Shown one piece after another: positions 1 through 49,185 of a stretch of DNA of 49,185 bases (position 1 is its first letter; each line of letters begins with the position of its first letter). The DNA comes from Candidatus Sulfotelmatobacter sp. (GTDB taxonomy: Bacteria > Acidobacteriota > Terriglobia > Terriglobales > Acidobacteriaceae). The notes beneath the pieces are model-generated. The model worked only from the letters and a program-made list of their open reading frames with translations. It made no database searches and had not been told where the DNA came from. A program made the position numbers and the translations under genes. Location: contig JASHOT010000108.1 in NCBI GenBank assembly GCA_030040965.1, positions 1-49,185 of the forward strand, given 5' to 3'.

Positions 1-2217
1 CTAGAGCGTCACCTCCATCTGCAGCTTTTCGATCAAGTCGTTGAGCGCACCTTGCGCCGAATCACGCTTCTGCTGCGTCTCGGTGATTTCCTTGGTTAAC
101 GTCTGGACGTGATCCTCCTGCTCATTCAGTTCACGAACGTAGCGTTCCACCAATGCTTTCTCCTCGGCGCTGCCCTTCAGTGCCTTCATGTTCTCGCGCA
201 GGCGCTTCTGATCTTCTGAGATGGTGTTGACTTCAGCGCGTCGTCCGTTGATGGACGCGTCGAGTGCGGCGATGTCGTTTTTCTGCCGCAAAACCTGTCG
301 CAGCACCTTCTCGACTTCCGGGTTGATCATCTTCTGCTGCAGGAAATACTTGATGTCGTTGTCGACGATGTTGGTGAGCACATACTGATTGACGATCGGC
401 CGATATTCCTTCACGACCAGCGATGCCGTCGCCTTCGGCTCAACTTTAATGCGGAAACGGTGAAACGAGGCGGAGCTCTCGGCCGGCGTGGCGTCGTCGG
501 TGAGTCTCCATCCCTGCCGCGCGGGATGTTCAATGACAACGACACGCGGTGCGCTGTCACGGTTGCGGATGACGTATGTATTCTCGCTGCGCTCCTGCGT
601 GGTCTGCATCATGGTGCCGTGCGCGATCACAACTCGCGTCACGCGCTGATTTTCCGACTTCTGCTTGGCATCGACCACCACGCCGAGATCGGCGGCGTAG
701 GAGAGCAGCCGCTTCTCACCCGGCTTGATCGCATCCATGAGTCCTTCGCCCGCGAAGGCGTCTCCTTCCAGCACGTTGAAGCTGCCGCCGTCGAGCGTGA
801 GATTGCTGGTGTTATTCACCCAAAGCGCGCGCAGAACCGAACTCTCCGAAGGATTCCACACTGAAACTTTTTCGGCGTCGATGCGCGACTGTAGAATCGG
901 CACCAGTGCCGATTGGTTCTTGTGGATGGTCACGCGATCGGACAGTTTGTACTCGAAAAGATCTCCGAGCTCCTGCGACTGGCCAACCTGCGTCGCGCCT
1001 TCGAGAGCATCGGCCACTTCGGTCGCATCAGGACGCGGAACTCCGTCGTTAATCCAGGATTTATACCTTCCGCCGCCGACTCCACCTCCCGTTCCCGAGG
1101 CGACCCGGTTCGGCATCTTCAATTGCAACTGCGCCGCGCCTGTCGGGCCGCCGATCGTTCCGCCCGCCACGCCTCCAGGAACGCCGCCGATCACACCCGC
1201 CTGCTGTTGTGCTTGCGAAACCGGGCCGTTTACAACCTCGGCTTCCATTGTTGCTTCATGCGTCTGCGGCGTGAGCAGCGCATTCTGCGGCAGCCCGACG
1301 ACGGGCCGGCGCGTGTAATACGGTTGCGAAAGTTCCTGCACAAACGATTGCGGCGCGCCCGCCACTAGCGACAACTCGACGTTTTTCCAGTCCTCGCCGA
1401 CGGTGTTATCGACGATGGCCCATCCCTGCAGCAGCGGCTTGCCTTCGTTTGGAACCACGATGCGGTACGTGCTCTTCCACACCGGCACTTCGCTGATGTA
1501 GCTGACCAGCAGATCGCGCTCGCCATTGCCGGCGGTCGAGATCGTCATGCGGCGCACATCCTCGTCGCGGGTTGAGGCGACCAGGCCGAGATATTTGCCG
1601 ACTTCCTCGCCCACTTCCTTTTCGAGCACACGGACCGTCGTCGACGGAGTGAGATCGAACAGATGCACTTCGCCCGAATCGCTGACCAGCGAAACCTGCG
1701 TCAGCCCGATCTTGCCGCTGCTGGCTTCGTCGCCGCCGCCATCTTCGCCCTTGTGCCCGTAAACAATTTCGCGCTCTTCAATGCTCAACAGGCGCCCGGT
1801 CGCAATTTGCGATCCGCTGTGCACCTCGACGCGGGCGCCACGCAGGGCGTCAAGAAACTGCGCGGTCGTGGGATTTTCTCCCACCGGCAGATGCAGCGAT
1901 CCCAGGCGATGTTCGAGCGGCGCGGTCGAGTTGTAGCTGACGCCGGTGATGCGTCCCTTGCCGAGATCGAGCACGGTCAGCGACTTCAGCACGTCGTTCA
2001 GCTGCGCCGTGGTGAAGTCGACGTTCACATCCTGGCTGTCGCGCACGTGGCCGGAGTGCTCGAAATATCCCACCCCATTTTTGTAGAGAATGACGCGCGT
2101 GACCGGCAGGCGCGCCGCTTCTCCGGTCGAAGTCGAAGACGAACCGGAAGAAGATGATTGACTCAAGGCAAACGAAGACACCAGCAGACACACAACGGCA
2201 ACCCGGTGAAGGCGCAT
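1..2217 (-). CDS. Exported DUF4139-domain protein
   Basis: 738-residue protein with an N-terminal signal peptide (MRLHRVAVVCLLVSSFALS) and a Ser-rich linker. It then has the family-typical opening PVTRVILYKNGVGYFEHSG, a central beta-rich DUF4139 region, a Gly/Gln-rich insert around residues 330-390, and a C-terminal coiled coil rich in Glu, Lys and Arg. DUF4139 proteins are widespread envelope proteins with no firmly assigned reaction. The start at 2217 is chosen over an upstream in-frame ATG at 2313 because GGAGGA lies 3 bases before it and the signal peptide follows at once. The stop codon is the first triplet of the window, so the gene is complete. It is transcribed away from the window and no operon partner is visible. 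Confidence 0.85.
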   Translation of the reverse strand: MRLHRVAVVCLLVSSFALSQSSSSGSSSTSTGEAARLPVTRVILYKNGVGYFEHSGHVRDSQDVNVDFTTAQLNDVLKSLTVLDLGKGRITGVSYNSTAPLEHRLGSLHLPVGENPTTAQFLDALRGARVEVHSGSQIATGRLLSIEEREIVYGHKGEDGGGDEASSGKIGLTQVSLVSDSGEVHLFDLTPSTTVRVLEKEVGEEVGKYLGLVASTRDEDVRRMTISTAGNGERDLLVSYISEVPVWKSTYRIVVPNEGKPLLQGWAIVDNTVGEDWKNVELSLVAGAPQSFVQELSQPYYTRRPVVGLPQNALLTPQTHEATMEAEVVNGPVSQAQQQAGVIGGVPGGVAGGTIGGPTGAAQLQLKMPNRVASGTGGGVGGGRYKSWINDGVPRPDATEVADALEGATQVGQSQELGDLFEYKLSDRVTIHKNQSALVPILQSRIDAEKVSVWNPSESSVLRALWVNNTSNLTLDGGSFNVLEGDAFAGEGLMDAIKPGEKRLLSYAADLGVVVDAKQKSENQRVTRVVIAHGTMMQTTQERSENTYVIRNRDSAPRVVVIEHPARQGWRLTDDATPAESSASFHRFRIKVEPKATASLVVKEYRPIVNQYVLTNIVDNDIKYFLQQKMINPEVEKVLRQVLRQKNDIAALDASINGRRAEVNTISEDQKRLRENMKALKGSAEEKALVERYVRELNEQEDHVQTLTKEITETQQKRDSAQGALNDLIEKLQMEVTL

Positions 2218-2429
2218 ATCTCCTCCGTGAAAGAATTGGCCGCGCGAGCGGCCGCGAACCCCGCAAGAAAGGCGACGTTCGTCAGAACAATTTCGCTTTA
2301 AAGAACGCAGCAATCCGCTTCGCTTGCGGGGCAGCTTGACTGTTTGCAGCGATGGCAGTCCCTGCGGACTTTAGACACCTTATGAGGGCATCTTGTGCCG
2401 TGGATGCGGTTCGGGGTGGTGGAAGATGT

Positions 2430-2452
2430 CTGAGTCTAAAGCCTGAGTCTAA
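2430..2452. repeat. Short direct duplication, 10 bp at 13-bp spacing
   Basis: CTGAGTCTAA occurs at 2430-2439 and again at 2443-2452, in the gap between two minus-strand genes. It is one of several short tandem duplications in this window. No function is evident. Confidence 0.5.
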
Positions 2453-2491
2453 GGAATGATCAGTGAGCGACGATCGGGGGGAGTGGCCCGC

Positions 2492-2740
2492 TTATGCCTT
2501 CTTGATCATGCGGCTGAGCCAGATCAGGACGACCGCCCCGAAGATCGAGACGATGATCGAGCCGATCAGCCCGGAACCATGAATGCCGAACAATCCGAGA
2601 ACAAAGCCGCCCACTACACCGCCGACCATGCCGAGAACGATGTCCATGACGGTGCCGTAGCCGCCGCCCTTCATGATCTTGCCGGCCGCCCAACCGGCAA
2701 TCAGACCGATGATGATCCACGTGATCAGACCTGTGAGCAT
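2492..2740 (-). CDS. GlsB/YeaQ/YmgE-family stress-response membrane protein
   Basis: 82-residue, very hydrophobic protein starting MLTGLITWIIIGLIAGWAAG. It has three predicted membrane segments with the Gly-rich pattern of the transglycosylase-associated (GlsB/YeaQ) family, including GGYGTVMDIVLGMVGG, and ends with a short basic tail (RMIKKA). Members are small inner-membrane proteins often induced by stress; a biochemical role is not established. The start at 2740 is preferred over the in-frame ATG at 2797 because GGAGG sits 5 bases upstream and the first membrane helix begins immediately, as in homologues of about 80-85 residues. It appears monocistronic. Confidence 0.88.
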   Translation of the reverse strand: MLTGLITWIIIGLIAGWAAGKIMKGGGYGTVMDIVLGMVGGVVGGFVLGLFGIHGSGLIGSIIVSIFGAVVLIWLSRMIKKA

Positions 2741-2950
2741 ACGACCTCCGTTTTCGACAGAGGATGGAGCGTACGAGAGGTATGCCTTAATTGTCAACGG
2801 CCCATGGGCTCAATTGTCCATGGGCTCAAGGTCTCATTGTGGCAAGTTTTCAAAGTTCTGGCACGGGACCTTGAAACTTTGGCACTATGAAACTTCCCGT
2901 TCGTGTGTGATTAAACCCGTGTGTGATTAAATCGTGGACACGATCATCCC
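2741..2950. other. Intergenic gap with stacked short duplications
   Basis: No coding sequence is supported here. The gap holds a 12-bp duplication (CCATGGGCTCAA at 2802-2813 and 2818-2829), octamer element 1 (2828-2894) and a perfect 14-bp duplication (CGTGTGTGATTAAA at 2902-2915 and 2918-2931). Both duplications have a 16-bp offset. It is AT-richer than the flanking genes. Confidence 0.6.
2828..2894. repeat. Octamer-phased inverted element, copy 1 (shortest)
   Basis: Left array of four 8-bp units (2828-2835, 2836-2843, 2844-2851, 2852-2859), for example AAGTTTTC then AAAGTTCT. An 11-bp spacer follows (2860-2870), then a right array of three units, TTGAAACT, TTGGCACT, ATGAAACT (2871-2878, 2879-2886, 2887-2894). 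The right units are the reverse complement of the left consensus, permuted. This copy is the most diverged of three and has the shortest spacer. The same arrangement is at 4474-4574 and 10757-10860. Confidence 0.6.
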
Positions 2951-3229
2951 ATGTTCGCGCGTAAGATTCGCGTCGAGTACGAAGCCAATGGCCAGAGCCT
3001 TCCCTGCCCATTGAAGTGGCTCGACAGCTTCTCCATGCGCAACTTCACCAATGCCAGCGTTTTCGACGACACCCTTCCCATCGCCGACGGCCAGATGGAG
3101 ATCGGCTCCGGTGTGCCTCTGGACGAGCTCAGGGATTCCATGGAGGACTGGTTCAGAAGAAAAGGGTATCTGGGGAAAGACTCGAAATTGTCACTGGCGG
3201 AGAGCCCGAGCCCGGATCACACTTCCTGA
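2951..3229 (+). CDS. Small hypothetical protein; possible remnant of a REP-type transposase
   Basis: 92-codon reading frame whose third positions are strongly G/C up to about position 3170, as in genuine genes nearby. The N-terminus MFARKIRVEYE resembles the opening of REP-associated (Y1/IS200-like) tyrosine transposases, which usually continue with a YHVMNRG-like block. Here the sequence changes to an unrelated acidic region (ADGQMEIGSGVPLDELRDSM) and no HUH or catalytic Tyr motif is seen. No Shine-Dalgarno sequence precedes the ATG. A weak terminator-like hairpin lies downstream at 3337-3361. It could be a real small gene, or the start of a transposase fused to other sequence. No function is assigned. 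Confidence 0.4.
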   Translation: MFARKIRVEYEANGQSLPCPLKWLDSFSMRNFTNASVFDDTLPIADGQMEIGSGVPLDELRDSMEDWFRRKGYLGKDSKLSLAESPSPDHTS

Positions 3230-3336
3230 CAGTACGTATCCCATTGATCGCAAGCATGATATTTGAGGCCGCGCTGGCAACAGGAAAAATTTATGGCATC
3301 TGCGAGAGTTTTCCTGGAGAAGTCGCTTTAACCACT

Positions 3337-3361
3337 AGAGCGGAAATTTCACGCTCTTTTT
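3337..3361 (+). terminator. Weak Rho-independent terminator-like hairpin
   Basis: AGAGCG (3337-3342), a 9-base loop, CGCTCT (3352-3357), and the T-run 3357-3361. The stem is only 6 bp. It lies about 110 bases after the small frame ending at 3229 and supports plus-strand transcription through that region. Confidence 0.4.
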
Positions 3362-3522
3362 GAAACGCGTGCGCGTTTTTCCAACGCCTGAGATGCCAGT
3401 GAACCCGCTGAGACGAATGAGCATCTTAGTTTTCAGCAGGTTGGGATAGAGCGCTATTTTGGAAGGCGGTTTGCTAGGCAGTAAATGGCGACCGAAGATA
3501 AATCAGGAGAACGGAGGTTCCG

Positions 3523-3780
3523 GTGAACTACAGAGTGACGCTGTCCCCCCCGACAGACGGAACGGGCATCCGGGTTATTATCACCAGCCCAGCTCACGAT
3601 GCCGAGAATCTCCGGATCATGCAGTTCTGGCGGTCGTGGCTGGAATACAACACAGGCGACGAGCGCAAATTTCGTTGGCACCTGAATTGGAACGTGGTTT
3701 TCGGGCTTGCGGTGACAGTAAGCGTTAGTGCTGCGTTTTGGACGGGGGTGGGGTTGCTGATCGCCCACGTCTGGCGGTAG
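3523..3780 (+). CDS. Small C-terminally anchored hypothetical protein
   Basis: 85-residue protein with GTG start. GGAGG at 3513-3517 lies 5 bases upstream, which decides the start. The soluble N-terminal part (about residues 1-55) begins MNYRVTLSPPTDGTGIRVII and contains a Trp-rich stretch (FWRSWLEYNTGDERKFRWHLNW). It is followed by one membrane helix (about residues 58-80), so it is probably a tail-anchored inner-membrane protein. I do not recognise a family. It stands alone and is followed by a strong terminator at 3806-3841, consistent with a monocistronic unit convergent with apt. Confidence 0.6.
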   Translation: MNYRVTLSPPTDGTGIRVIITSPAHDAENLRIMQFWRSWLEYNTGDERKFRWHLNWNVVFGLAVTVSVSAAFWTGVGLLIAHVWR

Positions 3781-3805
3781 CGAAGAGTTTTCTTGCGAAG
3801 AGTGA

Positions 3806-3841
3806 AGCGGGTCTGACGCTAACCGGCGCAGACCCGCTTTT
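3806..3841 (+). terminator. Rho-independent terminator after the small membrane gene
   Basis: AGCGGGTCTG (3806-3815), a 13-base loop, CAGACCCGCT (3829-3838), then TTTT. This is a perfect 10-bp GC-rich stem followed by a T-run, 26 bases after the stop codon at 3780. Confidence 0.8.
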
Positions 3842-3882
3842 ACTTTGCAATCCTGATTTTTTTCTTGGCTATGAACCAGGTT

Positions 3883-3924
3883 TTGTCATCCTGAGCAAGG
3901 CGGTTGATCGCGCAAGGATGACAA
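3883..3924. repeat. Compact TTGTCATCCT inverted repeat between convergent genes
   Basis: TTGTCATCCT (3883-3892) and AGGATGACAA (3915-3924) form perfect 10-bp arms around a 22-base centre. It sits 8 bases beyond the stop codon of apt (minus strand) and downstream of the plus-strand terminator. It shares its ends with the larger elements at 4915-5126, 35054-35171 and 40396-40443. It could act as a terminator for apt, although the T-run is poor. Confidence 0.6.
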
Positions 3925-3932
3925 CCCTTTGG

Positions 3933-4466
3933 CTATTCGTCGTAGTGCAGTAGCGCCATGACGTCGTGATCTTTCAGTTTTTCCCGGCCTTTGAGAAAGT
4001 CGAGTTCGACCACGAATCCCAGCCCGGCGATTTCTCCGCCCAGGGCCTGGGCGAGTTTCACAGTAGCCAACGCAGTTCCTCCCGTAGCCAGCAGATCATC
4101 GACGATGAGAACGCGCTGACCTTTCCGGATGGCATCCTTGTGCACTTCGAGGCAAGCCGTCCCGTACTCAAGATCGTAGTTCTCCTTGATCGTTTCCGCC
4201 GGCAGCTTGCCCGGCTTGCGCACGGGAACAAAACCGGCGTTCAGCCGGTAGGCAAGGGCTGGACCGAAGATAAATCCGCGAGCCTCCATGCCGAGCACGA
4301 GATCGACGGAGCGCGAGATGTAGTACTCGGAAAATTTGTCGATGAGCGTGGCAAAGCCGACTTTATCTTTCAGCAGCGTGGTGATGTCGTAAAAAAGAAT
4401 TCCCTTCTTAGGGAAGTCCGGGACTTCGCGGATGAGCTTCTTCAGTTGGTCGGAGTTCAGGGACAT
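3933..4466 (-). CDS. apt: Adenine phosphoribosyltransferase
   Basis: 177-residue cytosolic purine-salvage enzyme converting adenine and PRPP to AMP and pyrophosphate. Family landmarks are [18 protein letters not shown] near the N-terminus, [18 protein letters not shown], and the PRPP-binding loop [14 protein letters not shown], followed by [13 protein letters not shown]. The length matches bacterial Apt. The start at 4466 ([12 protein letters not shown]) is chosen by family length over an upstream ATG at 4499, which lies inside a repeat element. No clear Shine-Dalgarno sequence is visible. It is the last gene of the minus-strand run efp, acyP, apt. The gap to acyP is filled by octamer element 2. 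Confidence 0.95.
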
Positions 4467-4473
4467 AAGACTC

Positions 4474-4574
4474 AAAGTTTCAAGGTTGCAAAGTTTCAAG
4501 GTCGCAGTGTTCAGAATTCAACTGCGAAACCGAGATTTTTCTTTGCAACATTGAAACGTTGAAACTTTGAAACC
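4474..4574. repeat. Octamer-phased inverted element, copy 2 (most regular)
   Basis: The left array has four exact 8-bp units (4474-4481, 4482-4489, 4490-4497, 4498-4505), alternating AAAGTTTC with AAGGTTGC or AAGGTCGC. A 37-bp spacer follows (4506-4542). The right array has four exact 8-bp units (4543-4550, 4551-4558, 4559-4566, 4567-4574) of the form TTGAAACN, the first being TTGCAACA. The two arrays are complementary in several registers. The right end lies 9 bases from the acyP stop codon and the left end runs into the apt start region. Confidence 0.8.
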
Positions 4575-4583
4575 TGCTCTTTC

Positions 4584-4883
4584 TTACCACGCTCCTTCTA
4601 TGCGAAAAGAATTGAGTCCATCGACCGGCTTCCCGTCGGAAACTTCGACCGCATCTACGCGGGCTGCCCGCGGGCCTTCCCGCAGCCGCGCATGTAGTCC
4701 GGCGAGTTGATCGCGTGTTCCCTGGGCGAGAACTTCCACGCTGCCATCATGATTGTTGCGCACCCATCCAGCAATGCCGAGTATGTGCGCTTCACGCTCC
4801 ACAAACCAGCGAAAGCCGACACCCTGCACCCGTCCGCGCACGATGTAGCGGCGGGCTTCGACGGATTTTTCCGCAGAGCTCAT
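4584..4883 (-). CDS. acyP: Acylphosphatase
   Basis: 99-residue small alpha/beta enzyme hydrolysing acyl phosphates. The catalytic pattern is intact: YIVRGRVQGVGFRWFVEREA, with the phosphate-binding Arg at residue 25, and GWVRNNHDGSVEV, with the catalytic Asn at about residue 43. The C-terminal half follows the family (VDAVEVSDGKPVDGLNSFRIEG). The N-terminal extension MSSAEKSVEARR is slightly longer than the typical 90-residue protein. It lies between efp and apt on the same strand, but the gaps on each side contain repeat elements, so tight co-transcription is uncertain. Confidence 0.95.
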   Translation of the reverse strand: MSSAEKSVEARRYIVRGRVQGVGFRWFVEREAHILGIAGWVRNNHDGSVEVLAQGTRDQLAGLHARLREGPRAARVDAVEVSDGKPVDGLNSFRIEGAW

Positions 4884-4914
4884 TCTTCTCGCGTCGTCAT
4901 CGTGGGTTGTTGCG

Positions 4915-5126
4915 TTGTCATCCTGAGCGGAGGATCAGCTTCGCGAATGCGAAGCTGATTCGGAGTCGAAGGAACCCTTTCACCTGAATACTTTCCGGGA
5001 ATCTGCTGGGAATTTCAAGCGGAAGAGAACGCCCTGCCACGCCCCTGGCCGCTCATACGGGGTAGGGATCCTTCGACTGCACTGTCGTTCACTTTCAGCG
5101 AACAACAATTTCGCTCAGGATGACAA
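4915..5126. repeat. Composite MITE-like palindromic element
   Basis: The outer 15-bp arms are perfect inverted repeats, TTGTCATCCTGAGCG (4915-4929) and CGCTCAGGATGACAA (5112-5126). A second nested pair is GTCGAAGGA (4965-4973) and TCCTTCGAC (5069-5077). Inside the left half is a perfect 11-bp hairpin, ATCAGCTTCGC / GCGAAGCTGAT (4934-4944 and 4949-4959) with loop GAAT. It occupies most of the efp-acyP gap and carries no coding sequence. It looks like two half elements in head-to-head orientation. Confidence 0.7.
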
Positions 5127-5154
5127 TCTTGCAGGCTCCGTCACGTCACTACAA

Positions 5155-5715
5155 CTACGCTCGCGACAAGTACGCGCCTTCCGACGTATCCACCTTGATC
5201 TTCTCACCCTCGTTGATGAATGGCGGCACTTGCACGACCAGGCCGGTCTCAGTCTTTGCCGGTTTCGTCACGCTCGATGCGGTCGCGCTCTTCAGGCCCG
5301 GCTCGGTCTCAACTACCGTGAGTTCGACGGTTTGCGGCAGCTCGATGCCAACGGCCTTGCCATCGAAGAATTCCACCTTGATCTGCAGATTCGGAATAAG
5401 ATAGTCGACTGCGTCGCCGAGAGTATCTTTGGTCAGGTGCGTCTGCTCGTAGTTCGACGTGTCCATGAAGTAATAGCTGTCGCCATCTGAGTACAGATAT
5501 TCCATCTCGACCTCGTCGACGTTGATCTTTTCAATGGGATCGGGCGAGCGGAAGCGGTGCTCGAACATGGCGCCGGTGCGCAGGTTGCGCAGCTTGGCCT
5601 GGATGAAGGCGCGCAGGTTGCCGGGCGTGCGGTGTTCCACGGAAAAAACACTGTGCAGATCATTGTTGTGCTTGATGATCATGCCGGGACGAAGCTGGGT
5701 GGCAGGGATCGACAT
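5155..5715 (-). CDS. efp: Translation elongation factor P
   Basis: 186-residue, three-domain EF-P that relieves ribosome stalling at polyproline stretches. It opens MSIPATQLRPGMIIKHNN, has the loop HRTPGNLRAFIQ in domain I, and ends with the standard ETGLVVQVPPFINEGEKIKVDT plus GAYLSRA. The loop aligns with E. coli VKPGKGQAFAR, which places Asn33 where E. coli has the modified Lys34 and Pseudomonas has the rhamnosylated Arg32. An Arg lies two residues later (Arg35). AAGGAGAG is present about 10 bases before the ATG. It is the first gene of the efp, acyP, apt run. No EpmA, EarP or similar modification gene is visible in the window. Confidence 0.95.
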   Translation of the reverse strand: MSIPATQLRPGMIIKHNNDLHSVFSVEHRTPGNLRAFIQAKLRNLRTGAMFEHRFRSPDPIEKINVDEVEMEYLYSDGDSYYFMDTSNYEQTHLTKDTLGDAVDYLIPNLQIKVEFFDGKAVGIELPQTVELTVVETEPGLKSATASSVTKPAKTETGLVVQVPPFINEGEKIKVDTSEGAYLSRA

Positions 5716-6032
5716 GCGTAAAAGGCTCTCCTTGACGATGGCAGATTGCAGCGGAGGAAGGGCCAGGCCACAAGTTCCGCTACCATGGCGAAAACGTTAT
5801 TTTACACTGAGCTGAGCAGGAAAAGGAAACCTTGCCGCAGGGGAACTCATCGAAGTGGAAAGTTTTCGATGCCGGTTCGTTTCCTGCAGACCGTAGTCGC
5901 CGAATAGGACTAGAATTTTGTAGTGGGACGAAGTTAGTGCTATGAAAGTCGACCCATAGGGGCCCGAGTCTAGAGAGTTTTTCTTCAGCCAGGCCGGAAT
6001 ATGCCAGGCGGAAAGTTGAGGGGTTTTTCATC
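5716..6032. other. Divergent intergenic region, efp / YtxH gene
   Basis: About 317 bases separating the divergent efp and YtxH-type genes. A run TGTAAAAT near 5807-5814 read on the minus strand could be the efp -10 region. On the plus side, TTGTAG followed 17 bases later by TATGAA is a plausible but unremarkable promoter for the YtxH gene. No coding sequence or long palindrome was found. Confidence 0.35.
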
Positions 6033-6350
6033 ATGCGCATGGGAAGTTATGAATCTTCGGAGAGCGGCAGTCACATCGGAACGGCAATCACATTTCTGCT
6101 GATCGGACTGGGAGCGGGAGCGCTGGCCGGCCTTCTACTGGCGCCCAAGGCGGGCAAGGCGCTGCGCCGCGATCTGAAACGCGGCTACGAAGATGCACGC
6201 GACAAACTCGATGATTGGGCCGACGAGGCAAAGGATCGGGTACGGGGAGCTACGGATCGCGTGCGCGATGTGGCCAACCGCAGCGCGGAAATCGCTGAAG
6301 ACCTGCGCGACAAGGTCGAACCGCTGCGGCGCGCCATCAACCGCGGGTAA
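6033..6350 (+). CDS. YtxH-domain membrane protein
   Basis: 105-residue protein with a short polar N-terminus, a single membrane segment ITFLLIGLGAGALAGLLLAPKAG (about residues 17-39), and a long charged amphipathic helix of repeating Asp/Arg/Lys patterns (KRGYEDARDKLDDWADEAKDR and onward). This membrane helix with the LLAPKAGK junction is diagnostic of the YtxH (gas-vesicle-protein-like) family, which is small, general-stress-associated and of unknown activity. GAGGGG lies about 10 bases before the first ATG; a second in-frame ATG two codons later is possible. A GvpL/F-family gene occurs far away at 28647 but no link is implied. Confidence 0.85.
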   Translation: MRMGSYESSESGSHIGTAITFLLIGLGAGALAGLLLAPKAGKALRRDLKRGYEDARDKLDDWADEAKDRVRGATDRVRDVANRSAEIAEDLRDKVEPLRRAINRG

Positions 6351-6382
6351 TCCAGCGGCCTCGCTCTTGGATTGGAAGGAGC

Positions 6383-6844
6383 TCACATTTGCGGGAATCT
6401 GCTGAACGACTCTCTCAGTGTGCTTCGCAGCTCGCTGCCTTTTTTCCTCAACGTCTCAAAGGTCGCGTCGTCCAGTGAAATCTGCTCTGAGCCCTGCTTT
6501 AACTCGATGGCTTGCTTCAACGATTCCTGGAACGCAAAGTACGAGTCTCTAGACGCATCGCTCAGGAACATACCGCCTTCCTCGAAATACCATCGGCGCA
6601 AGTCCTGAGATAATTGAGTGATAACTGCGGGTGTGACGGGCTCGCTCCTGCCATATTTCGCCAACGGCTGCGACAAAGCCCACAGCTTCTTGAACGCGTC
6701 GAGCCTTTGACGACGCAGCTCCAACTCCAGATCCTTGCGCATATTCCACCGGGCAATGCGATAGGTTACAAAGCCCGTCAGCGCTGCGGCAACGACCGTC
6801 GCACTCGCGGTGAGCGTGGCCCCCAGTGCACTGGCCTCTGTCAT
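6383..6844 (-). CDS. Membrane-anchored hypothetical protein with helical cytoplasmic domain
   Basis: 153-residue protein with one N-terminal membrane helix (LGATLTASATVVAAALTGFVTYRIARW, about residues 6-32), a positively charged stop-transfer region, then an all-helical soluble part rich in Glu, Arg and Leu that ends LRESFSRFPQM. The start at 6844 is supported by AGGAGGAG a few bases upstream, rather than the longer frame from 6913. I recognise no family; related unnamed proteins with this layout are common in many phyla. It follows the TonB-family gene on the same strand, 66 bases away, so co-transcription is possible. Confidence 0.75.
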   Translation of the reverse strand: MTEASALGATLTASATVVAAALTGFVTYRIARWNMRKDLELELRRQRLDAFKKLWALSQPLAKYGRSEPVTPAVITQLSQDLRRWYFEEGGMFLSDASRDSYFAFQESLKQAIELKQGSEQISLDDATFETLRKKGSELRSTLRESFSRFPQM

Positions 6845-6909
6845 GGGGCTCCTCCTCTCGGCGGCCGGGAAGGAACACGTTATCACGACAGGGCAGTGAT
6901 TACGCACGC

Positions 6910-7740
6910 TCAATACAGGTGGAAATCCACTTCCACCTCGATCTGCGTCGCCACTGGTTGGCCATTCAGCGTGGCCGGTTTGAAGCGCCAGTGGCTCACT
7001 GCTTCGATGGCCTTTTCGTCGAGTCCCATGCCGAGGCTCTGGCGCACGCGAATGTCGTAAGGATTTCCGTCTTTCCCCACAACCAGCATGAGCGTCACAA
7101 TGCCTTGCTGCTTGGCCTTGCGCGCCTCATCAGAAAAATTCGGCTCCGGGCTGTAGATCGGCTGCGGCACAGTCACGCCGGCTCTGCCAGCCGGGTAGAT
7201 TCCTGGCGGTCCGGAGCCGACATGCGGCCCAACGGAATCGCCAACACCGTCGCAACATCCAGTTCCGACTCCGCCCGGGCCGCCCCGGCCATTCGATAGC
7301 CACTTCGAAAACGGAGAACTCGGGTCACCGATTGGGCCGCCCTGCGGAAACTTAACGTCGGGAGCAACGACTACGGTCTCAGGCACGGCGAGCTTGGGTA
7401 TTTCAGTAGGCCGCATGACGTTCGGTGGCGCCAGTTGCTGATCAAGCGAGAGGCGCGGCGGATTGCCGCGTGAGGCGGGAAGTTTGTCGAAGCTGCCTCC
7501 ACCTCCGCCGCTGTGTCCAGAAAAAATGAGCGGCAAATCGGCGAACTGGAGTGGCCGCACGAGGGGTGGCCCTCCGCCGACTAAGCAACAGGTGAGATAA
7601 ATCAGGAACGAAAGCGCGGCGGCCTGCAGCAGAAGCGACAGGACAAACGACTCCCCACGCTGGCGATAAAAGTCATGATCATCCTGCGCCGAAAACATGG
7701 AAAACAGGCCTTGCGGCGATTGTGCCGATCTGGCAGTCAT
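6910..7740 (-). CDS. TonB-family energy-transducer-like protein
   Basis: 276-residue protein. A cytoplasmic N-terminus is followed by one membrane segment (ESFVLSLLLQAAALSFLIYLTCCL). Next comes a long Pro/Gly-rich periplasmic linker, then a C-terminal TonB domain (about residues 185-276) with the family pattern YSPEPNFSDEARKAKQQGIVTL, VGKDGNPYDIRVRQSLGMGLDEKAIEAV, WRFKPA. TonB proteins couple the inner-membrane proton gradient to outer-membrane receptors, but no ExbB, ExbD or receptor is nearby. The Gly-rich linker holds an odd Cys-Cys pair (VGTGCCDGVGD). The start at 7740 is fixed by CAGGAG 5 bases upstream; the longer frame to 7839 lacks this. Confidence 0.85.
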   Translation of the reverse strand: MTARSAQSPQGLFSMFSAQDDHDFYRQRGESFVLSLLLQAAALSFLIYLTCCLVGGGPPLVRPLQFADLPLIFSGHSGGGGGSFDKLPASRGNPPRLSLDQQLAPPNVMRPTEIPKLAVPETVVVAPDVKFPQGGPIGDPSSPFSKWLSNGRGGPGGVGTGCCDGVGDSVGPHVGSGPPGIYPAGRAGVTVPQPIYSPEPNFSDEARKAKQQGIVTLMLVVGKDGNPYDIRVRQSLGMGLDEKAIEAVSHWRFKPATLNGQPVATQIEVEVDFHLY

Positions 7741-8043
7741 GGCGCGCTCCTGGGGAGAAGTTGTACCGCTCGTCCCGGATATGACTTGCGATAAGACGCG
7801 GCCACCACAAAAAAGGATTCCTCGGCTTCGCCCGGACACACGGATCGAAAAGCCTCAGTCTGTTCTATCTGCTCGTTCATCTTCGCTGCTTCTAACTGCT
7901 TCATCCGGGAAATCCGGGTCTAGATTTCAAATTCCATGAATTTGCCCGTTTGACAGGCCTTTCGCCGCATTCCTATACTTCTTGACGCTCAACTTTTCGA
8001 TATCCGCTTTCGCAGGCCACCAATCCCTCGTCTGGAGGACATC
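7741..8043. other. Divergent intergenic region, TonB gene / BNR-repeat gene
   Basis: A 303-base gap between divergent genes. The plus side carries a near-consensus sigma-70 promoter (7950-7979) and a Shine-Dalgarno sequence before 8044. No coding sequence or strong palindrome is seen in the rest. Confidence 0.5.
7950..7979 (+). promoter_or_regulatory. Sigma-70-type promoter of the BNR-repeat protein gene
   Basis: -35 TTGACA (7950-7955), 18-base spacer, -10 TATACT (7974-7979). The expected transcript start is near 7986, giving a leader of about 58 bases before the ATG at 8044. The -35 is perfect consensus. Confidence 0.65.
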
Positions 8044-9153
8044 ATGCGGAAAGTCTCCTGGTTCGTTTTCTCGCTTCTCCTCGCCCTCACCTTCGCCAAC
8101 TTTTCTTTTGCGCAAGATTGGCAACCGCATCAGCCCACTCTCACTCCGCAGACCAGCAACACCACGCAGTTGCTGATCGCCATCAGCCCGGTCAACTCGA
8201 AGGTCGTATGGGCCGCGGGCACGGGCGGAACCTACGTGGTCACCACCGACGGTGGAAACACCTGGACCGCCGGAGTGGTGCCGGGAACATCACAACTGCA
8301 GTTCCGCGGCGTCTATGCCGTGAGCGACAAAATCGCCTATCTGATGTCGATCGGCAACGACCCCACAAATTTTCAGATCTATAAAACCACCGACGGCGGC
8401 GCGAACTGGACCGTGCAGTTCACCAATCAAATCCAGGCCGCGTTTCTGGATTGCATCGCCTTCTGGGATCCAGACCGTGGCATAGCGCAGGACGATTCCG
8501 TCGACGGAGTATTTCCGGATATCCGGACAGAAAATGGCCGCACCTGGCAATACATCGCCGAAAACATGCCGCCAGCGCTCTCCGGAGAGGCATCGTTTGC
8601 GGCCAGCGGAACCTGCATCACCGCGCAGGGAGAAAATAATGCCTGGGCGGCCACCGGCGGTTCGACCATCGCGAGAATTCTGGCCACGCGCGATGGCGGC
8701 AATACCTGGAACGCCTATGACACACCGCTCGAAGTTTCCGCCACCGGGGGCGGAATCTCTGTCGCGTTTCGCGATCCCTGGCACGGCCTGGTGGGCGGCG
8801 GCGATTTATCGACCAACACCAACATCGACATGGCCATCTCCGACGACGGCGGCCAGACCTGGACTCTGACCAATACGCCACCGCTGCAGGGATCGATCTT
8901 CTGCCTGGCTTATGTCAACGGGATGCGCGATCATCAGTTCGGCTGGGGCAATCAGCAGTATGAGCGGACCGTGGTCATCACCGCCGAAACCGAACCGGAC
9001 TTCGACTCGGGATCGGCAGCATGGACTCCCGATGAAGGCACGACCTGGTACACGCTGCCCAACGTCAGCGGATACTGGGCCGTCGGCTTCGCCGATCCAC
9101 ACGATGGATGGTTCGTCGGCAATAACGGTCAGATTCTGAAGATCAGTTTCTGA
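8044..9153 (+). CDS. Secreted BNR/Asp-box repeat (YCF48-like) beta-propeller protein
   Basis: 369-residue protein with a signal peptide (MRKVSWFVFSLLLALTFANFSFA) and at least five Asp-box-type motifs: TTDGGNTW, TTDGGANW, TRDGGNTW, SDDGGQTW and a degenerate TPDEGTTW. These mark blades of a sialidase-like or YCF48/HCF136-like beta-propeller; the C-terminal DGWFVGNNGQILK fits YCF48-type repeats. Catalytic sialidase residues are not evident, so a structural or binding role is more likely than a hydrolase. GGAGGACATC precedes the ATG and a strong promoter lies at 7950-7979. It is monocistronic and convergent with the AMIN-domain gene. It is presumably exported to the periplasm or cell surface. Confidence 0.8.
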   Translation: MRKVSWFVFSLLLALTFANFSFAQDWQPHQPTLTPQTSNTTQLLIAISPVNSKVVWAAGTGGTYVVTTDGGNTWTAGVVPGTSQLQFRGVYAVSDKIAYLMSIGNDPTNFQIYKTTDGGANWTVQFTNQIQAAFLDCIAFWDPDRGIAQDDSVDGVFPDIRTENGRTWQYIAENMPPALSGEASFAASGTCITAQGENNAWAATGGSTIARILATRDGGNTWNAYDTPLEVSATGGGISVAFRDPWHGLVGGGDLSTNTNIDMAISDDGGQTWTLTNTPPLQGSIFCLAYVNGMRDHQFGWGNQQYERTVVITAETEPDFDSGSAAWTPDEGTTWYTLPNVSGYWAVGFADPHDGWFVGNNGQILKISF

Positions 9154-9217
9154 CGGAGCAAAGTTCGAATCGCCGGAGGACAAACCCGAGGTCGCAGTGT
9201 ATTTATTTGAAGCGTCC

Positions 9218-10714
9218 CTAGCTGAAGATTCCGGCAAAAATTCCGCGCAGCCGATGGAAAAACCCACCTGACTTGGGTTTCGCCGGCGGCGGAGGCTGAA
9301 CCACAGTTTCGAGGTGCACTTCGCGCACGGAAGAATCGGTTGCAGGCAAGGCTTTCGCAGTCTCCACGGGCGCGGCAGGAATGGAAGCATTCGTTGACGA
9401 CGATCCTGGGGCTGTGCGTTCTTTCGCGTCGAAGACGAAGGGCACATCCACTTGCATGTGAACTTCATTCGGATGCGACGGCGGCACGGGCGCGGTTTCC
9501 GGGCCATTCGAGAGCCGCGTTGACGCGGGATTGCCAGATTCACCGGCAGAATTCGTCGTCGCCGAGGAAGATGCGGGCATCGCCGAACCTCCCAACTGAA
9601 CTTTCTCCGGCAGTCGCGAGTCGGGCATTGGGGTCGTGGAAGTGTCGGTCTTCATCACCGCGGGCGGCGGAGGGCATCCGCATTCGAGAGGAACATTCGC
9701 GTCGACTTTGTCGATCTGCCCGGAGTGAAAGACGGCCTGCTCGGTCGGCTTGACCTGGTAAATGCGGTCGCCCATCAGCTCAGAGACGATCGCCGAAGAC
9801 GTGTTTCCGGCAAGTGTGCGCACACAGGTATTGCCGTGATTGTCGGCGCTGACGGCGAAATGAAAATGGCCGGGACCGGCAAACAGGATGCGGAAGTCAG
9901 GGGTGAGAATCGTGTCGGCCGAGGCGCCCAGCGAATAGTGCGTCTCCAGTCCTCCCGTGCTTATGCCGAGCATGAGATCGCGCTTGGTGCGTGAGGGTGT
10001 AATCGAAATCGTTGTGCCCGGGCAAACGCGAATGTCTCCGCCCCGCGCCAACTGAAGAACCGCCGTCTCCGAACTCGCGGTGACCGATGACCCGGCGGCG
10101 ATTCGCGTCCCGGCAAACACGATCGCCCCCGCTCCTCCCGTGACTGGCACGATCTCAGGAGGCGCATCCAAGGTCGCGTCCGCCGCGGTCGGCGCCTCTG
10201 CCGGTCGTTTGCCTGCGTTCAGATCTTCTGCCGGCTTCAAGCGAACCATCAGGCGATTGCCGGCGCCGTCCCAGGTGTAGGCGTAGGGCGCGAGCAGATC
10301 GAGCACGATACGCGTCACAGGAGGGTCCGCCTTAAACTGATCGGCGCGGATGGCAAGAATGTTTTCTTTCTTGATCGGAATCTGCTTTTGCACGAGGCCG
10401 AGCTTGGAATTCGGCAGATCGATGACCAGACGCGGCGGCGAGTCGAGCGTCTGCACCTCAGGAATGACAGGGCCTCCCTTGGTAACAATCTCAACCGCCG
10501 GCGCTCCGTTTTCCTGCACGATGCGAACGCTCTTGACCGTTGGCGGCGGGCCGAAGGTCTGGGCCGCGACCGCGACGGTCATAAAAATGATCGCGCAAAG
10601 AACGATTGTCCAAGAAACGATCGCCGAAAACACGAAGTTCGAGCGCCCGGCTTGCGCAGTCTGAATCAACCTGGCAGAAAGTTGGAGCAACGAATTCCTC
10701 GCGGGAGTATGCAA
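9218..10714 (-). CDS. Exported AMIN-domain protein with FecR-like middle region
   Basis: 498-residue protein. A hydrophobic signal or anchor segment (about residues 27-50, ending TVAVAAQ) is followed by an AMIN domain ([49 protein letters not shown]; residues about 58-160). The middle (about 195-345) resembles FecR sensor folds, with stretches such as [20 protein letters not shown] long low-complexity Pro/Ser/Thr tail ends [18 protein letters not shown] domains target envelope machines such as amidases and secretins, but no catalytic domain is attached here. The listed start is a TTG with no Shine-Dalgarno sequence; a nearby downstream GTG or TTG could also serve. It follows the PilZ gene across octamer element 3. 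Confidence 0.75.
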
Positions 10715-10756
10715 GGAACATATCAGGCAGAGGGGGGTGGTGGAAAGCGGGAGATC

Positions 10757-10860
10757 AAAGTTGCAAAGTTTCAGAGTTTCAAGGTTTCAGAGTTTCAAAG
10801 TCTTGAGGCTGGAGCCGTGTTTCTGGCGTTGAAACTATGCAACCTTGAGACTTTGAAATC
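10757..10860. repeat. Octamer-phased inverted element, copy 3
   Basis: The left array has six consecutive 8-bp units from 10757 to 10804 (10757-10764, 10765-10772, 10773-10780, 10781-10788, 10789-10796, 10797-10804). Their consensus is ARRGTTTC. A 24-bp spacer follows (10805-10828), then a right array of four units from 10829 to 10860: TTGAAACT, ATGCAACC, TTGAGACT, TTGAAATC. The right end lies 7 bases before the PilZ gene stop codon, with the same CTGCT junction as copy 2. Confidence 0.8.
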
Positions 10861-10867
10861 TGCTTTC

Positions 10868-11203
10868 CTACGCTTCGGGCAGGAATTCATATTCTTCGAT
10901 CACCGCCGCGACGGCGAGTTTGCCATCATCGCGGCCATTTTCCACGCGCACCACGTGTCCCTTGCACTGCACGCGAATGCTTTCGGTGAGCGTGATCTCG
11001 GGGGGCAGGGTCAGCGTGAATCCAATCGGGGATCCCTGTTCCACGGAGGAATCGAGGTAAAAGCAGATGCCGCGAGCGCTGACGTCGCGAATCTGCGCAA
11101 TTTCCTTACCGTGACCGTTGTGATTCTGTCCGTGATCCACGGAGACAGGGACACGCAGCGCAAACCGGCGTGCGGCGCGCTTTTCGTGCTGGAGCTCGGA
11201 CAT
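10868..11203 (-). CDS. PilZ-domain protein
   Basis: 111-residue single-domain protein. The RRFALR motif near residue 12 matches the RxxxR c-di-GMP-binding signature, and IRDVSARGICFYLD matches the D/NxSxxG motif. Beta-strands follow to VENGRDDGKLAVAAVIEEYEF. PilZ proteins bind cyclic di-GMP and modulate motility, secretion or polysaccharide synthesis. With no fused output domain this one would act by protein contact. GGAGGAAG lies 4-5 bases upstream of the ATG. It precedes the AMIN-domain gene on the same strand; the 153-base gap between them contains octamer element 3. Confidence 0.9.
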   Translation of the reverse strand: MSELQHEKRAARRFALRVPVSVDHGQNHNGHGKEIAQIRDVSARGICFYLDSSVEQGSPIGFTLTLPPEITLTESIRVQCKGHVVRVENGRDDGKLAVAAVIEEYEFLPEA

Positions 11204-11410
11204 CTTGCTTCCTCCTGACGTGGCGTGAAATGGCGTTCACAGCCTTAAACCCGCTATACAAGTAAGGATGCTCCGCACGCCCGCTACGGTCAATACCACC
11301 GTTGGGTACCGATGTGGCTCTTTTCGGTAGTCCGGTCTGCCGTTCTGGGCTGCACTCAGCAGAGGCGTGCCCTCACGCAGCCCTCAACCGCTGACGCAGC
11401 TTTCGTTGTA

Positions 11411-11454
11411 ATCTGATGCCAGCTTCTCATCTGATGCCAGCTTTAATCTGATGC
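11411..11454. repeat. Triple short repeat directly upstream of trpG
   Basis: ATCTGATGCCAGCTT occurs at 11411-11425 and 11429-11443, and a shorter third copy ATCTGATGC at 11446-11454, just before the AAGGA ribosome-binding site and TTG start of trpG. The offsets are 18 and 17 bases. It could be a chance expansion or a site for a regulator or translational control. Confidence 0.6.
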
Positions 11455-11467
11455 AAGGATCAGTAAC

Positions 11468-12049
11468 TTGATATTCGTTCTCGACAACTACGATTCCTTC
11501 ACTTACAACCTCGTCCAGTACATCGGAGAACTGGGCAAGGCCGTCGAAGTGTATCGAAACGATCAGATTACGGTCGCGGAGGTAGAAAAGACGCGGCCGG
11601 AGCGAATCGTGATTTCTCCCGGCCCCTGCACTCCTCGTGAGGCCGGCATCAGCATCGATCTGATCCGTCATTTCGCCGGAAAGGTGCCCGTGCTGGGCGT
11701 CTGCCTCGGACATCAGGCAATCGGCGAAGCCTTCGGCGCCAAAGTCATCCGCGCCCCTCACCTGATGCATGGCAAGACCAGCTCCGTCGTGCACGACAAC
11801 AAGACTATTTTTCAAGGCCTGCCTATGCCCATGACGGCCACGCGTTACCATTCGCTCATCGTGGCGGAAGAAGATTTGCCGGCTGAACTGGAAGTCAGTG
11901 CGTGGACGACCGAGAAAGACGGCAGCCGCACCATCATGGGATTGCGCCACCGGCGCCATGAGGTTGAGGGAGTGCAGTTTCACCCCGAAAGCGTGCTCAC
12001 CGACGCGGGCAAAAAACTGGTGCAGAATTTCCTTTTCATGGAGTCATGA
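11468..12049 (+). CDS. trpG: Anthranilate synthase component II (glutamine amidotransferase)
   Basis: 193-residue class I glutamine amidotransferase that supplies ammonia to TrpE, and possibly to the folate enzyme PabB. The catalytic triad is intact: nucleophile Cys79 in [15 protein letters not shown], with His172 and Glu174 in GVQFHPES. The oxyanion region [12 protein letters not shown] is present. The start codon is TTG at 11468, supported by AAGGA at 11455-11459 with 8-base spacing. Its partner trpE lies at 15484-16962 on the opposite strand rather than adjacent. A triple short repeat abuts the ribosome-binding site. Confidence 0.93.
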
Positions 12050-12215
12050 GCCTTGAGTCCCTATTCATGAGCCCGCACTCCTGAACCCCAAGTCGAGATT
12101 TGGGAGGCTCGATGCAACTGGCTCGGGATCTGCACCTTGCAACTAAACAGCAAATCCCAGATTCGCGACCGTTCTATACTCGGGGGCATTCTTCTAGGGA
12201 AAGGAAGTTCGCGCC

Positions 12216-13439
12216 ATGACTGCTTTTCCTCCTCGGTTCGGGATTTCATCACTCGCGCTACTGCTGGTCTCGCTTCTCTGCGGCTTTGCCCAGGCGCAAT
12301 TCATGGTGCCGCCCGTACCCATGCCGGCGGGATCCTGGAGATTCATTGTCGCCGGAGATTCGCGCAATTGCGGTGACATCGTCATGCCGGCCATCGCGGC
12401 ACACAGCGCTCGTTACACTCCAAGTTTTTACTGGCATCTCGGCGATCTGCGCGCGATTTACAAGATCGACGAAGACATGGCCTTCGCCGCGGCCAACAGC
12501 GGCGAATTCCTCGGCTGCAGCCTGTACCTCGAACGCGCCTGGCCCGATTTCATCGAACATCAGATCGCGCCCTTCGGCGGCGTCCCGTTTTATGTGGGGA
12601 TCGGCAATCACGAAGTCATTCCGCCGAAAGACCGCTATCAGTTCCGGCGACAGTTTGCGGCGTGGCTAGACCAGGACACCCTGCGTCAACAGCGCGCCGA
12701 CGACGATGCCGCAGACGCGAAGAAATATGGCCCAGAAAAGAAATCCACGAAAGAAAACCCGGGGAAAAAGGATGCCGTACCTGCCGAAGCCGCGCCTCCG
12801 CCCTCCTGGTTTCATTGGGCGGTGAAGGGCGTGGATTTCATTTATCTCGACAACGCCTCCGATCTTTTCCCGCCGGACGAGGTCGACTGGTTCAAGAAAA
12901 TCCTCGAGCGTGACTCGGGCGGCGACAAAGTAAAAAGCGTGGTAGTCGGCATGCACGAGGCGCTGCCCGGCAGCCTGGCCAACAATCACAGTATGGGCGA
13001 CAGCACAGTTGACGGTGCGCGCACCAGCGGAGTCGCCGTCTACGAGGCGCTGCGCACTTTCCGTGACCAGACCAAGAAAAACGTCTACGTGCTCGCCAGC
13101 CATTCGCACTTCTACATGGAAGACATTTTCCACACTGACGAGATCAAAAAACATGATGATCCGTTGCCGGGCTGGATTGTCGGGACGGCAGGCGCAGTAC
13201 GCTACACGCTACCCGTGCCTGCTTCCGACAAAGCAAAAACCGATGTGTACGGGTATCTCGTGGGAACCGTTGCCGAAGACGGAACGATTGAGTTCAAGTT
13301 TCAGGAGATTCGCGAGGGTGAGTTGCCCCCGAACGTGCAGCGGGACTATCCGCGCCCGCTGATTCACTGGTGCTTCGCACAGAATTCGCAGGACACGGAT
13401 TATCCGACAGAAGACATCACGCCTCTCTGCGCAAAGTAA
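12216..13439 (+). CDS. Secreted calcineurin-like metallophosphoesterase
   Basis: 407-residue protein with signal peptide MTAFPPRFGISSLALLLVSLLCGFAQAQ. The metallophosphoesterase motifs are in order: AGDSRNCGD (Asp48), GDLR (Asp77), GIGNHE (Asn131, His132), VVGMHEALP and ASHSHFY, giving a dinuclear metal site. A hydrophilic Lys/Glu-rich insert (about residues 155-200) interrupts the core between the GNHE and His motifs. The substrate is unknown; phosphomonoester or phosphodiester hydrolysis in the periplasm is likely. A TATACT -10-like box lies around 12175-12180 and AAGGAA before the ATG. Its stop codon is only 4 bases from that of the convergent GT39 gene. Confidence 0.85.
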   Translation: MTAFPPRFGISSLALLLVSLLCGFAQAQFMVPPVPMPAGSWRFIVAGDSRNCGDIVMPAIAAHSARYTPSFYWHLGDLRAIYKIDEDMAFAAANSGEFLGCSLYLERAWPDFIEHQIAPFGGVPFYVGIGNHEVIPPKDRYQFRRQFAAWLDQDTLRQQRADDDAADAKKYGPEKKSTKENPGKKDAVPAEAAPPPSWFHWAVKGVDFIYLDNASDLFPPDEVDWFKKILERDSGGDKVKSVVVGMHEALPGSLANNHSMGDSTVDGARTSGVAVYEALRTFRDQTKKNVYVLASHSHFYMEDIFHTDEIKKHDDPLPGWIVGTAGAVRYTLPVPASDKAKTDVYGYLVGTVAEDGTIEFKFQEIREGELPPNVQRDYPRPLIHWCFAQNSQDTDYPTEDITPLCAK

Positions 13440-13443
13440 ACCG

Positions 13444-15480
13444 TCAATGAACGGCGGCCATTCCCTGGTGGGCAAGCCAAGCGGAATACGCCTGAAACTC
13501 AGGATCGATCGTTTGCGCGAGATGTAGCGCCCGCTCATAGGCAACGCGCGCTTCCTCTTTTCGATTCAAATGCGCAAACGCATCGCCCAAAGCGATCTGG
13601 CTGGCCGCATCGTCTGGCGCCAGCGAAACTGCAGTTTGGGCCTCGCTCAGGGCTTCCGCAGCCTCGCCTTGTTCGAGGAATTGAGAAGCGGCATAGGCGT
13701 GCGAGTTGGCTGCGGCAAGAGGCAGATCGAATTGGCCGTGGAAGACAAAAAGTCCGCCAGCAATCAAGTCATCGGGCTTCATCTTCTGGAATTGCGCATA
13801 GGGATTCAATTCCGCCGGTCCCCAGAGACTTAAGAGTTCCGCGTCACTGATGAGAACTGTTCCTTCGACGTGCGCTGGAATCATCGGCGTCGGCAATCCG
13901 AAGGCGATCGCGATTTTATCGGGTAGCGGTTGGCAGGAAATGCCGTAATAGCTGGGCACTGCCACGGCAGAGGCATAATAATCGAACCAGCAGTCCTTCA
14001 CTCCATGCCGGTCCAGATATTTCTTTGCAAGCTTGAGCTGTTGTCCCCAGTCCACGTTGGAGTCGCTTAGGAATTTGTACGTATTCGAAGGCCCGCCCCA
14101 TGCCTCATTGGCGTAGGGAAGATAATCGGGGAAGGCTCGCATTGAAGAAATAACATGAAGAGCGAGCAACGCAACCACAACATACAACCATTCTCGCCGC
14201 GAAGTCGCGAGCCGATGGCTTGCACAGGCACATAACAGGATCAGAAAAGGATATAACGGCAACAAGTAACGGTTCCCATGATTGAACCCCGAAGCCAACG
14301 CTGCCGCCAAATAAACAGCCGAAGGAATCACGAGAAACAGAAATTCTCTTAACCGGCCAACGCCACGCATCAGAAGCGCTGCAACACAAATACATAGCAG
14401 CAGCAGAAATCCCAGCGTGCTTTTGATGACGAACGTTGCCAGCGGGTAATACCACAGCCCGTGCGGATAAACCTTTCCAAACAAGTACGGTGTGACATAT
14501 CTGGGAGCGATTCTGATATCGGAGAGGCCGTAAAGGTACGCTTCCGGAAGCAAACGATGTCGGGCTGTCCACAAGAGCAAACGTTCCACGCCCGGACTTT
14601 GCATCTGCGGAAGATAGTTGGCGAAATCCGGGATCATCGTTAACCCATTCGGACGAGCCTGAAAGCGGAATCCGTAAAACGCCCAGAGAATTGCCACCGA
14701 AATGAATCCCGCGACCACCAACGACAGAAGCAGCCGCAACAGATATCTCCCACGACCGGCTTGAGCAAGCCTGGAATCCTTCGGACTGAGCGTGACGTCA
14801 GCTGCCACCAAAAGCAGCAGAATCGGACCCCAGAGAATGCCGGAATGCTTCGCGGCCAGGCAAAACCCTCCCACCACACCAACGAGAACAAGGCGCGTAA
14901 GCGTGGGATTTTTTACATACCGATAAAACGCAAAGACCGTGGCCAACAGGAAAAGCGCCATGCCCATATCGGTCGTAACCAGCGCGCCGTTGGCGATGAT
15001 ATTGGGCTCGAAAACAAAGAGCAGCAAGGAAATCATGCCTACAGAACGTCCGAACATTTCGCACGCCGCGGCAAAGATAGCCAATGCCGCCAAAATTGTC
15101 AGCGAGGCTACGGCCATACGGGCGGGCAAGACAATTTGATCCGCGTTGTTGGAAAACAGGAACTGCCTTCCGCCCGCGAATTCCGCGAATTTGAAAAAAG
15201 TGTCTGCCGGCGATGGATAGGACAACTGCAGCGGCAGCAGCGGAAGCGCGGCCAGCATCTTCACCAGTGGCGGGTGTTCCGGATTAATTCCGTAGTCAGC
15301 GCGCGTCCAATAACTGTATCCCGCCAGTATATGACAACCTTCGTCAAACACGGGAGATTGCCTTCGGGCCGGGACGATGAGTTCAACCGACAACACCGCT
15401 AGCAGCAAAACAACCGCAATAATCACCCAACTGCGCGGCCATCGTGAGGGATAGAGGACCTCGGGAACACTTCCATTCAT
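13444..15480 (-). CDS. GT39-type dolichyl-phosphate-mannose-like glycosyltransferase with C-terminal TPRs
   Basis: 678-residue polytopic membrane protein. The first helix (WVIIAVVLLLAVLSVELIV) is followed by the GT-C signature FDEGCHILAGYSYWTRADYGINPEHPPLVK, carrying the DE acidic pair and HPPL motif of PMT_2/ArnT-like enzymes. About ten more membrane segments extend to roughly residue 440. A periplasmic domain follows, then about two TPR-like helices at the C-terminus (QGEAAEALSEAQTAVSLAPDD and onward). GT39 enzymes transfer sugars from polyprenyl-phosphate donors to proteins or lipids outside the inner membrane. The ATG at 15480 is 3 bases after the trpE stop codon, so it is almost certainly co-transcribed with trpE. 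Confidence 0.85.
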   Translation of the reverse strand: MNGSVPEVLYPSRWPRSWVIIAVVLLLAVLSVELIVPARRQSPVFDEGCHILAGYSYWTRADYGINPEHPPLVKMLAALPLLPLQLSYPSPADTFFKFAEFAGGRQFLFSNNADQIVLPARMAVASLTILAALAIFAAACEMFGRSVGMISLLLFVFEPNIIANGALVTTDMGMALFLLATVFAFYRYVKNPTLTRLVLVGVVGGFCLAAKHSGILWGPILLLLVAADVTLSPKDSRLAQAGRGRYLLRLLLSLVVAGFISVAILWAFYGFRFQARPNGLTMIPDFANYLPQMQSPGVERLLLWTARHRLLPEAYLYGLSDIRIAPRYVTPYLFGKVYPHGLWYYPLATFVIKSTLGFLLLLCICVAALLMRGVGRLREFLFLVIPSAVYLAAALASGFNHGNRYLLPLYPFLILLCACASHRLATSRREWLYVVVALLALHVISSMRAFPDYLPYANEAWGGPSNTYKFLSDSNVDWGQQLKLAKKYLDRHGVKDCWFDYYASAVAVPSYYGISCQPLPDKIAIAFGLPTPMIPAHVEGTVLISDAELLSLWGPAELNPYAQFQKMKPDDLIAGGLFVFHGQFDLPLAAANSHAYAASQFLEQGEAAEALSEAQTAVSLAPDDAASQIALGDAFAHLNRKEEARVAYERALHLAQTIDPEFQAYSAWLAHQGMAAVH

Positions 15481-15483
15481 GGC

Positions 15484-16962
15484 TCACCGCATGTGACGGG
15501 ACATCTCGACAGCCTTGAGCAGCGCTTGCGCCTTATTCATCGATTCCTGAAATTCACTTGCCGGGTCTGAATCCGCCACGATGCCGGCGCCCGCCTGCAG
15601 ATATGCCTTCTTGCCCTGCATGAGCATAGTGCGAATGCCAATGCAGGAATCGAGATTACCCGCGAAATCGGCATAGAGCACCGATCCTCCATAAATGCCG
15701 CGTCGCGTCGGTTCCAGTTCCTCGATGATCTGCATCGCCCGCACCTTGGGCGCGCCGCTCAATGTGCCCGCCGGGAAGCAGGCGGCCAAAGCGTCAAGCG
15801 CGTCAAGATCCTTGCGCAGCGTGCCTTCCAGCGCCGACACCAGATGCATGACGTGCGAGTAGCGCTCGACATACATCAGGTCCTTCACCTTCACCGACCC
15901 ATATTCTCTCACCCGGCCCAGATCGTTGCGGCCGAGATCGACCAGCATCACGTGCTCGGCGCGTTCCTTTTCGTCGTTCCTCATTTTCTGTTCCAGCAGC
16001 ACATCTTCGGCCTCGTCGCGGCCGCGCGGATGCGTTCCCGCGATCGGCCGATACTCCAGCTTGCGTCCGGTCACGCGCACCAGCATCTCCGGTGATGAGC
16101 CTAGAATGTGCGTGTCGCCGGAGCGAATGAAGTAAAGGTACGGTGAGGGATTTACCTGCCGCAGCGCACGGTACAAATCGAACGGCGCCACTCCCGGCGT
16201 GAAATCGAGACGCTGCGAAAGCACGACCTGGAAAATATCGCCCGCGGCAATGTATTCCTTGCAGTGCTCCACGCCGCGAATAAACTGTTCGCGGCGTGTG
16301 CGCGCCTCTACTTTGAGTATTCCAGATCCCGCCTTTGCCGGTTTCCTCCACGCCGAACTCAGCCCGCGCGACAATTTGCGTTCGATCGCAGCAATGTCGC
16401 GAATTGCCCGATCGTAGGCGCGGCGCGCGCTTTCGCGCGAAACATCGGCCGTGGCCACAATATGGATCTGATGACGCAGGTGATCGAATGCCAGCAGACG
16501 ATCGAAAAACATCAGCTCGGCGTCAGGAAGCTGCAGGTCATCTTTCGCATGTTCGCCGATCTTTTCCAGTTGCCGCACGACGTCATAGGAGAAGTATCCC
16601 ACCGCGCCCGCGGTGAACGGGGGCAATCCAGCTACGCTTGCCGGGCGATGCTCGCGCAACAGCTTCTTCACCACTTCGAAAACATTCTGCACCCGCGCTT
16701 CGCGCTGCCGGCCACGAATGATTTCCACCTTCCCTTCCCGCGCTCTCACCTGCATGTAAGGCTTTGCGCCAAGAAAGGTGTATCGGCCAATCTGCTCGCC
16801 GCGCTCAATAGATTCCAGAAGAAAGGCGTGTGGCTCGTTTTCCGCAATCGCCAGAAAAGCCGAAACCGGTGTGAGCAAATCGGCGGTAACCGACTTCACC
16901 ACCGGAACCAGCGTCGCCTCGCGGGCAAGCCGGGAGAATTGTTGAAAGTCGGGCTGCAGCAT
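15484..16962 (-). CDS. trpE: Anthranilate synthase component I
   Basis: 492-residue chorismate-using enzyme that makes anthranilate with ammonia from TrpG, the first step of tryptophan synthesis. The N-terminal feedback-inhibition element LLESIERGEQIGRYTFLG (residues 48-65) is conserved. The catalytic half has YLYFIRSGDTHILGSSPEMLVRV, PIAGTHPRGRDEAED, AEHVMLVDLGRNDLGRV and FPAGTLSGAPKVRAMQIIEELE, and ends with IVADSDPASEFQESMNKAQALLKA. A perfect TATAAT (16995-17000 read on the minus strand) lies 32 bases upstream, without a good -35 or Shine-Dalgarno sequence. No trp leader peptide or attenuator was recognised. It is followed after 3 bases by the GT39 gene; trpG lies apart on the other strand. 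Confidence 0.95.
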   Translation of the reverse strand: MLQPDFQQFSRLAREATLVPVVKSVTADLLTPVSAFLAIAENEPHAFLLESIERGEQIGRYTFLGAKPYMQVRAREGKVEIIRGRQREARVQNVFEVVKKLLREHRPASVAGLPPFTAGAVGYFSYDVVRQLEKIGEHAKDDLQLPDAELMFFDRLLAFDHLRHQIHIVATADVSRESARRAYDRAIRDIAAIERKLSRGLSSAWRKPAKAGSGILKVEARTRREQFIRGVEHCKEYIAAGDIFQVVLSQRLDFTPGVAPFDLYRALRQVNPSPYLYFIRSGDTHILGSSPEMLVRVTGRKLEYRPIAGTHPRGRDEAEDVLLEQKMRNDEKERAEHVMLVDLGRNDLGRVREYGSVKVKDLMYVERYSHVMHLVSALEGTLRKDLDALDALAACFPAGTLSGAPKVRAMQIIEELEPTRRGIYGGSVLYADFAGNLDSCIGIRTMLMQGKKAYLQAGAGIVADSDPASEFQESMNKAQALLKAVEMSRHMR

Positions 16963-17050
16963 GATCTGGGATCGTCCGCTCTTGCGGGATTTTCATTATA
17001 GGGGAGAGCGAACATCAGGTCTCGGCGCTGACGTGCCGGCTGATCTGCCG

Positions 17051-18100
17051 CTAACGAATGTCGGGTGGGTGCAATGCGACAACCCTGACGATGCCGTAGT
17101 TGAAGCCACCGCGGCCCCGCCAACGCTCGATCGCGTCCTCCCGCTGGGCTTTTATTGCGATGTCCAGCGCGATGCTGGCGAAATAGCGGGGTTGATAGGT
17201 TGCGGGATCATGGTAAAAATCTTCCGCTTTTGAAAGCGCCTTGTCCGTGTCGCCTGAGAAGTAGTAAACGACCACCAGGTTGGATTTCGCCCGGTCCCGG
17301 GACTGGATCATTGGGAACACCAGAGGCGAACGCGCACTCATGTGCTGAACTGAAAGATGGTCCGTGAGCAAGCCATCGTACCGCTCGATGAGCTTCGTAA
17401 GCGCTTGCAGGGAGTTCGGCCAGTCCTGAGCGTCCAGGTAGATGCTGGCGAGGTTCTCATAGCCGACGGACAGTGCGGCCTCGTTGTCGCCGGGCGCAGC
17501 GTTTAAGTAGTCGATCACGCGCTGATTCGCCTCAATCGCTTCCGAATAACGATGAAGCCCCTCCAAGCCGCCGGCCGATAAGTAAAGCGACGCCTGCAGG
17601 ATCTGGCTACGGTCCTCACCCAGATGCGACGAAAACTCTTCCGCCTCCTGAGCCCGGGCGATCGCGTCGTTGTATTCCGAGCCGCGAAAAAGCTCCCTGC
17701 CCTGATGCAGAGCACAATCCGCCAGCGCGCGATACAGTTTCTGTGTGGAGGACGATTCTCCCTGCTCGAAGATGTGGACGATCTGTAACCGCGCGTTCTT
17801 CAACTGATCGTACTGTTCGCTGGTTAACGTGCCGGCTGAGTGCTCGGCCTCGAGATAATGCTGAAGCGCCTGGTTGTATTCACCTGCCCGGAAAGCCTCG
17901 TCCCCCGCATTCATCGCGGCATGAAATCGGGCTTCGTTCGCCGGGGGGCCGGTTGGGACGCGCTTGTGCGCCGAGTTCGTGCCCGCCGGGCGCGTGAAAT
18001 ACTGGATGACGTAACTCGATCCCAGGCAAATGATCACCACAAACAGAAACCAGCGAAGCAACCAATGGGCAATTTTATGTGCGATGCCGGATGTTTCCAT
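17051..18100 (-). CDS. Membrane-anchored TPR-like protein
   Basis: 349-residue protein with one N-terminal membrane helix (WLLRWFLFVVIICLGSSYVIQYF, about residues 13-35) and a helical soluble domain. This contains TPR-like pairs: NAGDEAFRAGEYNQALQHYLEAE (about 63-85), GLEGLHRYSEAIEANQRVIDYL and ENLASIYLDAQDWPNSLQALTKLIE. TPR proteins of this kind act as scaffolds for envelope complexes; no specific partner is visible. It is upstream of trpE on the same strand, 88 bases away, but trpE has its own -10 element. A small hairpin (GAACGGC / GCCGTTC, 18117-18138) lies just ahead of the start. Confidence 0.7.
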   Translation of the reverse strand: METSGIAHKIAHWLLRWFLFVVIICLGSSYVIQYFTRPAGTNSAHKRVPTGPPANEARFHAAMNAGDEAFRAGEYNQALQHYLEAEHSAGTLTSEQYDQLKNARLQIVHIFEQGESSSTQKLYRALADCALHQGRELFRGSEYNDAIARAQEAEEFSSHLGEDRSQILQASLYLSAGGLEGLHRYSEAIEANQRVIDYLNAAPGDNEAALSVGYENLASIYLDAQDWPNSLQALTKLIERYDGLLTDHLSVQHMSARSPLVFPMIQSRDRAKSNLVVVYYFSGDTDKALSKAEDFYHDPATYQPRYFASIALDIAIKAQREDAIERWRGRGGFNYGIVRVVALHPPDIR

Positions 18101-18436
18101 GGTGATCCCAAGCGCTGAACGGCGAGACTCAGCCGTTCTATTGCCCCGATAAGTTCATGCTACATCTGTCTTCGTCGCCCGCCGAGCACCTGGAGCGCAG
18201 TTCCTAATCCGAGGTAATGCGAAATCGGCTGGAGTGAATCCGGCCAAGCCGGCGCCAAACTTTGGTCACCTTGTTGCCGGCAGCACAACCGATAGAATCG
18301 TACAATCCTGCGTATTTTGAGCATTTTGCGTCTCCGCCAGGCGGAAACGCAGACGCGGAATCGACTGCATGCACCGCCCCTGAACTGCAAGGGACGATAT
18401 CTGCCGTCGAAGATTGCGGATCGGCAAGCTTAATTT
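18101..18436. other. Divergent intergenic region with small hairpins
   Basis: 336 bases between the TPR gene and the MBL-fold gene. It contains the hairpin GAACGGC/GCCGTTC (18117-18138) and a nested hairpin near 18329-18352 made of GCGT, CCGCC, GGCGG and ACGC. No coding sequence is supported: frames across it overlap the MBL gene in the antisense direction and lack ribosome-binding sites. Confidence 0.4.
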
Positions 18437-19333
18437 ATGCGCGTCAAGTTTTGGGGCGTGCGCGGCTCCACGCCCACTCCACAGCCCGAGAACATGCGCT
18501 ACGGAGGCAATACCTCCTGCGTCGAAGTGCGCCTGGGCGAACAGATTCTGATCTTCGACTGCGGCACCGGATTCCGCGTGCTCGGCCATGAACTGGAGCG
18601 CGAGTTCGGCAACCGGCCGTTTCAAGCCCACGTCTTCGTATCCCATTTTCACTGGGATCACATTCAGGGCATGCCCTTCTTCCGTCCGCTATACCATGAC
18701 GCCGGCAGCCAGTTTATTTTTCATTCTTCGGCCCGCACGCGCCGCCTGGAGCAGGTGATGGCCGAGCAGATGGCCGCGCCCTATTTCCCCGTCGATCTTG
18801 CCCACATGAAGGCGAAACGCAATTTCTACGACATCGAAAACGGCTGCCTGCTGATGGGCAACGAGATCACGATCAAGACCGCGTACCTCAACCATCCTCA
18901 GGGATGCCTGGGATTTCGTCTTGAGACCAAAGATGGAGTGCTGGTCTACGCCACCGACAACGAGCCCGGCGATGCTCATTTCGACAAAAATGTTCGCAAG
19001 CTCGCTGAAGGCGCCGACCTTCTCATCTACGATGCGCAATATCTTCCCGAAGAGTACGCGGCCCGTCGCCGCGGATGGGGACACAGCCATTGGCGCGAAG
19101 CCGTCAACATTGTGATGGAAAGCGGCGCCAAGGAGCTGATTCTTTACCATCACGATCCCGACCACACCGACCCCATCGTCGACAAAGTTGTCACCGACGC
19201 GCGCAGTTACTATCCCAAAGTGCGCGCCGCCAGCGAAGGCCTGGAGATTCACCTCGGCGCCGACGCCGGGACCGATAATCGGGCTGACAGTGGGGCTAAC
19301 AATAAGAGCCGGGGATCAGGATCGAGCGGCTAG
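18437..19333 (+). CDS. MBL-fold metallo-hydrolase
   Basis: 298-residue metallo-beta-lactamase-fold enzyme. It starts MRVKFWGVRGSTPTP and carries the metal-binding motif SHFHWDHIQG (His70, His72, Asp74, His75). Further metal ligands are probable in VYATDNEP and LYHHDPDHTD. The RGSTP opening and HFHWDH motif place it in the cyclic-nucleotide-phosphodiesterase/RNase Z-like branch, in which some members hydrolyse cyclic nucleotides or RNA ends; the substrate here is unknown. No signal peptide, so cytosolic. The last 25 residues are a low-complexity Asn/Gly/Ser tail. No clear ribosome-binding site precedes the ATG. Confidence 0.85.
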   Translation: MRVKFWGVRGSTPTPQPENMRYGGNTSCVEVRLGEQILIFDCGTGFRVLGHELEREFGNRPFQAHVFVSHFHWDHIQGMPFFRPLYHDAGSQFIFHSSARTRRLEQVMAEQMAAPYFPVDLAHMKAKRNFYDIENGCLLMGNEITIKTAYLNHPQGCLGFRLETKDGVLVYATDNEPGDAHFDKNVRKLAEGADLLIYDAQYLPEEYAARRRGWGHSHWREAVNIVMESGAKELILYHHDPDHTDPIVDKVVTDARSYYPKVRAASEGLEIHLGADAGTDNRADSGANNKSRGSGSSG

Positions 19334-19379
19334 TCAGTGACCGTCCCCGCGTCGGCAGCTGGAGATTTCGCGAGGGATC

Positions 19380-19673
19380 ATGAAGCTACCATCCTTAACC
19401 GTTGCGGCCATGATGTTGCTATGGCCAGCCTCGGCTTGCATCGCGCAGGACCAATCCCTGGGAGACGTCGCCCGCGAGAGCCGCGCTCGAGCCCAGAGCG
19501 CAAAACCGGCCAAAGTATTAAACGACGACGGCGACCGACCCGCCATTACCGCCAGCGATGATCCAACGACCGTCATCAACAAGGCCGTGGCCGCCATGTT
19601 GCATGACACCTCGCACCGCTGCCAAAAAGTCATCACCGGCAGTGCCCCGGGCTCGATCACATCATCGCGGTAG
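19380..19673 (+). CDS. Secreted hypothetical protein with SLGDxAR head, probably truncated by frameshifts
   Basis: 97 codons: signal peptide MKLPSLTVAAMMLLWPASACIAQ, then QSLGDVARESRARAQ and the KVLNDDGD motif. The same head (signal, then SLGDIARHLR) opens the protein at 40599. The frame stops at 19671-19673. A convincing protein tail (EVGQLEQLFEQFRRVFIDVL) resumes in the same frame after the stop and ends at 19862. Between them, the frame beginning at 19652 reads LDHIIAVATRVVGGDYTTEIS. One missing G near 19650 and one extra T near 19711 would join all three pieces into one protein of about 160 residues. The present gene is therefore probably broken, or the consensus has two homopolymer errors. 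Confidence 0.6.
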   Translation: MKLPSLTVAAMMLLWPASACIAQDQSLGDVARESRARAQSAKPAKVLNDDGDRPAITASDDPTTVINKAVAAMLHDTSHRCQKVITGSAPGSITSSR

Positions 19674-19862
19674 CGACTCGCGTCGTGGGCGGTGACTACA
19701 CCACCGAGATTTCAGGCCAGTTCCGACGACGAGGTCGGTCAGCTCGAGCAGCTCTTCGAACAGTTCCGCCGTGTATTCATCGACGTTCTGGCGCACGTTC
19801 CCGAACTGCAGACCGAAAACTCTGCAACACGAAGCTCGGGAGCCGGTGCGGGAGCGGACTGA
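19674..19862 (+). pseudogene. Downstream part of the broken SLGDxAR gene
   Basis: Continuation of the gene starting at 19380. The segment from about 19715 reads ASSDDEVGQLEQLFEQFRRV, then FIDVLAHVPELQTENSATRS and GAGAGAD before TGA at 19860-19862. This is amphipathic helical sequence with good third-position G/C bias, in the frame of the N-terminal part but beyond a stop codon. No ribosome-binding site or start supports independent translation. The best explanation is two compensating single-base indels relative to the ancestral or true gene. Confidence 0.55.
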
Positions 19863-19868
19863 ATTCCG

Positions 19869-20414
19869 TTACCGGCTCTCTCCCTGGCTGCGCTCTTCAG
19901 AGGATTCCGTCGCCGGCCTCGCAGACATCAGCCCAATTGAAATGGCCAGTTCTCGCGCCCGCGCCAGTTCATTTTTCGCGGTCTGTTGCCGCGCCTCGTC
20001 GTAACCCAAAATGGCGTAGTAGATGGCGCGGTCAAAAAACTGGTTGAGCAACTGACGCACCTCCAGTTCGCCGTGTAGCTGCACGATGCTGTCGGCAAAA
20101 GCCTCCAGCCGCAGGAAATGCAGAAGATGATCCCGACTCAGTGTGAGCGCCCATACCACCTGGTGCATCCCGATGCCCTCGACGGCACGGCGCCCGGCGA
20201 CCGCCCGAAAACGCCGCTCAATCTCCTTCTCTGTCTTCTGCAACAGCCACTCCCCCAAATTGCGATAAACCTCCAGCGCGGCCGCTTGTACCTCCTGTGG
20301 CTGAATCTTGCGGAAGTCCGACGTGCGCTCGGAGTTGCGGATCTCTTCCGTCACGTCCTCGGCCAGTGCTTCTGCGTGCCGCTCAATGAGCCGCACTAAT
20401 TTCATACCCAGCAT
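19869..20414 (-). CDS. RsbRD_N-like helical protein
   Basis: 181-residue soluble all-helical protein. The pattern LVRLIERHAEALAEDVTEEIRNS, PQEVQAAALEVYRNLGEWL, followed by VEGIGMHQVVWALTLSRDHLLHFLR and DRAIYYAILGYDEARQQ, resembles the RsbRD N-terminal domain found on RsbT co-antagonists and some sensor kinases. Here it stands alone without an STAS or kinase domain, which makes a stress-signalling adaptor role an inference only. GGAGAGG lies 6 bases before the ATG at 20414, which decides this start over a second ATG three codons later. It is convergent with the broken SLGDxAR gene. Confidence 0.65.
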   Translation of the reverse strand: MLGMKLVRLIERHAEALAEDVTEEIRNSERTSDFRKIQPQEVQAAALEVYRNLGEWLLQKTEKEIERRFRAVAGRRAVEGIGMHQVVWALTLSRDHLLHFLRLEAFADSIVQLHGELEVRQLLNQFFDRAIYYAILGYDEARQQTAKNELARARELAISIGLMSARPATESSEERSQGESR

Positions 20415-20530
20415 CGATCACCTCTCCTGTTCCACACCACCTGCCCCATCCCAATGGTGCCCGATCAACAATGGTGCCTAATCAAGGAGATGCGGCCGTG
20501 CCCGGTGGGGATGCACTTTGAGTTGATACA

Positions 20531-20549
20531 TATATCGTATCACGATATA
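20531..20549. promoter_or_regulatory. Perfect AT-rich palindrome, PadR-type operator candidate
   Basis: TATATCGT (20531-20538), centre ATC, ACGATATA (20542-20549): 8-bp perfect arms in otherwise GC-rich DNA. The TATATCGT...ACGATATA form resembles operators of PadR-family repressors. No padR gene is nearby. It lies 117 bases upstream of the RsbRD_N-like gene and about 275 bases upstream of gdhA, so the target is unclear. Confidence 0.5.
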
Positions 20550-20682
20550 ATAACCGCGGAGATATAAACAAAAAGTTCAGGGACGCGCGACATCTGGACC
20601 CGCACGCGCCAGACCACCCGGAGTCGAGATTGCGCCCGCGTGCTCCGAACCAACTTTAGGACCCGGCGTGCGCCTCCACGGC

Positions 20683-20712
20683 TTGCCTCCCTGCCATCCC
20701 CGCTCATATACT
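20683..20712 (+). promoter_or_regulatory. Candidate gdhA promoter
   Basis: -35 TTGCCT (20683-20688), 18-base spacer, -10 TATACT (20707-20712). The expected leader is about 105 bases before the gdhA ATG at 20825. Confidence 0.45.
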
Positions 20713-20824
20713 CGGAACGTTTGCCCGGCCGCGAAAAACTGGCTTCCGGCATGGGACGGCTCTAATTAAACGAAGCTCAAATTCTGATCAGCCCTGATTC
20801 CGCAATTATCCCGGAGAAGACTTT

Positions 20825-22102
20825 ATGACAACGATGGTGACCGCTCCGCACGTGGATAAAGAAACCAATCCGTGGGAGTCGCAGCGCGCCCGCTTCGATC
20901 TGGCCGCGCAGAAGCTCAATCTCGATGAAGGCCTGTGGCGCGTGTTGCGCTATCCCAACCGCGAAATCACGGTTCACATCCCCGTGCAGATGGACGACGG
21001 CCACCTCGAAGTTTTCACCGGATTCCGCGTCCAGCACTCGATTGCCCGCGGCCCCGCCAAGGGCGGAATCCGCTACGCCCCCGATGTGACCCTCGATGAA
21101 GTTCGCGCCCTGGCCAGCTGGATGACCTGGAAGTGCGCTGTGGTCAACATTCCTTTCGGTGGCGCCAAAGGCGGCGTCATCTGCGATCCTCACAAGATGT
21201 CGATGGGCGAAGTCGAGCGCATGACTCGCCGCTACACCGCCGAACTCATCGAATTCATCGGTCCGGAAAAAGACGTTCCCGCTCCCGACGTCAATACCAA
21301 CGAACAGGTCATGGCCTGGATGATGGACACATACTCCATGCACATGCGCCAGACTGTCACCGCCGTCGTCACCGGCAAGCCCATCAACATTGGCGGATCG
21401 CGTGGTCGCCGAGAAGCTACCGGCCGCGGCGTCATGATCGTCTGTGACGAGGCCTGCAAAAAGCTAGGCATCGATATCAAGAGCGCCCGCGTCATCGTGC
21501 AGGGATTCGGCAACGTCGGTTCCAACGCCGCCCTGCTCATGCATGAAGCCGGATACAAGATCGTCGGCATCGCCGAAGTCGGCGGCGGCCTGCACAACAA
21601 AAATGGAATCGACCTGAAAGCGCTGATCGATTACCGCCAGAAAAACGGCACCGTTCACGGCTTCCCTGGCGCGGAAAAATATGACGCCGCCGAACTGCTG
21701 ACCACGGAGTGCGAAATCCTGATTCCCGCCGCCACCGAAAACGTCATCACCACCCGCAATGTGGAAAATGTGAAGTGCCGGATACTCGCCGAAGGCGCGA
21801 ACGGACCCACCACCTCCGCCGCCGACGAGGTGTTGAGTGAGAAGAAAGTTTTCGTCATTCCCGACATTCTGGCCAATGCCGGCGGCGTCACCACTTCTTA
21901 TTTTGAGTGGGTGCAGGATCGCCAGGGATATTTCTGGAAAGAATCCGTCGTCAACGAGCAGCTGGAAACCATCATGAAATCCTCGTTCGACGACGTCGTC
22001 CGCTACGCCGAGACGCACCACGTCAACAATCGCATCGCCGCCTATATGCTGGCGATCGATCGCGTGGCCTACACCATCCGCCAACGCGGCATCTACGCGT
22101 AG
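20825..22102 (+). CDS. gdhA: Glutamate dehydrogenase (Glu/Leu/Phe/Val dehydrogenase family)
   Basis: 425-residue NAD(P)-dependent enzyme interconverting glutamate and 2-oxoglutarate plus ammonia. Substrate-binding GPAKGGIRY (Lys79), catalytic Lys115 in PFGGAKGGV, Asp155 in PAPDVNTNE, and the Rossmann motif GFGNVGS (residues 227-233) are all present. The ending [16 protein letters not shown] is typical. The length matches the roughly 420-residue hexameric class. GGAGAAGACTTT precedes the ATG and a candidate promoter lies at 20683-20712. It is monocistronic, followed by an array of palindromes. Coenzyme specificity cannot be decided from this reading. Confidence 0.95.
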
Positions 22103-22115
22103 CGGGCTTTGAAGG

Positions 22116-22367
22116 GCCAAGGTTGCCCCATCCTTCTTTCGCGTTCTGTGCGAAGGAGGGTGGGCGTTTACTTGAGAAGGATGCCCCAGGTCTCGCCGCC
22201 TTTGCGAGACCTGGGAATGCGACCTGCACGACCCGGCAGGGCGCGCCAAAGGCCGCGCCGTAACGCAGCGAAGCTGTAAGCGGCTTTAGCCGCTGAGGCT
22301 TCGGGTTTGAAAGGGCACGGCTTCAGCCGTGCCGTTAAGATGCCTTAATGCTGTCGGGCTTTAGCCC
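22116..22367. repeat. Array of REP-like palindromes after gdhA
   Basis: At least four hairpins sit in the 307-base gap. CCCAGGTCTCGC/GCGAGACCTGGG (22185-22196 and 22204-22215) has a loop almost identical to that of a second copy at 47697-47729. AGCGGCTTTAGCCGCT is at 22279-22294, GGCACGGCTTCAGCCGTGCC at 22314-22333 and GGGCTTTAGCCC at 22356-22367. A looser hairpin CCATCCTTC/GAAGGAGGGTGG precedes them. The region is non-coding and could terminate or stabilise the gdhA mRNA. Confidence 0.75.
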
Positions 22368-22409
22368 CTGGGTACGCCGGTCCGCGGAACAACTTCGTAA
22401 GGAGGTTCC

Positions 22410-22778
22410 ATGAAATCCGTCGAACGCAAACTGATGGCGCAGATCGCCGTCCTGGTCTTCGCGCTTTCGCTCGTCAACGGCCTCGCCGTCGCGCAGACAG
22501 TCGAACCGGGCTCAAAGCCCGAGATCATGGCTGCTCCAGCGCAGGCCACAAAGACCTCCGCTGACAAGCTCGACATCAACACGGCGACCAAAGATCAGCT
22601 CAAAGCCCTGCCCGGCATCGGCGACGCCTATTCGCAGAAAATCATCGACAATCGCCCCTACCGTGCTAAGAACGAGTTGGTGCAAAAAAAAATCATTCCC
22701 CAGTCCACCTACGACAAGATCAAAGACCAGATCATCGCGCGTCAGGTGAAATCGAACACCATGGCGCCAACAAAATAG
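22410..22778 (+). CDS. Exported helix-hairpin-helix (ComEA-like) protein
   Basis: 122-residue protein with a signal peptide (about residues 1-28, MKSVERKLMAQIAVLVFALS onward) and one helix-hairpin-helix domain: LDINTATKDQLKALPGIGDAYSQKIIDNRPY, then KNELVQKKIIPQSTYDKIKDQIIA. This is the ComEA/T2SK-like DNA-binding fold. In competence systems ComEA binds incoming DNA outside the membrane. No other competence genes are nearby, so the role here is inferred only from the domain. AAGGAGG lies 5 bases before the ATG, a very strong ribosome-binding site. Confidence 0.88.
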   Translation: MKSVERKLMAQIAVLVFALSLVNGLAVAQTVEPGSKPEIMAAPAQATKTSADKLDINTATKDQLKALPGIGDAYSQKIIDNRPYRAKNELVQKKIIPQSTYDKIKDQIIARQVKSNTMAPTK

Positions 22779-23016
22779 ACGTCAGAAGCCTGCAACCCAT
22801 TGTGTCAACCCGGAGCTCCGCGCTTTCAGGCAGACCCCGGATTCAGCCACGGGGCGAGAGCCTGACCCTGAGCAAGTGAGGGCAGCGAACGCGTCAAATG
22901 GGGATTTCGCTCGCACCGCCGCTCCTTTTCTTCCTGTACAACTTCCGTTCCATTGCGTTCCCTTCTCGCCGGGAGCATAATCAGTCTATCCGTGGCCCTG
23001 TAAGTCGCGCGCTCCT

Positions 23017-23694
23017 GTGAACCTGCCGAATTCCATCACGCTGATCCGCATCTTCAGCATTCCTCTGCTGATCTGGATTCTTTCGAGCTCCCGCTTCAGC
23101 AGCGCCAATGGCGAAAAGGAACTGCTGGCCTCCGCACTGTTCATCGCCGCATCCATGACCGATGGAATCGACGGCTACCTCGCGCGCAAGCGCGGCCAGA
23201 TCACGACCATGGGAATCCTACTCGACCCCCTGGCCGACAAACTCCTCATAGCCGCGGCCTTCGTCGCGCTCGTACAGTTGAATCCCGCGCTCGTCCCCGC
23301 CTGGGTCGCCATCGTGGTGATTGGCCGCGAATTTCTGGTCAGCGGCTTACGCTCGATTGCCGCCTCGGAAGGTTTCACCATTGAAGCCAGCAACCTGGGC
23401 AAGTTCAAGATGGTGGTGCAGATCGTCAGCGTGGTCACCGTCATCCTCGACCATCACTGGAAGGAATGGCCGGTCTACGGATCTTATTTTCTTCCCATTC
23501 ACTGGATCGCGCTGGCCGCGATCTGGTTCATGGTTTGTGTCTCGCTGGTCTCGGCGATCGACTACTTCGTCGCCTTCTGGTCGAAAATCGACCGGCGCGT
23601 GGTGAAGCGCCGCCGTCGCCGGGCCTTCATTTTGAGCCGGCGCGCCAAGCCCGTGCCCGCGCCGCCACAGGCGGATCGTGCTGCTTCGACCTAA
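23017..23694 (+). CDS. pgsA: CDP-diacylglycerol-glycerol-3-phosphate 3-phosphatidyltransferase
   Basis: 225-residue integral membrane enzyme of phosphatidylglycerol synthesis. The CDP-alcohol phosphotransferase signature is complete: Asp49, Asp52-Gly53, Ala56-Arg57, Gly66, Asp70 and Asp74 in TDGIDGYLARKRGQ and GILLDPLADK. The protein begins MNLPNSITLIRIFSIPLL as in PgsA, with a GTG start at 23017. A basic, Pro-rich cytoplasmic tail (RRVVKRRRRRAFILSRRAKP) is longer than usual. The 3' end overlaps the start of the AMMECR1-domain gene by 17 bases in another frame, implying translational coupling. Confidence 0.92.
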   Translation: MNLPNSITLIRIFSIPLLIWILSSSRFSSANGEKELLASALFIAASMTDGIDGYLARKRGQITTMGILLDPLADKLLIAAAFVALVQLNPALVPAWVAIVVIGREFLVSGLRSIAASEGFTIEASNLGKFKMVVQIVSVVTVILDHHWKEWPVYGSYFLPIHWIALAAIWFMVCVSLVSAIDYFVAFWSKIDRRVVKRRRRRAFILSRRAKPVPAPPQADRAAST

Positions 23695-24283
23695 TCCCGT
23701 TGCCGCGGAGTCCGGCGTATCTGCGAACGCCTCAGGCGAATTCTCTCCCGAAGAACGTGCGCTTCTTTTGCGCCTGGCCCACGATTCCATCGTCTCTACG
23801 TTCGAGCGCCGCGAAATCTCGCTTGACCCGCACACACCCCATCTCGCCGAAAAGCGCGGCGCTTTCACATCTCTTTATCTCGCTGGCAATCTGCGCGGAT
23901 GCGTCGGCTATGTCTTACCCGTCAATTCCGTCTATCGCGCGGTTGCCGATACCGCTCGCGCCGCCGCTTTCGAAGACAGTCGCTTTTCTCCTGTCACGCG
24001 TGACCAGGCGCCACATCTCCAGATTGAGTTGAGTATTCTCTCGCCTCCGCAGCCGATCGCGCCCGACGCCATCGAAATCGGCCGCCACGGTCTGCTCATC
24101 AGCATGGCCGGTAGCCGCGGCTTGCTTCTGCCCCAAGTCCCCATCGAGCATCACTGGGATCGCATCACGTTTCTCGAACAGACTTGCCGAAAAGCCGGCC
24201 TTCACCTCGACGCATGGCACACCGGGGCCCAAATCGAGGCCTTCACTGCCGAAGTATTTGGAGAGAAAGATCATCCCGCCTGA
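23678..24283 (+). CDS. AMMECR1-domain protein (AmmeMemoRadiSam system protein A type)
   Basis: 201-residue protein with the AMMECR1 core. GAFTSLYLAGNLRGCVGYV contains the invariant LRGCVG motif, followed by AVADTARAAAFEDSRFSPVT, then IELSILSPPQPI and GRHGLLISMAGSRGLLLPQVP. In many bacteria this domain is encoded with a Memo and a radical SAM partner (AmmeMemoRadiSam), but neither partner is visible in this window. The precise chemistry is unknown. The GTG start at 23678 overlaps pgsA by 17 bases. The first 20 residues are variable and a later start is possible. Confidence 0.88.
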   Translation: MLLRPNPVAAESGVSANASGEFSPEERALLLRLAHDSIVSTFERREISLDPHTPHLAEKRGAFTSLYLAGNLRGCVGYVLPVNSVYRAVADTARAAAFEDSRFSPVTRDQAPHLQIELSILSPPQPIAPDAIEIGRHGLLISMAGSRGLLLPQVPIEHHWDRITFLEQTCRKAGLHLDAWHTGAQIEAFTAEVFGEKDHPA

Positions 24284-24297
24284 GTGGAGCCCTCTGC

Positions 24298-24711
24298 TCA
24301 GTAGGCCACAAACATTTGGATAGAAACCACCCGTGCGTATTGGATGAAATCACGGTCGGTCGTAAAGATTTCCCAACTGCGGCGCAGCGCAACAGCACAT
24401 ACCAGCATGTCGACGGTTGAATCTGCGATTCCGCGCTGTCGACATTGATTGCCGATTCGCGCCGCCTCCTCGTAGTCAGCCGAATCAATCGCGACGTCGG
24501 AGAACCCCCGCAAGTGATCTCGGATGCGCCGGAACTGGGACTCCTCCCGGATCCCGGAAAGCGTTTCCTGTCGTGTTGCGCCCAACAACTGGACCTGCCG
24601 CATGCGGATTAAATCATGGAGAGCCTGGGTTAAACGCCGTTCGGCAGGTGAGAGATCCGCAGCGCGTCGGCGCAGTGCCAGGGACCAGATTGGTGTATCC
24701 ACCAGGACCAT
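24298..24711 (-). CDS. vapC: VapC-family PIN-domain toxin
   Basis: 137-residue PIN-domain ribonuclease. Acidic active-site residues fit the family: Asp5 in MVLVDTPIW, Glu in TRQETLSGI, Asp in ADSTVDMLVCAVA and Asp in IFTTDRDF. VapC toxins cleave RNA, often tRNA, and are neutralised by VapB. The start codon ATG at 24711 overlaps the vapB stop codon TGA by one base, giving tight translational coupling. It is convergent with the AMMECR1 gene, 14 bases away. Confidence 0.9.
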   Translation of the reverse strand: MVLVDTPIWSLALRRRAADLSPAERRLTQALHDLIRMRQVQLLGATRQETLSGIREESQFRRIRDHLRGFSDVAIDSADYEEAARIGNQCRQRGIADSTVDMLVCAVALRRSWEIFTTDRDFIQYARVVSIQMFVAY

Positions 24712-24917
24712 CAGTTGCGCTTTTTCCGCCGCGCTGCCTTGTAATCGTAAGCGGGATCGAAATCGACGGTACCGAAATCATCGAGGATCTTCATCTGCCG
24801 GTGGTAGCGCACATATTCCTCCAGCGCTTTGGTGACCGCTTCCTTCTTCGTCTTGTGACGGCCGATATTCCGCGCTTCTTCGATCAGTTTGTCGTCGATC
24901 GCGAGATTGGTTGCCAT
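24711..24917 (-). CDS. vapB: VapB-family antitoxin
   Basis: 68-residue antitoxin. The N-terminal ribbon-helix-helix-like segment MATNLAIDDKLIEEARNIGRH and KTKKEAVTKALEEYV matches VapB antitoxins of the PF09957 type. It is followed by a C-terminal toxin-binding tail rich in Asp and basic residues (FGTVDFDPAYDYKAARRKKRN region). The ATG at 24917 is chosen over one at 24935 because the family starts here and the upstream codons lie inside the promoter/operator. No Shine-Dalgarno sequence is present: the -10 box ends only 7 bases before the ATG, so the mRNA is probably leaderless. It overlaps vapC by one base. Confidence 0.9.
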   Translation of the reverse strand: MATNLAIDDKLIEEARNIGRHKTKKEAVTKALEEYVRYHRQMKILDDFGTVDFDPAYDYKAARRKKRN

Positions 24918-24924
24918 GTGTAGA

Positions 24925-24952
24925 TTATTACACATTTAAATGTGTAAAACAA
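24925..24952 (-). promoter_or_regulatory. vapBC promoter with embedded palindromic operator
   Basis: Read on the minus strand: -35 TTGTTT (24952-24947), 16-base spacer, -10 TAATAA (24930-24925). The perfect 20-bp palindrome TTACACATTTAAATGTGTAA (24928-24947) fills the spacer and touches both boxes. A third half-site, TGTGTA, lies closer to the start codon (24917-24922 on the plus strand). The layout predicts autorepression by VapBC and a transcript starting at or next to the vapB ATG. Confidence 0.75.
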
Positions 24953-25089
24953 GAGCGCGCGGAGGAGCGCAGCCCGAGCAATGTACTCCGAGATCGGGAA
25001 TAGAGGCGCCACATTGGTTACATTCTGCGACGCGGCGGAAATCACTTCTACGCAGCGGCTGCGCACGGCCTAGACCCGAGTGGCACTCT

Positions 25090-25392
25090 CTACTTCGTCA
25101 ACGCGTCGCGGTTCTCTTTGGCCCACGCGCTGTCCGACTTGACCGCCTTCATCGGCGGCCCGCCTTGCGTTCCGCAAGCGCACGGACCTTCCATCTTCGC
25201 TTCGGTCATGCAGAAACACGATTTCGTCTTCAAGCAGGCACACACATACACGACCCCCTCCTCGGTCGGGGCCTGCATTTCGTTAACAGATGAGTTTCCG
25301 AACTGGTTCCGCGAGCTTCCGCTCGCCGCAAGCATCGTCAACGAGCACAGCAACGCCAGAAGTACGGCTCGATATTGGGTTTGTTTTCGCAT
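25090..25392 (-). CDS. Small secreted protein with three CxC motifs
   Basis: 100-residue protein. The signal-peptide-like N-terminus MRKQTQYRAVLLALLCSLTM ends near AASGS. The mature part has six Cys arranged as three CxC pairs: Cys51/53 (CAC), Cys59/61 (CFC) and Cys71/73 (CAC), embedded in VYVCACLKTKSCFCMTEAKM and EGPCACG. CxC clusters suggest metal binding, as in metallothionein-like or copper-handling proteins, or disulfide cross-linking; this is inference, since I recognise no family. AGGAG lies about 7 bases before the ATG. It stands alone between vapBC and another exported protein on the same strand. Confidence 0.7.
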   Translation of the reverse strand: MRKQTQYRAVLLALLCSLTMLAASGSSRNQFGNSSVNEMQAPTEEGVVYVCACLKTKSCFCMTEAKMEGPCACGTQGGPPMKAVKSDSAWAKENRDALTK

Positions 25393-25631
25393 CGCATCTC
25401 CTGCGGATCATCGCTTTCAACTTTCCCACAGAAAAGAATGCGACGGACAATTGGTTGGTCACAATAACCACTTTGCTGGATCCCCGCATAGCCAATCCAA
25501 TGCAAGAAATTAACAGCAAGCTACGTCGACGGGGATTCGTGGGTAGCAAGAACATCTGCCTGCAAAAGCAAACCGGGGGCGGTTGCCCGTCCCCGGCTTC
25601 TGACCGACTGCGCCCTTTACATCAACTCGAT

Positions 25632-26588
25632 TTAGTTCGCCTGATCCAATTCCACGCCATCGCCTGCATGCATATCCTCCATGGAGAAGACGACCATGCC
25701 GGTTGCGGTGGTGTTGGTCACGCTCAGGATCACGATTTCTCCTACCGCGCGCCGCGGCAGATCCCGCACATGAATCACCGGGCCGTTCGTCTTCGTCCAC
25801 AGCTTCGGATCAACCGAAGGGGTCTTCAGCTGCGTATCCTCAGCGATGGCAGCTTTGAATGAAAGCGAATCCACTGGATCGTTCAGGTCAGCTTCATAGC
25901 CACGCACCGCACGGAAGAAGTCGCCCACCTTCACTCCCTGGGCTGAACCCACGTTCAGATAGACCTTCTGTCCCGTACCCAACTGCGAATCGAAATCCTT
26001 GGCCATTACGATGCGGCCGCTTACCCGATTGCTGGCCGGCAGGAACCGATCGAAGTGAATCGGCGTATGAAATTGCACGACCTGCTTCTCCGCGAATGGA
26101 ATCGCGGTGTCGCCCGGGCCCACCGTGTCGCAGGAGTACTCGATCTGCGCGATTGCCGCCTTGCTGCGCGTGTCGATGATTCGCACCCGCGCAACTTCCT
26201 CATATGGTTGCCCGGTCTCCTTCAGCAGCTTTTTCTCGCCGGGATACATTTCGTATTCGTCGATGTCGCGCAGGGCGCGAATAACTTCGTACTGTGCTCC
26301 CACGCTATAGCCGTTTCCCTGCAGATAAATCATGTCGCCGCGCGTGAACTTGGTCGTGCTCGGCGTCTGCAATCCGCCCATCACCCAGTTCGCATCGGGC
26401 AGCATCTGCTTGCTGATGAATCCTGCACAATACATGTCGGCGTAGGTCGGAGTCTGCACCCGCTCGGTGGGAAAGCTGGCGGAAGTCGGCAACGTCCCTG
26501 CCGGAGCCTCGCTCGCGCTGCTGTCAGAGCCAGACTGAGCAAAGGCCGCGGTCGCCAGCAACAATACTAAAACCACTGTTTTCTTCAT
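25632..26588 (-). CDS. Secreted hypothetical protein, beta-rich
   Basis: 318-residue protein with a classic signal peptide (MKKTVVLVLLLATAAFAQ) and a Ser/Ala-rich linker. It then has a beta-rich body with two similar-looking segments: GDMIYLQGNGYSVGAQYEVIR (about residues 84-104) and QKVYLNVGSAQGVKVGDFFRAVR (about 206-228). Both carry the pattern of a short beta-barrel repeat seen in envelope proteins such as FlgT-C-like modules. No enzyme motif is visible. The first copy is followed by VARVRIIDTRSKAAIAQIEYS. GGAGG lies 5 bases before the ATG, and a TTGACC-17-TACCTT promoter candidate is at 26663-26691. Function unknown. Confidence 0.7.
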   Translation of the reverse strand: MKKTVVLVLLLATAAFAQSGSDSSASEAPAGTLPTSASFPTERVQTPTYADMYCAGFISKQMLPDANWVMGGLQTPSTTKFTRGDMIYLQGNGYSVGAQYEVIRALRDIDEYEMYPGEKKLLKETGQPYEEVARVRIIDTRSKAAIAQIEYSCDTVGPGDTAIPFAEKQVVQFHTPIHFDRFLPASNRVSGRIVMAKDFDSQLGTGQKVYLNVGSAQGVKVGDFFRAVRGYEADLNDPVDSLSFKAAIAEDTQLKTPSVDPKLWTKTNGPVIHVRDLPRRAVGEIVILSVTNTTATGMVVFSMEDMHAGDGVELDQAN

Positions 26589-26848
26589 GTTACCTCCGAG
26601 ACGGAGCCGCCATGCGTCTCCCTCCCCTAGTTAAGTGCCAGAAAGGACAAGGCTTCAGCCGGAAGGTAACAAGCGGATGGGGCAGGGTCAAGGTTACGAG
26701 GGTGATGGGACACCAGGCAAAGATTCCTCCAGGATTTTTCCCCAAACTATTAATCCGTTGTTGCATAAAGAATTACGCCCCTGTAATAATTCGCCGTTCG
26801 TTTCGCTATCCGTTGTAGTGTCGGCACAAGGGTTAGTAACGCTTTCGA
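26589..26848. other. Divergent intergenic region upstream of aroDE
   Basis: 260 bases with no supported gene. On the minus strand TTGACC (26691-26686), 17 bases and TACCTT (26668-26663) form a plausible promoter for the secreted protein at 25632-26588. The plus-side promoter of the aroD-aroE fusion was not identified. Confidence 0.35.
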
Positions 26849-28420
26849 ATGAACTCCGCTCCCGCATACATGCCGCGCCTGCTGCCCCTGCGATTGCCCA
26901 GGGTCTGCGTGGCGGTGATTGGCTCCGACGCCAATGAGATGACCGAGCGAGCCGAAGCCTTGGCTCGAGATAACTCCTTCATGGAGTTCAGGTTAGACTA
27001 TCTCGCAAAGCCCGGGCTGGGGCTGCCGCGCGTCAAACGCTTCATCGATTCACACCCCGGCACGGTCATCGTCGCCACTTGCCGCCGTGTCACCAACGGA
27101 GGCAAGTTTAAGGGATCGATCGCTTCCCAACTCGACATTTTGGGCAAGGCTGCCGGCCTCGGCTTTCAGCTGGTCGATGTCGAGTTGCAAACTGCGAGTA
27201 AATGTAAGCCCGCGCAATTACAGAAGTTACGCAGCCGTGCCGGACTCATCCTGTCCTTTCATGACTTCCGCGGCACCAGGAAGCTGGATGAGACTCTTGC
27301 AAAGATGCGTGCCTTTCCCGCCGACTACTACAAGCTGGTCAGCACCGCCACCACACTCTCCGACAACGTGGAGATGATCAAGTTTCTCGCTCGCGAGGGT
27401 GATCGCCATTCGCTGGTCAGCATGTGCATGGGGGAGCAGGGGATCATCAGCCGCGTGCTTGGATTGCGCGCGGGTAGCGCGTTTACCTTTGCCTCGGCGG
27501 GCATAGGACAGGAAACCGCCGCCGGTCAGATCAGCGCGCAGGAGTTGCGCAATGTATACCGCATCGAGCAGGTTGACGCCGCCACGCGTGTCTATGGCGT
27601 GGTCGGCGATCCCATTGCGCACTCGCTTTCGCCCGCGATCATGAATGCAGCCTTCCGCCGCGAGAACGTCAACGGCGTTTATCTCGCCCTGCACGCCAAA
27701 ACGTTAAAAGATCTGCTGACTTGCGTTCGAGAGGTCCCCATCCACGGCGTCAGTGTGACCATGCCGTACAAGGAAGCCATCCTGCCGTATCTGGACAATA
27801 CGGACTCCCACACCACCAAAATCGGCGCCTGCAATACCGTCGTAAGGGCGCAGGATGGAAAGCTTTATGGGTTTAATACCGACGCATCGGGGATAGTCCG
27901 CCCGCTCGAGCGCCGCCTCACTACGCTTGAAAACGCAAAGATTCTTGTCCTTGGAGCCGGCGGCGCAGCCCGTGCCGCCGTCTTTGGACTGAAGGAACGA
28001 GGGTCCGAGGTCTATATCCTGAACCGCAGCCTTGCCCCGGCAAAAAAACTCGCTCACCAGGCCCACGCCCGGTTGGTGAAACGTCCAGATCTCAAAAAGA
28101 TGGCGTTCGATGTGATCATCAATGCCACTCCCGTTGGGCTGCAGAATTCACGCGAAACGCCGCTGCAGGAAAAAGAGATCAATGCCCGCTATGTCTTTGA
28201 TATGGTTTATGATCCGGTCGAAACCAGGCTGCTCAAGCTGGCCAAAGAGCGGGGCGCACAGGTCATTGCAGGCATCGAGATGTTCGTCCACCAGGCAGCC
28301 CGCCAATTTGAGATCTGGACCGGCAAGCCCGCTCCCGCCGACGAGATGCTGCGGGTCGTGCTCTTGCAACTCCAGGACCGCGCCAATCGTGCCAGCAGGA
28401 GCAGCGCCAGTGGAAAATGA
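26849..28420 (+). CDS. aroDE: Bifunctional 3-dehydroquinate dehydratase (type I)/shikimate dehydrogenase
   Basis: 523-residue fusion carrying steps three and four of the shikimate pathway. The N-terminal type I dehydratase (about residues 18-240) has the catalytic His138 in LILSFHDF and Schiff-base Lys162 in YYKLVSTATT. The C-terminal shikimate dehydrogenase (from about residue 247, TRVYGVVGDPIAHSLSP) has Ser259/Ser261, Lys308 in VSVTMPYKEA, Asn329, Asp345 in GFNTDASG and the NADP-binding GAGGAARA (369-376). The same domain order is found in plants and some bacteria. No clear ribosome-binding site precedes the ATG; an ATG at codon 8 is an alternative. Its products feed the chorismate used by TrpE. 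Confidence 0.95.
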   Translation: MNSAPAYMPRLLPLRLPRVCVAVIGSDANEMTERAEALARDNSFMEFRLDYLAKPGLGLPRVKRFIDSHPGTVIVATCRRVTNGGKFKGSIASQLDILGKAAGLGFQLVDVELQTASKCKPAQLQKLRSRAGLILSFHDFRGTRKLDETLAKMRAFPADYYKLVSTATTLSDNVEMIKFLAREGDRHSLVSMCMGEQGIISRVLGLRAGSAFTFASAGIGQETAAGQISAQELRNVYRIEQVDAATRVYGVVGDPIAHSLSPAIMNAAFRRENVNGVYLALHAKTLKDLLTCVREVPIHGVSVTMPYKEAILPYLDNTDSHTTKIGACNTVVRAQDGKLYGFNTDASGIVRPLERRLTTLENAKILVLGAGGAARAAVFGLKERGSEVYILNRSLAPAKKLAHQAHARLVKRPDLKKMAFDVIINATPVGLQNSRETPLQEKEINARYVFDMVYDPVETRLLKLAKERGAQVIAGIEMFVHQAARQFEIWTGKPAPADEMLRVVLLQLQDRANRASRSSASGK

Positions 28421-28436
28421 AAGCATGCGATGCTTT
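28420..28436 (+). terminator. Hairpin overlapping the aroDE stop codon
   Basis: AAAGCAT (28420-28426), loop GCG, ATGCTTT (28430-28436). The 7-bp perfect stem begins on the last base of the stop codon. There is no T-run, so termination is uncertain; it may stabilise the 3' end. Confidence 0.4.
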
Positions 28437-28603
28437 CCGAAAAGAAAAAGTTGCATTTTCCACGCTGCCCAAAGTAATATGCAATCAGGGAAGCGAGATT
28501 GTAACTAGGTTCCCTGAGTTTCGACCCTGTACCGCCCGGTTTCCAAACTTCCACAAGTTCGCAGTCAAGATCGCTGTACAAGCTTTGGCGAAAAACTCGA
28601 CGA

Positions 28604-28623
28604 GAGGCGGCTCACTCCGCCTC
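28604..28623 (+). promoter_or_regulatory. Leader hairpin before the GvpL/F gene
   Basis: GAGGCGG (28604-28610), 6-base loop, CCGCCTC (28617-28623): a perfect GC-rich stem ending 23 bases upstream of the ATG at 28647, just before the CGGAGAG ribosome-binding site. It could be a terminator-like or translational-control structure. Confidence 0.45.
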
Positions 28624-28646
28624 CATCCCGGTTCGGAGAGTTCAAC

Positions 28647-29393
28647 ATGGCGTGGTACGCGTACTGTCTTACCGAGCATCAAACCCTCCCCAATGGAACC
28701 CGCACTCGCCGCCCTTTCCTGCTCGAGGGTGTTCAAGGCGTTAATGGAGCTGCGGTATTGAGCTACCCCAGCGGAGAATTTGCCGTGGTGGTTAGCGAGT
28801 ACGACCGGCCGGCCAGCGAGCTCGATCAGAAGGCCGCTATTGAGCACGCCCGCGTGGTCAGCACCTGCTTCCGCAATTCCACAGTGCTGCCCTTCAAGTT
28901 TGGAACCATTTTTGAAAGCGACGACGCGCTGCGCCAGGCAGTGCGGGTCAACCGCCGCGCCTTTGGACAAAGCGTCGAGCGGCTCCGCGGCAAGTCCGAG
29001 ATGCACATCAAGCTGGTCGTTCGCGACGGCTCATTGCGCGAAGCCATGATCGACGTCGAACTGCCCGACACCGTCGGCGGCGACTATCTCTCCAAGCTGC
29101 GCGAGAAAGCCTCACGCGAGCGGGAGCGGCAGACCAAGGCCCGGGCGCTTTCCGTGCAGGTGCACAAGCTCTTCAACCCGCTCGAAGAGGAAGTCAGCTG
29201 CAAAAAAGTTGCTCCCGAGGGCATGTTGATCGATATCGCCCACCTGATCGACTCCAAGAGCGTGGAGAAATATCAGAACCGCTACTCGACCGCCGCCAAG
29301 CAGCTGAAAAACTGCGAAGTGTCGGTCAGCGGTCCTTGGCCGCCTTACCACTTCCTGCCCGGGAAGCTGCGGACGGTAGCCGGCAACAGCTAG
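28647..29393 (+). CDS. GvpL/GvpF-family protein, isolated from a gas-vesicle cluster
   Basis: 248-residue protein with the GvpL/GvpF layout. It opens MAWYAYCLTEHQTLPNG, then has VVVSEYDRPASEL, the core STVLPFKFGTIFESDDALRQ with RRAFGQSVERLRGKSEMHIKLVV, a charged helical stretch, and the C-terminal signature SVSGPWPPYHFLPG. GvpF/GvpL are accessory proteins needed to start gas-vesicle assembly around GvpA. No GvpA or other gvp gene is visible in this window; the neighbours are aroDE and an M28 peptidase. GGAGAG lies about 8 bases before the ATG, with a leader hairpin at 28604-28623. A role outside buoyancy is possible. Confidence 0.88.
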   Translation: MAWYAYCLTEHQTLPNGTRTRRPFLLEGVQGVNGAAVLSYPSGEFAVVVSEYDRPASELDQKAAIEHARVVSTCFRNSTVLPFKFGTIFESDDALRQAVRVNRRAFGQSVERLRGKSEMHIKLVVRDGSLREAMIDVELPDTVGGDYLSKLREKASRERERQTKARALSVQVHKLFNPLEEEVSCKKVAPEGMLIDIAHLIDSKSVEKYQNRYSTAAKQLKNCEVSVSGPWPPYHFLPGKLRTVAGNS

Positions 29394-29994
29394 GACAGCC
29401 GATGCACCCGAACGATCGGGCGCAAACCAGCTCGCGAGTAGAGCGCTGCATTGATTGTGCATTGTTCTGCACTTGGGCTATTTGCTGTCTCCCGACAGAG
29501 TACGATTGCGCACATCGCCAACACATCTAAGACCTTTGATGTGTTTAAGTTACGAGGCCTTGTCAACGAAATCCGCGGAGGCCGGATTTTGGCGCGGCAA
29601 ATGCTTCTCACACCTGTAACTAAGAGGCCGCAAACTCTAGTATGACCTTCACTCTCTTCAAAGATTCACGTCACTTCACAACATGCCGTTCTGGCTGGCG
29701 GAACGGCGTCTTGCATCGCCTTTCCTGACATCACCTTCCATTCCGCCTCTTGAATGTGGCCCCGGCAACGGGGCCATTTTTCTTACACTTCTTGGCGTTA
29801 ATCATGAGTTTCGTTCCGAGGAGCAACACCACGAGGAATCTGCTGCTCCCAAACAGTCAGAAAGCAGATTCCTCCCTTCGGTCGGAACGAAAAATTTCGA
29901 GGATAGGACTACGCGTATCTCATTTCAGTTCCGGTCTAATTTCGAACCGCTCTCTTCTGGTTTGGACTCGCCTCAGCTACACTACCCTTCCGCC
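29394..29994. other. 601-base gap with an isolated terminator
   Basis: No supported coding gene. It contains the inverted repeat AACACATC/GATGTGTT (29520-29527 and 29538-29545) and a strong terminator at 29757-29781, far from the GvpL/F gene (364 bases after its stop codon). The terminator may end a long GvpL/F transcript or an unannotated small RNA. Frames such as 29683-29994 lack ribosome-binding sites and have no recognisable protein. Confidence 0.45.
29757..29781 (+). terminator. Strong Rho-independent terminator with GCAA tetraloop
   Basis: TGGCCCCG (29757-29764), tetraloop GCAA, CGGGGCCA (29769-29776), then TTTTT (29777-29781). An 8-bp perfect GC-rich stem with a stable GNRA loop and T-run. 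Confidence 0.85.
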
Positions 29995-31470
29995 ATGATC
30001 AACCATCTTTCACTCGGAATCTTTCTTGCCGGCTTTTCTAGCGCCATCCCTTCGCTTGCCCAGAATCAGCAGCCCGCGTCCACGCCTCCTCTGTTTGCCG
30101 CGATCCCCCACGAGACCGAAGCCCAGAAAGCCAACTTCCCTCCTCAGCTGATCAACGAACTGGAGGCCATCAAAACGGCTGCGCTGGCCGATGACTACGC
30201 CTACCGCCAGCTCGAGCATTTGACCGAGAACATCGGAGCGCGGCCCAGCGGATCGCCACAGGCGAAAGCGGCCGTCGCATACGTCGCGGCCGAACTGCGC
30301 AAGCTTGGCCTCGACGTTCAACTCGAAGAAACAAAGGTCCCGCACTGGGTGCGCGGAGCAGAGACCGCTCAACTGGTCGAGTATCCGGAACAAGCGCCCG
30401 ATGCAACCCAGAAAATTGTTCTCACCGCGCTGGGCGGAAGTCCATCGACCGGCGCAGAGGGAATCACCGCCGACGTAGTCGTGGTCAACAATTTCGACGA
30501 GCTCTCCGCACTCGACCGCGAAAAAGTTGCGGGCAAGATTGTGCTGTTTAACGAAATTTTCGACAAGCAGAAATCGGCCGGCGGCATGGCGTTCGCGGCG
30601 TATGGAGAAGCCGTGCGTTATCGCGGCTCCGGACCGCGCGCGGCGGCCGATCTGGGCGCAGTTGCGGCACTCGTCAGGTCCGTGGGTGACGCGGATTTTC
30701 GTTTGCCGCACACCGGACTCAGCTATCCCGCAGGCATTCCAGCGGGAGCGGTCACCGCGGAAGATGCGGAGTTGATTGCACATCTCGCGGCCCAGGGAAA
30801 AGTCCGCATGCGGCTCATTCTTACTCCGCAAAAACTCCCTGATGAAACCAGCTACAACGTGATCGCCGACCTGAAAGGCAGTGAGCATCCCGAGCAAATC
30901 GTCGTCGTCTCCGGGCATCTGGATTCGTGGGACCTGGGCACCGGGGCCATCGACGACGGGGCGGGCGTGGTGATCGCCATGGAGACAGCCGAGATCTTCC
31001 AGAAGCTGCACCTGCGGCCCAGGCGCACGCTGCGGGTGATTGCATGGATGGATGAAGAAAACGGTGGCGCCGGCGCGCAGACCTACAATAAGGAGCACGC
31101 CGCGGAATTTCCCAGCCACGTTGCCGCCATCGAAAGCGATTCCGGAGCAGCGCATCCTCTGGGATTCGAAATCAAAATGAGTCCACAGGCGATCGACCTC
31201 CTGCGGCCTGCACTGAACGTGCTGCAAAGTATCGGGGCGAATGCATTGCGGCCCAATCCCTCCTCGCCCGGCGCCGATATTTCAGGAATGGCAGAGTCGG
31301 GCGTACCAGCTCTGGGAGTGATGCAGGATGGGCGCACGTATTTTCATTACCATCACACGGCGGCCGATACGCTCGACAAGGTCCTGCCCTCGGAACTTCG
31401 CGAGAATGCGGCGGCCATGGCGGTCGTGGCCTACGCGATCGCCAGCACGAAGGATCCGCTGCCACGGTAG
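29995..31470 (+). CDS. Secreted M28-family metallopeptidase
   Basis: 491-residue peptidase: signal peptide (MINHLSLGIFLAGFSSAIPS, cleaved near LAQ), a PA-like domain (about residues 130-270) and an M28 zinc-peptidase core. Metal ligands and catalytic residues fit the family: His308 and Asp310 in VVSGHLDSWDLGTGAIDDGAG (Asp320), Glu354/Glu355 in WMDEENGGAG, Asp382 in AIESDSGA, and His in YFHYHHTAADT. Such enzymes are periplasmic or secreted aminopeptidases or carboxypeptidases. The start at 29995 is chosen because the signal peptide begins there; the frame stays open to 29683 but upstream codons look non-coding. No clear Shine-Dalgarno sequence. The second M28 gene, at 35208-37018, is related but frameshifted. 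Confidence 0.88.
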   Translation: MINHLSLGIFLAGFSSAIPSLAQNQQPASTPPLFAAIPHETEAQKANFPPQLINELEAIKTAALADDYAYRQLEHLTENIGARPSGSPQAKAAVAYVAAELRKLGLDVQLEETKVPHWVRGAETAQLVEYPEQAPDATQKIVLTALGGSPSTGAEGITADVVVVNNFDELSALDREKVAGKIVLFNEIFDKQKSAGGMAFAAYGEAVRYRGSGPRAAADLGAVAALVRSVGDADFRLPHTGLSYPAGIPAGAVTAEDAELIAHLAAQGKVRMRLILTPQKLPDETSYNVIADLKGSEHPEQIVVVSGHLDSWDLGTGAIDDGAGVVIAMETAEIFQKLHLRPRRTLRVIAWMDEENGGAGAQTYNKEHAAEFPSHVAAIESDSGAAHPLGFEIKMSPQAIDLLRPALNVLQSIGANALRPNPSSPGADISGMAESGVPALGVMQDGRTYFHYHHTAADTLDKVLPSELRENAAAMAVVAYAIASTKDPLPR

Positions 31471-31638
31471 TTGGCAGGTTGGCGGAGTTGACACGACGCG
31501 GTATCGCTGACGTCCAACGCCAGCCCGATGCAACGCCGCATTTTTTGCGATTCTTTTGCGCGAAAACAATCTGCAGCCCTTGGGGTGGTTGACGCATCTC
31601 ATTTTTCGCGCTTATCATTTTTGTTTGGCTTATTGACC

Positions 31639-31663
31639 AGGACGCCTCATCTGGAGGCGTCCT
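31639..31663 (+). terminator. Hairpin between the M28 peptidase and DksA-like genes
   Basis: AGGACGCCTC (31639-31648), loop ATCTG, GAGGCGTCCT (31654-31663): a perfect 10-bp stem followed by AAAACTTTTCT. It could terminate the peptidase transcript or form part of the leader of the DksA-like gene 54 bases downstream. Confidence 0.6.
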
Positions 31664-31716
31664 AAAACTTTTCTAGGATAGGACGGTTTTCGCAAGAGAC
31701 CTGGGTTGAAGTGACT

Positions 31717-32088
31717 ATGGAAAAGAAGAAACTGGAAACATTCAAGAAACGATTAGAGACGCGGCAACAGGAGTTGCGCCGCACCGTGCATCGCACGCAG
31801 GCCGACGGACGCACCGCTGATGAAGATACGGCGGCCGCTGATATAGCCGATCGCGCTGCAAGCTCCTACAACAAGGAGTTTCTGTTCAGCCAAAGCAACA
31901 ACGAACGAGCGCTGCTGCAGATGGTCGACAACGCGCTCGCACGCATCCGCGAAGGCAGCTTTGGCGAGTGCATTCATTGCGGCAAGGAGATTAACTCCAA
32001 GCGGCTGGAAGCCGTGCCGTGGACTCGGCACTGCATCGACTGCCAGGAAAAACTGGAGCAGGGATCGCTCGAAGAAGCTTCACGGTAG
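31717..32088 (+). CDS. TraR/DksA-family zinc-finger protein
   Basis: 123-residue RNA-polymerase-secondary-channel-type protein. It has a coiled-coil N-terminal half (MEKKKLETFKKRLETRQQEL and onward), the acidic DTAAADIADRAA segment typical of the DksA tip region, and a C-terminal four-Cys zinc finger, CIHC-x17-CIDC (ECIHCGKEINSKRLEAVPW through RHCIDC). DksA-like proteins modulate transcription initiation, often with ppGpp. The ATG at 31717 is preferred by family length over an in-frame GTG two codons upstream. It is followed by its own strong terminator at 32109-32145. Confidence 0.92.
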   Translation: MEKKKLETFKKRLETRQQELRRTVHRTQADGRTADEDTAAADIADRAASSYNKEFLFSQSNNERALLQMVDNALARIREGSFGECIHCGKEINSKRLEAVPWTRHCIDCQEKLEQGSLEEASR

Positions 32089-32108
32089 CTCTGCGTTCGT
32101 GGAATGAG

Positions 32109-32145
32109 AACGCCGCCGACAAATCAAAAGATCGGCGGCGTTTGT
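32109..32145 (+). terminator. Terminator of the DksA-like gene
   Basis: AACGCCGCCGA (32109-32119), 12-base loop, TCGGCGGCGTT (32132-32142), followed by TGTGTTT. An 11-bp GC-rich stem, 21 bases past the stop codon. Confidence 0.75.
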
Positions 32146-32238
32146 GTTTCTCCGGCGAATAGGAGCCTACGCCACTCGAGGACGCGGAAAGATCGCGCAG
32201 GAATTCTCCATAGACCTCTGCGACGGCTGTGGTGAGCG

Positions 32239-34467
32239 TTACGTCTTTAACTGAAACGGCAACCGGCGCAATCGCTGGCCACTCGCGGCGAAGATTGCAT
32301 TCGCGACCGCCGGAGCAGCGGGCGGCAGGGCGGGTTCGCCCATCCCTCCGGGATCTTCGCTGCTGTGGATTAAATGCACTTCAATGGGCGGCGCTTCGTT
32401 GATGCGAAGCGGATCGTAGCCATCGAAGTTAGTTTGCTCGACGGCGCCGTTTTTGATCGTGATCTCGTTTTTCAGCGCGGCGCTCAATCCATAGATAATC
32501 GCGCTCTCCGTCTGTGCCCGAACCGACTCGGGATTCACGATCTGGCCGCAATCGACCGCGGCCACAATGCGATCGATTTTGAAGTCGGTGCCCTTCACCG
32601 TGACCTCGGCAACTTCGGCGAAATAACTGCCGAACGAACAGAAGGTGGCGATGCCGCGCCCGCGGTCGCTGCCCACCGGTTTGCCCCAGTCTGATTTCTG
32701 CGCGGCCAGTTCGAGCACGCCGCGCAGCCGCGCGGGATCCACATCGTCGTCGCTTTTCGGCTTCCAGTTTGCCGGCTTCACCAGCAGGCTGCGGCGAAAC
32801 TCATACGGGTCTTTGCCGGCCGCGTTCGCCAATTCATCGATAAAACATTCGACCGCAAATCCGTTGAACGAATTTTCGACCGAACGCCACCACGCCCGCG
32901 GAACCGCCGTAGCCACGGGATTGTATTCCAGGCGGACGTTCGGGATCGCGTATGGCATTTCTTTCGCGCCGCCCACTTCCTGCCCCTCGGGCGGTGCCTG
33001 CGGGTCCCAATATGCTCGGATGGACGTTGAGGCCAGCGTGTGAAACCATGCCGCCGGATGGCCGTCTTGGCCGATCGCTCCCTGCATGCGATGCGCCGAT
33101 GCGGGACGATAAAAGTCATGCGTCATGTCGTCTTCGCGCGACCACACCAGTTGCACGGGCTTGCCCACAACCTTGGCGACCTGCGCCGCTTCTGCGGGAA
33201 AATCGACGGTGTAACGGCGGCCGAAACCTCCGCCCAGATAGGTCGTGTGTACGATCACCTGCGGCGGCTTCAGGCCGAGAACTTGCGCCACCGTTCCCTG
33301 CACCCAATCCGGACACTGCGTCGGCGCCCAGACTTCGGCGCTCGCGCCGCGCGCATGCACGGTGATATTCATCGGCTCCATCGTGGCGTGGGCGAGAAGC
33401 GGCATCTCGTAGAGAACGTCGACTTTTTTGGCGCCATTCGACAACACGGCGTCCACATCGCCATCGTTGCGCACCCGTTTGCCCGGCCGATGCGCGGCCT
33501 CGCGCATCGCGTCATACATCGCAGCGCTCGACTCCGACACAGCTGGACCGTGATCCCATGTGATCTCGAGGGCTTTTCGGGCTTGCATCGCCATCCAGGT
33601 CGAGTCGGCGACCACAACGACTCCGCCGGCGGTAAAAATTCCCGCGCCGAGCGCCGGAATCTCGAACACATCGCGCACTCCCGGCATGGATTTCGCTTTC
33701 GTGGAATCGAAGTGTGCCGGCTTGCCTCCAAAGGTCGGGCAGCGGGCGACGACGGCGAACAGCATTCCGGGCACGCGGACATCGATCCCGAACTGCGCGC
33801 TGCCGTTGACTTTCGCCGGGATATCGACGCGCGGCGTGGCGTGGCCAATCAGTTCGAATTTCGTCGCATCCTTCAACGGAACTTTTTCCGGATCAGGCAC
33901 GGGCAGCTTCGCAGCCGCCTCAACCAGATCGCTATACCCGGCCTTGCGTCCCGACTTCGGATGCGAAACCATCCCCTTTTTCGCCGCGCACTCGGCCGGC
34001 GAAACGCTCCACTTCGCCGCAGCTGCCTGAATCATCAGCAGGCGCACCGTCGCTCCCGCCTGCCGCAGAGGCGTAAAGTTTTCTTCCGTGCTGCCGCTTC
34101 CGCCGGTGCCCATGTGCTGATAGATTTCGGGGCGAGTCTCCGCCTGCTCGACCGCGACCGTGTTCCAGTCGACCTCGGCTTCTTCGGCCAGAATCATGGC
34201 GAGACCGGTTTTCGTGCCCTGCCCCATCTCGGACTTCGCGACGATGAGCGAAATCCTCCCATCGGGCTTGACGTGAACGTAGGCGTCGAACGGATTAGGC
34301 CCGGCCTTCTTTTTCGCTTTCTCCTCTTCCTGCGCGAGCGCCAGCGGTGCGGAAAATCGCACGCCGATCATCAATCCCGCACTCGCGACGGCGCTGGTCG
34401 TCATGAATTTTCTGCGGCTGATCTGTGCGGCACTGCGGATATCCGGGGTCTTGGTGAGAGTCGCCAT
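32239..34467 (-). CDS. Tat-exported molybdopterin hydroxylase large subunit (IorB/xanthine-dehydrogenase family), copy 1
   Basis: 742-residue molybdenum-cofactor subunit. A twin-arginine signal (SRRKFMTTSAVASAGLMIG, about residues 17-35, cleavage near APLALA) directs folded export. The catalytic body has IVAKSEMGQGTKTGLAMILA, VEVWAPTQCPDWVQG, GGGFGRRYTVDFPAEAAQVA, and GMGEPALPPAAPAVANAIF with the catalytic Glu. This layout is that of isoquinoline 1-oxidoreductase-type (IorB) enzymes, which hydroxylate N-heterocycles or aldehydes; the substrate here is unknown. The start at 34467 lies 2 bases after the stop codon of the 2Fe-2S subunit, so they form an operon. An upstream in-frame start to 34689 lies inside that gene and is rejected. 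Confidence 0.88.
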   Translation of the reverse strand: MATLTKTPDIRSAAQISRRKFMTTSAVASAGLMIGVRFSAPLALAQEEEKAKKKAGPNPFDAYVHVKPDGRISLIVAKSEMGQGTKTGLAMILAEEAEVDWNTVAVEQAETRPEIYQHMGTGGSGSTEENFTPLRQAGATVRLLMIQAAAAKWSVSPAECAAKKGMVSHPKSGRKAGYSDLVEAAAKLPVPDPEKVPLKDATKFELIGHATPRVDIPAKVNGSAQFGIDVRVPGMLFAVVARCPTFGGKPAHFDSTKAKSMPGVRDVFEIPALGAGIFTAGGVVVVADSTWMAMQARKALEITWDHGPAVSESSAAMYDAMREAAHRPGKRVRNDGDVDAVLSNGAKKVDVLYEMPLLAHATMEPMNITVHARGASAEVWAPTQCPDWVQGTVAQVLGLKPPQVIVHTTYLGGGFGRRYTVDFPAEAAQVAKVVGKPVQLVWSREDDMTHDFYRPASAHRMQGAIGQDGHPAAWFHTLASTSIRAYWDPQAPPEGQEVGGAKEMPYAIPNVRLEYNPVATAVPRAWWRSVENSFNGFAVECFIDELANAAGKDPYEFRRSLLVKPANWKPKSDDDVDPARLRGVLELAAQKSDWGKPVGSDRGRGIATFCSFGSYFAEVAEVTVKGTDFKIDRIVAAVDCGQIVNPESVRAQTESAIIYGLSAALKNEITIKNGAVEQTNFDGYDPLRINEAPPIEVHLIHSSEDPGGMGEPALPPAAPAVANAIFAASGQRLRRLPFQLKT

Positions 34468-34469
34468 GG

Positions 34470-34955
34470 CTACGCTCCTTTCCCGCTGCCGCTGGCCGGC
34501 GTTGCTGACGAAGCCCGATGGATCGCCTGCCGGATGCGCTGATACATGCCACAGCGGCACAGATTGCCCACCATCGCCGAATCGATCTGTTCGTCTGTGG
34601 GATGTGGAGTTTGCGCCAGCAATGCTGCCGCCGACATGATCTGGCCGCACTGGCAGTATCCGCACTGCGGAACCTGCTCGGCAATCCACGCCAGTTGCAC
34701 CGGGTGCGTGTTATCAGCCGAAAGCCCCTCGATCGTCGTGATCTTCTTCGCGCCCACGGCAGACACCGCGGTTTGGCACGAGCGCACGGCCTCGCCATCA
34801 AGATGCACCGTGCAGGCTCCGCACAAACCCATGCCGCAGCCATATTTTGTGCCTGTCAGGTTGAGCATGTCGCGCAGAACCCACAACAGTGGAGTATCAG
34901 GCGCAACTTCTACCGCGCGGGGACTACCGTTGATGAGCAACTGAATCGCAGCCAT
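34470..34955 (-). CDS. 2Fe-2S subunit of molybdenum hydroxylase (IorA type), copy 1
   Basis: 161-residue electron-transfer subunit with two 2Fe-2S clusters. The plant-ferredoxin-type cluster is bound by Cys40, Cys45, Cys48 and Cys60 ([15 protein letters not shown]). The second cluster is bound by Cys98, Cys101, Cys133 and Cys135 ([12 protein letters not shown] and NLCRCG). An extra Cys103 is unusual. Family features LLWVLRDML and TTIEGL are present. GGAG lies 6 bases before the ATG. It is followed after 2 bases by the large subunit. No FAD subunit is encoded, as in IorAB enzymes, so electrons probably pass to a cytochrome or other carrier not found here. Confidence 0.93.
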
Positions 34956-35053
34956 GAAGACTCCGATGAGAGGATGTTTCGTTAGACGAGGCTAGCGCAC
35001 AAAGGTTGTGCGGGCAACTGGGATCGCAGATCGTGATGTTATTAGCCTTCGAT

Positions 35054-35171
35054 GGCGTCATTCCGAGCGTAGCTGTTCTTCAAGCGGAGCGAGGAATCTC
35101 CCTTGGCGAGCACCGTTGCACGGGAGATCCCTCGGCCCGCTGGTGAACACGCGGGCCACCGGGATGACGCC
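35054..35171. repeat. 118-bp palindromic element, GGCGTCATTCCG ends
   Basis: Outer ends GGCGTCATTCCG (35054-35065) and CGGGATGACGCC (35160-35171) are inverted. Inner arms GGAATCTCCC and GGGAGATCCCTC also pair. The left half closely matches the single unit at 40396-40443. It lies in the gap between the 2Fe-2S gene and the M28 peptidase C-terminus, is non-coding, and resembles a head-to-head pair of half elements. Confidence 0.7.
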
Positions 35172-35207
35172 CTACGAGGAATAAATTCAGGCTAGGGGAG
35201 AAGCGCT

Positions 35208-35954
35208 TTACTTTTTCTCTTCTTCCTTCGCCTCCGCGCCCGGCATCACGTTCTTCAGCGGAGCTTTTTTCTGTTCCTCCAGTTCCGGATGCGGCAGCGG
35301 CTTGCGCGGCAGCATCTGGTCGCGCATGGCCGTGTTGTAGACGAAGATCGCTTCCACGGTCGCGGCCTGCGCCAGATCCTCGGGCTGCAGCCGCTCGTAT
35401 ACGTCCATGTTGGAATGATGCGTGCGCGAGCCGTAGTCAAGCTGATCCTGAATGAACTGGAAGCCCGGGATTCCGACCGAGTCAAAAGCCTCGTGATCCG
35501 TGCCGCCGGTGTTGCGCATGGTGATGGTCGCAACCCCCAGATCCGCCAGCGGCGCCATCCACTGCTGGAAGATGGGACCGATGGCGGCATTCTCCTGCAG
35601 ATATATCCCGCGAACTTTTCCCGAGCCGTTATCGATGTTGAAGTATCCGGAAATCTTTTCCTGCTCCGGCTTCAACTGAACCGGGCCCGCCGGCTTGCGC
35701 AGAAAGTCCGGCAGATCGATCTGATCGGGCGCGGTCGAGAGTGGAACGTTGCCGAAGTGCTGCTTTACATATCCGTACGATCCGAACTCGCCCTCTTCTT
35801 CGCCCGTCCACAAGCCCACGCGAATGGTGCGCCGCGGCTGCACATGCAGCGCAGTCAAAATGCGCATCACCTCCAGCGACACCATGGTTCCGGCGCCGTT
35901 GTCGGTGGCGCCCGTGCCCGAAGCCCACGAATCCAGATGGCTGCCGACCATCAC
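35208..35954 (-). CDS. M28-family metallopeptidase, C-terminal part (frameshifted)
   Basis: 248 codons with the catalytic part of an M28 peptidase: [21 protein letters not shown] (zinc His and Asp), [16 protein letters not shown] (catalytic and metal Glu), and [15 protein letters not shown] (metal His). It lacks the N-terminus, signal peptide and PA-like region, which are encoded by the next frame upstream (35966-37018). One missing base near 35983-35984 on the plus strand (GTGCCGG where GTGCCCGG is expected) separates them. Restoring it reads continuously [20 protein letters not shown]. The internal ATG used as start here is not an authentic start. Either a recent pseudogene or a consensus error. 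Confidence 0.7.
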
Positions 35955-35965
35955 GACTTCATCTT

Positions 35966-37018
35966 TCAGCTTGGGATCGGTGCCGGAATTTCGGCGATGG
36001 TGTCAAAGCCGTGCTCGTGATCGCCGGTAAACTCGGTATCGACGTTCATTTCAATCGTGACCGGCACGTTCGCCTTAAGCAGGCGATACACGCGGCCGTA
36101 ATTCTCAATCGCCGTCACCACGATGGGCAACTGTTCCGCATGTTCGCGCTGATACGTAAACCAGCCGAGTCCCGAGCCGCCATCGTCGAAGATGGTGCCG
36201 CCCGATCCCCCGTTGTTGCGGCCATCGCGGCTGGGGATGACAACTCCGAGCGCATGTTCTTCGGCGAAAAACTTTCCCGCCTGCTCGCGGAACTTCAGCC
36301 GCTTGATGAAAGTGGCGAAAAAATCTTCCTGCTCGCCGATGTGCACGGGAAACTCCGTCAGCGTCTTCAGATTGTCGGCGTCGCGGCGCTCGAACAGCGG
36401 CTTGTCGACCGGCTTCACGTCGCGCATATCGCCGAACAAAATGATTTTGCCGTTCAGCTTGCCCTTGTATTTTTCCAGATCTTTTTCGTCTTTGGCGTCG
36501 ACCCAGATCGCCGGTCCGCTGATCGCACCCTTGCTCGATGGCGACCACGGCAGCGCCTGCGCAATGAATACCGCAGTATCGGGCGCGGCCATGCGCACCC
36601 AAGTGTTGAGCTGGCGCCATCCCATGCCGAACTCGCCCCAGTCTTCCAGATGCGCGTTCGCGCAGCCCATGGCGGTGAGCTGATCGCGCGTCCATTCGTT
36701 GGCCTTCTTCAGATTGGGCGAGCCGGTCAGCCGCGGGCCAATCCCATCGGCCAGCGCAGTCGCGTATTCCATGATGTGCGAATGTCCAAGCCCCTCCTCG
36801 CGGATGCGCTGATACATGGTCAGATCCAGCGTCTCGGTCGCAGGCTGCGGCAGGTCGTACGAAGGCTTGGCGGTTTCCGCAGGCTTGGTGTCTTTCGATT
36901 TCTTGTCGGCGGCGAACGACGCCGTGAAACAGAAAATCAAGGCAAGAACGGAAACGACGACTCTCATGCTGACGATCTTCGAATCAGCTTTCGAAGCAAC
37001 GACTTTATGCGATGACAT
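35966..37018 (-). CDS. M28-family metallopeptidase, N-terminal part (frameshifted)
   Basis: 350 codons: signal peptide with an extended n-region ([20 protein letters not shown] then [16 protein letters not shown]), a propeptide-like segment, and the PA-like region ([20 protein letters not shown]) with [21 protein letters not shown]. It ends abruptly at [12 protein letters not shown] and a stop just before the catalytic motif that continues in the frame of 35208-35954. With one base restored, a single product of about 600 residues results. AGGA lies 4 bases before the ATG at 37018; an ATG at 36967 directly before the hydrophobic core is the alternative start. Confidence 0.7.
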
Positions 37019-37185
37019 TTTTCCTGGGTCCTCTCTAAGCGGAAAGCAGAGTAGCAGATAACGTTGACGTTGTTAAAGTCGGAATGGGATTAAAAGGCTG
37101 GCCTTCCGACCAACAAGACGTGCTTGATGGGTTTGCCGCCGAAGATCGCGATTTGAAACCGCTCGCTGACTCACGCTGCCGAAAG

Positions 37186-39441
37186 CTAGTTTTTGGCCTT
37201 CTTCAACCCATACGCTTCGCGGAGGCAAACGTCGTAGGTTTCGTGAAAGTGCTCCGGCGTGTCCATTAACTGCGATTTGCGTTCCTTGAGACACTTGGTG
37301 AACTTACCCATGTCCTCTTTCTTGGCAGCAGTTTCGGGATGCAGGTTCTTCCAGTGTTCCTCCTCCTGATAGATGGAGCAAGCCATGGCATCCGATCGCC
37401 GCTGCATATCGGTCTCATCCTTCTTCCACTTCGCCACGCAGTCCTCGTAATGAGCCTTCTCGCCATCCGTCCACGCATCCGCGACTGAAGGCAAATAGAC
37501 CGATGGATTCGCATATCCAATAGCACCCGCCGTTGAAGCCGTTCCATCCTCGCGCAGATAAATGTAGGTGTTTTCGTTGTCGGAAATCGCCTTTTGAAAT
37601 TCTTTGTAGCTGCGCAGTTGGTCAGGCTTGACTTCACTCGCTTTCACCAGCAACCGCCTCTTCGTTACCAGGATGCCGTCATGGAAATCGGTACTCGAGT
37701 GAAATTCGGCATAACTTTCCTTCAGATCGAGGGGCATCAGCTGTACTGCCGACCATCCTTTCGGCAGCTCGATTCTCGACTCGGACAGATACTCCCCTGG
37801 ATATGTGAGCCACAACGGCTTCGTCCGGTTCAGATCCTCGTCGTGGATCGGAGGAAGCGTGTTGGGAGAAAGCGGAACAATGAAACGATGGTTTGCTCCG
37901 CCGGAAAGATCTTTTACCGTGTAGTCGTAGGACAAGGTAAAGGGCTCGTCCGTTTTGTCGGGCGGACTGGCCTTCACGCTGACCACCGTCCCGCCGATCC
38001 GCCCGCCATAAAAGGCGCGCTGGCCATAATCTTTCCACTGCGCTTCAGGGATGCGGCGGAAAATGTAACGGAAGTAAAGTTCGCTGTCCCCGAGATAAGA
38101 CCCCTCGGAGCGGGCTTCGAAACTTCCGTCAGCGGCCAACTTGCCGACAACCAAGTTCTTGTCGCTGTTAACGATCGACGATCCGTCGGGCGTGGTTTGC
38201 AAGCCGATGTTTCCGGGCATGACCACCAACGCCGGCTTCCCGCGAAGCGGAAGACGGAGAAATCCTATGGGAGTCACTTCCGGCGTGGAATCCATCCATA
38301 ACAGCGTGCTTCCCTTGGCCATCACCGTGATGACGTGGTCGAATTGTCCGGGAGAAGGCACGTCCGGATCAATGGCTACCGAACTGCTGATGAGAGCGGG
38401 GTACGCATTGAAGCCGATGGCTTTCAACATGGCCGCTAGCAGCGTGTGCTTATCTTTGCAATCGCCGTACTGGTTGCCCAAAATCTCTCCGGCGGCATGG
38501 GGCTGGTAGCCGCCGATCCCAAAGGAAAGGCCCACGTACCGATAGTGCAAGCTGACGTAGTTGTAGATGGCTCGAAGTCGTGCACCATCGTTGTCCAGCC
38601 CGCGAGTCAACTCTTCCGCCTTGGCTTTTATTTCGGGTGTGGCCTGAACCCGTTCTTGCTGCAATGAGTTGTACCAATCGCCGACCTCTTCCCATGAGCG
38701 GAAACTGCTGATCAACACGTCACACGCCGGAAGCAGACCGCGCGCCAGTTCATAGCTTTGCTCTTTCTTGATCTGCTCCGGGCTGTGGCTTTCAAAGTTG
38801 GCTCTTTTCCACGAATAAATGCGCCGATATTTTTCTTCGCGAATGGTTGGCTGAATTGTCGGACTCTTGATCTTGATCTCGCGGCCCGCCGGCAGGTTGA
38901 TCTCTAGTTGCTCGTCGAGTGAAACTACGTTTTTCATAAAATACAGACCCAGCCAGAATTGCCCGGGAATGAGCGGTTTATCAATCTGCAAACGAGTCGA
39001 ATATTCCAGGATGTCTCCCGGTTCGAGCCCCTTCACAGGAACGTGCTTTTCCCGAAGATCGGTGTAGATCGGCGCTTGACGCGAGATCTCCGAAGTCACG
39101 TCCTGGACCGAATCCAGCGCGGTCGTAATGGCTGATCCGTTTGGCTTCAGCACGCGGACCGACAATACGTCCACATGTTCCACCGAGGCACGATAAAGGA
39201 ATGGAAGGATACCGTATCGCTGCACTCCAGCCTGTGACTGGATTCGGGCACGCACTTGGTGGTCTTCCGTATAGGTTCCGTCGTTTTGGACCACGACCTT
39301 GGAGATCGATTGCTCAACGACTACAGCCTCCTTGGGAAAGTCTGGGACGGATGTGGCCGGCTGACTCGCTGTTTGCGCAGCGACGAAAAAAGGCATCAGA
39401 ACCGCGACGCAACTTGACGCTAGAAAAATAGACTTGGCCAT
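37186..39441 (-). CDS. Exported DUF3857/transglutaminase-like protein
   Basis: 751-residue protein with signal peptide MAKSIFLASSCVAVLMPFFVAAQ and an N-terminal DUF3857 beta-domain (VVVEQSISKVVVQNDGTYTE and onward). A transglutaminase-like cysteine-protease fold follows in the middle: the catalytic Cys in GNQYGDCKDKHTLLAAML, His in FDHVITVMAKG, and Asp in WMDSTPEV. The C-terminal beta-rich region ends in a Cys-containing helical tail. Family members act in the envelope; substrates are unknown. The start at 39441 is chosen because the signal peptide begins there; a GTG nine codons upstream is possible and neither has a clear ribosome-binding site. Confidence 0.85.
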   Translation of the reverse strand: MAKSIFLASSCVAVLMPFFVAAQTASQPATSVPDFPKEAVVVEQSISKVVVQNDGTYTEDHQVRARIQSQAGVQRYGILPFLYRASVEHVDVLSVRVLKPNGSAITTALDSVQDVTSEISRQAPIYTDLREKHVPVKGLEPGDILEYSTRLQIDKPLIPGQFWLGLYFMKNVVSLDEQLEINLPAGREIKIKSPTIQPTIREEKYRRIYSWKRANFESHSPEQIKKEQSYELARGLLPACDVLISSFRSWEEVGDWYNSLQQERVQATPEIKAKAEELTRGLDNDGARLRAIYNYVSLHYRYVGLSFGIGGYQPHAAGEILGNQYGDCKDKHTLLAAMLKAIGFNAYPALISSSVAIDPDVPSPGQFDHVITVMAKGSTLLWMDSTPEVTPIGFLRLPLRGKPALVVMPGNIGLQTTPDGSSIVNSDKNLVVGKLAADGSFEARSEGSYLGDSELYFRYIFRRIPEAQWKDYGQRAFYGGRIGGTVVSVKASPPDKTDEPFTLSYDYTVKDLSGGANHRFIVPLSPNTLPPIHDEDLNRTKPLWLTYPGEYLSESRIELPKGWSAVQLMPLDLKESYAEFHSSTDFHDGILVTKRRLLVKASEVKPDQLRSYKEFQKAISDNENTYIYLREDGTASTAGAIGYANPSVYLPSVADAWTDGEKAHYEDCVAKWKKDETDMQRRSDAMACSIYQEEEHWKNLHPETAAKKEDMGKFTKCLKERKSQLMDTPEHFHETYDVCLREAYGLKKAKN

Positions 39442-39578
39442 AGGAGCCGCGATTTGCGCTGCCCTCACTGCGCTTGTGTCGGCGCAGCGATTTGCGGGCT
39501 GTTAAATCTATCACTCCCGCGGCGCGGACGCCATGCGTCTGAGCGAATGGCCAGACCGCACCACCGCGCCTCCCTTTT

Positions 39579-39607
39579 TTGACCTGCCTTTTCTCCCCTG
39601 TTAAACT
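39579..39607 (+). promoter_or_regulatory. Sigma-70-type promoter of the anchored TPR gene
   Basis: -35 TTGACC (39579-39584), 17-base spacer, -10 TAAACT (39602-39607). The expected leader is about 48 bases before the GTG at 39662. Confidence 0.6.
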
Positions 39608-39661
39608 GCTAGTTTGCCTTACGAATCACACCAGCCAGCGTAATCATCAGAAGGGAAGTTT

Positions 39662-40387
39662 GTGCGCGCAGAGACCCGCCATCAGCTAAAACAAGACGCC
39701 TTCAGCCGTGTCACCATCAATGCCGCCGAGAAAACGGCCCACTGGACGGTGGAACATCGCTCGACCCTGATCATCTCCACGGTTGTCGTCGCCGTTGTGC
39801 TCGCTGTCGGCATCGGCGGCTGGTACTACCTCAGCACGCAGGATGAAGCCGCCAGCCTCGATCTCTCCAAAGCCGTGCGCACGCTCGATACGCCTTTGCG
39901 TCCTGCGGGCGCGCCCGAGCAGCCTGACTTTCCTAGCTACACATCAGAAAAGGACCGCGCCGAAGCGGCGAAGAAAATCTTCCAATCGATCGTCGATAAA
40001 TATCCCCACACCCACACCGCCGATATGGCACATTATTTTCTCGGCGTGACCGCCGAGAACTTATCCGACAACAACACCGCCGAGCGCAATTTCAAGGAAG
40101 TCGCGTCGTCGTACAACAAAGATGTTGCCGCGGTCGCGAAGTTCGCCCTGGCCTCGCTCTACGGTCAGACCAATCGCGCCAAGGAAGCGATCGCGATTTA
40201 CCAGGAACTGATCAACAAGCCCACCGCGACGGTCAGCAAAGTGACCGCGCAGCTGCAATTGGCCGATCTCTACCAGAACTTTAATCAGCCCCTCGACGCC
40301 AAGCGCCTGTACGAGCAGGTGAAGAAAGAGAATCCCGGCAACGAGGCCGGCCAAATGGCCACGCAAAAACTTTCCGAACTCAAATAG
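39662..40387 (+). CDS. Membrane-anchored TPR protein (YfgM-like)
   Basis: 241-residue protein with a cytoplasmic N-terminus, one membrane helix (STLIISTVVVAVVLAVGIGGWYYL, about residues 34-57), and a periplasmic domain of TPR-like repeats. These include RAEAAKKIFQSIVDKYPHTH, DMAHYFLGVTAENLSDNNTAE and AKFALASLYGQTNRAKEAIAIY. The architecture matches YfgM/TPR_21 ancillary proteins associated with the Sec translocon and chaperones; the specific role is inferred. The GTG start at 39662 is supported by AAGGGAAG 4-5 bases upstream and a promoter at 39579-39607. Confidence 0.85.
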   Translation: MRAETRHQLKQDAFSRVTINAAEKTAHWTVEHRSTLIISTVVVAVVLAVGIGGWYYLSTQDEAASLDLSKAVRTLDTPLRPAGAPEQPDFPSYTSEKDRAEAAKKIFQSIVDKYPHTHTADMAHYFLGVTAENLSDNNTAERNFKEVASSYNKDVAAVAKFALASLYGQTNRAKEAIAIYQELINKPTATVSKVTAQLQLADLYQNFNQPLDAKRLYEQVKKENPGNEAGQMATQKLSELK

Positions 40388-40395
40388 TTTCCCTT

Positions 40396-40443
40396 GCGTC
40401 ATCCCGAGCGAAGCCGCTTTTCAGGCGGAGCGAGGGATCTCCC
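40396..40443. repeat. Single half-unit of the GCGTCATCCCG element
   Basis: It reads GCGTCATCCCGAGCGAAGCC, then a short hairpin centre CCGC/GCGG, and GGAGCGAGGGATCTCCC. It closely matches the left half of the element at 35054-35171. It lies 9 bases after the TPR gene stop codon. Confidence 0.6.
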
Positions 40444-40598
40444 GAAGCAAGGACCTTTGCGCAAAATATCAAGTGGCTGACCACTGGCCGCTGCCTTCCA
40501 TTACCTTCGTAAGCCGCATTCCGCGCTTTTCGCGTGAGTCTCTCCCTCGACTCTAAGAAAATTGAAGAGTTCGAACTCTTGCTCTGGGGCGGAGCCCA

Positions 40599-42167
40599 AT
40601 GCCAGTCTCACGGAAGTGGTGTCTTTTCTTCGCGGCCTCTCTCGTCGCAACTTTCTCAACCTTCGTCACCGCACAAGATGATTCGCAGAGCCTGGGCGAC
40701 ATCGCCCGGCACCTGCGCAAGGAAACCAGCGACGAAGTGCGCATGACCGATGCCGACACCAAGCGCCTGTTCGAGTCGGTCGACAAGATTTTCGACTTCG
40801 CCGCACAAGATTCCGGCATGCCCAAGCACGCCACCGTGAAGCGCCAGATGGTCGGCAAGGCCGACGTCGAAAAATACACGACCGGCCGCATGGCCAAAGA
40901 GGAATTCACCCAGCGCTTCGCGCAGGCCGAGCTGAGCATGAAAAAGCTCGGATTTATTCCGCGCGACTTCAAACTGCGCGAGTTCCTCGTCAAATCTCAG
41001 GGACAGGAGATCGCCGGCTACTACGACGAAGACACCAAGACCATTTCGCTGCTAAACTGGGTTCCGCTCGACAAGCAGGAGCCGATTCTCGCCCACGAAC
41101 TCACCCACGCCCTGCAGGATCAGAACTACGACCTGAAAAAGTGGATGATGGCCGCGCTCCATCCCGGCAAGAAAGATGATTCGAACGACGATGGCGCCAC
41201 CGCGCGCAAGGCCGTGGTCGAAGGCCAGGCCATGGTGGTTTACGTCGATTACCTGCTGGCGCCCTTCGATCGCAGCCTTGCCGACACTCCCGACGTCATC
41301 TACCAGATGGAAGAGCCGGCGGTGAAAGCCGTGGTCGATTCGCAGATGATGCACGATGCGCCCATGATTCTGCGCGAATCCGGATCGTTCGCCTATAACG
41401 ACGGCCTGATCTTCGAAGGCGAGCTTCTGCACAAGGGCGGCAAAGACATGGCGTTTGCCGGCGCCTTTACGCGTCCGCCGCAGAATTCCCATGAAATCCT
41501 GCATCCCGACGCCTACATCAACAGCGAAAAAACGCCGCGCGTCGCCGTTCCCGATCTCCAGAATGTTCTGGCGGGTGAATACGCGGTTTGCGACTCCGGC
41601 GGCGTAGGCGAACTTGACGTCCGCGCGCTGCTTAAGCAATACGGCGAACGCAAAATCGCCGACAATCTCTCGTCGGATTGGCAGGGCGGAGCCTACGTCA
41701 CCTATCTGCACAAAGACAAGACTTTGGCCACGGCCACGACCGCGGACCTCGCGCTGCTCTACGTTTCGAAATGGAAAACGCCACAGTCCGCCGAACGCTT
41801 TGCGCGTTTTTACGCCAACGCAGTTGGCAGCCGCTACTCCAGCGCTACGGTGCAATCGGCCTCGTCATGCAGCGAGAATTGTCCCCTCTCGACCGCGCAA
41901 TTTCAGACCGAAGAAGGCCCGGTGATCGTCGAACGCTGGAGCGATAACAGCGTCGTCGTCTCCGAAGGCTTCGACACGGCCGTGGCCACGAAAGTTCATG
42001 CCGCCGTGCGCGATGGCGCTTCCGGACTCCGCGCAGAAAACGAACTTCAGAATGTGCGCGAAAACGAAATCGGCCTCGGCCTGTACAACATTCCCGCCTT
42101 CCGCCGCTTCGCCGAGCAGATCGGCCAGCAGATCGCACAAGAGATGTTAGCGAACTCGCGCCCGTAA
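40599..42167 (+). CDS. Exported HExxH putative metallopeptidase with SLGDxAR head
   Basis: 522-residue protein. A signal peptide (MPVSRKWCLFFAASLVATFS, cleaved near VTAQ) is followed by QSLGDIARHLRKE, the same head as the gene at 19380. Downstream, EPILAHELTHALQDQNYDL carries HELTH (residues 166-170), and VVEGQAM (Glu208) offers the third zinc ligand expected of gluzincin-type enzymes, about 38 residues later. A Cys pair (SCSENC, about residues 423-428) may form a disulfide. I do not know the family name; probable envelope peptidase. It is preceded by GGGCGGAG about 7 bases before the ATG. It stands alone between a TPR gene and a small anchored gene. Confidence 0.8.
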   Translation: MPVSRKWCLFFAASLVATFSTFVTAQDDSQSLGDIARHLRKETSDEVRMTDADTKRLFESVDKIFDFAAQDSGMPKHATVKRQMVGKADVEKYTTGRMAKEEFTQRFAQAELSMKKLGFIPRDFKLREFLVKSQGQEIAGYYDEDTKTISLLNWVPLDKQEPILAHELTHALQDQNYDLKKWMMAALHPGKKDDSNDDGATARKAVVEGQAMVVYVDYLLAPFDRSLADTPDVIYQMEEPAVKAVVDSQMMHDAPMILRESGSFAYNDGLIFEGELLHKGGKDMAFAGAFTRPPQNSHEILHPDAYINSEKTPRVAVPDLQNVLAGEYAVCDSGGVGELDVRALLKQYGERKIADNLSSDWQGGAYVTYLHKDKTLATATTADLALLYVSKWKTPQSAERFARFYANAVGSRYSSATVQSASSCSENCPLSTAQFQTEEGPVIVERWSDNSVVVSEGFDTAVATKVHAAVRDGASGLRAENELQNVRENEIGLGLYNIPAFRRFAEQIGQQIAQEMLANSRP

Positions 42168-42309
42168 CCGTTTGTCGTCGTCCTGAGCAAAGCCTCTCTT
42201 GCACAGCGAAGAGCCTGCCCTGAGAGAACGAAGCAGCCGAACCGGATCCGAGCGAGCCGCGCGTTTGCGTCTTTGAGCCTGCACCGCGAGGAGGACAAAG
42301 ATTAGCCGG

Positions 42310-42924
42310 ATGAGAACGATTTTCACCAAGGCCAGACAATTGCAATGGATAATCCCTATGGTGGGATTGGTCTTTGTGTACTTAGCCTGCCTCTTTGTAC
42401 ACTCGGGCAAAAAGCCTGTTGCTCCTGCGGTTCCCGTCGTTTCTAGCTGTAAGAAACTGGGGCCCGGAATGAGAAGGATGGGGCCCGAATGGAGAAGGAC
42501 CGGGCCGGTGGTGTTTCAGTTCGATGTCCCAACAGAAGGCTTCGTGATCGAGAGCGGTCCTTCCGATATGCCATCAGACGGTTTTACCCTTATACGCAGG
42601 AACAGCGGGTCCTTCTTGAATATTACGTGGGACGCCCCGGGAAATGAGATGCTGCAAACAAGGCCTCCTATCCCTCCTGCGCTCTTTTCCGGGCCAGCAG
42701 TGAATCGAAAGGTTCTTACTGACGAAGGATTCCCGGTCGGTGAGGATTCCTGGGGATATTGGGACGACACAGAATTTTGGCGGCATGTTCGGCTTCGGGG
42801 ATATGTTGTCGCAAGATACGGTTCGATCAAACCGGGCGAAGGCTATGGCTCGGTGCACCAAAAAGAAGCGGAGCTCTTCGACCGAATTATTAACTCGGTC
42901 TGTATGACGTCCGATGCACCATAA
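42310..42924 (+). CDS. Membrane-anchored hypothetical protein with tandem repeat
   Basis: 204-residue protein with one N-terminal membrane segment (LQWIIPMVGLVFVYLACLFVHSG), a linker, then a tandem imperfect heptapeptide LGPGMRR/MGPEWRR/TGPVVFQ. This results from a 21-bp DNA duplication (42459-42479 and 42480-42500). The rest is a beta-rich soluble domain (FVIESGPSDMPSDGFTLIRR, WGYWDDTEFWRHVRLRGYV) ending in an amphipathic helix. Base composition is lower in G+C than the neighbouring genes, and codon use differs, which may indicate recent acquisition. I recognise no family. No strong ribosome-binding site; GGAGGA occurs about 15 bases upstream. Confidence 0.6.
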   Translation: MRTIFTKARQLQWIIPMVGLVFVYLACLFVHSGKKPVAPAVPVVSSCKKLGPGMRRMGPEWRRTGPVVFQFDVPTEGFVIESGPSDMPSDGFTLIRRNSGSFLNITWDAPGNEMLQTRPPIPPALFSGPAVNRKVLTDEGFPVGEDSWGYWDDTEFWRHVRLRGYVVARYGSIKPGEGYGSVHQKEAELFDRIINSVCMTSDAP

Positions 42925-43086
42925 TTCTGAACGGCTGGGCTCTCGGATCGCCGCAGTCTACAAGAAAGCCTTTTGGTCTGCCAAAAGAGAACCTCCACTG
43001 GACCATTCTCCAACCGCCCATTTCCCTTTTCCCGCCGCTTGAGTACCATGTTGTTCAGCTTTTTCATTCCACATCACACTTAAACC

Positions 43087-43566
43087 ATGGCCGATATCAC
43101 CCTCCGCGTCAACGGAAGTGAACGAAAAGTCAGCGTCGCGCCGGAAGCGCCTCTGCTCTGGGTTCTGCGCGACACGCTCGAACTCACAGGCACAAAATTC
43201 GGCTGCGGCGCAGGATTGTGCGGCGCCTGCACCGTTCATGTCGAAGGCAACGCGATTCGCTCGTGCTCGACTCCCGTCTCCCAGGTCGCAGGCAAGAGCA
43301 TCACGACCATCGAAGGCCTGAGTGCCAAGGGACTGCACGTTCTGCAACAAGCGTGGCTCGCCGAAGAAGTTCCGCAGTGCGGCTATTGCCAGACGGGCCA
43401 GATCATGTCGGCCGCCGCACTGCTCGCCAAAACTCCGAATCCCACCGACGACGAGATCATCAAGGCGATGAACGGCAACCTCTGCCGCTGCGGAACCTAC
43501 GAGCGCATCCGCAAAGCCATCCATCGCGCCGCGTCGAACGTCAGCGCTAGCGGAGCCGCCCGATGA
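43087..43566 (+). CDS. 2Fe-2S subunit of molybdenum hydroxylase (IorA type), copy 2
   Basis: 159-residue paralogue of the subunit at 34470-34955. Both clusters are intact: Cys40, Cys45, Cys48 and Cys60 ([15 protein letters not shown]), then Cys98, Cys101 ([12 protein letters not shown]), and the NLCRCG pair. The residue at position 103 is Thr instead of the extra Cys in copy 1. Its stop codon overlaps the ATG of the large subunit (ATGA at 43563-43566), so the two are translationally coupled. No obvious ribosome-binding site precedes the ATG. No FAD subunit is encoded next to it. Confidence 0.94.
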
Positions 43567-45692
43567 GCCCAGTCTCCCGCCGTCAATTCGTTGCCATCGG
43601 CGGCGCAGCCGGAGCCGGCCTCGTCATCGGCTTTTATCTTCCTCACAAGAATTCAAGCGCCGAAGTCTTCTCGCCCAATGCCTACCTCCGCATCACGCCC
43701 GACAATAAAGTCACAATCGTCTGCGCGCGCTCCGAGATGGGCCAGGGCGTTCGCACCGCACTTCCCATGATTCTGGCCGAAGAACTCGAGGCCGACTGGA
43801 AGCAGATTGAAATCGAACAGGCTGGAGCGAGCACTCTCTTCGGCGATCAAACCACCGGCGGCAGCGCCAGCGTTCGCACCACCTGGGATCCCATGCGCAA
43901 AGCCGGCGCCCAGGCGCGCGAAATGCTGATTTCCGCCGCAGCCCTAACCTGGGGCGTGCCGCGCTCCGGCTGCACCGCCGAGTCCGGACGCATCAAGCAC
44001 GCCCCTTCCAATCGCAGCCTGACCTACGGCGAACTTGTCGCCCAAGCATCAACTCTGCCCATTCCCACCGACGTTCCGCTCAAGCAAAGCAAAGACTACA
44101 AAATCGTCGGCCAGCGACTGGCGCGTGTCGATTCGCTTGCCAAAGTGAAAGGCGAGGCCGTCTTCGGCATCGACTTTCGCATGCCTGGCATGAAGTTCGC
44201 GCTGCTCTCGCGCTGCCCTGTGATCGGAGGCAAAGTCTCCGCCTTCGACGACAAAGATTCGAAAAAAGTTTTCGGCGTAAGCTACGTCGGCAAAATCAGC
44301 GACTCCGCCGTCGCCGTCGTCGCCGACAATGTATGGGGCGCGATGGAAGGCCGCCGCGTACTCAACGTCACCTGGGACGAGGGCCCCAACAAAGATCTCG
44401 ATACGGCCGCCGTCGTCGCGTCGTTAAAACAGGCAGCATCCAAGAAAGCCGCGAATATTTATTCCGCCGGCGATCCCGCCAAAACCGCAGGCCGAAAGAT
44501 CTCCGCCGAGTACCAGTTGCCCTTCATGGCTCACGCGCCGATGGAACCCGGCAACTGCACCGCCCATTATCAGGGCGGTAAGTGCGAACTCTGGGCGCCA
44601 ACACAAGTTCCGCAGGATTGCCGCGATTCGGTCGCACAAGCCGTCGGCCTCGATCCCGATCAGGTAAAGGTGAACGTCACTCTCATGGGAGGAGGCTTCG
44701 GCCGCCGCCTCGAACACGACTATGCTGTTGAAGCTGCGCTCGTTTCGAAGGCGATCAATGCCCCGGTAAAAGTGATCTGGACGCGGGAAGACGAAATGCG
44801 CTTCTCGACCTATCGTCCCGCCAGCCTGCATCAACTCCACGCGACCGTCGACGGATCCGGATTTCCCATCGCGCTCACGCATCGCATCATCGCGCCCTCC
44901 ATCAGCGGGCAAAAGGGCCAGCCCGGTCCAAACGGAGTCGATCCCGATTTGCCCGACGAAGCGGGCCCAGTCTATGGCATCCCCAACTATGCGATCGACT
45001 ACGTCCTGACCGAAACGCCCGTCCCGCTCGGCTGGATGCGCTCGGTCTATGCACTGCAGGCCGCGTTCGCGCTCGAGAGCTTCATCGACGAACTTGCCGT
45101 CGCAGCAAACAAAGATCCGCTCGCATATCGCCTGCATCTGCTCGAAAAAGATCAGGACCTGCCATACTTCACGACGACCTGGAAGACGGGGCGCATGCGC
45201 GGAGTCCTCAAGCTCGCCGCTGAAAAAGCAGCATGGGACAAGCCGCTTCCCGCCGGCCGCTATCGCGGCATCGCCTGTTTCGGATGTTTCGCGTCTTATA
45301 TGGCCGAAGTCGTCGAAATCTCAATGGACGGTGGGCAAACGGAAAATGCCCAGCCGAAAATTCATCGCGTGGTCGCAGCAGTCGATTGCGGCCAGGTCGT
45401 GAATCCCAGCATTCTCGAGCAGCAGATTCAGGGCGGCGTCATTTACGCGCTTACCAACGCTCTGCGCGCAAAAATCACCGTCGAGAAAGGCCGCGTCGTG
45501 CAGGGCAACTTCGACGACTATTCTCCGTTGCGCATGGATGAAACGCCGACGGTCGAAGTCTATGCCGTCTCGAGCACCGAAGCCCCGACCGGAATCGGCG
45601 AACCGTCAGTACCGCCCGTCGCGCCGGGGCTGTGCAATGCGATTTACGCGGCAACAAAAAAGAGAATTCGCTCGCTGCCGATTCTCAGCTGA
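43563..45692 (+). CDS. Tat-exported molybdopterin hydroxylase large subunit (IorB/xanthine-dehydrogenase family), copy 2
   Basis: 709-residue molybdenum-cofactor subunit with a short twin-arginine leader ([19 protein letters not shown]). Matching family blocks are [58 protein letters not shown], and [20 protein letters not shown] with the catalytic Glu. It starts four bases before the end of the 2Fe-2S gene. Compared with copy 1, the N-terminal extension is shorter and several loops differ (an extra TENAQPKI segment near the end), so the substrate could differ. The product is probably folded with its cofactor and small subunit before Tat export. A double hairpin follows at 45707-45746. Confidence 0.93.
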
Positions 45693-45706
45693 TCGGGGGA
45701 ATGTAG

Positions 45707-45746
45707 GGACAGCCGCCCTCGGCTGTCCGGCGGAGCGAAGCTCCGC
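45707..45746 (+). terminator. Double hairpin after the Mo-hydroxylase operon
   Basis: First hairpin GGACAGCCG (45707-45715), loop, CGGCTGTCC (45720-45728). Second hairpin GCGGAGC (45730-45736), loop GAA, GCTCCGC (45740-45746), followed by ATTTTAAG. The gene stop is at 45692. The second stem with its T-rich tail is the better terminator. Confidence 0.55.
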
Positions 45747-45786
45747 ATTTTAAGTAATACAGCACCTCCTTTTTCTAGGAGCACCG

Positions 45787-46932
45787 ATGATTTCCAAATC
45801 GACTGCAGTTTTCTTGCTTTTCATTGCTCACTCGTTCGCCCAGACTCCTTTGTCATCTGTTCCGCCCGCGCGTCTCGCTCATCTTCGCCACGGCGTCAAT
45901 CTCAGCGCGTGGTTTGGCGGCGTTTGGGATCCCAAGGGATACACCAAAGAACATTTCGATACCTGGACCACGTCCTCCGACATTGCGCTGATCAAATCCG
46001 CCGGTTTCGATCACGTGCGACTCCCCATAAATCCGCAGCCGATGATGGATGCCATGCGGCGTGGCGCAGGCACCGAGTATTACGGCTACCTCGACGCGGC
46101 CGTAAAAATGATTCTCGATGCCGGGCTCGCCGTCGAACTCGACATGCACCCCGATTCCGATTTCAAGGCGAAACTTTCACAAGATGACTTCGTCGAGCGT
46201 TATGCCGACTATTGGCGCGGCCTGGCGCAGCATTACTCCTCTTGGGATTCGGAGCGAGTCTTCTTCGAAATTCTCAACGAACCGGAGATGCGCGATCCGT
46301 ATCGCTGGTACGGTGTCGAAACCAAGCTGGCCGCGGCGATTCGCCAGGCAGCGCCGACGCATACCATCATCGCCCCCGGCGCACGCTGGGACGACGACGA
46401 TGATCTGGTCTTCCTCGAGCCCCTGCGCGATCCCAACGTGATCTATGTTTTCCATTTCTATGAGCCGCACATCTTCACCCATCAGGGTGCGACCTGGGGA
46501 GCGTTTTACTGGCACTGGCTCCATGGACTGCACTATCCATCGTCTCCCGAAAACGCCGGGCAAGTTGCCACCGAACTTCCGGAAGCGCCCTTGCGCTTGT
46601 ACGTCATCCGCTACGGCCAGGATCACTGGGACGCAGACCGTATCGACACAGAAATCAGCCAGGCCGCCGATTGGGCGAAGAAAAACGGCGTCCCGCTCAT
46701 CTGCAATGAATTCGGTGTTTACCGTCGTGGAGTCGATCAGGGCCGCATCTATGGCGCCGATCCCGAAGACCGCGCCCGCTGGCTCAAAGACGTGCGCACA
46801 TCGCTCGAACGCCACAACATCGGCTGGGCGATGTGGGACTACTCCGACAACTTCGGAGTCGCCTCCAAGCAAGACGGTAACGCCGTGTTCGATGAAAGCG
46901 TGGTCAAAGCCCTCGGATTGAAAATGCCGTAA
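45787..46932 (+). CDS. Secreted glycoside hydrolase family 5 (cellulase-like)
   Basis: 381-residue enzyme with signal peptide MISKSTAVFLLFIAHSFAQ. The catalytic acid/base Glu165 lies in FFEILNEPEMRD and the nucleophile Glu308 in PLICNEFGVY, separated by the usual distance for the GH5 (beta/alpha)8 barrel. Other family residues include RHGVNLSAWF, VRLPINPQ, VYVFHFYEPHIFTHQGATW and GWAMWDY. Likely activity is hydrolysis of beta-1,4-glucan or a related polysaccharide in the periplasm or outside the cell. AGGAG lies 5-6 bases before the ATG. It is alone on its strand between the molybdo-hydroxylase and the yceD cluster. Confidence 0.9.
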   Translation: MISKSTAVFLLFIAHSFAQTPLSSVPPARLAHLRHGVNLSAWFGGVWDPKGYTKEHFDTWTTSSDIALIKSAGFDHVRLPINPQPMMDAMRRGAGTEYYGYLDAAVKMILDAGLAVELDMHPDSDFKAKLSQDDFVERYADYWRGLAQHYSSWDSERVFFEILNEPEMRDPYRWYGVETKLAAAIRQAAPTHTIIAPGARWDDDDDLVFLEPLRDPNVIYVFHFYEPHIFTHQGATWGAFYWHWLHGLHYPSSPENAGQVATELPEAPLRLYVIRYGQDHWDADRIDTEISQAADWAKKNGVPLICNEFGVYRRGVDQGRIYGADPEDRARWLKDVRTSLERHNIGWAMWDYSDNFGVASKQDGNAVFDESVVKALGLKMP

Positions 46933-47128
46933 AAACGGTGATCGGCCGGCGATCGCAGACCGGAAAGCTCTCCGATGTCAGCTACCCGCGAGCCCGCATT
47001 GTTGACTTTCTGTCTTCCTCGCCTTTATCCTAACTATTGCTCCTTGCGGTACTTACGCCGTTTTGGCGTGCTTCCGCGGACGGATCCAGCCAGCTTGGTT
47101 CGCCACGAATGCCGCGGAGGTTTTCGCG

Positions 47129-47680
47129 ATGTTCCTCGACATAAAAGATTTGGAAATTCATCCGCTCGATTTCGCGGAGAATTTTCCGCCCGGGGCCATC
47201 GATCTCGGCGGCGAGATACGCCAGCGCAGTCCGCTCGAGTCCGCCGGACGCGCCGAGGTCGTCGAGGAGCAACACGGCAAGCACCAGGTAATAAAGGATT
47301 TGCGTGTGCGCGGCCGGTTAGCGGCCGAGCTCGAGCTGCAGTGCGCTCGCTGCCTCGATCCGGTTCTGCAGAACGTGAACCGCGACTTCGAACTGCTTTA
47401 TCGTCCGCTTGGCGTCGATGCCGGCCGCGACGAGCTCTCGGTTACCGATGCCGAGGCCGAAATCGGCTATTATCAGGGAGACGGCGTCCTGCTCGAAGAC
47501 ATTTTGCGCGAGCAGGTCTTGCTGGCTTTGCCCGTCAAAATCACCTGCCGCCCGGACTGCAAGGGCCTGTGCCCGCAGTGCGGCAGGAATTTGAATCAGG
47601 AGCAGTGCTCCTGCTCAGCGGAACGAGAAGATCCGCGCTGGGAGGCTTTGAAGGACATCCGCAGCCGGCTGGAACACTAG
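47129..47680 (+). CDS. DUF177 (YceD-family) protein
   Basis: 183-residue protein. The start at 47129 (MFLDIKDLEIHPLDFAENFP) follows GGAGG with 8-base spacing; an upstream in-frame ATG at 47063 lacks it. The core has LELQCARCLDPVLQNVNRDFELL and the family Cys motif KITCRPDCKGLCPQCGRNLNQ, followed by QCSCS. YceD-family proteins are typically encoded just upstream of rpmF and plsX, as here, and in E. coli and plants are linked to 23S rRNA processing. The conserved order yceD-rpmF-plsX supports the assignment. A hairpin lies in the gap before rpmF at 47697-47729. Confidence 0.9.
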   Translation: MFLDIKDLEIHPLDFAENFPPGAIDLGGEIRQRSPLESAGRAEVVEEQHGKHQVIKDLRVRGRLAAELELQCARCLDPVLQNVNRDFELLYRPLGVDAGRDELSVTDAEAEIGYYQGDGVLLEDILREQVLLALPVKITCRPDCKGLCPQCGRNLNQEQCSCSAEREDPRWEALKDIRSRLEH

Positions 47681-47696
47681 CGCCCATCATGGGGTG

Positions 47697-47729
47697 CCCC
47701 ATGTCTGGCCGCTTTTGCCAGACGTGGGG
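47697..47729. repeat. Hairpin element, copy 2 of the CCCCA...TGGGG type
   Basis: CCCCATGTCTGGC (47697-47709), loop CGCTTTT, GCCAGACGTGGGG (47717-47729): a 13-bp stem with one T/G wobble-type mismatch. The related copy at 22185-22215 has stem CCCAGGTCTCGC and loop CGCCTTT. The two stems differ at several positions, changed on both sides so that pairing is kept. Confidence 0.7.
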
Positions 47730-47802
47730 ATTTTAGGTTCTATCAGTTCACTAGTCTTGAGCGGTCAGCGCTTGCGCGCCGCCAGAAGAAGGAATTCTAC
47801 AC

Positions 47803-47988
47803 ATGCCCAATCCAAAACGTCGCCACTCCCAGAAACGCACCTCCACCCGGCGCGCCCACGATGCCCTCAAAGGCCACAGCCTTTCCGAGTGCCCCAACTG
47901 TCACGAGAAAAAAATGCCCCACCGCGCCTGCCCCAAGTGCGGATACTATAAGGGCCGCGAAGTTCTCGACGTTGAGGAAGCCAGCTAG
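47803..47988 (+). CDS. rpmF: 50S ribosomal protein L32
   Basis: 61-residue basic protein of the large ribosomal subunit. It opens MPNPKRRHSQKRTSTRRAHD and has the zinc-ribbon Cys30, Cys33, Cys43 and Cys46 in SECPNCHEKKMPHRACPKCG, making it the C+ form of L32. AGAAGGAATTC precedes the ATG. It lies between yceD (DUF177) and plsX, which is the standard arrangement. The gap to yceD contains a hairpin at 47697-47729 and the gap to plsX is 12 bases. Confidence 0.97.
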   Translation: MPNPKRRHSQKRTSTRRAHDALKGHSLSECPNCHEKKMPHRACPKCGYYKGREVLDVEEAS

Positions 47989-48000
47989 TCCCCTATCGCC

Positions 48001-49053
48001 ATGCCTAGCGTGATCGCGCTGGATGCAATGGGTTCGGACCGCGCTCCCAAGCCTGAAATTGAGGGCGCGATTCACGCCGCTCGCCATTACGGCGTGCGCG
48101 TGTTGCTCATCGGCCCGCAGGAAATCGTCGAGGCGGAACTGCGTCGCCACTCGGCGGCCACGCGTCTGCCCATCGACATCGTCCACGCCAGCGAATTCAT
48201 CACCATGGAGGATAAGGTCGAGGCCATTCGCGCCAAGCGTGACAATTCCATGCGCGTCGGCCTGCGCCTGGTCCGCGAAGGCCGCGCCAACGGATTTGTC
48301 ACCGCCGGCAACACCGGCGCTGCCATGGCCACGGCCAAAATTGTGCTGGGCGCTGTTCCCGGTGTCGATCGGCCCGCGCTGGCCGCGGTTTTCCCAACTG
48401 CTCCCGGTAATCCTGCCATGTTGCTCGACGTCGGCGCGAACGTCGACTGCGAACCCGAAAACCTCGCGCAATTCGCGGTTATGGGCGACGTTTATTTCCG
48501 CGCCATGTTTGCGGCCAAACACGCAACTCCCGGTCCGCGGGTGGGAATCCTTTCCATTGGCGAAGAAGAATCCAAGGGCAACGAACTCACCCGCGAAGCC
48601 TTTCAGTTGCTCAAGCAGCTTCCGCTGAATTTCGTGGGCAACGTCGAAGGCCGCGACTTGTACAACGGACAGGTCGATGTCATCGTCGCCGACGGGTTTG
48701 TCGGCAACGTCGCGCTGAAGATTTCTGAAGGCGTGGCCAATCTTGTCCGTACCGCCTTGCGCGAATCTTTGAAGGCCACCATCACCCGCCAGGTCGGTGC
48801 CCTGCTCTCGCGCAGCGCTTTCACGGATTTCAAAAAGCGCCTCGACCATACCGAGTACGGTGGCGCGCCTCTGCTCGGAGTCAAAGGCGTCTGCATCATC
48901 ACCCACGGATCTTCGAACGCCAACGCGATGAAGAACGCAATTCGCGTCGCGGCCGAATTCTCCCAGCGCGGCATCAACGACTCGATTGAGCGCGGCCTGG
49001 CCGCTCTGCACCCGGCTCCGGTAGAAGCCGAAGCTGCACAAACCAGGAATTGA
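48001..49053 (+). CDS. plsX: Phosphate acyltransferase PlsX
   Basis: 350-residue soluble enzyme converting acyl-ACP to acyl phosphate for phospholipid synthesis. It opens [20 protein letters not shown] and then has [54 protein letters not shown], and [15 protein letters not shown], as in Pls[22 protein letters not shown] appears near the C-terminus. The ATG is 12 bases after the rpmF stop codon, so the cluster is probably one operon with yceD. Unlike in many bacteria, fabH does not obviously follow: the next frame is a DUF4279-like gene. Confidence 0.96.
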
Positions 49054-49062
49054 CCATCCGTC

Positions 49063-49185
49063 ATGAACAGATCATCGAGCCCGGAAGTAGGCCTCGTGCA
49101 GCAGAGCGGCGGAAAATGGTCGCGGGCAACGCTTAGCGTATTCAGCACTTCGCTATCAGTGGAGGATATTACGCGGCGTTTGGAC
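49063..49185 (+). CDS. DUF4279-like protein, 5' part (runs off the window)
   Basis: 41 codons from ATG at 49063 to the window edge, open to the end. The sequence KWSRATLSVFSTSLSVEDIT followed by RRLD resembles the N-terminal strand-helix of DUF4279 proteins (a beta strand followed by an EIT-type helix), which are small cytosolic proteins of unknown function. It starts 10 bases after the plsX stop codon in the same direction, so it may be in the same transcript. The gene is truncated by the window edge. Confidence 0.5.
   Translation, partial: MNRSSSPEVGLVQQSGGKWSRATLSVFSTSLSVEDITRRLD

Follow-up and report, generated by a model that had tools for sequence, protein, structure and literature searches.

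Inverted arrays of 7- and 8-nt words in the intercistronic spacers of Candidatus Sulfotelmatobacter keep their layout and place while the word is exchanged between species

CRISPR arrays consist of long direct repeats separated by unique spacers, REP sequences flank the gene of a Y1 transposase (RAYT), and the foldback (FB) elements of Drosophila are built of inverted arms of short tandem repeats around a variable interior. According to excerpts of the published accounts, REP sequences are conserved palindromes carrying a GTAG or CGTC tag (PMC3733652), degenerate heptanucleotide repeats form a hairpin in the P6b stem of the cyanobacterial tRNA-Leu intron (PMC3488679), and TAACTGA direct repeats occur in intergenic regions of Beggiatoaceae, Cyanobacteria and Bacteroidetes (PMC4679880).

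The DNA analyzed here (the window) is a stretch of 49,185 nucleotides of a Candidatus Sulfotelmatobacter assembly, G000. At 4469-4573 it holds two converging arrays of GTTTCAAN octamers. The left array (4469-4508, + strand) has the units GACTCAAA GTTTCAAG GTTGCAAA GTTTCAAG GTCGCAGT; the interior or loop (4509-4541) was by eye not common to other copies; and the right array (4542-4573, inverted, - strand) has the units GTTTCAAA GTTTCAAC GTTTCAAT GTTGCAAA. A repeat scan of the window found direct repeats spaced by exactly 8 bp at 4473-4504 and 4543-4573, together with an inverted pair (4477-4506/4544-4573) that is 83% complementary with 37 nt between, with complementarity in other registers also. 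The original prediction of two inverted four-unit octamer arrays, 37 apart, in 8-bp phase and complementary in several registers was thus borne out, as were the further copies it placed near 2828-2894 and 10757-10860. The first of these, at 2831-2893, is degenerate; its arms (2831-2856, + strand, and 2868-2893, inverted, - strand) were found by the inverted-repeat scan and form a weaker pair of 26 nt, 77% complementary and 11 nt apart. The third copy (10752-10859) has a left array at 10752-10807 (+ strand, seven units as scored, the outer ones degenerate) and a right array of four units at 10828-10859 (inverted, - strand); the repeat scan showed five repeats of 62-100% similarity in 8-bp steps at 10755-10810, and placed the right arm at 10829-10858. 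A general inverted-array detector recovered only 4467-4577 of the three window copies, because the other two are more degenerate. RNA folding beat that of shuffled sequences for all three (z -3.55, -4.02 and -2.30). Rfam gave no matches in the window, with one microRNA match far below the gathering threshold (21.6 vs 83 bits).

The inverted unit NTTGAAAC is similar to the 8-nt end that many CRISPR repeats have (ATTGAAAC). As the original prediction had held, the dispersed two-armed element is unlike CRISPR arrays, classical REPs and simple terminators. Its 8-bp units follow one another without spacers and its arms are inverted. Where an intrinsic terminator has a GC-rich stem and a T run, the stem here was AT-rich and mismatched in the foldings of the window copies, and beyond the first three flank positions none exceeded about 0.50 T (A on the other side) in 104 copies. 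The elements are like Drosophila FB elements in having inverted tandem-repeat arms and a variable interior, but they are far smaller, their words are exchanged, and neither a transposase nor a regular target duplication was seen. No octamer array was found within 3.2-3.3 kb around either of two matches to PF01797 in G000, the one genome searched, and an association with RAYT-like genes was rejected on this ground. REP, BIME and REPIN sequences (PMC3733652, PMC3116915, available in excerpt; in part general knowledge) are likewise dispersed extragenic hairpins with inverted pairs and families per genome; they are conserved palindromes, whereas the arms here are tandem 7-8-mers, 8-bp-phased in the octamer elements, and own arms match no better than the arms of other copies. 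The cyanobacterial P6b repeats (PMC3488679, excerpt) have in common with the present elements degenerate 7-nt pairing units, more than one repeat class and change of copy number, but they occupy one locus within an intron, whereas the present elements are dispersed over operon spacers between protein genes, use many words and exchange them at orthologous junctions. The TAACTGA repeats are also short heptamer arrays, intergenic, near start codons and patchy across phyla; in the excerpt of their description, however, they are direct (one inverted set of 170), of a single word and without a two-armed layout (PMC4679880). No description of such arrays was found among the matches listed for the open-licence text searched, and four octamer strings had no match there. 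Nor was a layout held constant at a gene boundary while the word is exchanged found described there for any known family.

In the source assembly (G000; 5.87 Mb in 437 contigs), the 21-mer pattern GTTTCAAAGTTTCAAAGTTTC with up to three mismatches gave 96 matches, which were grouped by hand into 44 places, a count for which the reversed pattern is not a valid control, because reversing the letters of the octamer gives a rotation of its reverse complement. The 38 stretches taken covered 41 places outside the window. Two arms were present in 35 of 45 octamer groups, the other ten being one-sided, and most places showed some four GTTTCAAN units before an interior, with about four inverted units after it. 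A strict one-arm pattern matched in 7 of 19 genomes of the genus, the source included, and in none of 12 others of the order; its reversed-pattern control matched twice each in G002 and G010, and the 12 negative genus genomes were not all strictly free, with a few array-like matches in G005, G009 and G010. The strict two-arm pattern matched in 2 of 109 genomes sampled across the phylum, both in this genus. The search of the genome and its relatives that the original prediction proposed therefore found arrays in both. On an apt+acyP tree, which did not include G013, the carriers did not form a clade; in it G012, a 98% complete genome where no octamer arrays were found, grouped with G002, G004 and G017 (support 0.983) and G007 stood near G000 (support 0.521). 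Outside the Acidobacteriota, the exact 21-mer occurred in Bacteroidota, SAR324 and others among the matches listed. Of the 80 loci read, 16, including some in Acidobacteria, had both orientations by eye; all others were one-sided. One-sided GTTTCAAA arrays were seen in Flavobacteria, SAR324 and Psychrobacter (L051, L062, L063, L068, L089, L103, L110 and other loci), some of the flavobacterial ones using GTGGCAAA and GTAGCAAA units too. In Bacteroidales bins and one bin named Alphaproteobacteria, GTTTCAAA arrays formed the inverted ends of elements, separated by about 210-260 bp (L065:3829-4117, L072:198-467, L119:7372-7658, L120:205-515, L048:5022-5343); with interiors shared in part, these elements resemble a true MITE that ends in octamers.

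In the regions fetched from G000, G001, G004 and G017, 134 octamer groups were counted, 106 two-armed and 28 one-sided. All 106 two-armed copies read + then - (GTTTCAAN...NTTGAAAC) and none - then +. In the 104 copies with refined edges, exactly four units were counted in 50 left and 54 right arms, and the interiors, which by eye vary from copy to copy, had a median length of 27 bp (range 2-169). A different palindromic repeat, TCATCCTGAGCG...CTCAGGATGACA, was observed inside some octamer elements (interiors of L169 and L297) and also elsewhere, including 4916-5128 of the window. Within an arm the eighth letter tended to alternate between A and G in G000, G001 and G004: neighbors had the same letter in 0.29-0.37 of cases for units 1-2 and 2-3, vs about 0.50 (n=52-69), and units 3-4 (0.47 and 0.51) showed no departure from expectation. 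The alternation in the outer three units gives a 16-bp superperiod in these genomes.

At the variable letter, own arms matched in 0.312 of 356 unit pairs vs 0.387 +- 0.025 for permuted partners, and the duplex energy of own arms was less stable than that of permuted ones (-28.49 vs -29.68 +- 0.49 kcal/mol) in 57 copies with co-directional neighbors and at least three units per arm, a set drawn without G017 because many of its copies repeat those of G004. The arms are therefore complementary as arrays and not base by base; if anything, perfect pairing of the arms is avoided. G-U asymmetry was absent at the variable letter (AG 48, GA 53), and over all eight positions wobble-type mismatches in the direction of the transcript numbered 127 vs 102 of the opposite type (summed by hand), which is at most a weak sign. 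An RNA stem maintained by compensatory change found no support at the unit level in the variable letter, the energies or the heptamer reshuffling described below.

Placement was usable for 101 of the 104 copies, genes being called with a home-made caller. Co-directional genes flanked 89 of them, convergent genes ten and divergent genes two, and none lay within a gene; for reference, 576 of 808 gene pairs in the same loci were co-directional. The element edge lay a median of 6 nt past a stop codon and 14 nt ahead of the next start. The window element at 4469-4573 follows the acylphosphatase gene acyP (4584-4883, - strand, PF00708), whose stop is about 10 nt before it on the - strand, and precedes a phosphoribosyltransferase gene, probably apt (3933-4466, - strand, PF00156), the start of which was placed at the ATG at 4466 by comparison with relatives, the ORF list beginning at TTG 4499. 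The third copy lies downstream of a PilZ-domain gene (10868-11203, - strand, PF07238) and upstream of an AMIN-domain gene (9218-10714, - strand, PF11741). The RNA-level 3' structure of the original prediction thus agrees with placement at gene 3' ends, 99 of the 101 placed copies having a stop codon on at least one side, but not in the form of a hairpin conserved base by base. A Shine-Dalgarno core in the right arm had been expected; in 45 compact octamer junctions the core never overlapped an arm (outside the arm in 14, none in 31).

Among 769 orthologous junctions, an octamer in one genome was accompanied by an element in the other in 123 of 193 ordered comparisons and another word by an element in 172 of 257, whereas an element was present opposite a junction without one in 147 of 820; retention was thus 64-67% vs 18%, in comparisons that are not independent and in regions of which many were chosen for holding octamers, so that the 18% baseline is raised as well. 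Opposite an octamer another word stood in 33 cases, and the reverse was seen in 39; a few of these cases involve degenerate octamers that had been labeled differently. Eleven junctions carried elements in at least four species. At the rpsM-rpsK junction (PF00416, PF00411) the words by species were GTTTCAAN, GTACTCA, GTTCTCA, CAGTTGC and GTCSTTG, with octamers in G004 and GTACTCA heptamers in G017, the flanks agreeing as far as the TAA and again from the ATG onward. Ten of the 34 two-armed copies of G000 had their junction in common with each of G001, G004 and G017 in the regions fetched. Arms at the same site were alike in G004 and G017 (0.958 vs 0.888 at random, z 5.8), weakly so in G017-G001 (z 2.3) and G004-G001 (z 1.4), and no more than at random where G000 was compared with the other three (z 0.7, 0.2 and -0.2), with a few G000 sites keeping a related arm by eye (L165 vs G004). 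The site outlives the sequence. At one junction, compared by eye as a single example between G014 and G001, the order of the free letters (G, C, A, T) was kept while TTA became CTA in all four units. At this junction (L296:797; G014, G011 and G002 vs G001 and G012) the same letter seems to have changed at once in every unit of an arm, from TTA to CTA in G001, where the free-letter order is kept, and from TTA to TTG in G012. At two places (L273 opposite L251:12744 and 13524), octamer arrays in G017 face a GAGACGTTGC...GCAACGTCTC palindrome in the aligned stretch of G004.

In more congeners, octamer junctions held other words in the same layout, namely GTAATTGA-type octamers (G012, G003) and the heptamers GCTTTCA, GAGCTAT, CAGTTGC, GTCSTTG and GAGTCGC; some held instead another palindrome or a true short spacer. 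The octamer is thus one of a number of interchangeable words, which could not be seen from the window alone. The general detector, run over periods 5-12, gave 170 elements, 161 of them of period 7 or 8. In the comparison with shuffled sequence also proposed earlier, it found none in one Markov shuffle of each locus, and the arrays are therefore not due to chance. In 392 kb of six congeners, a sample chosen partly in syntenic regions, 49 of the 51 elements had period 7 (42) or 8 (7) and two had others. Elements with GCT words, searched through whole genomes, matched in 17 of 21 genomes of the genus with one reversed-pattern control match overall; several dialects (CTA, TCA and TTR endings) occurred within one genome, and the idea of a species-wide dialect was therefore dropped. 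Another family of the order (nine stretches, 160 kb) had no elements of period 7 or 8 and two of period 6, but three elements were found in 205 kb of other genera of the family and six in 102 kb of other families of the phylum; the general word-array class therefore seems to extend beyond the genus. Repeat finders based on sequence are likely to miss this class because copies with different words do not align.

Both arms fitted a G-Y-...-R frame in 71 of 88 period-7 elements, and the minority fraction by unit position was.02.04.17.33.13.06.12, the fourth letter being the most variable. The word was common to the two arms (agreement 0.82-0.97 at positions 2, 3, 5, 6 and 7 vs 0.53-0.69 when permuted within the genome), and agreement unit by unit was that of reshuffling within the element, within about 1.3 sd at every position. 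For 239 strict tandem arrays in nine genomes, a count that includes octamer-chosen regions, an inverted partner lay within 160 bp in 173-187 and a direct partner in 9-40, depending on the threshold, and 52-66 had no inverted partner; polarity was fixed in 171 of 186.

Several explanations could be considered for these patterns. Mobile foldback or MITE-like elements, in which the word arrays would be terminal sites bound by a trans-acting transposase, are possible but rather unlikely; the same spacers would be refilled because operon spacers behind stop codons are tolerated or targeted. The acyP-apt junction, read in 18 genomes, was filled in three, compact in 14 and occupied by unrelated sequence in one (G006), and G017 differed from the empty G004, about 95% identical around the site, by the element plus a 12-bp flanking duplication (ACCACGCTCCTT), with a possible degenerate duplication by eye in G001. 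Matches of 6 bp between the flanks occurred in 14 of 104 copies vs 7.5 expected, and mobility would also agree with the patchy, non-monophyletic carriers in the genus and the common interiors of the Bacteroidales copies. However, the 12-bp case was the only flank match longer than 7 bp among the 104 copies, a second copy of the G017 interior, the one element searched, was absent among the matches listed for five genomes, the interiors are by eye unlike between copies, and no octamer arrays lay beside the two Y1 transposase-like genes of G000. The right arms of G001 and G017 at acyP-apt look related by eye, and the empty state of G004 may therefore be a loss. Transposition of one parent element was accordingly left unsupported by the flank duplications and the interior search. 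The self-propagating element of the original prediction is weakly supported by the filled and empty sites and the one clear 12-bp duplication, no parent copy of the element searched and no mobilizing gene having been found. Two G000 copies (L164, L170) have interior and flanks in common, as in a duplicated locus.

In many bacteria slippage gives rise to short tandem arrays, and a run of eight identical GTTTCAAG units in G001 could be of this kind. Neutral replication slippage with quasi-palindrome formation, without machinery or function, is nevertheless improbable in view of the fixed polarity, the inverted partners, the junction-specific retention and the absence from shuffles; moreover, hairpin-templated copying would make the arms match unit by unit, which they do not. 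Iteron-like arrays, bound by a protein that recognizes the word in DNA or RNA irrespective of the free letter, would fit the low variation of framework letters within an arm and the one letter that is the most variable, but with many words per genome and per orthologous junction many factors would have to change together, and we consider this quite improbable. A telomerase-like enzyme could extend both 3' ends of a staggered break with repeats of the word, one letter in each cycle being untemplated, and the joined ends would give inverted arms with independent free letters. The fixed polarity on both 3' ends, the word common to the arms, the independent free letters and the one staggered-type duplication would fit, and repeat-adding bacterial reverse transcriptases exist (DRT10, as described in an excerpt of PMC12632851). 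On the other hand, adjacent free letters alternate A/G instead of being random, the interiors are left unexplained, RVT_1 was not found in the array-bearing G007, G011 and G031 but was found in octamer non-carriers, and no tandem octamer template was present at 12 loci inspected of 40 RVT_1 rows. A reverse transcriptase as the agent was rejected on this mismatch of distribution and on the 12 inspected loci, and little credence is given to repeat addition as a whole. In a bolder form, the arrays would be written instead of copied: wherever an operon spacer breaks, an activity that adds repeats from a short, exchangeable template would put the same 6-7-nt word and a free letter onto both 3' ends, so that a genome would have several hundred (extrapolated) re-writable hairpins at fixed gene boundaries; this is very improbable.

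Because layout, polarity and place are kept while sequence is not, we tentatively favor, as a possibility somewhat short of probable, intercistronic foldback elements whose arms pair free of register, with layout and place kept and the word free. Such an element, as seen in these soil Acidobacteria, has some four copies of a 7- or 8-nt word, a short variable interior and some four copies of that word reversed. In the mRNA the arms could pair, whatever the register, to form a long imperfect hairpin. This would fold the spacer away and hold the stop codon of one cistron close to where the next one starts; it may also insulate the transcript or protect it. The layout and the place would then be maintained by selection, and the word and the free letter left to turn over. 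Perfect DNA palindromes are unstable, which is probably why perfect pairing is avoided. The two-armed layout, its single polarity in the octamer copies, the post-stop placement between co-directional genes and never inside them, the presence at orthologous junctions and the exchange of the word between species were all observed directly, and register-free hairpins are further favored by the predominance of periods 7 and 8, the excess of inverted over direct partners and the folding of the window copies. Against them stand the absence of base-pair-level coevolution and of G-U asymmetry at the variable letter, the Shine-Dalgarno cores that never overlap an arm, and the strict arrays and octamer groups that are one-sided.

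If register-free hairpins are the correct reading, the question would be raised of what selects for a foldback spacer between cistrons, and of how a whole set of units is swapped while the flanking genes stay about 95% identical. Essential operons, including rpsM-rpsK, would then carry an element defined by its layout and place and not by its sequence.
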